Shown here: piece by piece, positions 1 to 64,000 of the stretch
How the letters are laid out: each line of letters begins with the position of its first letter
How positions within the stretch are numbered: the first letter of the stretch is position 1
Assembly: GCA_009733575.1 (NCBI GenBank)
Contig: ML769614.1
Location: 38,026-102,025 of the forward strand
Direction of reading: 5' to 3'
DNA length: 64,000 nt
Source of the DNA: Gymnopus androsaceus JB14
Taxonomy: Eukaryota > Basidiomycota > Agaricomycetes > Agaricales > Omphalotaceae
Notes under the pieces: generated by a model
What the model was told of the DNA's origin: nothing
Databases searched by the model: none
Seen by the model: only the letters and a program-made list of their open reading frames with translations
Translations under genes and position numbers: made by a program

Positions 1-621
1 TGCGTGCCATCATCCATCATGATGAGCAGCAGGGGGATAGGAGATACACCAGTGCGAGGCTGTCGTCGCATCAGACGTTGGGGAGGGCGAGGGGCAGCTT
101 GTCTGCGCGTATCACGGCACCTGTGGCATCGGGAATTTGGCCAGCGTTTTGGTTGTTGCCGCAGGATCCGTTCCAATGGCCTAATGATGGCGAGATAGAC
201 ATTATGGAGGCTTGGAATGGGGATCGCACGAATCATACTTGTCTCCATTGGGGCCATTTCAACGGCGAGGATTGGAATAAACATCGGGTTATCGAGACAC
301 CTATACCTCGTATCGATTCTCCGGGTGGTGTCCGATACGATTTCGCTTGGGATGAGGATGAGAGTACTGGTCAGGAAGGCTGGTGTGGTATATTGATGGC
401 AAAGTGGTTATGAAGGCTTCAAAACCGACGGTACGAGACCTATGAAGGATTTCAGGATCTTGATAAATATTGCTGTTGGAGGCAATGTTTGTCAGGGAGT
501 CATGCCGGCGAATGGGCTTATGAGTTATATATTAGGAGTTGGCTATGTGGGAGGCCCTCCAGGTGGCTGGCAGAGTTTCGACAAGGACTTCAAGGGTGGT
601 AAGGAGGGGAAGACTATGTAA
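1..621 (+). CDS. GH16 family endo-beta-glucanase, 5'-truncated by the window edge, frame broken twice
   Basis: This is the C-terminal part of a secreted glycoside hydrolase family 16 enzyme, a family that cleaves beta-1,3(4)-glucans by retention. Reading starts off-window. The frame beginning at base 3 gives a segment with GIWPAFWLLP and the catalytic motif GEIDIMEAW, with nucleophile and acid/base Glu codons at 192-194 and 207-209. The tail RPMKDFRILINIAVGGN and the stop at 619-621 are typical of fungal GH16. Two frame changes are needed: one near 376-385, before VWYIDGKVVMKAS, and one in the A-run at 421-424, where one extra A would restore the reading. No intron boundary explains them. Either the gene is decaying or the assembly lost bases; the conserved sequence on both sides favours the latter. 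The family assignment is firm and the exact linkage specificity is not. Confidence 0.85.
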
Positions 622-1777
622 AGTGATACTGCTGGTCGGTATTTACCACATATGAGCATGAACAAATCTATTCACTGCACTCAATAGCGTCGCCTGTCTG
701 CTCAACGTCTGTCATCGAAATAGTCTTGTACCACTTGCCGTTATCTCATGGCTCATTGGGAGTTGTCGGAACAGCTAACAAGCTTGATGAATGAAATGTG
801 AAGTCACAAATTGGTATATATAGAAACATCAACATTTTTGAGAGGCAACATCAGCCTCGATGTCCCGAAAACACGCCCAAAACAGTTCTATAAAACCAAA
901 AGGAAACCATCATCAATCATACAGACTCACTAACCGTCTTAACCTGATAAGAAATATGCACCAAAATCCCCTCGTTATTTCCTTGCTTTCCCGTGAACTC
1001 CCCATCCTGCTCAACAATATGTTCCATACTCTCCGTAACGATTACTGTCTCGTGTCAGCGTTGTCTCGTGTAAAAAAGTTGGTAAAGAAATACATGCAAA
1101 AAACCACGCAACAAGCAGCACGGGTCATGGTGACAAAGTTGAGGGATGAAGGTAAGATGGGGCCACTGTAGACTCCTTCGATATCCATCGAATGGATATC
1201 GAAAGCGCCGTCAGTGTTGGTCTGACTCACAGTCGTAATCAATTGATTCAACCCATTTCCAGGGAACAATGTGACTTTCACAGACGTGCCGTTTGTTCCA
1301 TGCATCTGTCCGACTGTACGTTCACTGATTCCTGATCGTTTTCTGCTTTCAGCCCCGCGTGCTTCGGTAACAAGGCAGTCTTTAGCCTTCCTACTCTTAA
1401 TAGACCACATACATCTGTGCACCACTTTCGTTATTGGATAGAACCTCTCCTCCGATACTCCACCAGCAACTCGGTATACTGTACCGATCGGACATGTAAG
1501 TGCCTTTCAGGTCCTGTGCGCGCTTTCGAATAGATCTCCGTCGGCGAAATATATTCTATGACATATACGCGAATAGAAGGTCAGCTACAGCTTTTGCGTC
1601 CGAGTGTAATCTATCATAACATCCAAACTCAAGCGAGAACGTAAATACTCCGACAGGAATTGCAGAGCACTAAATTTTAACAGCAGTTGTATGAAGAGTA
1701 TTTGCAGTGCGACCATACCCCCAGTCACCTTATGATCCTGGCAAAATCTGGCTTCTACTAGGGATCTTGCCGTCAGG
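622..1777. other. Gene-poor stretch, no supported gene
   Basis: Nothing here is convincingly coding. A 127-codon open frame on the minus strand (1042-1425) ends in a hydrophobic Cys/Phe-rich stretch and could be a decayed membrane-anchored protein, but it has no recognisable family. A perfect short palindrome with arms CGATATCCAT and ATGGATATCG lies at 1179-1201. Confidence 0.5.
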
Positions 1778-1786
1778 TATAAATAA
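1778..1786 (+). promoter_or_regulatory. TATA-box-like element
   Basis: TATAAATAA lies 107 bp before the ATG at 1893 and sits in a normal position for a fungal core promoter of the small gene that follows. Confidence 0.45.
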
Positions 1787-1892
1787 GACGACTCTCACAA
1801 TCCTGTATACAGATTCCCCTTATCGTGATCCTCTGCGTTGATTAGACGCTATTCCACAGGATCCAGACATCGACTATACTATCGATCTCACC

Positions 1893-2647
1893 ATGATGAG
1901 CGACGGTGATGATGATTATGGAGAGAAATTTCGGGGTCGTCGACGTAGTCACTCTGCCAGTCGCCGGCGGCCCCAAGTACATCACATTTCAGGAGTTATG
2001 TCAAGCAAAAACCACGAGCTCCAGCCCGATTCTGAGTCCGAGGTGAGGATACAACTCTTACCTACGCCTTCATTAAGGCTTACATTTATTGACTAGGTCG
2101 AATCTTTATTATCCCAGCCTGACGTCGAGAGACGAGGTCGTCCTCGTGGTCGCTCAAAACGTCGACGTCACCGTCAATGTTTATCAGGTGGATCGAGTGA
2201 CTGCGAGCGAGCTTATGGTTCAGAATTTGAGGTACGGATATACTACCTCCAAGTTCTCCCTCATTTCCTGATCATTGGCCAGACCCAGTTTCCTCCGATC
2301 CGGCGGAATGTGAGATTTACCTTGTCTCAAGGTAGAACTGAGAACTGGCCGGGACATACTAACATCTCTGGTGGAAATCAGAGTAGTGTTGGTGGGTCTC
2401 AAAAAATCATTGCAGACCATCGATATCGGCGCAACGATACTCGTAAACATAAGCACGCTAATGTGGTCAACTACGGTGATAATGTTCATATTCACATCCA
2501 TGTTGATCAAGGAAATGCGAAAATTTGGGTTTTTTCTGTGTATGTACAGCTTTCTTTCGAAACGTTCTATGACTCTAACTCATTCTCTGCTCAACTTTTA
2601 GCGGTTTATTTGGACGCGGTGATTCCATGACTATGAGATGTACCTGA
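1893..2647 (+). CDS. Hypothetical Arg/Ser-rich small protein, four exons
   Basis: The family is not recognised. The model is 1893-2042, 2097-2231, 2283-2539 and 2602-2647, with introns of 54, 51 and 62 bp that start GTGAGG, GTACGG and GTATGT and end in AG. All phases agree and it encodes about 195 residues. The N-terminal half is acidic and then rich in Arg/Ser (RRRSHSASRRR, RGRPRGRSKRRRHR), like RS-type nucleic-acid-binding proteins. The C-terminal half carries a His/Val stretch (NVHIHIHVDQGNAKIWVFSV). The first two introns both follow a Ser-Glu-x-Glu codon run ending in GAG, as if the exon were internally duplicated. The third intron is the least certain; without it the frame ends at 2630. 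The gene is preceded by a TATA-like box and followed by pyrimidine-rich DNA. Confidence 0.5.
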
Positions 2648-2911
2648 TACGGAACTCTCGATGGCGCATGTCCTTGGCTCTCACCGCGAAGTTCTTCTTT
2701 TCTTTTTTCCTTTTTCTTCTTCTAAACTGCATCACTTTACTTGTACTGTACTATTAGGACAGATTAGGACAGGCAGACGCGCCTCTGTGCTGTTCTCTTA
2801 AGGCTGTTTTCTTACTCAAGTTTTTCTTTTCTTTTTCCTCCCCTTTTTTTCCTTTCCTTAATTGCATTGCTTCTTCATTCCCTTCTTATTTATTTGTGGG
2901 CTCATGACCGT

Positions 2912-2959
2912 CGAGTTCGGCGAACGAGTTTACTCGAATATACTCGTTCGCCGAGCTCG
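2912..2959. repeat. 48-bp inverted repeat (hairpin)
   Basis: Two 18-nt arms (2912-2929 and 2942-2959) match at 17 of 18 positions around a 12-nt spacer. It lies 16 bp outside the LINE poly(A) tail, so it may be target DNA or the end of another element. The preceding 2690-2870 is pyrimidine-rich and holds two loosely similar blocks followed by a TGCAT-containing sequence. Confidence 0.7.
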
Positions 2960-3467
2960 CCGGGGTCCGCACCGTTTTTTTGTTTTTTTTTTTTTTTTTT
3001 TGCATCCTTGTTTATTGCCCTCTGTCCCGAGGGATATGGTAGGCATTACGCTAAGTCTATATGTAAATATGCGTAGCAATCAAAAATCTATGAGCGTTGA
3101 GAGGTTATACGTGGCAAAGGCTGGAGCCTGCCGGAGCAGGTCTCGAAGCGAACGAGTCGCATGATTATAAGTAGTGCTTCAGGCGGTGAGGCCTGATGCA
3201 AAGTGAATATGGTAAATTAGGTTCTGCCAGCTGCGAGGCCTGGTATGAGGCTAATAAACTGAGTAGATTTGGTGCTCATCCATGAGCCCACCTAGCTCCG
3301 CCTATCTCCAGGCCCCCATTCATCCACCCCCAACCTCATCATTGTCCTTTCCTATCGGTGGTAGCATTCCTGTAGATGTGTCTGAAGCGTCCTGTGGAGT
3401 TGATGAAATTGAATAATGGAGTGAGGGATTTTTCATTGTCTAGTAGTCCTCTGAGCATCATCTTCTC

Positions 3468-3670
3468 TGTAACGTCCCCAATCCCTGATCGGCAGAACCT
3501 CAGTCTTTACAGGCGGCAGTGCGTTCCCGCGCCTGCCAATAATCTATATTATAATAATTATATATTAGATACCTTAGCTTTTAACCATCACCTTGCGAGT
3601 ATACCTGAATAAATCCAGTAGTACTCGTTGGTGATAATAAGGCTCTAGGCTCCATTTAGGAGCCATTACA
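3468..3670 (+). repeat. 5' LTR (203 bp)
   Basis: It aligns to the 3' LTR but lacks an internal block of about 70 bp, between GAGTATAC and AATAAATCCAGTAG. It carries the shared AT-rich core and AATAAA. Most of the roughly 13 differences over the first 135 bp are transitions. Confidence 0.9.
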
Positions 3671-3675
3671 CTTTT

Positions 3676-6600
3676 TTGAGTACCTGTGTACTCTTCAGCA
3701 ATCCCCGCGAGATGCCGAGTTACAACAACTCAGGTTACAGTGATGTGGTAAACATCGCCAATAACCATTACTGGAATTGCTATGGCAATTCCAACAATGA
3801 CAATGTTTTTAACATCGTCAACTGTTCAAAAAAGATTCACAGTAGTGAATCTGACAACAGTGACCGTTCTTGCATCACTGGTGCCAGTGCATGCACAGGC
3901 ACAAACAATTTTAAGCCTGACTTGCGTTGGGCTGGAAATAACAATGTTCAGTCTGAACATTCTAATGTGGCCTCGACCACACTTGAATCACCGTTTGGTT
4001 TACACCAAATTGGTAATTTTTTTCAGCAGTGTGTGGAAAGCCAAAAGGCCCTCCGTGAGCTTTCAAAGTTCACGGAAATGTTAGCAAATGCTAACATAAC
4101 AGGGTTTACTCCTCTGGGAGACATTCCATACCGGAGCATTAGAGATACTGATGGTGATGGCAGCCCAGCTATGGCTGGACAGGCACAAAGCCTTGCAGTC
4201 ATCCCTGCACACCTGAAGGTGAATATTCACCTCCAGGTGACTCTCTGACACCTCCAGTGTCCTCGTCTCCCGCTCCTGCTCCTCTTCCTCAACTCCCTTC
4301 ATCTCCCACACCTCCCTCTTGTGCCCAAGAAATTGGAGATACCCAATTCCCTGACCAGGGAATTGTAAATTGGGATGGAACTAATGACAATGTTTATAAC
4401 ATTGTCAAACCGAGTCATTTTCATGACTCGGTGCCCCAGGATGCATCCCACATCATACCTCAGCTTGACTCTAGTCAAGCTGAACGTCTATACATTCATT
4501 CCGAATGTTTTGGCGCAGCTCCTGTTGTGCCTTATTCTCAAATTGGGTTAAAAACTCAAATTGGGAAGACACCGAGTCATTTTCATGACTCGGTGCCCCA
4601 TGATGCATCTTGCATTGTGGAAAACACACCCCAGCTCGACTGCAGTCAAGCTGACACTTGATATGTTCATGCTGAACATTCTGGCATGACTCCGGTTACG
4701 CCTAATTCCCAAATTGGATTAAAGCCTCAATTTGGGAATTCTTCTCAATTGTGTGCTTCTGCACATGAAACAAGCTTTCATGATGTTCCTCACATCATGA
4801 AGAACTTGTCCCAGCTCGACAGGAGTTGAGCTGAATCCCCTCACATTCCCCTGGAACGTTCTGGTGTGGTTCTAGCCCTGCCAAATTCACGGATTGGATT
4901 AAAAACCCAATTCGGGAATTCTTCTCGATCATGTGGTTCTGCACACGATTCAAGCCCCATGATGTACCCCGCATCATGAAAAACTCGCCCCAGCTTGATT
5001 CTAGTCAAGCTGATCCTCAACATATTCAAATTGAACGTTTTGGTGCAGCAGGAGCTGCACCGAATTCCCAAATTGGGTCTAATACCCAATTCGGGCAGTC
5101 ACCAAGTTGTGAAAACAGCTCAGTGACCCACAATGCTCCCCGCATCATGCAAAACCAATTCCAGCTCAACTATAGCCAAGCTGGTCCCTTCTACATTCAT
5201 ACTGAATGCATAGGTGTGGCTCTGGCTGCACCTGATTCCCGAATTGGGCTAATACCTCAATTTGGGAATTCTAGTGCCAGCGCACATGCTGGCACAAACA
5301 AGCTCCAACCCAATTTACATTGGGCTAATGGCAATGCTATTCGCATTGCCAAACCAAACAAGTCAAAACTTCAATCACCAATCAGGTCATCCCAATACGA
5401 TGGTTTCTTTGAAGCATGTGCAAAAGCACAGGCCACAAGCCAAAAGGCTCTCCATGAAATTTCGGAGTTCACAGAAAATTTTCTGCTCAACTCTGATAGC
5501 AATGTTCGTTACATTGCCAAACCAAGTTGTTTTCACAACCCAGCGCTTAATAAGACCAAGGGCCCTGTCCTGGGCACCTGCACATCTGAAGGTGAAGTTT
5601 CACCACCAGATGAGACTCTGACACCTCCCCCTCCAGTTCCTCTTCCCACTCGTGCCCCTCCCCTTTGCATCAATCCACACCCTGGATCAATTCAAGAGGT
5701 GAGGTTCACTCCTTGGAAGGCCATGCCTTCCAAATTGACAGTGGTACACACTATCACTGTAAATTCATGTTTTGGCACAGCCAGGCCCTCAAAAAGGGAC
5801 TGGATGGACCGAGTCACTGCCCAGCGACTCTGTGAACAGGATCTCCAAGATATTGGAGATTTGCAATTCCCTGATCAGGGAATTTTTTTCAATGTCAACG
5901 GGTACCCTGTCATCAAATTACTGGACAGTGGTAAAGACCCACCGTCCAGAAATTGTGGGGGACAAATCCATTGTGGACTACAACAGATTTCTGAAACTTG
6001 TGGAGCAAGCTCAAAACATGTACAATGTTCACAAGCAAGCTTTTTTTCTTTTTGAGAGGGGGAGAGCCAATGTAGAAATACACTAGCTCACTCTATATCT
6101 CAAGTATGTGGGATTAAAAATCCCTCAAAACACGATTTGCCAGAGGATTGGGTATGGTACATCCAGATGTACCCCAACCAATGTCCTACTGGCATAAAGT
6201 ATGATCACAATGATCACACTCTCACCCGTAATGTACAGGGATGGTTACTAGTAAGTAACCATGCCCAGTTATAGCAGTGGGGACTTTCAAGGTGAAGCAG
6301 CATTGCTTCACCTTATGAACAGCGGAGTTGTTCACAACTCCAGGACTTTACACATCCATTACCGGATGTGATGAGACAAATATTGTCTTGAATATTTCAA
6401 CATCACCATATGCAGGTGACATTGATAATGCTATGTTGGATGATGTAGCCTTTTTTTATGCCTCCCAAGGCATTACCATTGAAATGGCAAAAGACATAAC
6501 TGTCTTTGCCCTTCAGTGGTTGACTATGTTCCGTACAATGGACCCTAGTCTTGGATGCAAGTTACATGCAACATGTGACTGTGTTCTTCACTCCTGTTTC
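3676..6600 (+). pseudogene. Coding-like interior of the LTR element, several open frames, function unknown
   Basis: Consecutive open frames cover most of the interior: 3676-4248, 4257-4661, 4931-6055, 5772-6086 and 6328-6603, in different phases, the first without an ATG at its 5' end. They share phrases such as SQKAL(R/H)E(L/I)S(K/E)FTE and SHFHDSVP(Q/H)DAS, so they derive from a repeated coding-like ancestor. A Pro-rich linker (TLTPPPPVPLPTRAPP) and a WMDRVTAQRLCEQDLQDIGD segment look protein-like. No family is recognised. It could be a decayed gag-like or captured host gene, or coding potential may be a by-product of the repeats. Confidence 0.45.
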
Positions 6601-6700
6601 TGAATACATGGCACGCTACCATGCATTCAAAATCCCAGGATATATTCACAACACGCTATTGTGAATATGTTCCCAACTTCAACTATCAAGTTGAAGTTCT
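3742..6700. repeat. Dense array of short perfect hairpins
   Basis: Arms of 5-13 nt with loops mostly of 1-6 nt follow each other every 20-50 nt. Examples are TGGAATTGC/GCAATTCCA (3772-3793), AATGTTCAG/CTGAACATT (3943-3961), ATGTTAGCA/TGCTAACAT (4078-4097), AGGTGAAT/ATTCACCT (4217-4232), CAATTCCCTG/CAGGGAATTG (4344-4365), ACCGAGTCAT/ATGACTCGGT (4409-4432 and 4571-4594), CAGCTTGACT/AGTCAAGCTG (4461-4482), AATTCCCAAATTG/CAATTTGGGAATT (4704-4740), GGTGCAGC/GCTGCACC (5042-5061), GTGCCAGC/GCTGGCAC (5274-5295), GGCAATGC/GCATTGCC (5330-5350), GGTACATC/GATGTACC (6156-6173), ATGGTTACT/AGTAACCAT (6241-6262), AGGTGAAGCA/TGCTTCACCT (6290-6313), GGAGTTGT/ACAACTCC (6324-6341) and CACATCC/GGATGTG (6351-6370). 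Confidence 0.93.
4461..5330 (+). repeat. Five-copy tandem repeat, 171-180 bp period
   Basis: The hairpin CAGCTTGACT/AGTCAAGCTG or a variant recurs at 4461, 4632, 4812, 4991 and 5162. Each copy carries the same order of other hairpins: CATTC/GAATG-type, CCCAAATT/AATTTGGG-type, and ATGATG/CATCAT-type. Copies differ at many sites, so the expansion is old. Confidence 0.9.
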
Positions 6701-6797
6701 CACAAATATGCTCCAGCTGGGTTGACATGCTATCAAACCAGTTGGGGACCCCCCTTCCTCTTCTATTGGACTGTAGGCTCAATCTGGCTAGGGAGGG

Positions 6798-7072
6798 TGT
6801 AACGTCTCTGATCCCTGATCGGCAGGACCTCAGTCTTTACAGGCAGTGGCGCATTCCCACGCCTGCCAATAATCTATATTATAATAATTATATATTAGAT
6901 ACCTTAGCTTTAAACTATCACCTTGTGAGTATACGTGCTGCAAATTGATTCACCCATTAGTCCTATTCAGTAGCCATTCAGTAGTCATGTACATCAGCAC
7001 TGTACTGAAATAAATCCAGTAGTACTGTGTGCATGATATTAAGGCTCTAGGCTCCATTTAGGAGCTGTTACA
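6798..7072 (+). repeat. 3' LTR (275 bp)
   Basis: It starts TGTAAC and ends GTTACA, a perfect 6-bp terminal inversion. It includes an AATAAA polyadenylation-like signal and the 70-bp block missing from the 5' copy, so this is the fuller LTR. Element boundary and TSD agree exactly. Confidence 0.92.
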
Positions 7073-10000
7073 TTCTCTCTGCTAACCTCCAATTGTAACT
7101 GTGCTCGAGCTCCCCTATGAGCTGGGCACTGTAGTAAATAATGGAAGGTTGTTTCTGGTGCCTGAGCACAAGTCGGGCAGTCTGATGACTGCACTTTCCC
7201 AATGCAATTTAGATGGCAGTAAAGGTAATTGTGACCTGTTCATAGCTGGACCAGGATGCTTGTGTGTTTTTTGGCCAGACCCATTGCCATCTTCCTGAAC
7301 CTTCTAGCCACCTCTGTTGCATCTCCCTTTGCCACCTTCTGAAAATCCAAATACCAGGGTGAACATCAAAACATGGTGTTGTGAAGAACATTTAAGGCTT
7401 TTGCAAATGTCTTCTGGGCTGCTGAACAGCTCACCGGAAGGAATTTTCATAGGCATCCAGGTAAGCTGGCTTTTGGGCTTGACCCATATAGCGTCAGCAC
7501 CCTTAGCTTCCTTATCCACTGCCTCATTCCCCTCAACACCTTCATGTTCCGGAACCTATCCAACCGTGATTTCCATTTGTGAGTGGTAGCGTTTGACTTG
7601 GTATAGAAATGTGTGAAAGTGGTCTATTAGGTAGTGAGCCGGGCCTGGTAAGTTTGATCCAGTTGCAGCAATTGCAGATGTGTTGTCAATCCATATTGAG
7701 ACTGCTTTGACTTTGCCTCTCTCTTTCCTTTGCAACAACTCCAGTCCCAGCATGGGGCCGACCAATTCTGCTTTGAATACTTCATGCTCCTTCTCTGATC
7801 CCAGGCCTAGCTTCAGTGATGCCACCCTCTCTCCATCCCTATACAAAACTGCAGCTGCTCCAACTTTTCCCTCAACCCCTGATCCATCCATGAAGATTTG
7901 GTATTTTGCTTCATCTTCCTCTACCTGTTTTATTGCACCTTCCCTATCCTTCCATCTCCTAACAGTCACCTCTGATTTCTACCCCACCGCATGTTGCACT
8001 GCTTGTCACTTCTCCATTACCCTCAGGTTGAGTTTGAAAGAGTTCATGAGATCATGAAGTGTGGAAAAGTGTTTTTTGATATATCAAGTAGAGGCCTTTT
8101 GTGCTAGGGATTTAAGGGGGTAGCTGAGCGGAAGTGAAGCAATGCAAACTGCTGTGCATTGTTGAACTTTGTCAATTGCAAGTGACATTGGTAAAAGTCC
8201 TGAGTGGATATCTAGGAGGTCTGTGAGAGTTGATGGTAAGGCTCCAGTGATGATGATTGAGGCTTGGCATTGGATGAAAGCCAGTTTAGATACAATTGCT
8301 TGACCTGGTTTGTTGCAAACACTGCTGTCCTTCAACTGCATTCCTGGGTGTTGTTGAGGAGCTAAAAAGACATCTGCAGCATATAACATGCTGTTCATCA
8401 ATATTGCAATGTACCACTTGCGCACATGCTCAGCTGCCACCCCTCCTACAGTTCAAGACAGTCTATGGAACTGTGAGAGCCATGTCTGACCCTTCTGGAT
8501 CACCACTGCTGCCTGTTCCTTGAACTGTAGCTCGCTATCCAGAAAAACCCCCAGTAATTTCACTCTGTCCTTTCTTTTTATCTCTTCATTCCCTACCCTG
8601 ATTGATCCCCCCTTATTAGTACCATCTTCTGCTGTATTGTTGGATGCTGCATGTGTTTGCATGTAAAGTCTGAAAGCTGGAATTTGTCTAAACCAAAGGA
8701 GCAGTTGTGGTTAGTCACTCATTCCATTACCCTACCTGGATCATTCATCAGCTGCTCAAGCCGCCTGTGCGTTTCCAAGAAAGATGTGGCCCAGGTTATC
8801 AAAATGGAGTCATCAACAAATAAAAGACCTAGTTCATCCGCCTTGTTGCAGATGACTTTGAGAAGTCCACTGTTGTAAAAGATGTACTGTACCTCTGCAA
8901 ATGGGTCACCCTGGTTGAGACTTCCTGGCGGTTGAAATGCCTCTGTAGCATAGTCATTGAATATGATACTGAGTCTTCTGTCTCTTATACCACTGTTCTA
9001 ACTAATCTGTAATCTCTTTTGGTACTCCTGCTATACATAGTTCATCTTGAAGCATGGGTAGGTCAACACTGGGATATGCTCTTTTGACATTGAGAGCCAG
9101 TGCTGAAACCACTTTTCCCTTCCTTCATGCCTGTTTAATAGTCAATACAAAGAGATGAAGAGAGTTGGTCATGCTACTGCCCGGTCTGCCTCCAAATTGT
9201 AGCAGTGGTAGGAGTCCCCTGAGCTTGGAATGTTTGATAATATTATCCGCTACCATGCTGCTTAGTAATTGTGGGTGTCCATCTGAAATTATGACTGGGT
9301 GTGATGATCCTGGTTGTTTGTAGTTAGTTTTACCTAGCTTGTGTAACACAATAGTTTAGTTGAGCAGCCAGTGGGGTGGATAGTATCTAAGTGTGAAGGT
9401 AGCCCTGTATAGAGGCCCTAGATGAGGTACTAAGAATTCATTAGCTTTCAAAAAGAGGATATTCAGGATCGTCCCTGGTTTCATTGCCTTATATGGTTTC
9501 ATTCTTCTAATTGCTGCTGCAATCTGGTGGTTCTGAGGTGGCTGAAACAACCACACCTCCGCTGGGTACTCAACGTCATCTGGTACCAGCAAAACTTCAG
9601 GAGCACAAGGGAAGAAGGCAGACTTGAAGGCCTCTGCCTTGTCCTTATTGCTCATCAAACACCTTGTCATGTCATCCACCTCCCTCACTTCCAACTCAGA
9701 AACATGGACTACTGCCCCTATCACTGAAGCCGCATTGTACCATTTTGGCTGCACCCTACTTATTGGACTTTTTCAGACCCTCCAAGTAAGTATCCCAGTA
9801 CTCCTTCTTGGCCTGTTCCATCTCTCAAGACAAGTCCTGTTGCAACCTCTGATACTCCTCATGTATTGGATCTTCTGGTAGGTGTTGTTTGAGGTGAGAT
9901 CGTTTGCCAGATTCTTCTTCCAGCTATTCCAGATCTTCACCTCATCCATGTACCATCAACAAGCAAATGGAAATGGCTTGACCATTGGTACATATTCCTT

Positions 10001-10932
10001 GACCACATTCTCTATCACCTCATCAAAAGCCCTCAGGCGAGTATCAAACTCTCCCCTCATTTCAATCTCCATCAGTTCCCCCAGGCCCTCCAGACTATTA
10101 ATTAGGTCATTCATGAGTTCTGCCTATTTGACTATCCTCCAGTTCCATTTAGGGTGCTCAGGGGCATGTTCTAGTGTTAGTGCTACCTCGGTTATAATAG
10201 AGAAATGGTCTATTAGTGGTGGTCATAGACCTGGGTCAACTTCGCATGTAACAATTTGGTCAAGCAAATTAGCTGAACAAAACACATTGTCAACCCTGGT
10301 TTTGTTCTTAGTATTGCTGGCTTCAAGGGTTGGTATCATTGGTGGCATCCTCATTCCAAATCTGGTGGTGAGATCAATGAGAAACTGAGCTGTTTGCAAA
10401 TTCGCAGCGGTGAAAAGGTGAGCATTTCAAGGGTCATCCCATGATGGATGGTGCTGGTTAAAGTTGCCAAGCCAGAGATAATTCAATGGTGCCTTGGTCA
10501 TTAACAGTGCATCAGTGGACAAAAGATAGTTTTGTAGTGCAGAAAGCTCATTGTCATGGTTGCAGTCAACATAGATGTTGATAATTCAAAGTGTTCTGAA
10601 CAGACTGGTGATCTGGACCACTGTTATGTCCAAATTCCAGATTGGAATTGGATTCCATGAGCTGGTCAATAAGCTCTTGTTGATCATCATCACTGACCGC
10701 GTCTTCTTTTTTGTCTCCTTGCTATCAAGGTGTATTGCTGGGTATATGGGATGGAACTGTGATAGTCCCTTTGTGTTGCCAAATTTGTCAGTGTTGGGTT
10801 CCTGCATTGCAAGAATGTCAAACGAACTGTCAGTATTAAAAAGCATGCTGAATTGTGCTCCTGGTGATTTATTTAGATTCTGCTGCCATATCTTGAGTCT
10901 GTTCAAAGGTGTGTAATTATTAGTTTGTTCCA

Positions 10933-12962
10933 TCATTTGGTTTGATTGTTGGTATCAGCAGTCTGATTGAAGCACATGGCTCTTGGTTCCAGTGGGGTTT
11001 GTTGGTTAACCCATACGTCCATTGTCAATTGCCTCGTAAACACTGCCTTTTGAGATGCTAGTGGTTGACTAGAGGATTGAGATCCTCCAGCCTGTATATT
11101 GCCAGAGGCTCCTCCTCTCCCTCTGGGTCCCCCAGCAAGTTGCCCCATCCCTGTTCTTTCAGAAGTCTGCCACATTTTATCTCTCTCCACTAGTTTCTCC
11201 CTCCAGGAGTCATCAAACATCTCCCTCCATCTACTACTATCCTCAAATGATTCCCAGGACTTGGGGTCATCATTCACAAAATATCTGTATTGCAAATCTG
11301 TGCATCTCCTCCATAGTACTTTTCTTCTCTGTATGAACAACAAACACTCACAATCATTAGCACCGTGTCCCTCCACATTGCAAATTGCATAGAAAAAAGT
11401 ACTTTCTGCTGCATCACAGGCTGCTGTGCAATGTGTTTTAGCACATTGACCACACATATTGTTCTCCTGCCTGCATTCCTTTGCAAAGTGCCCAAATTTG
11501 TGGCACTTTGAGCATCTTCAAAGCTCTAACAGGGACTTACGGACCTCAAGGGACCTTCCTTGCACTACCAGACCATTCCGGATGGCCCTGTTGGCTTGCT
11601 CTGTCTCATCAAAAGAACAGATGATGTGAGCCACTTTCTGCTGCTCCCCATGATTCTCTACCGCCTTTATCCATCACGCTCTAACAATTGCACCCTTCTC
11701 CAGTGAATTCACCTCCTCAATCTTCCTTAGCGTAAGGTCCGACTCGAGATTCTCTGTCACCAGCACCATCTTCATCCATGTCATCCATGGTGGTAATGGT
11801 CACGGTAATCTCTCCTTCCCATTTTCCTTTCCACTCCACTATCCTCCCATTCTTTCTTATCCATTCTGATATTGCCTTGTCTGACAAGAAAACCAGCGCC
11901 CCTCCAGGTATCTTTCTGGCTGACATAAAATTGCCTGTAGGCTTAGAAATGGCTGAGAAAGCCTCCTCGTCCTTCACACCCTCCAAAGCCTTATTCGCTT
12001 GTTCCACAATCTCCTTTTTTGACAGCATGGCAAGCCAATGAAGCTTGCTATGCTGTCCACTCTCACAGATTACTACCTTACAAAACGCTGCCTTTGCATC
12101 TCAGATTGCTTGTGCATGTGGTGCACATAACGTGCACTGGCCACTCAGCCCTACTCCTTTGTCTATTGCAGACCTTGCAGCATCAGCAAAGGATTTACCT
12201 CCTCCCGCATTCACCACGTACTCTATGCCTACTAGATCGATTGGCCCAGTCATCTTTGGAACTACTGCCGTTAGCAGCAGCTAATCCCTTTGACAGACCC
12301 TTGATCTTCTCTTTCACTGCCTTCATGGTATTGTTGGCTTTGCTCAACAAACTGTTGCATTGTTGTGCCACCTCCTGCGCTGCCGCAAAAGCAGCCTCCA
12401 CCTCTCTTTCCATCTTCTTTATAGGGCTCCCTGCAGGTTAGCCTGCACTCTGTCAGCCACGATCTGTGTGAAAGCTGGTTTCATCGCTCAGAGTAAGTGT
12501 GGCAGCTGCCCCTGCCATCTTGGCCAGCTTGGCATTGAATCTCTTTTCAAGGGCCCTAGTGACCCTCAAACATAACTTGTCCTCGTCTATCTGCAAGATT
12601 TTGCCTGTCTCCCCTTTGGTTTGAAAATGCATATCTACTCTTTTCTCCATGCATGTGGCCATATTATCAAAGGCCTGGTGATCCCATTTTGCCGCAAACA
12701 CGTCTCTCGCTACTAAAGTTGCTACTCTGATTAGCTCCCAATCTTTCCTCTTTGACTGACTAGTGGTTGACAGTGTTATTCCCTTGATATTCTGGTCTGC
12801 TTTTTCAATTATTTTCAACATCAAGCCTTCATTGTCAGTGAAGTTGAATGTTTCCGATATCCATTTATACAATCTCAGCAGGGTTTTTGCAGTGCCAAGC
12901 TCACTACTGGATTTTGTATGCTACAAGAGTGTTGGTGGCAATTCTGCTGCATTCTGGCTCAT
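10933..12962 (-). pseudogene. LINE ORF1: gag-like protein with zinc-knuckle region
   Basis: The likely ATG is at 12962 (MSQNAAELPPTLL, then an in-frame TAG and HTKSSSELG). The region continues with a helical, Ala/Lys-rich part (12872-12195), a globular part (SARKIPGGALVFLSDKAISEW, about 11930) and a Cys/His cluster (CGQCAKTHCTAAC, GHGANDC; 11457-11340), as in the gag of Tad-type LINEs. Its Gly/Gln/Ser-rich C-terminus ends in a TGA that overlaps the ORF2 start as ATGA (10936-10933). Several stops and frame changes interrupt it. Confidence 0.8.
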
Positions 12963-13190
12963 ATTTGTGGCCGGTGTTGTTGTGGGTGGTGTTGAACATG
13001 TTAGGGAGTTAGCCCAGAGATGTATTACTTATTCTAAAATGCTCTATGATCTCCCCAAGGCTTCCTTATTCTCCACCAGTGTGATTTTTACCATGGGAAT
13101 ATTGGAAGAAGGTGACCATAGTGGATCAAGAAAAGTTAGTCTGCACCATACAAGCAGGAGGATGAAGGAACAGTTCTACGAGAATTGAGT

Positions 13191-13750
13191 TCTGGGTGTG
13201 GTGGAAGAATTGGCATGGAGGATTAGAGAGAGGAAGGAGCAAGGAAAGCGGAAAGGGAGAGAAGGGGAAATGTGAAATAGGTAGGGGAGGGGGAGGATAT
13301 TAATACCAGTACTGTAATTATATATTTTTGGAACAGTTTATGGAACAGTTTATGATATGGTGCATATATTTTACAGTATACATATGAGTATTTCGCACAT
13401 TTAAATTTTTTCAGTTCTTGAGCCACTTCTTACACTTAAGCACACTGAAATCTTTTCGGCGCTTATGCAAAACTTGTACTTTGCGAGGCTCATAACTTGC
13501 TCAAAAATGCTCAGATTGCTTCAGGTAAAAAGTAACACCCCTCCATTTTGGGGGTCAGGCTACCTAACTAGCAACATTTTAGAATTTTTTTCCACTTATA
13601 ATTTTGACTTAATGCATATTTTGCCCAAATTTTGCCTATAACTTCTCTCCAAATGAAAATTTTGTGATTTTTTTTCAGATTCAGAATCAGCACTAAAAAC
13701 AAGGTAGGATTAGACCTAGGTATCCTTTTTCCCATTTTCCCAGGACTCTT
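13191..13750. other. AT-rich non-coding DNA, probably old transposon remnant
   Basis: No gene is seen. A short direct repeat (GGAACAGTTTATG twice near 13330-13350) and an A/T-rich block with CCATTTTGGGGG are present. The 13430-13720 part resembles the non-coding remains of an element, but this is a guess. Confidence 0.35.
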
Positions 13751-13751
13751 G

Positions 13752-13989
13752 GATTCGGGAGGGAAGATTTTGAAGGTTTTCGTTGGTGGAGATGAAATAT
13801 AGGATTCAGAGTCAAGTGAATTATTTTTTGGGATTTATATATAAAGATGGACTTGAATAGCCTGTATTTATATTTTAACGATTACTGTCTCAGAGTGATA
13901 AAAGTTAGTGAACGGATAGATGAACAAAAATGAAAATGAAACAGATTAAATATGACGCATATGCATTAAGAGGGAATCGAACCCCCGGC
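13752..13989 (-). repeat. Duplicated tRNA-Gly segment, copy A (about 240 bp)
   Basis: It shares GGGAAGATTTTGAAGG, GTGAATTATTTTT, TGGACTTGAATA, AAAAGTTAGTGAAC and TATGCATTAAGAGGGAATCG with 14447-14649 in the same order and orientation. It contains only the 3' portion of the tRNA. Confidence 0.85.
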
Positions 13990-14036
13990 AGGTAGAAAGA
14001 CAATTTCCCACAGGATGTGTGGCAACAACCCCGACA
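13962..14036 (-). pseudogene. Broken tRNA-Gly(GCC) copy
   Basis: The 3' acceptor strand (TTAATGC), T-arm (GGGGGTTCGATTCCCTC) and a GTTGTTGCCA anticodon-like stretch match the tRNA at 14622-14712. The 5' acceptor strand and D-arm are missing, and the anticodon stem does not close, so this is a tRNA remnant of the segment duplication. Confidence 0.75.
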
Positions 14037-14446
14037 ATCCGGAGCTCAAGGAGGAATAGTCCTGAGGTTGTCCAAAGTTGGAGCAGTGGTACTAGTAGCT
14101 CTATCAGTTCTAAAAGATCAACAGCTGGTTCCCGTGCTAGTGATGCTAGTCCACAAACTTCTCTGGCTTCTGGTTTATCTAGCCTTAGACGATCGACAGT
14201 GGCAGGTAGCAGTGCAGAAAAGGTTCGTAGTACTCTGTGATACACCACTAAATTGTTGATCTGCTCTTACCCAGAATTCCAGAATTCTGTTGCAAATCCA
14301 AAGAAAAAGATCAACCTGGATATTATACCCGATATCAATACCACCGCTGGGAAGAAACAAATTTGGGCAAGAGACCAGTATGTGTATTCGAGTACGCGGC
14401 TGCGAGCAGCTTCCAGGCACTGTCAGTCTCCAATGATCATCTCTCT
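14037..14446. other. Spacer between tRNA copies with a Ser-rich open frame
   Basis: A frame from 14019 to 14240 reads as a Ser/Arg/Thr-rich low-complexity peptide (SGTSSSISSKRSTAGSRASD). A second frame at 14253-14468 contains YPEFQNSVANPKKKINLDII. It may be a captured fragment of a host exon, but no family is recognisable and no gene structure can be drawn. Confidence 0.35.
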
Positions 14447-14649
14447 GATTCAGGAGGGAAGATTTTGAAGGTTTCGTTGGTGGAATGTAGGATTCAGAGT
14501 TGGGGGGTGGCAAGTGAATTATTTTTGGGGTGGACTTGAATATTTTTTGTCTCAGAGTGATTGAAAAGTTAGTGAACAAAAAGGATTAAAACAAATGGCC
14601 ACTAAATAAGTGCAGTCCATATGCATTAAGAGGGAATCGAACCCCCGGC
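14447..14649 (-). repeat. Duplicated tRNA-Gly segment, copy B (about 200 bp)
   Basis: This is the partner of 13752-13989 and is joined to the complete tRNA. Relative to copy A it lacks several short AT-rich insertions. Confidence 0.85.
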
Positions 14650-14712
14650 GGGTCGAGACTCCATAGAGGAAACTTATGGCAACGACCCAGGTTACCACTA
14701 CCCCATTAATGC
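14622..14712 (-). tRNA. tRNA-Gly (GCC) with intron
   Basis: Read on the minus strand, the acceptor stem is GCATTAA/TTAATGC, the D-stem GGGT/ACCT, the anticodon stem GGTCG/CGACC with loop TT-GCC-A, and the T-stem GGGGG/CCCTC around TTCGATT; discriminator A. The anticodon arm closes only if about 20 nt after the nucleotide 3' of the anticodon (starting TAAGTTTCC) is removed, the canonical nuclear tRNA intron position. All stems pair, so it looks functional. Confidence 0.9.
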
Positions 14713-14890
14713 GTATCCAGATTTCATAAGCGTTCAATTATGGAAGCAATCTGTATTAAGCGCCCCCTCGCGTCGCGTTTCTCTTTCTCAACTTTCTCAA
14801 TCTTCTTCGCTTGCAGCCGGACTTGAAATTCGTACGACTTTTCTCAGTTTAAATTATTACAAACACTAATCTATCCTTTACAAGATCGCA

Positions 14891-16404
14891 ATGACCTCGA
14901 AACAAAAACTCGTTATCCGCTTTCCAGCTAAAGCATCTACTCCCGATGCTGACACCGATCCCGACGAAAGTGCTACCCAGTCCTATCGACGTTGACGGTG
15001 ACAACGAGCCGGTACAAACCAATGTGCCGGTTAAACGCGGACGAGGAAGACCACGAGGCGCTGGAAGTCGGCTTGGAGGATCCAGTATAGGATTAGGGAG
15101 AGCTGGATCTAGCACGCCCACTTCGACACCGAGAGCGCGCGGACGTGGAAGGGGAAGAGGCCGAGGCCGAGGCGTTACCCTCAAACTTCCTAAACGTGAA
15201 GATGGCGAAGAGGGCGACGAGGAGGAAGGCGAAAGCAGTTTTGCAGAGGAAGTCGTTGAGGAAGAGAAAAAAGCACCGGTAGGAGGCGGGAGACCCTTCC
15301 GAAAAGTCCAAGGCCAAATCTACATAATCGAAGGCGACGAATTCATCACTCCCTCCTCTCCCGCCGGTGACGCTAAAATCGACCAGCATGGAAACCTTCT
15401 CGGTGGCCGAGTCTTCAAAGCAAGTACATTCACGCTACCCAACCGACATCCAGAAAGACAATACATGCTCGCCATCGAAGCAGCTCGCACTTCCGGCTTC
15501 CGTGATTCCCTCTACTATTTCCGTCGCAATCCCCTAGCGTTCAAGCTGAACGCGACTCAGCCAGAGAAAGACTATCTCATCTCACAAGGCAAGCTCGGGC
15601 CTCATCTGAAAACACGCAGTGTCACGCTTATCACCGCCAGGAGCGCGTTCAAATTGCATGGGAGCAAGATGGTTAGGGATGGGAGGTGGGTAGTGGATGA
15701 TTACTACGAGGACAAGGCATTGGAAGCGCTAGCGGAACTTCCTAATATCAAACCCGGCGACCTGGTAGGGGACCTCGTCGACCCGAATGCCGAATCAGAG
15801 GCTGCTCGCGCAGAAAAAGCAAACAAGTCCTTCCTAGCTGGTGAATCGAGCTCCGCACCTAATGGCGCCTCCATCTACCGTCCTGGTGGCCCAACAACAA
15901 TTTTCGCAGGCAACGGTCTCGGTCCCTTCTCCGATGGCCGTTGAACCCTGTTCGAAAGGCTTTATTGAACAGAGACGGTCTTACGGAGGAAAATTGGATG
16001 TGGATGATGGCGGAGAGAGTTAGGGACGCTGATGAGCAGTGGAAGAAGATTAGGACCAGTAGCAAGGTTGGTAGTCCGGCGGGATTAATGCCTGGAGCGG
16101 GTGTGGGTGTAGAGGCCAGGGCGAATGTGGCGAATGCGACATGGGACGCCGATGCACCGGATTCGTCGCTGCCACTGGGCATGTACGAGCCTCATACGGG
16201 GAGTGTTTTCTGTATGTGTTTTTTCGTATTTTCTTGTCATATAACATCGTTACTGAATCTACTCTAGTCCCATCCAATACCCAGCCTACCCGCGCTCGAT
16301 GGGAACAAGAAGAACGACCACCAAGCGAAAGAATACTAGGAGGCAACAAAACTGGTGCTGCAGCGTGGGGTTTAGCGTATGTTGATACTATCATGGAGCT
16401 TTAG
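14891..16404 (+). CDS. RSC/SWI-SNF chromatin-remodelling subunit Rsc7/Swp82 family
   Basis: The protein belongs to the Rsc7/Swp82 family, nuclear accessory subunits of RSC or SWI/SNF remodellers. The start at 14891 reads MTSKQKLVIRFPAKAS. A Lys/Arg/Gly AT-hook-like tract follows (KRGRGRPRGAGS, GRGRGRGRGRG). The conserved core contains GRVFKASTFTLPNRHPERQ, SLYYFRRNPLAFKL and SAFKLHGSKMVRDGRWVVDD. One intron of 56 bp (16212-16267, GTATGT...TAG) splits GSVF from PSNTQPTRARWEQE, and the stop is at 16402-16404. Two frame breaks are needed: near 14981 (two C lost, or one base gained) and at about 15938, where GGCCCG would restore GPLNPVRKALLNRDG. Protein conservation continues smoothly across both, so I favour base-call errors over loss of function. 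Confidence 0.9.
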
Positions 16405-16960
16405 TCGTGCATGCTTTGGGCAAGCATGCATAAATAGAAGGGTAGGAGGAGAGATTGAAACTGGGAGGGTATGAAGACTGTACGATGTACTTTGTTCATT
16501 GTATGAAGATTGCAGTTAACAATCACAAAGACAAGATCTTACTTTGACGCGGTGGATGTGTTCAGTACCTTTGAAACGGTATCGAGTATCACTAGTCTCC
16601 GCTGTTAGCTCTCAGTGTCGTTGTTGTTGTCGCATCAGATATGCTCATTCAGCCTTCAGGCTTCACTGGGCTTCGTACTTGGTGTGTAATGTGTAATAGG
16701 AAATGTGTAAGAGGGCAATTTGATGCTTCTCAATGTGATATTATAATAACCACTGTAGCACCGGTGTTATTTCTTGGCTCTATGCCATGATTGCCACCCA
16801 TGCATTCTTTGTATTTTTCAATTTTGGCGACTATAGCTCCTCAAATGACCTATTCTTATTCGCAAGTGCAACCTCTTGTATCTGCATAACAGCTCCACTG
16901 ACATCTGTAGGATAACAAATTTCCAATTACAGTAATTCAGCAAATTTAGTGTGACATTGA
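16405..16960. other. Intergenic between convergent genes
   Basis: This holds the 3' flanks of the remodeller subunit and the transferase. I see no gene or structured repeat. Confidence 0.5.
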
Positions 16961-17723
16961 TCACGAGTATTTCTCGACATTTTTTGCTAGACGACCCCAT
17001 CGTCCATTGTTAATCTCAAGGATCTCCTTGTATTCCGTACTATCATGTCCATAGAATGTTGCGCAAGGATAAGGCTGCAGGATGAATCCGCAAACGAAGG
17101 AGTATCGCCCAAAACCCAGACATCTTCCTTTCTGAACCATGCGCAGCAACGGTCCCCACCTCTGCTTTCCACTTGTTCCATGTCGCCTCATCCTTGAGGA
17201 ATAACTCCTCAAGTTTTTCCAAACATCGTCTCATACTTTGTACGGAAGAACACTGCGCTGGCAGGGTTAGTTATCAGCGGGACGGTAGGTATGACAAAGG
17301 GATAGAATGCATTGAGCTTGGGGTAGACCGCATCTCGGAAAGCTGCCTGAAGAGCGTAGCTGCCTTCGGGAATCAGCCGGGGTGTCGGGGTAGGTTTTGT
17401 CAAGATATTCGACAATGTCAACAGACTCAGATAGTGTAATGCCGGTGGAGTCGTCGACAATCACAGGGAGCGTGTACTCGGGATCACCGTTAAGCTTCTT
17501 GCCCGTAGGCTTCACGGCCTTTGGCGATTCTTTCGAGGTCAGGATATTCGATACAGATGGTTTTGAACTCGAGACCCTTGTAGTTAAGGCAGTATCTATC
17601 GTTGAAGTTTGATTAGAACTGGTTGTGAAAGACAAAAAAAGACGGCCTGATTTTCACCACATATGGGTTCCAGCTCACTCCTTTCAAGGTGCGCTTCCAG
17701 TCAAAGTCGTACAAAGTGAGCAT
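16961..17723 (-). pseudogene. Glutathione S-transferase (fungal GTE/Ure2-like class), frame broken
   Basis: GSTs conjugate glutathione to electrophiles. The ATG at 17723 gives LYDFDWKRTLKGVSWNPYVVKIR, an intron follows (to about 17600), and then YCLNYKGLEFKT, KPTGKKLNGDPEYTLPVI (the cis-Pro loop region), TGITLSESVDIVEYLDKTYP, SYALQAAFRDAVYPKL, FGDTPSFAD-like and EYKEILEINNGRWG. The full N- and C-terminal GST domains are present, but the reading moves between all three frames, with breaks near 17520, 17380 (a C-run) and in the C-terminal helices. The first intron appears to begin GC, or the boundary is disturbed by an indel. It is either a recent pseudogene or an error-rich stretch. A TATA-like motif lies upstream and a foldback element lies 97 bp before the ATG. 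Confidence 0.8.
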
Positions 17724-17786
17724 GCTAGGTAGAGATAGAAAGAGTTTAGTGAATGTGATGGAGGAATTGTTTCCATATGGAGTAGC

Positions 17787-17793
17787 TTTTATA
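17787..17793 (-). promoter_or_regulatory. TATA-box-like element of the GST gene
   Basis: TATAAAA on the minus strand lies about 65 bp before the ATG at 17723. Confidence 0.45.
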
Positions 17794-17819
17794 CGCCTTT
17801 TCAGGCCGTTACAACCCGA

Positions 17820-17948
17820 CATCAGCAAAACCTGGGTGATCCCATAGCAAGGTCCCCCTCTGTGCAGCTCTGCACAGTTCTGTACAGAGCTGCACAGAGC
17901 TGCACAGAGGGGGACCTTGCTATGGCGAACACCCAGTTTTTGCTGATG
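17820..17948. mobile_element. 129-bp foldback MITE, CATCAGCAAAACCTGG family
   Basis: The ends CATCAGCAAAACCTGGGTG and CACCCAGTTTTTGCTGATG are inverted, and the interior (GCAAGGTCCCCCTCTGTGC and its complement) folds almost completely, with CTGCACAGAG repeats near the centre. Ends and the CATAGCAAGGTCCCC motif are shared with the element at 61379-62138. It lies in the GST upstream region. Confidence 0.85.
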
Positions 17949-18649
17949 GAATGACTTTTGTTCAGCTCCGAAGTCGGCCAACGACTTCCCACTTTTTTGT
18001 CAGCGTATCACAGTCGGGAGCTTGGAATGTTTCTAGTACTATATAGCTTATATATTTGCTTATTATTTGCAGCGGTGACGATGGGAAAGCTGTTTCAAGA
18101 AGAAGAGCTTTTGCTATAGTCAAGACCCGGAGGATCATACCAGCGAGACTTGGTCGGAGTCGGTCAGGAACGCCTTGCAGAGTCTTGGCTGAGATCATGC
18201 TTCTTCTCGTGAGACTGGTGCGCTATATCGTAAAGACGGATTGGTGATGGAAGCCTGAGGAAGAAGAGGAGACCGGGTGAAATAATAAAATAAGCGCTTT
18301 GATTTGAATAAACTTCGAGTCGGAGCAGTAGGTTGCCCAGTGTGAAATCTAAAGGCTTAGTGTTCGTTTTCGACTTCGACTGATCCGAATATCTGGAGCC
18401 TGAAGCTCTCAGTCTTGCAATAATTTATGCTTCCATTGACTTGCGCTTTTCGTGATCTGAGCTACTTCAACAACCAAAAAAACCTGGCTAATTTAGAGAC
18501 TTCGAAAGGTGGGCATTTGGACGTGGACTGGGAAGTTCACGAAGTCACGCATGAAGTAGAATATTCATATCGCCATTTGTAAGACTTGACGCTTACTCAA
18601 GATGTGCGAGATTCCGTCGGCACCACCATAATATCGATAAAGATCCTTT
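17949..18649. other. No supported gene
   Basis: A 78-codon minus-strand frame (17962-18198) has no recognisable family or gene structure. The rest is non-coding. Confidence 0.4.
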
Positions 18650-19690
18650 ATAACGACCACCATGTTCGAGACAGACCGTCTAAGACTTCGAGCTCGACGA
18701 CAGCGATGCACATTCTGTGGAATAATTTCTCCGTGTAAAAGACGCTGACTATCGGTTCGTCGTGCCCGCAAACGGGATGCCTATGTACCAGGAGCCCTGA
18801 ACCACTTCTCACAGCCATTATCGAGACGAAAGCAGACAACGTGTTGATTGGATACACGACATGGTTCATGGATTCCCAGAAGAATTGGGATGCTAGGTTC
18901 AGGATTGCTTTGCTACCAAAGTTTTAGCGTAAAGGATACACAAGAGAGGCTCTTCCCTTCTTCTGGAGTATAGTTTCCATCAGCTTGCAAGTTCCATAGA
19001 GTGTCTTTGGAAGTATTTGGAAATAATCAAGGTGCCAGAGCAAGTGCAGAGGAAGGCTATCTTGAGGCTATCTGGATGGAAAATGGCAGGATGTGGCCGG
19101 GATAGCGATCTTGGAGGAAGAATGGGCGGCTTTGAAATGGAAACTTGAAGACACTCGACTATGTAGGAATCCAAATAATGACTTTCTTGGGAGCCAAGTT
19201 GATGAGGCATTTTGTGTATTATAGAGACGGGAATAGTACTATGCAGTACTATGCGATAGATAATTGTTGTCGGGATAGAAGTGTGTAAACCCCAGGAGCA
19301 CCATTACTAAGTAGTTGTGAAGGATTTAGCGACATTGATGAAGGAGGTTTTCCCCGAAAAACCATTGTCGAAATAGCAGGTAAACGGAGAAGAGAATTCT
19401 AATTTCTTAGAGGAACATGCTGTAGTATGCCAAATTGGTCTAGATGAGCGCCAATCTTTCACACACTGGCATAATACCAACTCCGATATACCTGTTTCTC
19501 ATCCTCTCCATTAGATGGCAACCAATTGAGCGTGGTGTAATCCGAAAGACGAATTGTTGTGGCCAAAGAGTCCTTGACGTGGTACGACGTCGCACCTGCG
19601 ACTCGGAAGCGTAGTGCGCAAGTTTCCACGGTACAACGCTATCCATGATCTTGATTCACGAACAATCATATTCTTTGGTAAACTACTATT
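18650..19690 (+). repeat. Segmental duplication, upstream copy (about 1 kb)
   Basis: It is alignable with 24510-25573 plus 27823-27930, from the GNAT remnant to a downstream block containing GTCCTTGACGTGGTACGACG. The two copies flank the NB-ARC/TPR gene as direct repeats. Similarity fades after about 19690. Confidence 0.85.
18662..19225 (+). pseudogene. GNAT-type N-acetyltransferase remnant, copy 1
   Basis: MFETDRLRLRA at 18662 is a typical GNAT start. Later pieces read TAIIETKADNVLIGYTTW, MDSQKNWDARF and LPKFWRKGYTREALPF after frame changes, and then AEEGYL. Gcn5-related acetyltransferases move acetyl from acetyl-CoA to amines. Stops and frameshifts, plus loss of the segment around the last helices, make it non-functional. 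Confidence 0.75.
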
Positions 19691-19967
19691 GCCCTTAGCA
19701 TATTGTTCTGAAGGTCCGAAGATTTCCGAACCTGTTATTTGGGCCTCGAAATGAATGGAGGGCTATGCGTAACAAAAAGCTGTCGACCTATAATTGTAGA
19801 TAATATGTAAAAGCAGAAAAAGGGCAATATGAAATAAGTACTATTATGTTCAATGTCATGCATGTGCCGGCGGTGCAACGGGCACGGATGGTTCCTGAAT
19901 TTCAGGTATATAAGCCTCAAAGGTGTCAGAACTTTTGTTTCATTTCACACCCACCCTTCCATTTAGA
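19230..19967. other. Duplicated non-coding tail and upstream region of the STAND gene
   Basis: 19230-19690 matches the second GNAT copy's downstream DNA. 19691-19967 is unique AT-rich DNA that should hold the promoter of the next gene. Confidence 0.5.
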
Positions 19968-22900
19968 ATGGGCTCCTCGTAAGTAAAATTTATTCAAAAG
20001 CAGATATTGATTAAATGAGTCATGGTATCCATAGTCACCAAATGCTACCTTATGCTTCAAACTTTCAAATCTACAATTCAGTTTTCACCACTGGGGTCAC
20101 TCATGTTACATATATTGGACCTCATGTGACTCAGGATGCAAGCCAAGGTACTTGGACTCTACAAACTGTTGGATCATGAATGATGACTGATTTCAAAATT
20201 TACTCAGATCACGGATTCTCACTTTCAAATGTTCTCAAGTGCCTTGCCCCTAGTCAGTACTTTGTGGGACGTGAGGACACATTGGGAAAACTTTCAAATA
20301 TATTTCTGGAACCATGCATAACTCTCTGGAGTACAAATACAGAGGTGATCCGGGATTTTGTAACAAACCATCTTAAATCCAGACTTAACTTCAAATAGTG
20401 AGTTTGGTCTTGAATTCCAAAAGATAAAATGTGAGCTAAATATATTGTATCCATCTTGTAGCCCCTGTATTTTTTTGGATGCAAGCTCTACTCAGGCATT
20501 AAATGCAGCATTTGCAGACAAGATCAGAGAACATGATCTTCCAACAAAATTCCTTCTAGTGTTGGAAAATGCAAATGGATCTGTAGTGGAAGATTATATT
20601 CATAATCTCCCCCACTCTCCTATTCTTGTGACAAGCACAGAGCCAGCTATTCAAAAATTGGCATCATTTACTGCTTTCAAATTTCAACTTCCTGATGGTG
20701 CCAATCAGCAAGAAATGCAGAAGGTGCTGGGATCCATTGAGAAAGTCCTTGAGCCTAGGCAACGGGTTGCAACTCTTGTGGCGAATGGAGGAACTGGGAA
20801 AACCCAGATAGTTCTTCAATTTGTTACCAACAGCACTTCCAGGTTAGAATCAGTGATTCAAAACTTTGATTGATAGTTAAAAGATTTTCACAGATTTTCC
20901 AACATTTGGTTCTTTGATGCTGCCTCCAATGACACTCTTGCTGCCAATTTTAAAGAGCTTGGCAGTGCTGCAGGTGTTGGTGAAGGAGTGAAGCAAGTCC
21001 GGGACTTTTTGGCAAGAATGAATCAAAATTGGCTTTGCATTTTTGACAATGCAGATGACAAACAGGTTATCCTCAAAGATTATATTCCAAGTTGCAGTCA
21101 TGGCAATGTGATTGTTACAAGTCGCCTTAAAGAGACATTACAAATGGCATCACCAGAATGCCACATTGACCTCAGTGACCTTAAGAGGGAGGATGCCATT
21201 GAATTACTCTTGAAGCATTCACACAATGAGAGATCTGAGGAAAACCAGAAATCTGCTATCCACATTGTTGATGCTTTTGGGTGTCATGCTCTTGCTATTT
21301 CAACAGCTGGTGCATACATTGGCATAACCCCAACATGTACACTGGAAAATTACTTGACACATTTCAATAAGAAAAGCACCAAGATTCTCAATTATAAAAC
21401 AAAATCACTGGATGCCTACCAACTAACTGTATTTGATGCATTTCAATTGAGCTTTGATAAACTTCATCATCCAACTCAGTATTTGATGCAAATCTGTGCA
21501 TATCTGCATCCAACTTATATTCCTATTGAGATATTCGCTCGCGCAGCTGCTTTTACTGGTAGTGATACTAGTTCCATTGATTTGAATCCTCCAACTGAAG
21601 CTATAAATGTATTGGAGAATTTTCTGTCCCTATTTTTAGGAGAAGACTCATGGGAAGACAGTGTAGTTGAGCTATGTCAATTATCACTGGCCTCTTATGA
21701 TGATGATAAGAAATATTTGGCATTTCATCCAGTTATGCATAAATGTGCCAAAGAAACTATTGTAAATCAGGAGTATATGAGACAGACAGTAATGTTACTG
21801 CTTGGACGGGCTACTCCACTTGGAAGACTGATTGGAGACCAAAGATTCTATCACCGAATATTGATTCAGGCCAGTTCAATTCAGATAAATGATTTGCCTA
21901 CTTTCCATGCAAAAATTTGCCTTTCAAGGGTTTTTTGGGAAAATGCTTCATGGGAAAATACTGAGAAGTTGGAAGAGGGAATGCTTGAGCAGTACAGGAA
22001 CATACTTGGAGAGCAGCATCCTCATACATTGACTTCAATGCACAACCTTGCTAGTACATATCTTGAGCAAAGAAGGTTGAATGTAGCACAGCAGCTTCTA
22101 GAACAAGTCATTGCACAGCGCAAGGAAGTGCTTGGTGACTCCAATGGTGAGCACCATTCTGATATATTGGACTCAATGAATAACCTTGCTAGCACATATC
22201 AGCTGCAAGGAAAGCTGGATGAAGCTCAGCAGCTTCAGGACCAAGTGCTTGAAAAGCGGAAGGAAGTGATTGGTGAGGCCCATTCTGATACATTGACTTC
22301 AATGAGCAACCTTGCTGTTACATATCAACTCCAAGGAAAGTTGGATGCAGCTCAGCAGCTTCGAGAGCAAGTGCTTGCAAAGCGCAAACAAGTGCTTGGT
22401 GAGAACCATCCTGATACATTGGCTTCAATGAGCAACCTTGCTGTTACATATTCTGCACAAGGAAAGCTGGATGCAGCTCATAAGCTTCAGGAGAAAGTTG
22501 TTGCACAGTGCAAAAAGGTGATCGGAGAGCACCATCCCAATACATTGCATTCAATGAGCAACCTTGCTGCTATGTATTATGCACAAGGAAAAGTGGATAT
22601 AGCTCAGCAACTTCAAGAGCAAGTGTTTACACAGTGTGTGCAAGTACTTGGTAAGCACCATCCTGATACATTGGCTTTAATGCACAACCTTTCCAATACA
22701 TTTCATGGGCAAGGAAAGTTGGATGCAGCTCAGGAGCTTCAAGAGCAAGTCCTTTCACTGCGCAAGCAAGTACTTGGAGACCACCATCCAGATACATTGA
22801 CCTCAATGAACAGCCTTGCTATTACATATTATGAACAAAACAAGCTGAATATGGCACAGCAACTTCTAGAGCAAGTCTGCGCACAATACAAGCTATTGCT

Positions 22901-24146
22901 TGGGGACCACCACCATCCCGATACATTGAGTGCAATGAACAACCTTGCTAGCACATATCTTAAGCAAATGAGGGTGGATGCAGCGCAGCAGCTTTTAGAA
23001 AAAGTTGTTGCAAAGCGCAAGGAGGTACTTGGTGAGCACCATCCGGATACATTGGATTCAATGAACAACCTTGCCAGTATATATCAACTGCAAGGAAAGC
23101 TGGATGTAGCTCACCAGTTGCGAGAGCAAGTGCTTGCACAGCGCAAGGAAGTAGCTGAAGAGCAGCATCCTGATACCTTAACTTCAATGAACAACCTTGC
23201 TGCTACATATTTTGAGCAAGGAAATCTGGATGCAGCTTATAGCCTGCTAGAGAAGGTTGTTGCATTGCGCAAAGTGGCCATTGGAGAGCATCATCCTTAT
23301 ACCTTGGGTTCAATGAATAACCTTGCTATTGTATATCGTGATCAAGGGAAGCTGGAAGCTGCTCAGCAGCTTCTAGAGCAAGTTCTTGCACAACGCAAGG
23401 AAGTGCTTGGAGAACAGCATCCTGACACATTGACTTCATCTCACTACCTTGCTATTACATATATGTCACAAGGAAAGCTGGATGCTGCTCTACATCTTCA
23501 AGAGGAAGTTGTTGCCAAGCGCAAGGGAGTGCTTGGAGAGCAGCATCCTGATACATTGACTTCGTCGAATGTCCTTGCTCTTGTGTATCAGAATCAGGGA
23601 AAGCTTGATGCCACCCAGCAGCTCCAAGAGCAAGTCCTGGCACAGTGCAAGGAAGCACTTGGGGAGCACCATTCTCTTACACTCGCTCTAATCCACAACC
23701 TTGGTATTACATATCGTACACAAGGGAAGCTGGATGTTGCTCAGCAGCTTCTAGAGCAAGTCATTGTGAAGCGCAAGAAGGTCCTTGGAAAGCAACATCC
23801 TCATACATTGAAATCAATGACAAATCTTGCTCAAACATATCATCAGCAAGGCAAAGTAGATGCAGCTCACCAGCTTCAGCAAGAAATTGAAAATATCAAC
23901 TTGCTTCAAAAAAGTTTATGCAGTTCAGTACCTGTCCATAAACTCCAAATGCCTAGTACTCAAACCTGTTACAATACACTCTCTTATCTGCTTTTTGCCC
24001 TTATCATTTTCTTTGTTGTTTTTCTTATGTTTTACCTTACTTATCAGGGCATATGGTACTATGAAATCACACTACAAGGATATTTCATATCCTCAGCTGC
24101 TTGCATCATGCTAGCATATTGCATTTACCATTACCATGGAAATTAG
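19968..24146 (+). CDS. STAND/NLR-like protein: degenerate NB module, NB-ARC, 15 TPRs, C-terminal membrane segments
   Basis: Exons are 19968-19978, 20035-20147, 20208-20397, 20462-20842 and 20894-24146. Introns are 56, 60, 64 and 51 bp, all GT-AG, phases agree, and the protein is 1315 residues. After a short N-terminal segment (SNFQIYNSVFTTGVTHVTYI) comes a module with the NB-ARC landmarks YFVGREDTL, CIFLDASS, FLLVLENA and SPILVTST, but without a P-loop (LWSTNTEVIRDFV instead). A second module has a proper Walker A (VATLVANGGTGKTQIVLQF), IWFFDAAS, Walker B (NWLCIFDNAD) and GNVIVTSR. Then come a winged-helix-like region and 15 kinesin-light-chain-type TPRs of 42 residues (HPDTLTSMNNLAxTYxxQGKL). 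The end has two hydrophobic segments (YLLFALIIFFVVFLMFYLTY and YFISSAACIMLAYCIYHY). Such proteins are nucleotide-switched receptors; the ligand and effector are unknown. Confidence 0.92.
22017..23888 (+). repeat. Coding tandem repeat, 126 bp x 15 (TPR)
   Basis: Fifteen 42-codon units remain highly alike at DNA level, for example the recurrent CAAGGAAAGCTGGATG. Unit 1-2 and unit 7-8 junctions carry extra codons (DSNG; one additional His). High identity invites unequal recombination and copy-number change. Confidence 0.9.
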
Positions 24147-24509
24147 GTATCCTGCCAATCTCACCTTCAAAATCTTGACTATTTCCCTTTCTATTATGTA
24201 TTCATTTTTACTTTTGGTTTCTCTGTTATGAGATATCAGATTGATGGTTTGCTTCAGCTGCTTCACTCCACTTTGGGGATATGCTTCTGCTATGCTATCC
24301 CTGTTTCATGTATTGCATACTTGTAGTACTATATACACTGCCTAGATACAACCTGAATGTCAAATTTTTGTGCCCCCATCCATCCTGCCCACTGGTTCCC
24401 TCCTCTGATGAGGTGTATCCACTGGCTGGACTGAGCCTGCTCATTTCCCAATATCTGTCTCATGAGTATCACCATCATAACATTAATGAAAATTCTTCAT
24501 AACAAGCAC
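24147..24509. other. 3' flank of the STAND gene
   Basis: AT-rich, with no gene seen. The similarity to the upstream GNAT copy begins just after it. Confidence 0.5.
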
Positions 24510-25573
24510 TATATGTTCGAGTCCGACGAAGCACCGACAGCGAGAACATTCCAGGAACGTACACATTCTGTGGAATGATTCCTCCGTGCAAAAGACGCTG
24601 ACTATCGATTTCGTCGTGCCCGCAGACGCAATGCCTACTAGGGGGCCCTGAACCACCTCTTACAGCCCATTATAAGCAGATAATGAGTTTATTGGCTACA
24701 CGACATGGTCCATGGATTCCCAGAAGAATCGGGATGCTAGGTTCGGGATTGCTTTGAAAGCTTTCAAGTTACCAAAGTTTTGGCGTAAAGGATACGCAAG
24801 AGAGGCTCTCTCCTTCCTCGTGGAGTATGAAAGGGTCTTTCCTTGTGGAGTATGGTTTCCGTCTGCTTGCTTTCCATATAGTGTCTTTGGAAGTTTTTGG
24901 AAATAATAAAGATGCGGTAGAGCTGTACAAGAAGATGCGCGCATCGTTCAGTGACTATCGAATGACCAAGTAGTATATCCTCTATGAGACTGATTGAAGC
25001 ACTGTTTATTTATTTAAAGCGGATTTGTCACAGAGCAGAGGAAGGCTATCTGGCTGGATGGAAAATGGCTGGATGTGTCGAGATGCCGATTTTGGAGGAA
25101 GAATGGACGGTTTTGGAGCGGAAACTTGAAGATACGACTAGGAGTCCGAGCAACGATGTTTCTGGCAGCCAAGTCGATGGGGCATTTTGTGTATTATAGA
25201 GACGGGAATAGTGCTATACGATATTGTCGTTGGGATAAAATCTGAATCTATCGAAGCATGTAACTCGAGGGGCACCATTGAGCACTGTTTGCGAAGGATT
25301 TAGCGGGATTGACGACGAATTTTTCAAAACCATTGTCGGAAAGAGAAATCTTGACTCTACCGGAGGAATATGCTGTATGACAAATTGCAAACAAATTGGG
25401 AGTCGTAGATGAGCGCTGGGACCCGCCCTGACCCGCGAACGCGTTTTCCCTTCTTTCACACACAATACCACCTCCGAAACCCGATATGCCTGTTTTTCAT
25501 CCTTCCCATTAAACAATCAATCAAGCCAAAATCAAGCATGGTAAATCTCAAAGACGAATTGTTGTGGCTAATG
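24510..25573 (+). repeat. Segmental duplication, downstream copy, continued at 27823-27930
   Basis: It matches 18650-19690. The match breaks at GGCTAATG|TAGACTCG (25573/25574) and resumes after 27822, which marks the insertion point of the recombinase element exactly. Confidence 0.85.
24513..25199 (+). pseudogene. GNAT-type N-acetyltransferase remnant, copy 2
   Basis: Pieces in shifting frames read MFESDE, IGYTTWSMDSQKNRDARFG, KLPKFWRKGYAREALSFLVEY, LEVFGNNKDAVELYKKM and AEEGYLAGWKMAGCVEMPIL. These are the acetyl-CoA-binding beta4-alpha3 region and C-terminal helices of a GNAT enzyme. A duplicated stretch (GGAGTATGAAAGGGTC and GGAGTATGGTTTCCG) and frameshifts disable it. It is better preserved than copy 1. 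Confidence 0.8.
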
Positions 25574-26112
25574 TAGACTCGAGCCAGTCGCCGTAGTGGA
25601 TGCAGCGACGTTTGATGATGAGTCGATCAAAGTGCCGCAAACGCCGGGCCGGGAAATCCCGTACCGGGGGTAGGTAGGTAGGGTCCGCCGTGAGGTCCGA
25701 AAATTTTTTTTTGACCAACCCTTAAATTGCCTTGAAATTGGCCTTACGAAGTGCCCACATGCCCACCTATGGATAAGATAAGCCGCCTTTGGCGACTTAT
25801 CTCAGAATAGCGCATTAGCAGTCATGTGATCTAGGCATTCTGTCACTGGTATAAGCTAGGGGCACTCTAATGAGAGTTAAGTTAGGTATATGTATAAATT
25901 AAGTCAATGCTAGTAGAGAGGTTTGGCTGGGGCTTGGCCCGCGCTCCCGCCCGTGGACTCCGAGTGCTCGTAGCCCCAACCAGAGCAGAGCTCCAACCCG
26001 AGAGCACAAGGAGGAGACCCACCGTAGGGAAACGGGCCAAACCCCAAACAGAGATATGCTCTGGAAAGATGAGAAAGCTAATACTATTCATAAGTCGTCT
26101 AAGGAGATTGAA

Positions 26113-27772
26113 TTATTCCAGGTCAATATTAATACCGTTAATACATGCGGTAATTACCGAGTCTGGTATCTTGTGTATTTTCTGGAAATCATCAATGGAG
26201 GTTTTCAGCCTCGAGATCTGAGAAGAATCGTATGCTTTGAGTATATGAACGGGTAAAACGTCCTCGAACCGTCTCCAATATATAAGAAAAGCCAGCGAGG
26301 TCCAACCGCCAACCGCAGCGACAACCTCAGGAGGTACGCCTGCTAGCAGGAGCTCAACAGCCCCGCCGATACGGAAGCTGTGGCCCTGGACCAGTGGGAA
26401 TCTCTTGTCGGACCAGATTTTGTTGCAGAAGGTGAGGAAGACCGACTTGACCATATGGTGTGGTTGACCATGGTCGTCGACGTATGCGAATAAGGAGAAA
26501 TCGTCGGGGATTCTGGAGTTTGCTCTGACATGCATCTGCATGGCGTTGAAAGGACAAAATAGTTTCAGTGCAGCTGTCTGGGCCGTGGCGGTGACCGTAG
26601 CTCCGACTTGCTTTGTCGTTTTGGTCCAAGGAATATGGAATGACACGGCCTTGGGTGAGTTGTCGGGATGGAGGGAGAAGATGATGTGGGTAGAACGGGA
26701 TGCGTGGTAGGTGGGGTTAAAAGCCGCGATAGATTTCACGGTGAGCTCCCCGAGTCTGCGACAGCCCCAGAAGGCGTTGCACGCGACGGCCCATATAGAG
26801 CAATGGAATGGTATGGAGAACTTGAGTGCAAGGAAAAGTGCGAGCATGTGGTTGATTGATATGGGGTTGCGGATCGGTCGTTTATGGAGGGCACCGGAGA
26901 CGCGAGCACCTGCTCTAGCAAAACGGATGAGTCTAGAGTCGGCGGGCCAGGGGGCACCCTTGAGTTTGTGCCAGGCTCGGAGAGCCGACAACCAACCCTT
27001 GGCGCAAGACCCACTGACCTTCCCCATGTGGTAGCCTAGGAATCCAACTATGAGGTGCTCGTTAGCAGGCATACGCTGGTCCTCCGAGATGTCTAGCATA
27101 TCGCAAAATTGGTTGAATCGAAGGAGCCCTGCACCGTAGGCTTCCTTGGTCGGGTCCGCGAGTCCTGCTATAGCAAGTTTTTCGCCCCACTCTATGACCT
27201 CCGGAGGGAGAGTGAGCGAGCGCTCGGATCGTTTTGAGTTAGCGTAAGGGCTGCTCCATGCAAGGGGCGTTCAAGACGTAGATTCACTAAACTGACTCTG
27301 GAAAAAGTGAAAGCAAGGACCCCAAGAGTACCCTACTACTTTAAATTAATATCCGATGATAGCCGCTCAATTTTGTGCTCCAAAAGGTAACTCTGTCGTA
27401 ACTCTATCGGATTTGCACAGCTTGCGGGGACTGCAATGCGAAAAGTCGGATGGGCGCTAAACTTGTTCTTCCAGTTCTTGCACTTCGGCGAGGCTCTCTC
27501 AATCATATCTCAGCCCAGAAAAAAAATCCAAAGAGGCAAATTAACATAAATTTGCATAATAATTTGAATGAGAACAAGTCCGAAGTTACTTTATTGGCTT
27601 AGTAAAAAGATGTGCTCAAGAGGTGTAATTAGTGAAGTGGCTGTGTTTTTCAGGACCCCGGGACCCAAAGTAGTAGTACTACCTGGGGGTAGTCGGTTTA
27701 GTGAATCTACTTTTTGAACGCCCCTTGGCTCCATGCGTGAATTCGGTCTTTCGAACTTCGATCGTCTTTCAT
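26113..27772 (-). pseudogene. Crypton-type tyrosine recombinase, interrupted by a MITE
   Basis: The uninterrupted part (27252-26113) has a SAM-like N-terminal core-binding region (EAYGAGLLRFNQFCDML, GWLSALRAWHKLKGAPW) and a catalytic domain with the Arg region NAFWGCRRLGELTV, the box GHSFRIGGAVELLLAG, GGW and the Tyr-bearing LIYWRRFEDVLP. This matches the R...H-x-x-R...H/W...Y set of tyrosine recombinases. Removing the MITE 27261-27727 and one TSD copy extends the frame without a stop to an ATG at 27772 (about 394 residues), 41 bp from the terminal repeat. The family is abundant in Agaricomycetes. No other defect is seen. Confidence 0.88.
27261..27727. mobile_element. 467-bp hAT-like MITE
   Basis: Terminal inverted repeats begin CAAGGGGCGTTCAA and continue for about 36 nt (33 identical). 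They are flanked by the 8-bp duplication GCTCCATG (27253-27260 and 27728-27735), the hAT-type target length. There is no coding capacity. It disrupts the N-terminal codons of the recombinase. Confidence 0.9.
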
Positions 27773-27822
27773 CGAACGTCACCGGGCCGACGCAGCCGGC
27801 TGGTTCGAGTCTATGGCTAATG

Positions 27823-28223
27823 AGTCCTTGACGTGGTACGACGTCGCGCCTGCGAAACGTAGTGCGCAAGCTTCCACGGTACGACACTATCCATCTTGAT
27901 ACAAACGATCATATTCATATTCTTTGTGAACTACAAAACGGCGAGCCAAGGTTATACAGGCACCATTTAAGTAAGTTCCCGTAATCATTTCCGCCATCTA
28001 GTACTAGAGTAGACCATGGGATTGCAGAACCACCAACGTGATCCTTTTCTGTTCTGTTCTCTGGGTAGCGGGACGGTCCTCGAACTCTTATCCAACTCAG
28101 GCTCTTCGGTCACATCCCATACCGTCATGGGTTCATTCATATTTATACGGAATTCCGCACAGAATCTGAGATATTTAACTGTGGAGTTCCTTCTTAGACG
28201 CCAACTAACATTATACCAGAACC
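27823..28223. other. End of duplicated segment and MFS promoter region
   Basis: 27823-27930 matches 19570-19690. The remainder up to the ATG at 28224 contains AT-rich TTTATAC near 28141 that could serve as a core promoter. Confidence 0.45.
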
Positions 28224-30549
28224 ATGTCGACAAGCCCCGAGTCCGAGTTGAAGTTGGGAGATGATAAAGAAATCGACTACATCGAAAACGGTGAGTAGCA
28301 TTGGTGATTTAGTGGCAGATAATGGTTACTCATGTGCGACCACTCCAGCTTCTGAAAAGGCCCCGTTAAAGTTGGATAAGTACGGAGTTCCGCTGACGCC
28401 CCAGCCTTCAGATGACCCAGAGGATCCCTGTACGTTTCTCTTGAGCTTGCAGCCCGCCAATTATTGATCATTCTTTCCAGTAAACTGGTCTGGTATATAC
28501 CGCGTACAGGCCAAGCCTATTTCATTGTTGTTGTCAATCTAAATGTCAATTCAGGTCTTCGTGCTTTTCCAAGTCAGTATTCTGTCCGCCCTTGGGACAT
28601 ACAACACGGCTATAATAAACCCTGCGTATAATGAACTGGCGGCGGAATTCGGGATATCGACCATTACCGCCTCATATCAAACGTCGGTAAATTTCGTGGT
28701 TGGAAGACGTGAGACTGATGATATCGAACCTCAACAGAACAGTTGTAATAGCGCTCAACGGCATCTGTCCCTTCCTATTCATCCCCTTTGCAAATGCATA
28801 TGGACGTCGGCCAATCTATCTTGCATCAACTCTCCTTGGCACTGTTTCCGCCTTGGGATGTGCCTACGTGCATAGCTTTGGCCAGCTTGTTGGAGTGCGT
28901 GTTCTCAACGGTTTGTTCCCTGTCGGGTATGTAGTTCTCTGCTAAAAATTACTCTCGATCCCGCTCATGTATGTTTGTGTTCACAGAATTGCATTGGGTG
29001 TGGCAACGGTACGTGAACGCTAGGCAGTTTCGTTTCGAATCTGCTGCTAAAGCAGGCTGCCATAGGCAAATGACCTATTCTGTGTTCATGAACGTGGACG
29101 AGCTATAGGAATTTATACTGTTTTGTCAAGTAAGCAAATGCCTTCTCGAAGAAGTCTTTCGCCTTGAACAGCCCAAATTATTTAAAGCTACTGGCGCCCA
29201 TTTTGCTCCTATACCTGGAGGCCTCATCGGACAATTCCTGGGCTGGCAATGGATCTTCAAATTCGCCGCTATCACGAACGGCTTTTGCTTGCTTTTTACC
29301 TTATTTTTTCTTCCAGAAACTCTCTACATCCGTGATCCCACAGTACTGGCCACGCAGTCATCGAAGGAATCAATCCCACCCTCAAAACGAAGCCCTTTTC
29401 AGCGTTATTTGTGGAGGATGAGGTTTGGTGGACGGTATCCGGGAAGGAAGTTACGCCTTGGTGACTTCTTTTTACCATATATCAAGATGATTCGTTATGT
29501 GCGTTTGGATCTTATAGATCTGAATCGTAGTCTCATAAAGATTGTTCTTAGCCCGCTGTTGTGTTTCCCGCCATATACTACGGAACACAGGTACAAGTGC
29601 ACTACATCCCGTATCGAATTATCATACTGACTGGAGCACTCCAGTACGGCTTAGGAAGCACCTTGCCAGCAGTGACAGTGTCCCACATCTTTGCTCAAGA
29701 GTTCGGTTGGTGTTTTTTTAAATAAGACATCGCCGCGGTGTTGGCTGACGAAGTTTTCTTTTGTGATGCATTAGGTTGGGATACACTCCAAATCGGCTTG
29801 GCCTATGGCACTTCACTCTTGATTGGAGCTTTCCTTGGAGAAACGGCTGGTGGATGGGTAGTTGATTCCATGATGGTATGTAATGGTTCTGTTGTTGATA
29901 CCTGGCTGAACCTAGATGTCTAGAACCGAGCACGTCGGCGAGCAGGTCCTTCAGCACCGGCTGAAGTTCGATTGAAAGCAGTTTGGACGGGAGAAATCGT
30001 TGTACCTGTACGTGTTCCCATGTTCGTTGTTGTTCTTGCAATATGATAACGCGACGCTCAATACCAGGCGGGGCTCTTGATGTATGGGTTTTCCATTCAA
30101 TTCGGGGGGCCGTGGATTGTATCCATCATAGGAATGGGGATGGCTTGCTTTGGTGTTCAGTGTATTACCACTGTGATGTGAGCAGCATGAATCTTTTCGC
30201 CTCTAGAATCAATTTTTTGAACATGGATGTTTTAGGTATACATATAGTACCGACTGCTATCCAAATAAAGCCGCCGAGGTCGCCCAAGTGTTCAATCTCA
30301 TACGGTGCGTTTCCGGGTTTCATCTTTCGAGCGCGCGCGCTGGTATTGATTTTGTTATATAGACAAGAAATCGGCATGACGTTCGCGTTTTATGCCATCG
30401 TTTTGGGACAAGCGATAGGAGGGTACCATCTTCTCTTTGTGTTCTTCGCCTGTGTTGGGAGCATTTTGGCATTCATTCCCATTTTGTTTTTGATGTGGAA
30501 GGGAGAGGCTATTCGAGCAGCCGAGCGAGCTGCAGAACGACCTGTTTAA
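28224..30549 (+). CDS. Major facilitator superfamily transporter (DHA1-type)
   Basis: This is a plasma- or vacuolar-membrane drug/metabolite:H+ antiporter-like protein. Start MSTSPESELKLGDDKEI; early exons are 28224-28290, 28349-28429 and 28481-28503, then from 28555. Conserved marks are DPLNWSGIYRVFVLFQVSI at TM1, motif A in the TM2-3 loop (FANAYGRRPIYL), ERGRAIGIYT in TM4-5, FLPETLYIRDP, the central loop, YGLGSTLPAVTVSHIFAQEF, and a C-terminal half ending AIRAAERAAERPV. About a dozen introns of 50-70 bp all have plausible GT-AG borders except one near 28684-28735, where the joint before VVIALNGICPFL is uncertain by phase. Substrate unknown. Confidence 0.88.
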
Positions 30550-30822
30550 GCAATCCCGATTCCGGGGTTCCCATATTAAGCCACTGCTTATTCGCTCTAT
30601 GTACTGTATTGATTTTTTATGACTGGTAGCAAAGTAGCAAAGTAGCACTGTATTTTTGCCATATAATTATAGACTCTCTTGACGCTCGCAGGCAGACGCC
30701 CGCCAGACACGTGAAGAAGTGCCAACGGAATTTGAGCGCTATTTTCTTCTTTACTACCGCAATCTGGCCTTGGGCCCTCATTTCCTCGCTCTTTACAAAC
30801 GACAAACGACGTTGGAACAGAC

Positions 30823-32673
30823 ATGACGGTTGACGATAAATGGATAGGTCTGGCTCTCGCTGTCTCTAGCTCTGTGGCCATCGGGATGAGTAGTGAGTAT
30901 AATATTTATTGTTCAAAACTGTCTTAATGGGATGTAGGTATCATCACGAAGAAGGTTTTTCCGTCTTGTTTCTTTCCAAGCAGTTTCATTGACCAAATCA
31001 CTATCAATAGGGATTGAATGCCGCTGCAACTGAGGGGACTTATGGTGCTGCTGCGTCTGACAATTTGGCATACTTGAAGAACGGTGTCTGGTGAGTACAA
31101 TCCTTGCCTTATTGACTCCCGGGATACTAATGTTTTCGCAGGTGGGCTGGAATCTCAACCTGTATGTTCTCCATGCCGGAGAGGCCAACGCAAAAGTCAG
31201 CTGCGTCGGTCTCTGCCACCGGTTCATTTTTGGCGCCATTTAACTGACCTCTTTTTCTTGAAACCAGTGATTTTGGGTGAAGGTGAATGTCAATTATTCA
31301 TTTCCAGGGCCGAATTAGCTCTATGGCGCATCAGCAGCGCATCCCATTCTTCAATAATATCCTTCCTTCAAGTGCTAATTGCTCTATTTAGTTGCCAACT
31401 TTGCAGCGTATTCTTTCGCAAGTCCCACTCTTGTTACTCCGCTGGGAGCTCTCAGTGTTTTGATTGGGTATGTCCCAACGTTTGTTCAGGGTTGAAGACT
31501 GACTCACGTTTATCATTTTATAGAGCTATTCTTGCATCTTTCCTACTCAACGAAGAGCTTGGACACCTAGGGCGAGTAGGATGCGGTCTCTCTTTGCTCG
31601 GCTCTTTGATTATTGTTCTTCATGCACCTGAGGACAAGGACGTGGGGACTGTGGATGAGATTCTGGAATACGCAGTACAACCTGGTACGTAATAACCAAC
31701 AGTATTCGCTGTCAATATTGACTATCATCAACAGGATTCTTGCTCTACATGTTCTCCGCTCTCGCGTTTCTCCATGATCATGATTTACCAGGTATCACCT
31801 CGGTATGGGAAAACCAACCCCCTCGTCTACATTTCAATCTGCTCCGTCGTTGGGTCGGTATCAGTAATGTCGATCAAAGGCTTTGGCATAGCTGTAAAGC
31901 TAACTTTCGGAGGCAAAAACCAATTCACGCGGCCCAGCACCTACCTCTTCGCCGTCGTCTCCACATTCTGTATTCTTGTGCAAATGAATTATTTTAACAA
32001 AGCGCTGGATACGTTTTCTGTTAATATGTGCGTCTTTTCCATTTATCAAACAATTCTCTAATGAAAACCATTTCGCAGTGTAAATCCGATGTATTATGTG
32101 GGCTTCTCGACGGCAACTATTGTAGCAAGTTTGATTTTGTTCCAAGGCTTCAACACCACAGATACCACGAACACCGTCTCTCTCCTCTGTGGCTTCATCG
32201 TCACCTTCCTCGGAGTTCATATCCTAAACCTCTCCCGTCAATCAAAAGAAGATGGACATCTCGCTGGAGAGGCTAACTCTCGCCTCAGTCTCACCGGAAG
32301 GCTTTCTCTAGACGGTTGGCACGGTATTGTCGAAGGACGTCCAGAAGGCCCTCCGCAGCGAATGACCCATGGCCGCCGTAGCTCGTTGTATCGTTCGCAG
32401 TCATCAACGCTGTTCAACGCGTTTGAAAGCGACGAGGATCCAGGCAGGCTGGAGCATGTCGGCCTTCATCAGCTGCGAGAGGTAGATGAATATGACGAAG
32501 AAGACCACGACGATGACGATGCGGATGAAATGACACGTCTTCGGACTGTCCCTGAGAGGCAGATGGACCCTCGGAGGAGCGCGTCAAGAAGCCACAGCAG
32601 CTCACCCCACCCCCCGCGTTCTCCAAACCGCCAGTCGCTAGCCGACGTGCGTTTGCCTCCGAGGCAGGTATAG
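30823..32673 (+). CDS. NIPA-type magnesium transporter (DUF803 family)
   Basis: This is a membrane protein of the NIPA family, linked to Mg2+ transport at endosomal or plasma membranes. MTVDDKWIGLALAVSSSVA is TM1. Further on are GLNAAATEGTYGAASDNLAY, ASPTLVTPLGALSVLIGAIL, LNEELGHLGRVGCGLSLLGS, YFNKALDTFS and FSTATIVASLILFQGF, the usual nine-helix layout. About seven short introns are needed; GTGAGT donors follow GMSS and KNGVW. The tail of about 150 residues is disordered, Ser/Asp/Arg-rich, with an acidic block (EYDEEDHDDDDADEM). The start ATG is the first in frame. It is intact as far as I can follow. Confidence 0.92.
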
Positions 32674-34645
32674 GCATGGGAAGAGATGATTCGGGCTACT
32701 TGAGCACAGACTCTGTAAAGCAATCGGTCATAATGTAGATCGACGTACATACATACCTATTATTAGTATTTGTAAATTTAGAACCTTGGACGATGTATCT
32801 AAATTTTGGCTGGTTCCTTCATCTTTCCTGTTATGGATTAAGCAAGTTGGAAATCTCACAGACAGGAGACGTTGGCTTCTTAAAATCAGAAAGCTCCGGT
32901 ACAGTTCGGCTGTACATCGAGCAGACACGATACCGATACCTGGTAGATTCTGTCAAGAGATCTAGTCACGGTGGCGGTAGGCGCAGAAACAAAGTTTGGG
33001 AACAGCTGGAGGGCGTATATTATTATCAGATTTCTGATCATACAAAAAAAATCTCTTCGAAGACAATGGCACGGCGGTAATGCCCCCTAGTCAAGTGACT
33101 GCGACATTGCCGCCCAGCGAAAGACATGTAGCTCCGAGAGTGTGCAAATTGAGGGACGCAGACAGATGACAGTGAGACGGGCTAGCGCTGAGAGGCGGCT
33201 CAGGACGCTCCTGAACGGCGGGGGAAACTCACAACTTGTCAATGTCTTTTCCGGTTGATATACATAGCCCCAAAATCACCCCCGACTTCTGGGATGACTT
33301 GCAGTCATGTCGTCTTTCTCACTGAGGATGGTACATCGCTCTCTGCAGTTAGGAGTCGGCGGACTGGGACGGGAACTCAGAGACCCAACAGGGAGGTGAG
33401 CGGATTAAAAGTCTAGATAGGGTAAGAAGGTCCGACTGACTAGTTGTTTTTAAAAGCAAGTTACAATCAGGTTCGCATAGATTTGGGGTGAAAAAAACCG
33501 TGAGGCTCGAGGCTTGCCACAACGTGTCAGACGGGTTGTCGGTCTTTAAAAAAATAATCCGATGAGGGAGGAGTAAGGCCTTCAACGACTTGCAGATTTC
33601 GGTGACAGACCAAGATTGGAGGTCCAGAATCGGAAGTTAGCATGAAGACGGAAATTAAAGCCTGGATTGGAAGAAGGCCAAGGCCAAGCAACCCAAGCAA
33701 TGCATCCATCCCCGTTTCGCGGCTGTTCAAGCTCACAGCAAAACTCGGGCATCAAAAACACAAAGAGTTGTACCCTTTAGCTGTTGATCTGTGAAGCAAA
33801 GATGACTTACCAAGCCGCCATGTGTGACTATGTCCTTCAGACTGGAGGATGTAGGATATTTTTATTGCTGTTCGAGTCGACCAGAGAAATGCAGGAACGA
33901 ACGCCACATCTCGATTTGATACCTGATATAAGCAATACATAACTTGCTATCATTGACGAAGGACGCCCGCGGAAAGCCCTGTTGTAGTCTAGCCTGGTTG
34001 GAGTTATCTGCCAGTAGGCTGCCATGGATTCATGGAATGTACAGTCCAAGTTTAGCGGCCACAAGCTGTCGCTGTACTGTAAAATTGGTCTGATTAAACT
34101 GATCCCATGGCATATGTTTTGAACAGCATCTGAGGAGTCTCTAGGGAACGGGTCGGCGGCTTGGCCTGTATTCGGACAGTTAAATTAACCAAATCGCGTG
34201 CCAGAAGTACAGAAAAATGCTACAGCGAGATGATCGTTCCTTCCTCGGTGCCTGTCCGAAGTAGATTTCAGAAATAGATTGCTCTCTTGAAGTGCTTGTA
34301 ATCGTTTGTGATTCTGAAGAATGAGAGTAGAAGAATATACCGAGGGGTGGGGAGGGTTCAGACCATGGAAGCTGAAAGAAAAGAGCAACTTGAACTTGGG
34401 ATTCGCAATTAAGCGTTATTAAGCGCCGAATTAAGTGCCTGCTCTGTGCCTGGGTTAGATCACCCAATTATTCTCATCCCTTTACCTGAGACCTCATTCA
34501 CCCAACCATTTGGTCCCCTGTATCGAAACCCATCATCGGCCGCTTTTCTTTCTCTTACCGTCTAGCTTTCAATAGTGAAAGAATCATTATTCACTGACAC
34601 CTCAGCGGTCAAACCAACGAATATAAGGGATCCTCGCGTCCCACC
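32674..34645. other. Intergenic, no supported gene
   Basis: Open frames here are short and look random. The last 150 bp upstream of 34646, with pyrimidine runs and CACCTCAGCGG, should be the promoter of the Galpha gene. Confidence 0.5.
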
Positions 34646-37144
34646 ATGCCTGCTTTGTCGTCGTCGTCCGACGACCCTCTTGACGCAGCTCTTAGGCCGC
34701 CTCCTGGCGAAACACCTGCAGAGCGCGAATTACGGTTAGCGAGAGAAGAGGAGGCCTTGAAGATTAGCATGGCAATCGATGCCTCCATTAAAATGGAGCG
34801 ACAAGCCAGAAAGAAAATGCGAGTAGTGAGGCTTCTACTTCTAGGACAAAGCGAATCAGGTGAGTAACAAATTACTTGCAGCTCTACAACAAGAAACTAA
34901 CTGGAAATATGTAGGTAAATCTACCACTTTACGACGTGAGTCACCGACAATCGCCATCTCTATTCGTTCTCTAATTTATGGATAGAATTTCAACGATTAT
35001 ACACACCAACCGCGTTCCGAGAAGAACGAATACTGTGGCGCAGTATTATTCAACTAAACATCGTTCGGTCTGTACGCATAATGCTTGATGCTCTCAATCG
35101 ACCTTCATCACCCCAAATGTCCCCGTCTTCACATACGCGAACTCTCTCCAATGGTCGCCGCAAACGCAGAACATCCCAGCTAGTTGCTTCATCTGAGGCA
35201 TCAGACGACTACTTCACTGGTCCTGGCTCCAATGGTCATAGAAATGACCTCTCTGATCCAGAAAGTGACTCTGAAGACCACAACGCACGATCCCCCGGCC
35301 TCGACTCCCCTGCACTAGACGCATTGAAAATGAGGCTCCTCCCACTCCGTCACATTGAAGCTCTACTGATAGCTAAACTCGTCCCTCCAAACGAAGACGA
35401 AGCCACTCAGCTAGGTGGTCTTTCCGATTCACCCAATTCGCCATCTCGGACTTCTTACAAAAGCCAAGAGATATTTGTCCGTCCAGGGCCTGCATGGAAA
35501 GGTGGTTTGGCGCGTGCTAGAGTACATTATCCCAGCTCTACAGGCGGTCATGATAGCAGCGAAGAAGACGCGTCTATAAGCACCGGTCGTCCGAACAGTG
35601 CTGGAAATACTGGCTTGGAGACTTCCGATGAACCACAAGCGGTGTTGAACGCGTGCCGGGAAGATATCGTTCAATTATGGAGTGATAGAGGGGTCAAGGA
35701 GCTGCTTCACAGACGAAAGATAAGGCTAGAGGAGTTCCCAGGATTGTATGTGCTTTCCCTAGAATACTATACACTGTTCGCTCATTTCTTCGCTTCACAG
35801 TTTTCTGAACGATCTTGAACGTGTGACCTCTTTAAAGTACATACCCACCGATGGTTAGCCACTAGCGAATCACATACGTTGTCAGATTGGATTCTGACTA
35901 CTCCATTTCTGCTTTTGCTCTAGATGATGTTTTAAAAGCACGTCTCAAAACCGTTGGAGTGTCGGAGTATCGGTTCCAAATGGAAGTGTCCACAGGTCGA
36001 GAAACTGGCACCGACTGGCGAATAGTTGATGTCGGCGGAAGTAGAAGCCAGGTACGTCTCAGCGCTCATTCACTAAACATGGCTCGTTCTAATCAGTGTT
36101 TTCAGCGTCGTAAGTAGCCGTTTGTTTCGCGCTACCATATGAACCCTAATCATGATTCTATGTAGAAACATGGGTACCATTTTTCGATGATGTGGATGCA
36201 AGTTAGTGTACTACATACAAGATCCGTGACTGTTCCTTGCTAATGGTTTGCGCTTCTAAGTTATCTTCTTGGCCCCAATAAGCGGCTTTGATCAAGTCTT
36301 AACCGAGGACCGCACGGTCAACCGGCTCGTACGTTTAGTTTTTTAAACTCTTTCATGGTAAACTAACTCCCTACTCATTTCGGTCAACAGGAAGATTCCG
36401 TCCTTCTGTGGAAAGCATTGTGCTCCAACAAACTTCTCGCGAACGTCGATTTGGTCTTATTTTTAAACAAATGTGACATTCTGTGAGTGCGTCCATTCAT
36501 TCATTGCTATGACGCTCTCTGTTTTTCTTTATCGTTTCCCCTCACTCTGCATCTGCATCTTGACCAAATTAATCCTCAAATTTAGGGACACAAAGCTAAA
36601 AGCCGGGGTCAGGTACGCCATTTGGTCTCCTCCCTCCGCCTCTTCGATGTCTCACCATCTCATAGAATGGCAAAATATGTTAGAAGTTACGGTGACCGAG
36701 AGAATACTCTCGACGCTGTTAGCTCGTGTGAGTACTGTCCTGTTCTGTATTGTCCATCGGACTTTACCTGTACCTCTCAAGATTGAATTCTCAGCGTTCT
36801 AACCATCAGAACTTTCTCTTTCTATAGACCTTCGAAGCAAATTCAGTGCGATCCATCGAGAATATTCCGAGAACCCGCGAAAGTTTTATGCGTTCTGTAC
36901 ATCCGTTACCGTGAGTGCCAAATGAAATCTTCCTTTAACGGACCGCACCTTCGGAGAGAATCTGAGGAGGAGGAGATGACTTACCGGAAGTTTGCTTCTC
37001 CTCGTAGGCGGGCTAGTTTAAGGAGCTGGTTTCTTTCCTCGCTGCTTACATTTTTTCTAGGACACCGCTACTACCGCAGGGATAATTGCGGCAGTTCGCG
37101 ATATGGTCATTCGACAGCATTTAAAGCAATCAAAACTTATGTGA
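34646..37144 (+). CDS. Divergent heterotrimeric G-protein alpha subunit with long inserts
   Basis: Galpha proteins relay receptor signals through GTP binding. MPALSSSSDD starts a non-myristoylated N-terminus (no Gly2). G1 is LLLGQSESG|GKSTTLR, split by an intron. The helical domain carries large Ser/Pro/Asp-rich inserts (about 35090-35640). Switch I is DDVLKARLKTVGV, with the catalytic Arg. G3 is DVGGSRSQR, where the usual Gln after DVGG is Ser. Then come the four-base exon at 36106-36109, TWVPFFDDVDA, FLAPISGFDQVL, LFLNKCDIL (G4, NKxD) and CTSVT (G5). It ends HLKQSKLM and stops at 37142-37144. Such inserted Galphas form a basidiomycete-specific group. About ten introns. Confidence 0.92.
36106..36109 (+). 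other. Four-nucleotide microexon in the Galpha gene
   Basis: CGTC lies between TTTTCAG and GTAAGTAG. Only by including it do AGAAGCCAG and AAACATGGGTACC join in frame as S-R-S-Q-R-Q-T-W-V, matching the Galpha switch II pattern. Confidence 0.75.
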
Positions 37145-38499
37145 TTTCAGCACACCACGATCGTTTCCTTCTTGCTTTCCTATCTCGCACTTCACCCCAT
37201 AGTTGGCATCGCACTGTTGGATTTATTTTCCTTCCATCTCACGCATATCTGATATTGTCCCATCTGGGTACATCTGTTCCACTTTCAACTTTCCTTCCTT
37301 GTACGTAGAGCTTTCCGTTTATCTTTAACCCTTGAAGGTTTGTGCCACGACATCTCACGCTTTTTTTTCGGTCTCGCTTCATGGTCTTAGGACTCGGATC
37401 CCTGTTGTTTATTTGGATATAGATATGCTCAATCCAGTCCAGTCTCTACCCACACATCACTCCTTTGCTGCTGGATTTCTTACTTTGCGTCCTTGGCTTT
37501 CATTTATAGTTAATTACTGTAATCTGTGCACCCAATGTATATCTTACTCGTGTATGCATGCATATCTTTTGGACTGGTGACCGATTTAAGTCGTACGTAT
37601 TTTTACCCAGGGACAGGGGGGAAATACTATCCTGTACTACGAATTGTACTTACAGGATAGTTCCGGAATATTTGACAGTCGCTGACGCGTTCTGATTTCT
37701 CTAACGGTGTAATAGTAGTAGCTTTCGAGATAACGGGGTTCAAAGTTCAATGTATAGAAAAGGCCTTGCGTATTCTCTAACACAACCGCCGCATATTCAG
37801 CGCATCTTACGATACTCAGCCGTATCACCTGCCTTCTAACATTCCTCTTCCGAGTGATATAATTCCTTTTTCTGCGAAAAAAACTTCAGTTTGAAGGTAC
37901 CGATGTTGTTCAAGCTTTCTCAGATGACTGAACTTACGTCAAGAGAACTGAAAAATAAGTAGTACATTGAATGCACCAAGTGGAGTTCCAAAAGATAGGA
38001 CCCGGGGGCGATTTCGGATTTTAGAAAAACTGGTGTCAGCCGCCATATTGATATACTTTTTCAGGGAACGTCTAACTACTATGGTCAGGAAGTACTCGAT
38101 AAATTAGGCGAGATCTAGGGATGCTATGACCTCGATCTATTATGGTTGACCTCCGCCTGGGGCCAATCGTGAGGTTCGTTAACATGAGACCGCCGCGGAA
38201 ACTCGTACCCATAAGGTACCAGTGTGTAGGAGCGTAGGAGCGACGCCCCCTTCATCCAATTGATGCTGAGGCGACAGTCAGACTTACACATGCACATACA
38301 TAAATGCATTATGGAATCATTCAATTGCAAGTTTATGAAGACTGATTTTATTCTAAGGAAATACGCCGTCCTACCGGGAACAAATCGGGAAAGTATGTAG
38401 TGATGAATTTTGAGTCCTATGCAAGTAAACTGTACAATGTTCGTGCTTGATATAAGTAATGTAAAGAGGGAATATGGCAAAGGAAACTAGACTACTCCG
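37145..38499. other. Intergenic between convergent genes
   Basis: No gene or repeat is supported. A 118-codon minus-strand frame (38124-38480) has no recognisable features. Confidence 0.5.
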
Positions 38500-40033
38500 T
38501 CATGACTCAATCACAATCTTGAGCACCATTCCTCCGTGCTCATCCTTCCCGCGTGCAAGAAGCTCGAAAGCCTCTTTGGTCTGAGTGAGCGGAAAGCGGT
38601 GCGTGACCAGTTTAGAGAGCTTCTCCGAGAAATCCGATTTCTGGACTTGCTTGCCCAAGCCGTTCATATGCGAGCGTGAGCTTTTTTCGGAAAGGTTGGA
38701 TCTGGAAAGAAGGTCGACGGCTTCGTTATACGTATCAGCGTACCGGAAGCTACCGACAAGATCGACTTCTCGCGTAGCTGCAGCGGATATTGGGAAGGAA
38801 GACACCAGGGGGTTTCCCATTCCTACTAGCGCAATGCGGGCACCAGGAGTTGCGCACTGAACGGAGGGGAAGAAATCGATGTTGGAACTTGAAACGAGGA
38901 AGAAGACGGTAACACTTACGAAGACACCCATAAGAATACAGCCTTCAGCGCCAGTACACTCGAAAACGACGTCAAACCCGTCAGGTTCATTAAAGACTGC
39001 CAACGCATTAGCAGCGTTTTCTTTCGCGCGGCGAATGTTCTCCGGTTCTTTCGGATTAAGCTCCGTCGATGTAACACCGTTTTTAGCAGGTAAAGGGAGA
39101 CAGTAGGTACCGGTACCGTCTCCGTATGTGAAACCTTCTCTTTCCGCGAATGCAAGACGATCCCTGTTGATGTCAACAGCACAAACGCGGTCGGCACCTA
39201 GTTCTTGTGCCAGGGCACAAGCAATAAGGCCAATGGCACCGACACCAAAAACAAGAACCTTCTTGCCTGCTGCGGGAGATGGGTGGCATGAGGCAGTGGG
39301 GTAAGAGGTGGAGGTAATGGATCCTAGTCCTAATGAAGAATGCGATGATGGGGGGCATATGCCTGCTCTACGGGATGCGTGGAGCAGAACGGAAAGGGGC
39401 TCGGCGAGGGCCGCTTGAGAGTAAGAGACAGAATCCGGGATTCTAAGCGAAAATGTGATTAGAGCTTGAAGGTAACGCAGAGGAAAGGATAATAAACGTA
39501 CGGATGTAAGCACCAAGCTTCGTGGTTAATTGTCTGTTGGAGCATTCCATCTCGGTGAGGAAAGGTTTTTGCGCTAGAGCAGAAGCGCAAGTTTTTGCAT
39601 AAATTGTATCTAGAGTTGGAGCAGTATTTGCACGCGTCCTTGCCTGTTCTTGCTGTACCGTCAGAGTTGAGGGATCGACAAGGAATACCACATTCAACTG
39701 CGACTCGCATGCCTACGCGTAAATGAGGATATTTAGTTGCTACGCCTGGCCCGAGAGCGGTGATGACACCAGAGGATTCGTGTCCGAGAACAAGAGGGGA
39801 ACGTATGGCAAAATCACCATTGCGACCCGCCATGTAATAGTGCACTGAGAAGAACATCAGGCTCGAGAACATGAAAAGAGAAATGGAAACTTACAATCGC
39901 TACCGCACAGGCCAGTAGCCTTGACTTGAAGTTGACATTCACCTGGGCCTGGGGCCCATATGGGTCGTTGCTCAAGGCGCAGTTCTTTTGGGCCGTGAAG
40001 AACAGCAGCAGTGGAGGTAGATAGAGCAGGCAT
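38500..40033 (-). CDS. Zinc-dependent sorbitol/xylitol dehydrogenase-type alcohol dehydrogenase
   Basis: It is expected to oxidise polyols (sorbitol, xylitol or L-arabinitol) to ketoses with NAD+ in the cytosol. Start MPALSTSTAAVLHGPKELRL. The catalytic zinc region GLCGSD|LHYYMAGRNGDF is interrupted by intron 39845-39894, followed by LVLGHESSGVI. The structural zinc loop is DACKYCSNSRYNLCKN. A second intron lies at 39443-39501. The Rossmann motif is VLVFGVGAIGLIACALAQ. A third intron follows GCILMGVF. The end is GGMVLKIVIES. There is an unusual insert of about 25 Ser/Pro residues (SSHSSLGLGSITSTSYP) before the Rossmann fold and another before EPENIRRAKEN. It is divergently oriented to the SDR gene. 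Confidence 0.92.
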
Positions 40034-40587
40034 GGTAACTCAGAGTAATTCAGATAATTCAGAGGGTCAAAGTGGAGTAGCCTGGAGTAGCTGGGTGTCT
40101 ACGATGGTCACATTCCCTTTAAATACTCCGGGAAATCGTGCAAATTTCATCCGTGACCTTAATCGAATTACAGCTGTCTTCACAATACCCATCGGATCTC
40201 GGACCGGGGAGGAAGAACGAGAATGAAGAAACTGGAGTGTACATAAAAAAATGTGGGGAACAGATCTTCCGACAATCTGATCATTGTGATGGCCCGGTAA
40301 GAGCCGATCAGGGTCACGGTCCGACACGCCGAAGCAAACGATCTGGGTAATATACTGTACTTCGTTTTCCTCCATCATTCCTGGAGTCGTCTCAAAACAA
40401 ATAGCAAGCAAATTCTGTCTGAGAATCGAGAAAAATTCAAATTCTTTTCGTTCGGTCCGTACTCCGATACTCCGGTACTCTAATTGTACTCTTTAAGGAT
40501 CCGCGACCATCTCCGCTTGAACTATTTCTAGTGTTCTCCTAGCTACTTAGGCTTCAGACTCGCGATTGTATTAGTGCCTAACTTCAA
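40034..40587. promoter_or_regulatory. Shared divergent intergenic region of the dehydrogenase pair
   Basis: This 554-bp gap separates two oppositely transcribed oxidoreductase genes and must contain both promoters. Candidates for shared activator sites would be short CCGG-type or inverted motifs; I can see CTCCGGGA and TACTCCGGTACTC but cannot assign them. Confidence 0.4.
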
Positions 40588-41815
40588 ATGACCTCCTCTT
40601 TCGATCTCTTCTCCCTCAAAGCAAAGACTGCCCTTGTAACCGGCGCGTCGAGAGGCAAGTTTTACCCTTTTCGAATCCCCAATCCGAGCTAAAGTTTCTG
40701 CAGGCATAGGCCGTGCGTGTGCCATTGCTCTAGCCCAAGCTGGAGCGAATGTCTGTCTTGTTCTTCGCCCACCCTCAAATCCTTCTCAAGATGCCAACCC
40801 CTCTTCAGATTTGAGAGATGACGAAGATCCTTACAGTTCATCATTACCAACTCTGGCCCTTCTATCTGCACTTTCTTCCAATTCCACGGGTCCCGCAAAG
40901 GGAATTCGCGTCTCAGTCGTATACGCAGACATTTCTGATACTACTAGTCCAGCTGATTCAGAATCGGGTAAGATGCTTTTCCCGTTAAAGTTCTAGATGT
41001 TCATTCAGACTGATGGTACTTTTACGCGCGACATTCCTCCCAGGTGTCAAGTCTGTTTTTCCTCGTGCTCTGAAAGTTGTACCAGGTGAACAGATAGACA
41101 TTTTGGTCAACTGCGCTGGTATTCAAAGGCGCGCTCCCAGCGTGGAATTCCCGGAGAGCTTCTGGGACGATGTGCGTATCTTTCCTCTCTCGTGCCCGTG
41201 CTTGGTATGCCATTTCTGATGGCCATTCCTCAGGTATTGAATACGAATCTTAAATCGCCTTTCCTCCTCGCCCAGGCAGCTGGTCAGCACATGGTCCCCA
41301 GGAAGAGTGGGAAAATCATCAACTTTTGTTCGCTGTTGACCTTTCAAGGTACAAGTGCTCCGTGCATCCGATTTCCCGGGTCGTGGACTAAAATGCTACG
41401 CAGGGGGACTTACGGTTCCTGCCTATGCCGCATCAAAGGGTGGCCTAGCCCAGTTGACTAAAGCCTTGAGCAATGAATGGAGCTCTCTTGGTATAAACGT
41501 TAATGGTATCGCTCCTGGATACATTGCAACAGACATGTAAGTGTGGATCGCAATTTTTGGTTTAACATTTCACCACCGCGACCACAGGAATGAAGCGCTG
41601 CTCAACAACCCAACTCGTCTTCAGCAGCTGAACGATCGCATTCCCGCTCAACGTTGGGGTGTCCCTCAAGATTTTGCAGGGCCAATAGTATTTTTGGCCA
41701 GTCAGGCCAGCAACTATGTTTGCGGAGAGGTTTTGGTCGTCGATGGAGTAAGTAACTTGAAAGTTCCAATCATTCTTCCAATGCTGACACCATCCAGGGA
41801 TGGATGGGCCGTTGA
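40588..41815 (+). CDS. Short-chain dehydrogenase/reductase (KduD / gluconate 5-dehydrogenase-like)
   Basis: This is a classical [23 protein letters not shown] starts a Rossmann fold with TGASRGIG (split by an intron with GC donor, AGAG|GCAAGT...CTGCAG|GCATAG), then NCAGIQRR, the catalytic Ser region [11 protein letters not shown], catalytic [19 protein letters not shown] and the C-terminal [20 protein letters not shown]. The last exon is only 18 bp, GGATGGATGGGCCGTTGA. An insert of about 35 residues rich in Ser and Asp follows the second strand ([20 protein letters not shown]). KduD/gluconate 5-dehydrogenases interconvert keto sugar acids; a role next to a polyol dehydrogenase would suit sugar-acid or pentose catabolism. 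Confidence 0.9.
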
Positions 41816-44105
41816 AAAGTCATTTTACTCCTAATTATTGAACGAATCTCTTCCCGCGAAACTATTAGTTAGGAAACACGACAAGTCGGAACTCGAAGCT
41901 CGGAAAATGAATGTAGAATTTCAAATGCAAAATTTGTATGTCATATTGTCATATTGTCTTCATATTGTCTTCTTTCGAGTCGTAAGAATCCGGAAAACAA
42001 AAACAGCTAAGTACAAAGACACCGGACATCAAACGGGCCGACAGCTTTCGGATCGACTTCCCCGAATTCCGCTCTGATCAGATCAAAGCGGCGATTCGCA
42101 TTGAGGTTGTGTAGGACAGTCCGACAAAGGCAGGACCGAACTGCAAAACCTGGACTCTTGGATCTCTTCCAGCAGGGTATTTTTGCTTGTCAACTTCCCC
42201 GTTGAACCCGCTTTTAGTTTTCCATTCTACTCCATTTCACTCCAAATTTGGTACTCCGAATCCCAGTTCTAGCTGAGGCAAACTCAAGGCATTTAATTAA
42301 CTGGATTTGCTGTGAAAGGAGCGGCGCGAATGCCATACTTTGTCTCCTGACTATATTGGCAGAACCCAAGCTGAACTCAGAGCTATCAACCTATGAAAAA
42401 AATCTCCTCACTGGCAGCGGCAGGCCTCTATCCCCCGGCGTTTTCTTCAAATACGAGTGCCACTGAGATTGCACGAAGCAGCAAGCGTTGGAAGATAGAT
42501 TAGGGTAATACCATTGTGCAATTTATTTGGGAAACTTACGAGACCTATCGGATCCTTCCCTCAATCCCATGGATTTTCTAGCAGATGGAATTGTAAGGCG
42601 ACTCGGAAAGTTCCTCGCTCTTTCACGGCTGAGATCTCCCAGCTCACCGGAACGATATGGGGTCTATAATCCTCGGAAGTAAAGTTCTCAACAGCTATCT
42701 TCCAAAAGGATCTTCTTGACATTCACTATGCATTACGACTACTCATGTCTAGACAATGTTAGCAAGAACGTGAACGCAAAGGCTGGGTCGAAATTTCTTT
42801 CGAGAAACGGATAGCATTCCGAAGTAAATTCCTCACAAGGCACCTTCAAATTATCCTGTACACGCATGGCAAACCTTCAATCCGAGTTTCCGGACATTGA
42901 ATTCGGTTTGCGTGGTCGCTTATATCGCAGCACCTTTACTTCAAGTACATTGTAGAAACGGGAATTTGACTGCTCAGCGGTTAGGGGTTTAATGAACTTC
43001 GATGCTAGTCCAACGCCACCTTGTCTTTTCCCTCAATTAGAAGTTACGGTCTTTCATGAAGTCCATGTAGCTTTTTCCCTCCGATATTATTCTACCTACT
43101 AGGCACGGAGCCACGAGATGACCGGAAGTCTTGATATGACCTCTAGACTCTTCTTATCGCGAGGAGCTACATCTTGTGCTACCGGCAACATCGTCTCGTC
43201 TCCTAGGTTCTTTTTTGGCGGATGCATTATCAACTTAGATGAGATTTTCTGGAGATCGTGGATTCTACCGACACCCGTCGACTCGTCCGACTGGTATCGA
43301 TAACGAAGGCGTGGAGGCAATAGGCTTAGTCAAGCTACTTGGCTAGGCAATAAGTGTGTTTACTTATCAATTGCATACCCCTGAGGTATGTAATTTCCGA
43401 GCAATGACTTGAAGGAAATTTATGAATCACTTACCACGGTTAGTATTCACAAGTTATCCTACATACAATCTGATGCATGTAGGAGGCAAAAAAACTTCTG
43501 TGGCGTTCCGACAGGATTCATCCAACTCCAGTGTCCATCCAACTCGCAGGATTTGCCGTAAGAAGTTGGTGAAAAAATGAATAGAAAATACTAGAGTAAG
43601 TAATGATGAGTCTGGATTAACACGAGTGAGGAAGGCAAGTCCCGCGATTGCGATCTACTCCATTGGAATATGCACACCTCTTGGGTTCAAATCCGAGTCC
43701 TCAAAGTGCTGCCGGATAGATACTGAATGATGCCGGATGAAGGCTGTAAAGGTGACCAAGGGCGTGAAGATATACAAATTCTGGTCCTTTCTCGTTTTGA
43801 AAACAGGAGTAAGCAATCTATGCGTGCTTTTTCGATATCCGAAGGGGTCAAAGAAAAACTTGGGATGTGCGCGAGCTGCGCGAAACCGCAAAAGCCGTAG
43901 TGTTAATTTGCGACGGCGCTTGATCGTTTCACAGCAACGTTCATCTCATCTGCATCTCATTTCAAGAACGCGTTTCGTTGAGGAAGAGGAAGCACTGGGG
44001 TCTGGGTAGAGCGAAAAAAAATTTGAATGGGAGGAAATTAAATAATTGGTGCGGAATGGTAATACAGCAATTGAAGTCTGGCATTATTTACAATGTATTT
44101 CCCCA
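41816..44105. other. 2.3-kb intergenic, no supported gene
   Basis: Only short frames without recognisable domains. A small tandem run (CATATTGTC repeated three or four times) lies at 41940-41970. I see no transposon ends. Confidence 0.45.
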
Positions 44106-46218
44106 CTAGGTAACTACCCATTCTGCTGGGGAATCGTATTCTGCAGGCCTCGTCACATTTAACCAACCACGCAATGCAGTCTTATATGGCTCTATCCTTA
44201 CGACTGGACTCTGTGTCTTCACAACACCAAATGGAGTACTCGCTGCTACGTGCATAAAATCAGGGTCCTGCAGTAATTGTGGGTATAGTCGCTGCATGCT
44301 ACGGATAGCGGCTAGGCCCACTTCGTCAAAGTTGCTGCTGCTACGAAGCTTCTGAGAATCTTGCCCATGGGCGGTGACCATCGATCTCCAAATCTCTTCT
44401 GGGTACGGTCCGAGGGACATGAGCCAGGCATTGTATCTAACCAGCGAAACACTGGTGTAATAGCTTCCACCTTTAGTTAAACGGTGATGTAAAGCATTCA
44501 GCGTTGCAATGCAGCCAAGTTCGCCTGCCCTGAGGTAGGCTCCAGATTAGCCTATCGTCAGAAATAGATGGAACATTCAAAGAGCCATACCCGAAATCGG
44601 CCAGTGGAAATGGAGGCGCGACGGGTTCTTCCAGACCCAATGCTTTCCGTTAGCCCACGATACTCCTGAAACCTAACAATGTCTTCATTCGATCCAAGCG
44701 TTCAGTGACAAGATGAACTAAAAGATTGCGCACCGAGTCAGCAATCTGCTGCCATCCGGGTCTATCTGACCATTCTCCTCCTTCCCCATAACAGCTTTCT
44801 TTGACATACACGAATCCTCTTTTTCCAGCAAAACGTTTCAACAGATTCTCAGGCCCATATCCCAACTTTGTCAAAGCTCCCGGACGATATCCGTCTACAA
44901 TCACGTCCACTTCTTCAAGTAAATTCTCGAACGCCTTTCTACCTTCCGAACTTTTTAGATCAAGATCGATCGTACGCTTCCCAAAGTTGAAATCAACTGC
45001 ATAGTAGGATTGGTCTGGAAGGTTATGACTGGTCACTCGCAGGACCTGTGCTCCGTATTCTGCCAGCGTTCGAGTAATGACGGGCCCAGCAATCACTCGT
45101 GTTAAATCCAAGATCTTGACGCCAGATAAAATATTGGGGCCTTCAGGCGAAAGTTTCAAAGGTGGGGAAGTGCTTTCAAGTTGTTCCAGTTCAAAAAGCG
45201 GTCGCGAGGATACATGTTTTCCCTGATAGGTTGTGAGTTGCCCTTGGGTAAGATCAAGCGTGCTAGATACTCACATATGAAGTGGCTAGAAATTCTTCTT
45301 GTGTCAGGCAAGGTGAACCAGCCTGGTTTATCTTACGGACCAATTCCTCAATTTCGCCAGATGTCAATTCTAGGGCGCGCGCTTGAATCACTTCATGTGC
45401 TGCTCGTTTTTCTACAATGTTTGCGTTGTATGGTGGTAGGCCTAGCGCTTCAAACGTGGGAGTAGCATTAAGACTGAAGAATTCGTATTCAGTGTCATCA
45501 TTTGACTGAAATCTTCGGATTTCATACCTTGCGTGAAGATGATAAAAGCGCCCATCCTTTGTGCGATAGATATTGGTGAGCATTCGCCGATACACATCTC
45601 CATAGACGTGGTTGAGATCAGTATCTAGGTCGACTCTTCAATTCGTTTTACATAGACGACATGGAAGAGATACACGCCTTTTATCTTCTTCTTCATTCCT
45701 GGATCCCATTTGTACAGCTCGTCCACTGTAGACAGGAAACTCATCGCGGGGAACAGGCCTGCATGGTTGCAATTTACGATTGCTTTGACATTTTCGTTTT
45801 CTCCAAAGCGTTCCTTGCACAGAGCTACTGCGATGATTCCTTCGAGAGCTTTGAGCGCCGCAAAAGACTCGTGCGCTTTGAAGACAATTGGAATTAGAGG
45901 CTCGGCCGAGTCCGATATAATATCGACCCAGTCAAGCCCTTTCGCACGAACTTCAGGTAATACTGGCAAGTCAGTTTCAAACGCTGAAACCAACAACTGT
46001 GTACTGGTTTCGACAGTGGAGTATGAAAACATGCGTCGACACTTGCCCAATGAGGGTTGGATGAACTCGATGAATGCAAGGGAAGGAGATCCCAGTTCGT
46101 TGATTTTGACGCAGGCAGACTGGTTTCTAATATTACTTTTGGTTTGAACAAATGAATTATCCTTCCCATGAGCATCGAGCGTGGGTTCTTCCCTCGTGAA
46201 TCCGTGCACGAGGCCCAT
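44106..46218 (-). CDS. Family III CoA-transferase (CaiB/BaiF; alpha-methylacyl-CoA racemase-like)
   Basis: Family III enzymes transfer CoA between carboxylic acids or racemise 2-methylacyl-CoA. The N-terminal half reads LVSAFETDLPVLPEVRAKG and SAEPLIPIVFKAHESFAALKAL. The middle has DVYRRMLTNIYRTKDGRFYH and QEEFLATSY|GKHVSS. The second half carries the family core LSGVKILDLTRVIAGPVITR, FGKRTIDLDLKSSEG and VDVIVDGYRPGALTKLGYGP, then LADFG|AGELGCIATLNAL. The frame breaks at about 44645, where one more A in NGK|ALGLEEPV would restore it. The start is 46218, or 46032 (MFSYSTVETSTQ) if the first 62 codons are leader. A terminal Asp-dependent site is not pinned down. Confidence 0.85.
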
Positions 46219-46770
46219 GTTGCCAGTGTACGGACCGATTCCTAGTTTTTCTTCTCATACGATGGGCATCTCCCGAGGTCCGTCTCTGTTATATTAGACG
46301 CTTTAGCGGCAGATGTGAAGAATAAAAGAAGTACGAGGGTATACCGAATACGGCTATCCTCGACCTCGGATTCTACCTCACAAGTTCGGTGCTGTGCATT
46401 AGTTGCTTAAAAGAATATACATATGTACTTTTCTTCTATCGGGGAACCCACCCAGAACAGACATGTGAGTTGAAGCCTAATATAGCTAGATGTCCCTACC
46501 GCATTTGGTACTTGCAATTGATGGAAGATTGACTTCGAACTTGGAAAGCCAAGAAAGATTGCATTACTTCAAGTACACGACACGGTCCCTAGATAAAAGT
46601 ACTACTAAACTACGGAAGGAAAACATCAATACTAATCATATAAACAGTAATTTTGGTAATTTTGGTGAACGGGATACGAGTGGGAATCAATGAAGGAAAA
46701 AGAAGGACAAGAGAGGGTATAGTCATCACAAACAAGTAGGCATTCCACATACAGAGCACATAAAGTTGCT
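46219..46770. other. Intergenic, nothing seen
   Basis: No gene, repeat or RNA is recognised. Confidence 0.5.
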
Positions 46771-49700
46771 CTACTCCCTTACCAAATCCGGAGGTTGGCT
46801 GTCACCCGTCAATTCCACTTTGCCCTTTTCATTCATCTCGGCATCCTTCGAGCTGATGTCGATGCCCTTTTCCCAACACGCCCTCTCCTCTTCCTCGGAC
46901 AATCCAAGGTGATCCTTCGGAATCCAGACCGTTCTCTGGGGTCGGGATGTTGCAGGATGCGCAAAGCCGTAATAATCCTCCGCGCGAGGAACGGGACGTT
47001 CAGGCGTCGGCTTGATTGATTCTTCGCGGGGCTCCTTCTGGTCAGTGGCAGACTCAGGGTCCTGAAGATTCAATCGATCGTCATCAACGCTACTTCCTCG
47101 CACACCCTTGCTTTCGACCCTTCCCATCTCGAGTTCGTCATTACCATGCGAACGATCATCTTGGATATCTGAGGTAACAGGCGAAGGGTCTTTCTCGACG
47201 TACATCTTCTCAACCATGGTGAGAGGAAGAGCGTATTTCAAAGGGTCGTACATGTTGTTAATAATTATTTGGAAGAAAGCCTAAAAGCGGGGTCAGTCCA
47301 ACAATAACGCGTTTTGATAACCAAAGACTGACGGTGAAGACGATTAGGACTATCATCAGAGCACCTTCGGGTATAGCACTGGCTGACTTGTTCTCGTTCC
47401 GTGCCAAGAAGAACAATGCCGCCAGACAAATTTGCTGCACGTACAATCCAACAAACAAATGTTGAATTGCTTTAGGGAAAAACAGACCTCCTGTGTCCAT
47501 GCTGAGATCCTGCTGATACTGCCAGAGGAACAAGTACTTGTATAGCATGTAGAAGGCGAAGAACGTCGCACACGCAAGACCATTGATGATCGGAGCGATG
47601 ATGGAGTAAGCGAGAGCTAAGGGACATGAATGATCAATAAGGATTTCACAACCGAGAATGGACATACCAATAACGGTAAGGAGAGTCGTATTCGGAAACA
47701 AAGTACCCCACGCTACGTTTCGCAAACCATATTTGATGCCCCAGATACTTCGAGGGGTACTACCTAGCAGATAGAGCTTCGCATAGTAGATGGCAAGTGG
47801 AACAATCTGCAGGAATCCTCCTGCGACACCGGAGAGACCTTGGAGGATGATATATCTATACGGAGGGATTATTAGGAGAGACTACTTGAACTGGAAAGCA
47901 ACACTTACGTGAGGAAGAAGATGGATGCCTGTGGAAGTTGTTGCGCCAAGATAGTGGGAATACTGGTTGGGTTTGAGGCGAGTGGCGCCAATGATGCAAG
48001 AATACCTGAGGCCAGGGTGACAATTAAGAAAGAGTGCTAACGCAGCAAGTCAGGAAAAGCTAAGAGGAACATTTGATTGGACACTCACAATGACTTGGAA
48101 TATAAAGAATCTCGTCATCAGCGATAGTTCCAGGCCAGTTTTCGTGGGTATTCCTTCAAACTTGGCAAGAAGACGGAGAATGATAGGCAAAAGCATCATC
48201 AGAACTGCGAGTAACACTGGAGGAAGGATACCCTAAACATCTTTGAGATTATTGCGAAGGAAGAAACCGATCAACGTTGCTTACCTGTATGATCCCAGTG
48301 ACGGGGGAAGGAAGGCTGCAAAGCCATTTGAGCCAGCTCTCTTTAGTACAGACGGCAGAGATATTGGAGATAGTACCAACGAAGGCGACTGTAGGCACAA
48401 AGGCAAAGGTCAGGAACATAATAGATAAAACATCAAAGAAAATATTGACCAGGGAAAGCCCAAAGGACAATTAACGCGATTGTGATAGCCCAGCTGATGA
48501 CGACTCGAACTTTGATCTCGTACGGGTTCAGGGTTAGGTTACTCCAGATAACATCGCTAGGAGCAACCTCGATGTATTTCTTGCTCATCCGGTACGGCTC
48601 GTGGTGGATAAGAGCCTGCCCAGCCAAGTGCGCAGAAATCTGCTTGCGGAACGTGATAAAGGCGCTGTTGACGACAGGATATGTATCATCTGTGGAGGGA
48701 CCAGCAGGAGCAACTTCCTCCTCAGTCTCTGCGTGCGTATCACCTTCTTCGGTGGAGTGACGACCAGCTTTTCTACCAGCGGGAATCCTCCGCTTCACGA
48801 CAGTACCAACTCTAGTAGCAGTTCCAAGGAGACCACCTTGTCCACCAAAGTTATCGTCCGAATTATCCCTGATTTCTGGGTGAAAACTAAGACGTGACTG
48901 AGGATTGAAACCCGGGATCTTCGCGCGTCCAGCATCGAGAAGCTCATTGCAGACTCGGATCTCCGAGCGCGCCCACTCGATGGAGTCGACCTTTTCGCCA
49001 AATAGACCAAGGAAACCAAGCTTGTGAGTTGGCCGTTCACTTTCCGGAACGGACAGAGATGAATCCTGGGCTTCCGCATCTACTTGAATCAGTATGTTGA
49101 CCTTGATCGATCAGAAAGAGAGGAAATCACCTTTCTCTTTGCCAGCCTCTTTTTGGGCCTTGAGCCTTCGTTTAGCTGCAATCTTGAGCAATTTGTTCTC
49201 TGCACCTTCGAGTTTGTTGCAGGCCTTCAGACGACGATCGTAAATGTCTGGAAGCTCCTTTAGATTCCTATGATGGGGTTGGTGACGTGAACGGAAACAA
49301 AAAAGATTGCTCCAGAGACATTACCTGTTGATCCAGATGTTCTTGACACCACCGGGGAACACATCGAAAACTTTGTGCAAGGCGGCATGGGAGAGATATT
49401 TCTGCGGGATCCCAGTGATAAGGACAGTGTTGGCCTGCACGCTTTTAGCGTGTACGGGATCAATAAGATGGTATTGACGCGTGTATAGCCAATGCTTCAT
49501 TTCACGCCAAATGTTGTAGAAAACCCATCCTAAAGAGAAAAAATGAGTGACAGTCAAGTAAGAAACATGTTTTACACACCCGTGAAAAGCCAAACCATAA
49601 TGATGTGGGCAACGTAACGTATGGATTGGGTGGGGGAAACATTGCCAAATATGAATTTGTTCAGCCCAGTGTTTCCGCTAACTGAGGTGCCAACACTAGT

Positions 49701-50072
49701 TATAGGAAGAAGAACAGCCCAGGAAAGGATCCAAATAGGGAGGAAGATGATGACCATCATACGCAAATAGCGGACGAAAAAGTAGGCGTCGAGGCCATTG
49801 GCAGCCTTGATGTCATTGTGGTTGGACTTGTAAACTGCAAAAGGCCACGAGAAAAGATTTTTCGGCCCTAGAGTACGTTTTCCACCGGAGGTAAGGGGTT
49901 GAATTCGTTTCGCTTTAGGTGGTACATAAGTTCGTGGTTCGTAGATTGCCTTGAAATAGGGTCGAATAAGAGTGAAAATAGCAAGTTCAATGCCAAAAAC
50001 TGCACCATTGAAGACGAGTGCAGTGATGAAAGTCTTAGTGGAAGCGGACGTCGAACTCGAAATGGACGACAT
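46771..50072 (-). CDS. CSC1/OSCA-type stress-gated cation channel (RSN1/DUF221 family)
   Basis: This is a mechanosensitive, Ca2+-permeable membrane channel. The start MSSISSSTSASTKTFITALV (50072) is preferred over 50108 because the family begins just before this helix. The N-terminal TM domain runs to IRYVAHIIMVWLFTG. The cytosolic PHM7-like domain contains ANTVLITGIPQKYLSH, DSIEWARSEI and NSAFITFRKQISAHLA. The pore-side TM domain holds APSDVIWSNL, YIILQGLSGVAGGFLQIVP, AYSIIAPIINGLACATFFAF and GLYVQQICLAALFFLAR. The tail of about 150 residues is acidic and ends PPDLVRE. About ten introns, all short. It is intact; the loop between the helix and HST-Glu-rich linker (RKAGRHSTEEG) is long and charged. 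Confidence 0.93.
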
Positions 50073-52199
50073 GGCGGTCAAGGTCGAAGTTGGGTCGCCT
50101 TTGATCAAGAGGTTAAATGACCAAGTTTTTAAATCGGCACCACCAATTTAGATCACCTGCGTCATAAATTCCCACGATAGCCAAGTTCAATTGAGATTCG
50201 ACAGATTCAACGGTTGAAGTCCATCTTCGTGTGCGAACCTTGAATATTATTGCTGAATGTCAGGAGTAATGAGGAGCAATGCTGAAATTCCGCAGCTCCG
50301 ACAGCTTCTCCGAGCCCCTAAGTGAGTCTTTTTTCGTTGATTTCCGCGTGGGCCTTGTTACCCCCACTGTCGCTCATTACTTTAGATTTATTATTATTGC
50401 AAAAGTAGGCCAAGGTCTGGCCTGTTTTTCGCATGAATACCACACCAGCCAATGAGATGAATCGCGCTTTCGCGACCCCGAACAAATACCGATACCATTT
50501 TGTTGGCTCAAGCCCGATTTATGGGTCCCTCCACGATTCCCCTCAGCGCCGACCAAAGCCACGACAGAACAGATATAGACAAAATTAAGGACGGATGGAA
50601 TTCTGTGACTATTTTCGAGTCAGAAAATCAGGCCTAGACTGCATCGTTGCTGTTAGTTTTTGAAATCTCGATGTGATGCCGCTCTTTTTCACGCGAACCG
50701 GGGCTCTGGCTCCAGCATCGCTACGATAATGCAGCACTTTCATTGCAGGAATGAATCTTCCTCCGGGCCTATAGTCGCTGCGGTAGTGCCTAGTAGCAAT
50801 GCGCGCAACCAAACTCTCCCCGCAACTTGCTAACTCGGATTTCTTAAGGGCCCGAAAGCAAATCCGAAAGATTGCTTGAAGGGTACGTTCAATCCATGCT
50901 GCACGTCCGATTCGATCGTCCTTCATCATCTGAAGCTCAAGTTATATATAACTTAGAGGATACCATTTCAAGAGAACTCCAGTGTTCCCCCTTTAATTAT
51001 CATCCAGCGATTTCCAGCAGAGCAACTTGAACGTGAAACTTCCAAGCTTGGACAAGATCGTGACGTTTTCAAGTGGAAGAACACACTCTCGATGTATCTC
51101 GGGTCGTCCATTTCCATAAGCGAGCAAGCTCACGCACACAAGGGAAAGATAATAGCTCTAGCAGGCTGAGCACTGCTGGCCTGAGACTGGAGATCAAAGT
51201 CAAAGCGTATTGTACTGTATTCGAATTCTCCGACTTGGCAAGGGATGGCTATGCAAGGGATCTTTCCTATGTATAGCTACTGTAGTAAGAATTTCTATTC
51301 GGTCAAATTTTTGAATTGCTTTTGAAAAGTAGCTCCACTTTTCAAAATCGTTTTGAGACACGCGGCTAATTCGCTCTAATAGTAATATAAGCATCGAGCA
51401 TCGGATCAAGCAAATGAATAATAACTATTCGGGCAAATGGCAAGGATCAACATCGAACACGCAAGTAAAGTACGCGTTGATGCGGATAGAAACCATTCTC
51501 ATATCTTGGATCTCCCTAACTCCATTCTAAATCAGCCCGCTACTCGTGTGTTTGGATACAGAAACTTCCATCCGCTTGATTGAACCTTTGAAGAATACTA
51601 CTTTTTGTGTGAGAAGTCTAGCCAAGCGCGTACCCACGATTAATGATTTTTTTTTGGCTCTTTTGAACAGCATAACCCATCTTCATGTTCATCCCCGTTA
51701 TGAAGGGTCACGGAGTACTAGTGTCGCGACACCCTGTCTCATTTGCTCGTCATCATCCCAGGTTAGTTCTATCAGAAAAGGATAGGTATACAATTCGGTA
51801 GACTCACGCGAATTAGAGTGTCAACAACTTCAGTATTGAGTTTACGGGTCTACCTTGGTTCGTCTGCCCTTTTAATCGAACTCTCTTTTGAGTCTCAAGT
51901 CTTATCCAACCGAACCTTGTCCAGGAATTTTAGTTGGGGAGGATGGACATATAAGTAGCAAATGGCGAAAAGTCTCGAGTTCAAAAAGGCTACTCATACG
52001 GGTGAATTCGGCCCTGCTTCTCTGAGTGCGCGCCACCTTCGACACCTTTAAATATGGATCCGGTGAAAAGCGGAAGGGTGCCATGACATAGATTGTGCCC
52101 ATTGCTCGAATGTTTATTTCGCGTCTGGCATTGATCGTAAAATAGTTCATGCCGAACTTTCTAATCAATCCTTTATATTCCCTCCCCCCACAAACAAAA
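50073..52199. other. Intergenic, no supported gene
   Basis: Upstream DNA of the channel gene plus unrecognised sequence. A 106-codon minus-strand frame at 50609-50929 repeats HYRSD twice but has no family and no gene-like context. Confidence 0.45.
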
Positions 52200-53402
52200 C
52201 TACCTATCCGCCACGACGCCAGCGACTTCTTTGATATTCAGCTTGGCCAAAGCTGCACGCCCTTTATTTGCCCACCAATCCACAGTTTGAGCCGTGTTAA
52301 ACCAAAGTTCTTTACCGCCATGTTCCGTCACACCCTCTGCGCCGCAAAGTACGATCCCACCGCTTCTGAGCCACCCCGAGACATTGTCTTGGTGTTTTAC
52401 AGTATCAAGAATACCAATGATAGCGAGCAGGATCGAGTCAAAGGCGGAAGACGAGGGAGGAGCGTCGAGGCTAGTTTTGGCAATAGAAGAGGATAAAGCC
52501 ATGTTGGCTAGTAATGTAGACACGTCCGAGGCAGGTTCCAGCCGCTTCTTCGAAGGCTTAGACCTGGTTTTTGGGATCTTTGCAGTTATATGGTCGAGGT
52601 CGCTGCGGCGCTCAGCTTGCCCGTATTCTTTGACGTGTATGTGATTCCACGGTTGAAGACACGCTTTGTCCGTGGAATCATCAACAAGTAAGGTCGTCTT
52701 GGCTGAATGTGAAGGGAAAGACTTCCATATCTTGGAGAGGTCTTTGATTGTGGCGGATTTCTTGTCTGTAAAGTGGAATGACCAATTAGCGATACAAAAA
52801 GCGAAGAAAGAGGATGACGCGCACTATACGCGAGAGGATCCAAATCCAGCGTATCTCTAGACCAAATAGCTTTCAGCTCTGGCCATCCGGTCCTCAAAAG
52901 CACGTTCGACCATGCTTTGAACGCTGTGCGGTTGCGCTGATGACCACACTGCGGTATCAAGCCAGTTTTTTGTTTCAGGATGAAGGAGGTATTCGCGAAA
53001 GGAAGGCATGTATGGTCGTAGATGAACAACTCTAATCTTTGGAGCATTGACCGAATTGGGTTTGGAGGGTGTATAGCGTTTTGGACGAAATAAAAGGGAA
53101 CCATTGAGGTCCAGGATCAAGAGTTTGCGATGAGATGTAGGGCTAGATATGTGTGATGAGGGTGTTGTGGACACAGTGAGATAGGCAGGGTTAATAGTTT
53201 GCTTTTCCATTGGCTCGGAGAGATGGTTGGCCCTTGGATTAGATATGCGGGACGCCAGATTTGGTAGAGCACCGCGTATGATTACGGGTGGCTTCATAGG
53301 CTCATCTTCGGGACAAGTTAGACTTTTGATTCCGGGGAGCACATGAAAACTTACGACGCGGAATTGAAAGGCGCTGGTAATGGCGCTTATATAGTGGCGC
53401 AT
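52200..53402 (-). CDS. NLI/FCP1-like HAD phosphatase
   Basis: This is a Ser/Thr phosphatase-like protein of the haloacid dehalogenase fold, the group that includes CTD phosphatases. Motif I is KLLILDLNGSLLFR, where the second Asp of DxD is Asn, as in several fungal members. HLRPYMPSFREYLL and TAVWSSAQPHSV form motif II. Motif III-IV is KTTLLVDDSTDKACLQPW. An intron of about 60 bp lies near 52798-52837; the exact junction before KKSATIKDLSKIW needs a phase shift. A likely first intron (GTAAGT) follows FQFRV near 53354, and the model starts at 53402. The C-terminal 110 residues (SSIAKTSLDAPPSSSAF, WWANKGRAALAKLNI) are family-typical. Confidence 0.82.
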
Positions 53403-53522
53403 TCCGGCCTAATATAATATATTCAAACCAAAGCTAACGCTACTATACAATTGTCCTACACCAAAGGCCAGAAACAAGAGCGCACTACGATATACATATT
53501 CAAATCTGTACAACACTCAGGT

Positions 53523-55738
53523 TCATCGAGTAACTGTAGCTAAGATCAGTTCCTGCGCATGTGAATCGCGAGGAAGAATGGAGGATCGGTACGGTTTTGG
53601 GTGGCTAAACGAACGTTACTTGACACAGTGGAAGAAATCAACATGACAGCGACATACCGGAAGAAATTGCTAGTATATTCTTCAGGGATGTCAATTTCGT
53701 TCCCTTCCATGTCTTTCGCCTTTCGCAAGGTGAGCGTGGCTAATACAGAGGCAATTGTCATCCAAACTGTGTTGTCAGCCATGTAACGGCCGACGCAAAC
53801 TCTGGGACATGGGTTTATTTGGTTAGACATTGAGAGAGATGAGGAGTAACGAACCTTCGCCCAAATCCAAACGCGTAAATGTCGTTGATGCTGGTGAATG
53901 GCCCGGTCGGAGTGTCAAGAAAACGCTCGGGGATGAATTCATCAGGTGCTGTATACACGTCCGGGTCTCGATTCATAGCCCTAGACTCTTCCACTCAGGA
54001 GAATATCCTGACAGAAGTGTAATACTTACCAAATGTTGGGAGTGACGATACAACCTGGAGATCTCGAAAGCTTAATTTAGACGGTTAGAACTCCTATGTA
54101 TACGCACCCTTAGGGATATGATAACCATGGTAGAAATCATCTTCAAATGAAGTATGCGCGAATCCTATGAATATATTTTTGTTGAATATGCAAGCCTCAG
54201 TCCTCGAGAATGCTTACCGAGAGGAATAGAAGGATTCAGACGCATAACTTCACGGTAAATGGCTTCGACATAAGGCAAGGATGGACGGTCTTCAAAGGTA
54301 GGCAGTCGATCTCTACCGACAACACGATCAATCTCTTCCTGCCCTTTAGCCTGAGCACCAGGATGAAGGGTCATTTCGAGAAGGAAGCAGCTGATAGCAG
54401 CGGTAGTCTGACATCCATTTATGTCGAAGGTTCAAAATCAGGCACTGCAGAATGCGCTAGATGCTACGTACCGTGTCCGCAGCGGCTAGTAAACGATTAG
54501 GACTTTTGAACTTCAAGTTCACAGCAGTGACAAGCCTTACCGAGAAAGCTAACGGTCCCCATTGCTTTGATGGATTCAAATTCTGCCACATTTCTGTCAC
54601 TTTTCGTAGCCAATTCGGCCATGAGGGAAGTGCCCAAGCCTGCGTTCTAGATGGTATAAGTAAATAGTACGACACATGTATGTCTCAGGTTCACCATTTT
54701 ATCCATCGTCATGTCCAATAGGACAGCGTCCACCTCCTTTATGTCTTTAAGGCATTGCTCTGCTAGTCTTTTGAAACCACACCCAGGGAACCAAGACGGC
54801 ATTAGGCGCAGCCATGAAAACTTTTCAATTGCAGGGAACGTGCCACTGATTTGAGTTTGCTAGCAAAGAAGAAGTTAGCACTAGGACGCTCGTACTTAAC
54901 CCTGTGAGATGGTCATACACCAAGTAGGTAAGCCGCCTTTACGGCCTTCTGAGCGAGAGGATCTTCAGGGTTAATGTCAAGCCCGTATAACGCAGCAAAT
55001 ATCAATCTCTGAGAGAGCCTAGCAGAAAAGAAGTCAGCAACAAAGCGCTCGTAGCCCTGCGAGATGGTCTTACGCCAAGGTATGTTGTCTAAACTTGTCG
55101 GGCGAAGTGATCAAGTTGCGAAGGAGTTCATGAACCTTGTCGTACTGAGCTGGGTGGAAGCGATTCATTGCAGCTTGACGAAAGTTCTGCTGAAAAAGTT
55201 TCCTATCTCTGCGCCATTTGTTGGAATATCGCTGAAGGCTAGAGAAATTCACGGCCTAGTTCAATGGTAATACTTATCGGACACGTACCTCAAATGTGAT
55301 AATGAGCTCTCCCCCACATCTACGTATAAAAGGGAAGTCAACCAGTAAGAATCCTCGCTCTCGAGTTGAGATTTCTGCCTCACAGCTCCGACATTGTAGT
55401 CATTTGTCGATCCGAGTAGATGCGAGCACGCTTTTCCAAGAGGTCGATGGCAACTCGAGAGTTGTTGATAATCAGAATGTTCCTTTCACGGATATAGACA
55501 AGTTCACCTACACCAGAGAATTAATTACAGCAGTTCAAGTAGATTCAAAATACTGACCATACTCCCTTCCCCAGTTTCGATATTGAACCCAAGCATCATC
55601 GGTTGGCATACTCACTACCGTTGGCCCAGGAGGATAAGATACTGTGGAACGCTGATTGCGAAATAGCAAGAGATGGGTCAAAGCTGCAGTAGTAGCTGCC
55701 ACTGCAATTCCGACCGAAAAGATAGAAAGGACATCCAT
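53523..55738 (-). CDS. Cytochrome P450 monooxygenase
   Basis: ER-anchored by the N-terminal helix (MDVLSIFSVGIAVAATTAAL), followed by the Pro-rich YPPGPTVV hinge. Then come WRRDRKLFQQNFRQAAMNRF (C-helix WxxxR), the I-helix region, FEDRPSLPYVEAIYREVMRL (K-helix ExxR), DEFIPERFLD and the heme loop FGFGRR|VCVGRYMAD, split by an intron (about 53808-53860). The last exon reads HPKPYRSSILPRDSHAQEL after intron acceptor TTTAG near 53606, and the stop is at 53523-53525. Similar to the O-methylsterigmatocystin-oxidoreductase-like CYPs of mushrooms; substrate unknown. About 13 exons. Two of its introns are near-copies (54860-54918, 55019-55073). Confidence 0.9.
54860..54918 (-). repeat. P450 intron, duplicate B (59 bp)
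   Basis: It begins GTATGACCATCTCACAGGG and ends TTTGCTAG. It is closely similar over its length to the intron at 55019-55073 and lies downstream of it in the same gene, separated by an exon encoding RLSQRLIFAALYGLDI. Confidence 0.8.
55019..55073 (-). repeat. P450 intron, duplicate A (55 bp)
   Basis: It begins GTAAGACCATCTCGCAGGG and ends TTCTGCTAG. It shares ACGAGCG, GCTGACTTCTT-like and the branch/acceptor part with the intron at 54860-54918. Flanking exon bases (CTTGGC| and CTTGGT|) also match. Confidence 0.8.
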
Positions 55739-56133
55739 AGCGTTGCCTCTAAGGATTCGTGATACAAGGCAAGAAGAGTTGGGACTTTTCGTGGGTGTAT
55801 TTACAAGTGCTATCGCCGGCTTACGGTAGTGCCACAGAGTACAGTACGCACTAATGCCCTTCTAAAGACGTTCTTGATAATTATATGGGACGGACACGCG
55901 CACGCGTTCGAGTCTGGGAAAAAGTTGGCAGAAGCTTGAACGGGTACGCGAAAGGATACTTCGACTAGCTACATGAGTGTTTGGGACGAGTTGGAGAGCG
56001 ATCTCACGCTCTTGTTCCTTTACCACCATCTCCGTCCAACGGAAAGGCTTTCCTCATGCCACTGTCTTTTCCAATTCAGCTCTGGGTGACATTTAATCTG
56101 CAAAAGATACTGAAGAACTAGTAGTGACCGAGA
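55739..56133. promoter_or_regulatory. Divergent intergenic region of P450 and PIG-A
   Basis: 395 bp between the two start codons must hold both promoters. No canonical TATA is obvious. Confidence 0.4.
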
Positions 56134-57992
56134 ATGCAGCCCATTTCAATTGCGTGAGTTGTTCTTGACTGTTCCTTCAACCCCTACCGATGAATTTTCA
56201 GCATGATTGGTGATTTTTTTCATCCAGATGTTGGTGGCGTGGAGAATCATATCCATATGCTGGGCGCAAATCTTATTCGCCGGGGACATAAAGTGAGCTT
56301 GATTAAACGGAATTGGGCATATTGGTAACTAACGCGTACTTCGAGGTCATCGTCATAACACACAGTCGACCTCCGGATCGTGTTGGAATTAGATGGTTGC
56401 TTCCGGCTTTAAAAGTATACTACCTGCCTTTCGTCCCCATTGCATCGGGTGCTACTTTGCCCAACTTTTTCACCTTCCTTCCGTACCTCCGTACCATCTT
56501 GATCAGGGAACATATTCATCTTATACACGCGCACGCGAGCCTTTCGTCATTAGGCCACGAAGGTATATTGCACTCTTATATGCTGGGCGTCCGGACGGTG
56601 TTCACCGACCATAGTCTGTTCGGATTCGAAGATGCTGCGAGTATTTTAACGAATAAACTTCTCGCTGGGACGCTTGAGGAATGTAGACGCGGTTATTTGT
56701 GTATCGCATACTGGGTACGTGTCAATTATGCCCTTATTCTTTCTGAATTTGACCTTGCTTTCAGGCGGGAGAATACTGTTCTTCGTGGAGAATTGTTTGA
56801 GCAATCCGATGATAATCCTCCGAGATTGTTCGTCAGCTCAAATGTATATGTCATACCCAATTCTCTTGTTGCAAAGCATTTTCAACCTGGCCCTCCCAAA
56901 CCTACTGATATTAGTACGTGGCCATGATCTCTCATCTCCGATCCTCTCTCTTACCGTAGTTTCTCTTCATAGTCAACATTGTAGTGATCTCACGTTTTGC
57001 CTATCGTAAAGGTATAGACCTTTTGGTGGCTACAGCTCCACGGATATGCGCAGCCTTCCCGAACATAAAATTTATCATTGGTCAGTCGATTAATCTACCT
57101 GTGAAATTCTTGGTGCTGAGCGACTTGACACAGGCGGCGATGGCCCTAAAATGATTGACCTACTGCAAATGCGAGAGAAATATCTTTTGCAAGACCGTAT
57201 AGAGCTTCTTGGGGCGTGTACGGCACAACGATGTTCGCTCGGTACGGTTGTTGCGCTTTAGATTTCTGGGAGTGTTTACTCAACTTCGGCATCTAGGTCC
57301 TTATTAGAGGGTCAATTTTTCTGAACACATCTTTGACCGAGTCTTTTGGTATTGCTATTTTGGAGGCCGCTTGTGCCGGCCTGTACGCCGTGAGCACTCG
57401 AGTAGGAGGAGTCCCGGAGATTTTGCCGGAAGATATGATCAGTTTTGCAGAGCCTAATGAGGATGGTGAGTTAGTCTATTCTTTGTTACGCTGTAACACA
57501 CGGATCTAATTAATACAGACTTGGTTCGAGCCATTTCTGAAGCAATCAGCATAGTATCCGCAGGGAAGCACGACCCTCTGAAAGCTCATCAACTCATCAA
57601 AACTCTTTACGACTGGGAGCAAGTAGCTGAGCGCACGGAGAGAGTATACGATACAGTCATGAAATCTGAACAACGGGATTTGTGGGAAAGAATGTCGCGG
57701 TATAGTCGTTAGTATTGATATTCCTCGCAAAGTCTTATATTCCCTTCATAGTTCTATGCAGCTGGGCCGCTTTGCTGGACCAATATACACCATCATTCTG
57801 CTTGTTGATTGCCTATTTTTTCTCTTTCTGGAATGGTGGATGCCCAGGGAAGACATGGATTTTGTGACGCACCATTGGGATCATATGCGGTTCTCTCAGG
57901 TGCGTCTTTCTCATTTTCATCTTCATTAATTTAGCTGACTGGCTCGTGCTATTCCACTCCAGCTTACTCAAGACTCCGATCCTGCTCGTTGA
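56134..57992 (+). CDS. PIG-A: GPI-anchor biosynthesis GlcNAc transferase catalytic subunit (PIG-A/Gpi3)
   Basis: It transfers GlcNAc from UDP-GlcNAc to phosphatidylinositol at the ER, the first step of GPI synthesis. Exon 1 is 20 bp (56134-56153, MQPISIA) with intron 56154-56201. Then come [113 protein letters not shown] and [15 protein letters not shown]. Near the end is a hydrophobic segment ([20 protein letters not shown]) that anchors the C-terminus, and the last exon LTQDSDPAR stops at 57990-57992. The GT-B fold, E-x7-E-like ESFGIAILE and the C-terminal anchor are all as in PIG-A orthologues. About nine exons; single-copy essential gene in other eukaryotes. Confidence 0.95.
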
Positions 57993-59300
57993 GTACTCAA
58001 TCATATTAGAATGGGATACCCGTTTCGATATGATACCCAAATATATATTCTTTGAAACCTCAATACGTTTCGCTCAAGATAGTGGTGCTAGTGGTACCCT
58101 CAGACGTGCATTGTCCAGCTGGTTGATCGGACGGATGAGCATCGGTTATAATGTGGACGGATGTGTTCTATTGGATGCATAATTCGATGTTTGTTGTGGC
58201 ACGACACCGGACTGTATGAGCAAGTTCTCAGATTGTGGTATACATAACGGCAAGCCAATGGACCCTGGGCTGGACTCCTTCCTTTTTGATACCCTCACCT
58301 AGCATGAGACTATATCACCAATTGGAATCTTTGTCACCTCTTGCTAATACCTCATGTTGTGGAGAACTAGTTGCTGACATAGCAATAGCCAAGCTTCCTG
58401 TGCAAGAGCCACAGGCCTAAGTTACAGGCATCATCACATCAGAATCTTAGCTAGCATGTCCAAAGAAGATCTCTCCTCAAGCATTCCTCAAGCAAAAAGG
58501 ACACATTGCTCACTGGCAGGTGAGAAAACAGGGACAATTCAACCAGGATCTATCATCTAACCAGAGACCTTCTGTGAAAAGAAGGTCTCAAATTCCTGCA
58601 CAGGAGTATTGGAATGTAAGACTTATATGATAATCACTACACTGTTGGACCTTAGATGTACAAATACTTCTATTGATAGACCTGTTGCAGTGCTTGCTTG
58701 GAAGTTAATGCTTTTGTGAAAAATTGTAATTCAATTTTTCAAGCAAGTTGCTTCTTGGAAATGGTCAGTGCAAGGGGTGCTCAAAAAAATAAGCACTGAC
58801 ATGACCTTGGGGGAGGGGGGTTCTGAGAAGTCCTTATAGCCAAGAAATTTTTCATACTATTGAGGCTCTGAGGGGTGTTCTAGGTCAACTCAACCACTGA
58901 AATAAGGCTGTAAAAACCATTTAAAGCACTCAACATCTCAAATCTCCCTGAGAAACATGGATTTTATAGGATATGATGCAATTTAGCACCTCCATCAAAA
59001 AATATTGTCAATGCAAGTGCACTTACATCAGGTTGAATTGAAGTTAGATGAACTGCTGTGTATTAAATTGCCTCTGGAAATGTTGTTCAAAGGTGCAAAG
59101 GAGAAAAAATTGTTATTTAATACAAATTTGAAGTTGGAAATCCTCCAAAGTGCGGGAAAATTTTACTATATATAGGTAATAGAAGGGTGGGGGACTTCAG
59201 GAATCCTTATGACCCAAAAACAAGGTCATTTTGGGGCTTAGTGGGTTGAATACATACCCCTTGGGCCAGTGACAATTAAATCACCACAATGATCAGAGAA
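57993..59300. other. Gene-free DNA with small palindromes
   Basis: No gene is supported. A hairpin (GACCTTCT...AGAAGGTC) lies near 58566-58590. The region is AT-rich, contains no recognisable domain, and forms the left flank of the Tc1 insertion. Confidence 0.45.
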
Positions 59301-59302
59301 TA

Positions 59303-60588
59303 CTTGGGCCCACGGAAAGTGACGGCCCGGTGACATGTGGCCGCATTGGGATGTCAAAAGTTTGCTTAATTTTTGTACACTACTACTCTGTAAATTACAA
59401 TGACACGCGTACAACACGACTCCCCAAAGAAAAACAGGCTCATAGGTGCTATACAGACTGGAAGCACCATCTCTGCAGCTGCTGAATATGTCGATATTCC
59501 ATACGAGACTGCGAGGAAAATCTGGGCCAAATTTAAAGCAACAGGTAGCACATCGAATCGTCCCCGCAGCGGCCGCCCCAAAAAAGTTACTGAACGAATG
59601 GAACATCAGATGGTCCGAAAGGCACGAAACAGCCGTCGTAAAACATCCAAGGAGATTGGAAATGAACTTGTTCCAAAAATCGGTGCCACAGCCGTTCACG
59701 AGCATCTGGCGGCGGCAGGATACCATCGACGGGTTGCACGAAGGGTTCCATTCTTGAAGAAGAACCAGAAGATGAAGAGGGAAGCTTGGGCATGAGATAT
59801 AAGGGGAGCAGACTGGTCAAAAGTGATTTGGTCGGATGAGAGTTACGTGTTTATGGGTGACATGCAAGGTCGCATCTTTGTCACACGTCGTGAAGATGAA
59901 GAATTCGAAGAGGATTGCTTGATTCCAACATTCAAGCAATCTAGTGTGTGTGTCATGGTGTGGGCATGTATTATGAAGGGTCAGAAGGGTCCGCTAGTTG
60001 TGCTGGAATATCCGGGAGGGAAGGGAGGAGGAATTACTGCAAAGATTTATCAGGAGCAGGTTTTGGGGGCGGCATTGTTGGATTTCTGGAGTAAAATGGA
60101 GTCAGAGAGGGGAGATGTCAAGTTTCAGCATGATGGTGCACCTAGCCATAAAGCAAAAACGACGACAAAATGGCTTGCAGACCATGGCATCCCTCTCTTC
60201 CCACACCCGGCATCTTCCCCCGATGCTAATCCCATCGAGCAGGTCTGGCACGAGCTCAAAACTGGTATCCGAGCTCTGCCACATCATCCTTCATCTGTTC
60301 CAGAGCTTATCGCGGCAGTCCGGAAAGTTTGGGAGGGTATTCGCATTGAAGATGTTGACAAGTATGTGAACCAGATGGACAGGATTGTTGATGCAATTAT
60401 TGATGCAAATGGTGGCCATACTCAATTTTAAAGCTTGACAGTTATTGCATTTGTTCACTCGTAGTTGTATATAAAACATGAATATCATAGCTTTGGGATA
60501 GAGATGAGGGGAGATGAAAAGCGGTGAGCAGCACAAACAAAAAATTCGCGTCCCGGCCCAGCGGGCCGTCACTTTCCGTGGGCCCGAG
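59303..60588 (+). mobile_element. Tc1/mariner DNA transposon, 1286 bp
   Basis: The inverted termini are 27 bp with one mismatch, beginning CTTGGGCCCACGGAAAG at the left (59303) and CTCGGGCCCACGGAAAG at the right (complement of 60588). The TA duplication lies at 59301-59302 and 60589-60590. It encodes one transposase with a single internal stop. Confidence 0.93.
59400..60431 (+). pseudogene. Tc1/mariner transposase (DD34E), one in-frame stop
   Basis: The N-terminal helix-turn-helix region (STISAAAEYVDIPYETARKI, RPRSGRPKKVTERM) and C-terminal catalytic core contain the first Asp in VIWSDES, the second in FQHDGAPSHKA and the Glu in NPIEQVW, with 34 residues between the second Asp and the Glu. 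The reading frame is continuous from 59400 to 60431 except for TGA at 59793-59795 between REAWA and DIRGADWS. This is probably a Trp codon change (TGG to TGA). Apart from that stop it looks complete, so inactivation is recent. Confidence 0.9.
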
Positions 60589-60896
60589 TATTAAATAAGA
60601 TTTGAAAGATTTGAAGACTATCAATTTGGAGTTACTTATTCTGTTATGGGCTATGAGAATTGACACTAAGTATGGACCATGGTTAGTTCAACTTGAAAAT
60701 GGACCAAGAATTACATTATGTCAATGAATGTGCCACTGTTTGGACCAAGTTCCCACATCTGCAAGATGTAATATGATCATTCAATTATTGGTCCAGCATT
60801 CAACCTTGCCTCAGATTTTCTTCACAATTCAACTGGAAATACTTACTTTAAGTACTAAGTATAGTTTTATAAACAATGGAACTTTGGTCAAAACAT

Positions 60897-61254
60897 CATC
60901 AGCAAAAACTGTTTGAGCCCAGGAGGATCTGAGGTCTCCTAGGCCTCTTAGGCAACCTGAGGCAGCCCAGGAAAAAGGGCAAAACTTTGGACACCTCAGG
61001 TATCCTAGTCATCCTAGGTGTCCTGAGACATCCTGAGACATCCTAGGACATCCTGTGATGTCCTGGGGCATATCTCAGGATGCCCCAGGATGTCCTAGGA
61101 TGTCTCGGGATGTCCCAGGACACTTAGGATGACTAGGATACCTGAGGTGTCCAAAGTTTTGCCCTTTATCCTGGGCCAACTAGGATGCCTCAGGTTGCCT
61201 AAGAGGACTAGGTGACCTTGAATCCTCCTGGGCCCAAAACAGTTTTTTCTGATG
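60897..61254. mobile_element. 358-bp long-palindrome foldback element
   Basis: It starts CATCAGCAAAAACTG and ends CAGTTTTTTCTGATG. The two halves of about 175 bp are nearly complete inverted copies, for example GGACACCTCAGGTATCCTAG and its complement, with arms of CATCCT/AGGATG repeats. It shares terminal bases with the CATCAGCAAAACC elements but has a different interior. It has no coding capacity. Confidence 0.88.
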
Positions 61255-61378
61255 TGTACATATTCCTTCACTTGGTTGTGTGATTGCTACTTGAAAGCTG
61301 ATGCTAAGTTTCAAAAATTTCCAAAAGTTTCTCAACAGGCTGAAAAAAAAAACTTTTGAATCTTAAAATATATATATG

Positions 61379-62138
61379 CATCAGCAAAACCTGGGTGTAC
61401 TGGACAGTGCTGGATAGCGCTATCCAGCACCCATAGCACCCATAGCACCCATAGCACCCATAGCAAGGTCCCCATCTATCCATGAGCTATGGAATGCTAT
61501 GGCTGCTATGGTTGCTATGAATGCACCGGTTCGAAAGCATTTGATTGTTTGATTTCCGATTACCTCCCTAATTTGATCAAACAATTCGCACTTTTTGTAA
61601 TCAGTCATATGAAATTTGCATTCTATATACAGTAATTTATGTGCCCAGACATGCCTCCCGCTCACTATTGGTGCTCCATATACCACCGCTCCTGTTCACC
61701 ACTAGTGCTTGTATCGCCGCTGCTCCTGCTTCCTCGCAGGCTTATATACATACTATCTGAGCTCCGAACCAAATAAATACTGAATGGTTATGGCAGCTCA
61801 ATTAGATATATGAAAATAAAGTTGAAGGGTAAGACTTACCAAGGATGTCCAGACTAAAGCGACTTAGAACTTTGACTTGATTTTTTTTTAAATGAAAGTT
61901 AGGGAGAAGGAAGGGAGAGAACTTGGGGAAGTCAAAACACCCATGTCTCAATGCTATATAGCATTGGCGGGAGAGACTGACAGCTGTCAAGATATTGACA
62001 GCTGGCTCGCGCACTTGGTAATCTTATAGGAGCTCATAGCAAGCTATAGCATTTCATAGCAGCCATAGTGCTATGACCTGCTATGGCTTGCTATAGATTG
62101 CTATGGCCGCTATGACCATTATCCAGGTTTTGCCGATG
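61379..62138. mobile_element. 760-bp foldback element, CATCAGCAAAACCTGG family
   Basis: The left end is CATCAGCAAAACCTGGGTG (61379) and the right end complements to CATCGGCAAAACCTGGAT (62138). It contains CATAGCAAGGTCCCC near the left like the 129-bp element, four tandem 10-bp CACCCATAG units at 61428-61466, and many CTATGG/CCATAG steps. It is flanked by TG on both sides. Confidence 0.8.
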
Positions 62139-62414
62139 TGTATGTATTGTGTAGCCCAATAATTTTGAATTGTACACAGATATTCAAGGTGTACACTGCA
62201 CTTGCACTGCACTACAATTTTTAAGAGATAGTAACAGGACTTTGCATGACAGAAAAAACCACAAAATCATGCTCAAGCTAAGCAACCCTCCCTCGGAGTC
62301 CCTTCTATAGACTTGGATTGAAAACTGGCAAAGTCAATGTCAGACTCTCGAAGTCAATGCTGATAAGGTTGATAGTTAATATGTATTTGTCAAACACATA
62401 GCTTCCAGAAATGA
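62139..62414. other. Short spacer
   Basis: Nothing coding seen. Confidence 0.5.
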
Positions 62415-63874
62415 TTACTTACCAATCCCATTTTGTGGCCTTTGATCAGTATCACCACTGGCACTGGCATCCGGAAACAGTATTCCAGCCGGAACGCTCA
62501 CTTCATAAAGTGTATCATCATTCTGAAAACCGTTTCGAGCATTCAATCTGGAGAATAAATAGTGAGTTGAGCAATGAATCTCATAATGCAGATAAGCTTA
62601 GTAACCATACATTGCCATAAAGGAGTTGGAGTATACTGGGGATTCATTAAGAATTTGTTCATTCCTAGGATCTATAAAATCTAACCTTCGCCCAGGCAGG
62701 TGTATATTGTAAGCCAGATTACTGGAAATATTTACCACATTAGAATCCTACACATACCATATTTTGGGCAAAATTTACACACAATTGGATTTCATAGTTT
62801 GGAACTGCCATTAAATGAGTGTAATGGTTAGATAGATACTGAAATTCACCTACACATATGACAACGGCCACTGCTACAATGCTAGATTGAAGGAACCTTT
62901 AGTGTTATTCACGGATCCATTCATAAGACTCTGTACCTAGTGACCAAACCCGTTTCTAGACAGCGCATTGGTTAGCATTAGTTTTCATGGCAGTGACAGG
63001 AAACATACGGACAGTCCACCGAATCAACCTATCCAACATTTTTGGGTGCTGGAGGAGGACGTTTATCAAATAGCAAATCTTGATATAAGCAGATGACTGA
63101 CGGACTGAAAACATGCTTGCGGTGAGTGTACAAATTGGCCACCAGAGCAATAGCAATGGCAACATCCACAAATGCCCCCATGATAAATAAAAGAGTGAAC
63201 ATCCATCCCCAATCAACGACATATTCTGTCTCTGAGGGAACCATGAAAGCAGCAATCACAAGGAAATAGACGCCAGCCATGCGTATGCCGGAAAGGAACC
63301 ATAGGGTTACAGGGATATAGATTCGTCGACCAATGAACCGCCGGATACGATCAGTGTAGAATATCTGTAAGTATTTTCTGTAAGCAGCAGTAATCGTTGT
63401 CATAGATGAGGATGTTAGGTACCTGTACCGCAGCAGTAACAGGAGCATCAAATCCAATAAGTAGATTGAGGACTGGTGGAAACTTGACAACTTTTTCCGG
63501 TTGTCCGTAGAAAGTAATAACTAGGACATAGATTAAATTGGTAATACCAATCGTATGAGCCAGCTCGCAGATCCTGATTTGAATAAGCACACTTCCGTAT
63601 GAGTGAAAACCGAGAATGAGCAATCACCAAACAAAAGCCACCTGAATGCAAACCGTAACCCGTTCATTGTCAAAATAAGCTGATCATGATTTTATAAACA
63701 TTGGCTAACCATGAGTTTGAATAGTCTACGATCTTTCGGATACTCTCTGTAGTAAAGGTAGGTTTGAACAGTTGAAAGACTAAACAGAAAGACTGCAATG
63801 AAACCGCCAATTAAGAGTGAGCCCAGTGTGTTAGTTGGATCGAAGGATGCAAGAGTAGAGGATGGATGGTCCAT
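62415..63874 (-). CDS. DUF6534 multi-pass membrane protein
   Basis: This is a fungus-specific family of about seven helices; function unknown. The start MDHPSSTLASFDPTNTLGS (63874) is chosen because the family begins with an acidic/Ser loop before the first helix (LIGGFIAVFLFSLSTVQTYL). Then come ELAHTIGITNLIYVLVITFY, FYTDRIRRFIGRRIYIPVTL, the domain core WGWMFTLLFIMGAFVDVAIA, RLIRWTVR, IVAVAVVICV and the C-terminal NSF(M)A(I)LNARNGF and DASASGDTDQRPQNG, which stops at 62415-62417. About eight exons with short introns. One joint (LPGRR to SNSFMA) needs phase adjustment. Confidence 0.85.
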
Positions 63875-64000
63875 GTTGCCAGTTATTGAGTGTCGCCACG
63901 CTTTAAGCTTCAAGCCAGCAGCCCTTCCGATGGGCATGAATACCGGGAATTTCGGATGATATCAGTATCAAAGCAGGTACCCGGGTCCCTGTAGATACTA

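Follow-up and report, generated by a model that had tools for sequence, protein, structure and literature searches.

Short hairpins tile the gene of an LTR retroelement family in the fungus Gymnopus androsaceus

How does a retroelement come to carry dozens of short, perfect hairpins inside a protein-coding gene? The question is posed by a 3.6-kb LTR element at positions 3468–7072 of a 64 000-nt stretch of Gymnopus androsaceus JB14 DNA (the window), one of a large family in this genome. An initial annotation of the window noted the dense inverted repeats and offered three explanations: a packaging or dimerisation structure of the RNA, a Dicer substrate, or strand-switching DNA synthesis. We compare the window copy with its relatives and weigh these and other explanations. 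Feature coordinates are collected in Table 1.

The element, its copies and its gene

As in LTR retrotransposons, the window element and its copies are bounded by long terminal repeats in direct orientation, with TG...CA ends. Of 11 other copies whose two ends were both read by script, 10 are flanked by matching 5-bp target-site duplications (TSDs; L024 has none), and LTR pairs are 91–99% identical in 20 of 21 other copies; the exceptional pair (L013, 77%) is probably mis-delimited. The polypurine tract GGGAGGG is kept across copies and in the far relative L072, and the leader CTTTTTTGAGTAC is conserved among copies. The 3.6-kb LTR element with a clean 5-bp TSD seen initially is thereby borne out, with LTRs, TTCTC and polypurine tract all present. 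At the 5′ LTR/leader junction of the window copy and family copies there is no TGG-type tRNA primer-binding site, so synthesis would have to be self-primed or start from some other primer; inspection by eye for self-priming or an internal-tRNA primer site found nothing convincing. Some known LTR families use alternatives to tRNA priming, and the missing site lowers, without removing, the case for an LTR retrotransposon.

We retrieved 37 copy loci (L009–L045), excluded incomplete ones (L017, L018, L020, L026, L029, L030, L032, L033 and L041–L044) and analysed 25, making 26 with the window copy. The 24-copy alignment excludes L021 and L025, which have large insertions; L045 seems misaligned there in a few helices. 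The repeat-unit count used seven of the 26 copies, with rows ending in _609 excluded. Young and old copies were divided by a cut of our choosing, at a CpG observed/expected ratio of ∼0.6.

The element does not lack coding capacity: its hairpins sit inside a long reading frame, decayed in the window copy, where open stretches are left at 3649–4248 and 4835–6055. Read in this frame, the 1061 codons of copy L024 include two stops, where the remaining forward frames contain 40 and 77, and a sister copy's frame is annotated as BT96DRAFT_1004193. Judged from sequence, the frame appears open far beyond chance, with perfect inverted repeats inside it, and variants shared among copies suggest mild constraint.

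The predicted product is an orphan protein. No Pfam family exceeded the cut-off in four ORFs from four other copies, gag and pol included (also those of the Sirevirus-type Ty1/copia gag-pol), which agrees with the lack of a recognisable polymerase remarked on initially. Searches with the protein gave no match in PDB sequences at E ≤ 1 or in PHROGs at E ≤ 0.1; the relatives found were two G. androsaceus records and one metagenome protein, and AlphaFold with a three-row alignment returned no usable model (mean pLDDT 29.5, pTM 0.21).

Among the matches listed for the genome, at least 150 to RVT_2 and at least 150 to rve, none was linked to the hairpin family. A search with the shared leader led to 11 places outside the main copy list that were read in part, out of a larger set with eight more matches of at most two mismatches and some weaker ones. 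Nine of the 11 are diverged family members or start like them; the leader matches at L067 and L068 are due to chance. Locus C119, with an RVT_2 match 3.5 kb downstream, was rejected as the autonomous partner: the family member at this locus is closed by a 3′ LTR of its own, and what directly follows we read, from its translation, as Copia-like integrase, which places the polymerase in an adjacent element. TRIM, LARD and gene-carrying non-autonomous LTR elements likewise have LTRs, a TSD and a polypurine tract and no polymerase; to our knowledge none is palindrome-tiled, and the G. androsaceus element also carries a long orphan frame. We read the window element as a decayed member of a family of LTR retroelements that carry a gene but are non-autonomous.

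Table 1. Features of the LTR element (window coordinates)
Feature	Position	Strand	Description or basis
TSD TTCTC, left	3463..3467	.	Read from sequence
5′ LTR	3468..3670	+	203 nt, TGTAACG...ATTACA
Leader CTTTTTTGAGTACC...	3671..3711	+	Hairpins start at 3678 with GAGTAC/GTACTC; tRNA primer site of TGG type absent
Array of short hairpins, perfect or nearly so	3678..6740	+	32 have arms ≥7; the 24-copy alignment has 66 helices
Decayed reading frame	3712..6603	+	Start ATG 3712, stop TGA 6601–6603, by comparison with copy L024
Hairpin changed on both arms	3993..4010	+	Both arms altered together in window copy and L015 relative to 16 copies, A-T to T-A among the changes; copy alignment
Internal repeat units of ∼58 codons	4458..5278	+	Each with its own set of about six hairpins
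Hairpin with inverted spacer	4776..4802	+	Loop TCCTC in window copy, GAGGA in 10 other copies; copy comparison
Hairpin with inverted loop	5039..5064	+	AGGA in window copy only, TCCT elsewhere; copy comparison
Hairpin with inverted loop	5526..5539	+	TTTC in most copies having the hairpin, inverted in L015; copy comparison
Hairpin with inverted loop	5964..5990	+	AAC in most copies, inverted in L039 and L045; copy comparison
3′ untranslated part	6604..6797	+	Three hairpins with loop CACGCTA (CATGCTA once) and unrelated stems; loops at 6612, 6652 and 6726
Polypurine tract GGGAGGG	6791..6797	+	Adjoins 3′ LTR; sequence
3′ LTR	6798..7072	+	275 nt; 71-nt insertion relative to 5′ LTR
TSD TTCTC, right	7073..7077	.	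Read from sequence

Density and extent of the hairpin array

Positions 3742–6700 hold 32 non-overlapping perfect hairpins (arms ≥7, loops ≤10, the observed loops being of 0–7 nt), whereas dinucleotide-shuffled versions average 2.36 (max 7, n = 100), or 2.34 in a repeat run (max 9, n = 200). With stricter arms the counts are 25 against 0.5 (≥8) and 16 against 0.1 (≥9). The density that first drew attention to the element is therefore real, at 32 hairpins for ∼2.4 expected; nor do other copies lack the paired arms, the excess being present in 26 of 26 copies analysed. The hairpins have dozens of distinct sequences instead of a single motif, and are most complete in young copies.

The array was first placed from 3742 and within the interior. 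Tiling in fact already begins in the leader, at 3678, and covers the gene, leader and 3′ untranslated part, and the LTRs more weakly. Confinement to the interior holds for the window copy, whose LTRs have no hairpins with arms ≥7 and loops ≤10, but not for the family: 19 of its LTRs carry 6-bp hairpins (one of 7) at 11.2 against 2.1 per kb, these being related LTRs with few independent sites.

Background in the window (1–3467 and 7073–57500) is 0.78 per kb against 0.51 in shuffles, and DNA flanking nine copies has a mild excess (1.49 against 0.56 per kb). Pieces of Copia elements from the same genome show little excess (2 against 1.4 and 3 against 1.0), so palindrome tiling is not a general property of its elements. 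A hairpin-rich stretch at 61–62 kb of the window shows no sign of family membership.

Coupled arms and inverted loops

The two arms change jointly before insertion and independently after it. Thirteen diverged members have 39 two-sided cells against 21.0 in shuffles (reached in 0 of 500), and covariation of 0.166 against at most 0.085 with slid partners. Two limits apply: of five covariation measures two are unremarkable, and the structure itself came from these sequences. Double changes number 17 for 3.1 expected in the subfamily copy L045 (0 of 1000) and 10 for 5.3 expected in the other 14 young copies (25 of 1000). In L071, a far relative, the second hairpin is retained: its loop, TACG, is unchanged, but three pairs differ on both sides. 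Nine old copies have 20 double changes for 16.7 expected, as for independent arms; post-insertion decay dominates there, so integrated copies are not visibly re-perfected.

Loops are reverse-complemented among copies in six of 66 helices, against three of 1980 random control windows, which were not palindromic. Four of the six are clean (at most one residual mismatch) and two are single copies with two residual mismatches; several are private to one copy. Spacer inversion alone explains five loops, complementing none and reversing none. In published work, loops inverted between arms that stay intact are taken as a sign of template switching (PMC8604942, PMC8794818).

Helix mismatches are G.U and A.C in near-equal numbers (556 and 575; 65 and 62 in a second count), and so carry no RNA-strand signature. 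Those fixed inside helices are six G.U, four A.C and 11 other; between repeat units there are 33 G.U and 23 A.C.

Proposed template switching and its rivals

Strand-switching synthesis emerges as the best supported of the three original options, given arms coupled before insertion, inverted loops and no G.U excess. The other two find no direct support: positions 3400–7150 have no Rfam match at gathering score, and arm positions are no more conserved than others, the arms changing as fast. The array's stems are also short for Dicer.

In the mechanism that we propose, a DNA polymerase of the copying cycle, most simply a putative reverse transcriptase borrowed from another element, would repeatedly switch template inside imperfect inverted repeats, copying one arm from the other and sometimes inverting the loop. 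Quasi-palindromes would be perfected faster than point mutation destroys them, and, with the encoded protein weakly constrained, could spread through the frame as a by-product; once inserted in the chromosome, they decay arm by arm. We put at about even the chances that template switching during the copying cycle perfects palindromes in a weakly constrained gene, as a by-product and not as a packaging signal. Several observations stand against it. Loop inversion needs opposite-strand copying, simpler for chromosomal replication than for reverse transcriptase; hairpins already formed could be moved by recombination between repeat units; transitions make up most two-sided changes, and CpG decay can mimic some; and the plus strand folds more strongly than the minus relative to shuffles. 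A fuller version, a palindrome ratchet, is offered more tentatively: cycles of retrotransposition may perfect hairpins until the gene has drifted to mostly hairpin sequence and its protein has been rewritten to fit, genomic copies keeping a before-and-after record.

Selection on plus-strand RNA, with compensatory mutation keeping the pairs, could instead favour compactness or many stem-loops, whether to be packaged by a borrowed Gag, to dimerise, to control translation or to evade RNA interference. Plus-strand folding is indeed strong (mean z between −7.6 and −8.6 over four copies, with 12 shuffles per window), and by z-score stronger than that of the minus strand in four of four copies; coupled changes occur only before insertion; the leader hairpin shows both a G.U step and the corresponding double change; and the three 3′ hairpins share CACGCTA despite different stems. 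Yet there is no clear excess of G.U over A.C, raw folding energy is lower for the minus strand in three of the four copies, and the G.U share of the plus-strand fold (0.06–0.08) is below the 0.10 of shuffles. The arms lack extra conservation, and CACGCTA is restricted to those 3′ hairpins; with no loop shared over the ORF hairpins, a common loop as a multi-site packaging signal was rejected. Nor does RNA selection predict inverted loops, and we regard it as unlikely.

Host DNA polymerase switching on integrated copies, or recombination of repeat units, might keep palindromes independently of retrotransposition. Yeast chromosomes do show template switching between short inverted repeats (PMC8604942), several inversions here are each confined to a single copy, internal units are repeated and in part exchanged, and the copies' flanks are mildly hairpin-rich. 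The independent decay of arms in old copies and the near-background density in the rest of the window make this quite improbable. Much the same low standing, if anything lower, falls to selection on DNA hairpins in single-stranded cDNA or extruded from the chromosome, for example for plus-strand priming, cDNA protection or protein-binding palindromes. Pairing is strand-symmetric and mostly Watson–Crick, the LTRs carry short hairpins too, and Sirevirus LTRs have palindromic repeat boxes (PMC2829016); against this, the hairpins are dozens of sequences instead of one motif, run through the coding frame, and have inverted loops that point to a mutational process.

That the hairpins follow from amino-acid repeats of the protein is scarcely credible: such repeats exist, and permuting synonymous codons of L024, the one copy so treated, leaves 4.8 hairpins where dinucleotide shuffling leaves 2.0, but 45 are observed against that 4.8 (max 11, n = 200) for an identical protein, they fall in all three codon registers (24, 12 and 9), and hairpins continue into the 3′ untranslated part, so we rejected this origin.

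Our literature search, with subscription journals mostly outside its reach, found no described palindrome-tiled LTR element. The closest known case is that of the mitochondria of Nematomorpha, where coding genes likewise contain numerous perfect inverted repeats, for which the authors suggest repeat conversion, possibly by template switching, and not function (PMC6649704). There the genes are mitochondrial housekeeping genes and the repeats longer, up to 284 bp, whereas here a nuclear LTR element has arms of ∼6–15 bp and an orphan protein, and its before/after-insertion contrast, unlike the nematomorph case, separates formation from decay. Template-switch mutations in yeast (PMC8604942) and rRNA (PMC8794818) are alike in arm homogenisation, multi-base compensatory change and loop inversion; they are scattered over genes, in contrast to ∼60 hairpins in one 3.3-kb element. 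Sirevirus boxes also are palindromes in LTR elements; built on a CGG-CCG core, they recur chiefly in the LTRs, are thought regulatory and do not tile the interior (PMC2829016). PARCEL (palindromic amphipathic repeat coding elements) shares tandem protein repeats without known function, dyad-symmetric coding DNA and, in some taxa, a mobile-element link, but is one 25-residue DUF285-like motif, where here ∼58-residue units and non-repeat regions carry different hairpins throughout (PMC2996958). The DUF285-like motif was not among Pfam families over cut-off in the four ORFs from four copies.

Rickettsia palindromic elements are palindromes read in frame inside proteins. They are inserted-element copies whose arms diverge with time (PMC6649704; also named in PMC2996958), whereas the G. 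androsaceus hairpins are many different sequences.

The origin of perfect stems with compensatory changes is an open question of RNA evolution, to which template switching has been proposed as an answer (PMC8794818). With one genome holding dozens of copies and the element carrying ∼60 hairpins, formation before insertion and decay after it can be told apart, and the family offers a natural assay for template switching. It also warns that covariation and strong folding alone do not prove a functional RNA. If selection acts instead, no coding retroelement known to us would be more densely structured.

The element and its family

At least 132 matches to the reader's span of the LTR element (3742-6700) occur in the 83 Mb genome, 40 of 97 candidates having been scored. 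The 5-bp TSD claimed in the initial annotation is present at the window copy. Both ends were read in 11 other copies, 10 of which likewise have a matching TSD of 5 bp. LTR pairs are 91-99% identical in 20 of 21 cases; the remaining pair, at 77%, is probably mis-delimited. No TGG-type primer site was found at the LTR/interior junction. The 71-nt stretch in the window copy's 3' LTR is missing from its 5' LTR and may reflect either a later insertion or a mixed template.

Features of the window, with those of the LTR element first
Feature	Position	Strand	Remarks
LTR element	3468-7072	+	LTR pair, TSD, polypurine tract
5' LTR	3468-3670
3' LTR	6798-7072		with 71-nt extra stretch
71-nt insertion	6938-7008
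Polypurine tract	6791-6797
TSD			TTCTC
Three hairpins	6604-6797		just upstream of 3' LTR; loop CACGCTA in common, stems different
Clean loop inversion	4776-4802		by orientation, GAGGA-type in 10 copies, TCCTC-type in 12
Clean loop inversion	5039-5064
Clean loop inversion	5526-5539
Clean loop inversion	5964-5990
Open frame	20877-24143		1089 aa, largely tetratricopeptide repeats
Putative Tc1/mariner-like transposon (our reading)	59299-60592		inverted repeats of 34 nt, 94% alike; DDE_3 match in frame 59796-60428
Imperfect palindrome, apparently MITE-like	60912-61238		~330 nt; arms 130 nt, 83% complementary; 10-nt tandem repeat inside

One family copy (G000 C484:11240-17353) is interrupted by ∼6 kb of DNA; a 1240-codon open frame in this DNA matches integrase and reverse transcriptase of Copia type. 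Diverged subfamilies (L059-L066) share the family's leader and start codon but not its LTR ends, and those read for a sufficient length have their internal segments shuffled. L071/L072, a far relative found on contig C119, has LTR ends and hairpins of its own and resembles the family mainly in leader, start and repeat motif; Copia-like pol sequence directly follows its 3' LTR, as would be expected after insertion into a Copia element or next to one.

Hairpins within a reading frame

Counting perfect arms of at least 7 and loops of up to 10, the reader's span contains 32 perfect hairpins against 2.4 in dinucleotide shuffles, and the excess recurs in all 26 interiors (the window copy and 25 others), whose densities range from 7.6 to 13.9 hairpins per kb, each copy being compared with 10 shuffles. 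In the young copy L024, 68 hairpins (perfect arms of 6, or 8 with one mismatch) take up 36% of bases, and hairpins run almost end to end through the interior's first 270 nt. In the window copy, the supposed confinement to the interior holds for arms of at least 7, which its LTRs lack, but LTRs of the family do hold a few 6-bp hairpins (11.2 per kb versus 2.1 shuffled). Window background is 0.78 per kb versus 0.51 shuffled. The far relative has 15 hairpins in 2,010 nt (1.5 expected); the effect's generality is limited, because Copia-bearing DNA pieces show little of it (2 versus 1.4 in 2.2 kb; 3 versus 1.0 in 1.25 kb). The CACGCTA-loop hairpins may serve as a site for a protein or a primer. CpG observed/expected, which acts as a decay clock for the copies, ranges from 0.23 to 0.84 over L009-L045, and hairpins tend to be more numerous in high-value copies.

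In younger copies the plus strand contains long open frames (L027, 888 aa; L013, 705 aa; L028, 689 aa). One frame of L024 has 2 stops over its 1061 codons, the other forward frames 40 and 77; it starts at an ATG 41 nt past the LTR (window 3712) and ends ∼195 nt upstream of the 3' LTR. From its sequence, the hairpin-bearing interior appears to be a gene. Its protein, built with repeat units of ∼58 residues, is matched by two NCBI records, both from Gymnopus androsaceus JB14 (contigs C362 and C52); a 979-aa NCBI prediction comes from L024's contig, and a 581-aa metagenome protein is 93% identical to it over the aligned part, with an identical start. No recognised relatives were found apart from these, and the AlphaFold model was not usable (mean pLDDT 29.5). 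Single-copy variants (521 non-synonymous, 177 synonymous, outside CpG) are as expected without constraint and those common to at least four copies (128 to 80) stand at ∼0.65 of the neutral ratio, which suggests that protein constraint is weak, but probably not absent. Permuting the codons of L024 with the protein unchanged lowers its hairpins from 45 to 4.8; the palindromes therefore belong to the nucleic acid, not the protein.

Arm changes before and after insertion

A 24-copy alignment gave 66 helices with 592 pairs, whose cells comprise 10,810 with the commonest pair, 155 with another Watson-Crick pair, mismatches (556 G.U, 575 A.C and 365 of other kinds) and 1,747 gaps. Copies were split into old and young at CpG observed/expected ∼0.6. 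The nine old copies have 20 double changes versus 16.7 expected for independent arms (reached in 163 of 1000 trials), the 14 young copies 10 versus 5.3 (25 of 1000), and L045, a subfamily with an earlier split, 17 versus 3.1 (0 of 1000). Across the first 270 nt of 13 diverged members, with helices derived from those very sequences, two-sided cells number 39 versus 21.0 shuffled (0 of 500) and covariation is 0.166 versus 0.136 shuffled and at most 0.085 with slid partners; two-sided pairs (15 versus 12.0; 56 of 500) are not outstanding and pair types (47 versus 47.0) show no excess. When repeat units are compared with each other, pairing holds in 437 of 528 cells (397 shuffled, maximum 413 in 1000), with 16 extra pair types (12.2 shuffled, maximum 18). 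The far relative's second hairpin has the same loop and three pairs altered on both sides. Change in the arms keeps pace with that at other positions, at 0.080 versus 0.083 (old) and 0.063 versus 0.060 (young). Independence in old copies, together with coupling in L045 and the diverged members, shows that arms change jointly before insertion and decay separately after it.

Proposed template switching and possible selection on RNA

The simplest account of the palindromes is template switching during the copying cycle: DNA synthesis would switch template within quasi-palindromes and make them perfect, and the perfected palindromes would have come to fill a weakly constrained gene. In 6 of the 66 helices (four clean, two weak) the loop is reverse-complemented between conserved arms in some copies, against 3 of 1980 random windows and 0 of 66 for complement-only and reverse-only controls, and such inversion is the positive mark of a replicative process; passages of PMC8604942 and PMC8794818 regard loop inversion and arm homogenisation as template-switching products. 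Of the strand-switching reverse transcription proposed initially, the switching is backed by the coupled pre-insertion changes and the loop inversion, and we infer the enzyme, reverse transcriptase, from timing alone. The genome has at least 150 Copia-type polymerase matches.

Selection on the sense-strand RNA would fit the folding of the plus strand, which relative to shuffles is stronger than that of the minus strand in all four copies tested, although raw energy is lower for the minus strand in three of them. Such selection should also leave more G.U than A.C, yet no clear surplus was found in the diverged set (65 versus 62), among changes fixed in helices (6 versus 4) or between units (33 versus 23).

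The nearest published case is that of the coding palindromes of nematomorph mitochondria, for which the authors suggest repeat conversion, possibly via template switching (PMC6649704). PARCELs and Sirevirus boxes have palindromes in common with our element but lack its tiling. No description of a palindrome-tiled LTR element was found among the papers searched. In build ours is an ordinary LTR element; its extraordinary sequence texture is probably mutational in origin.
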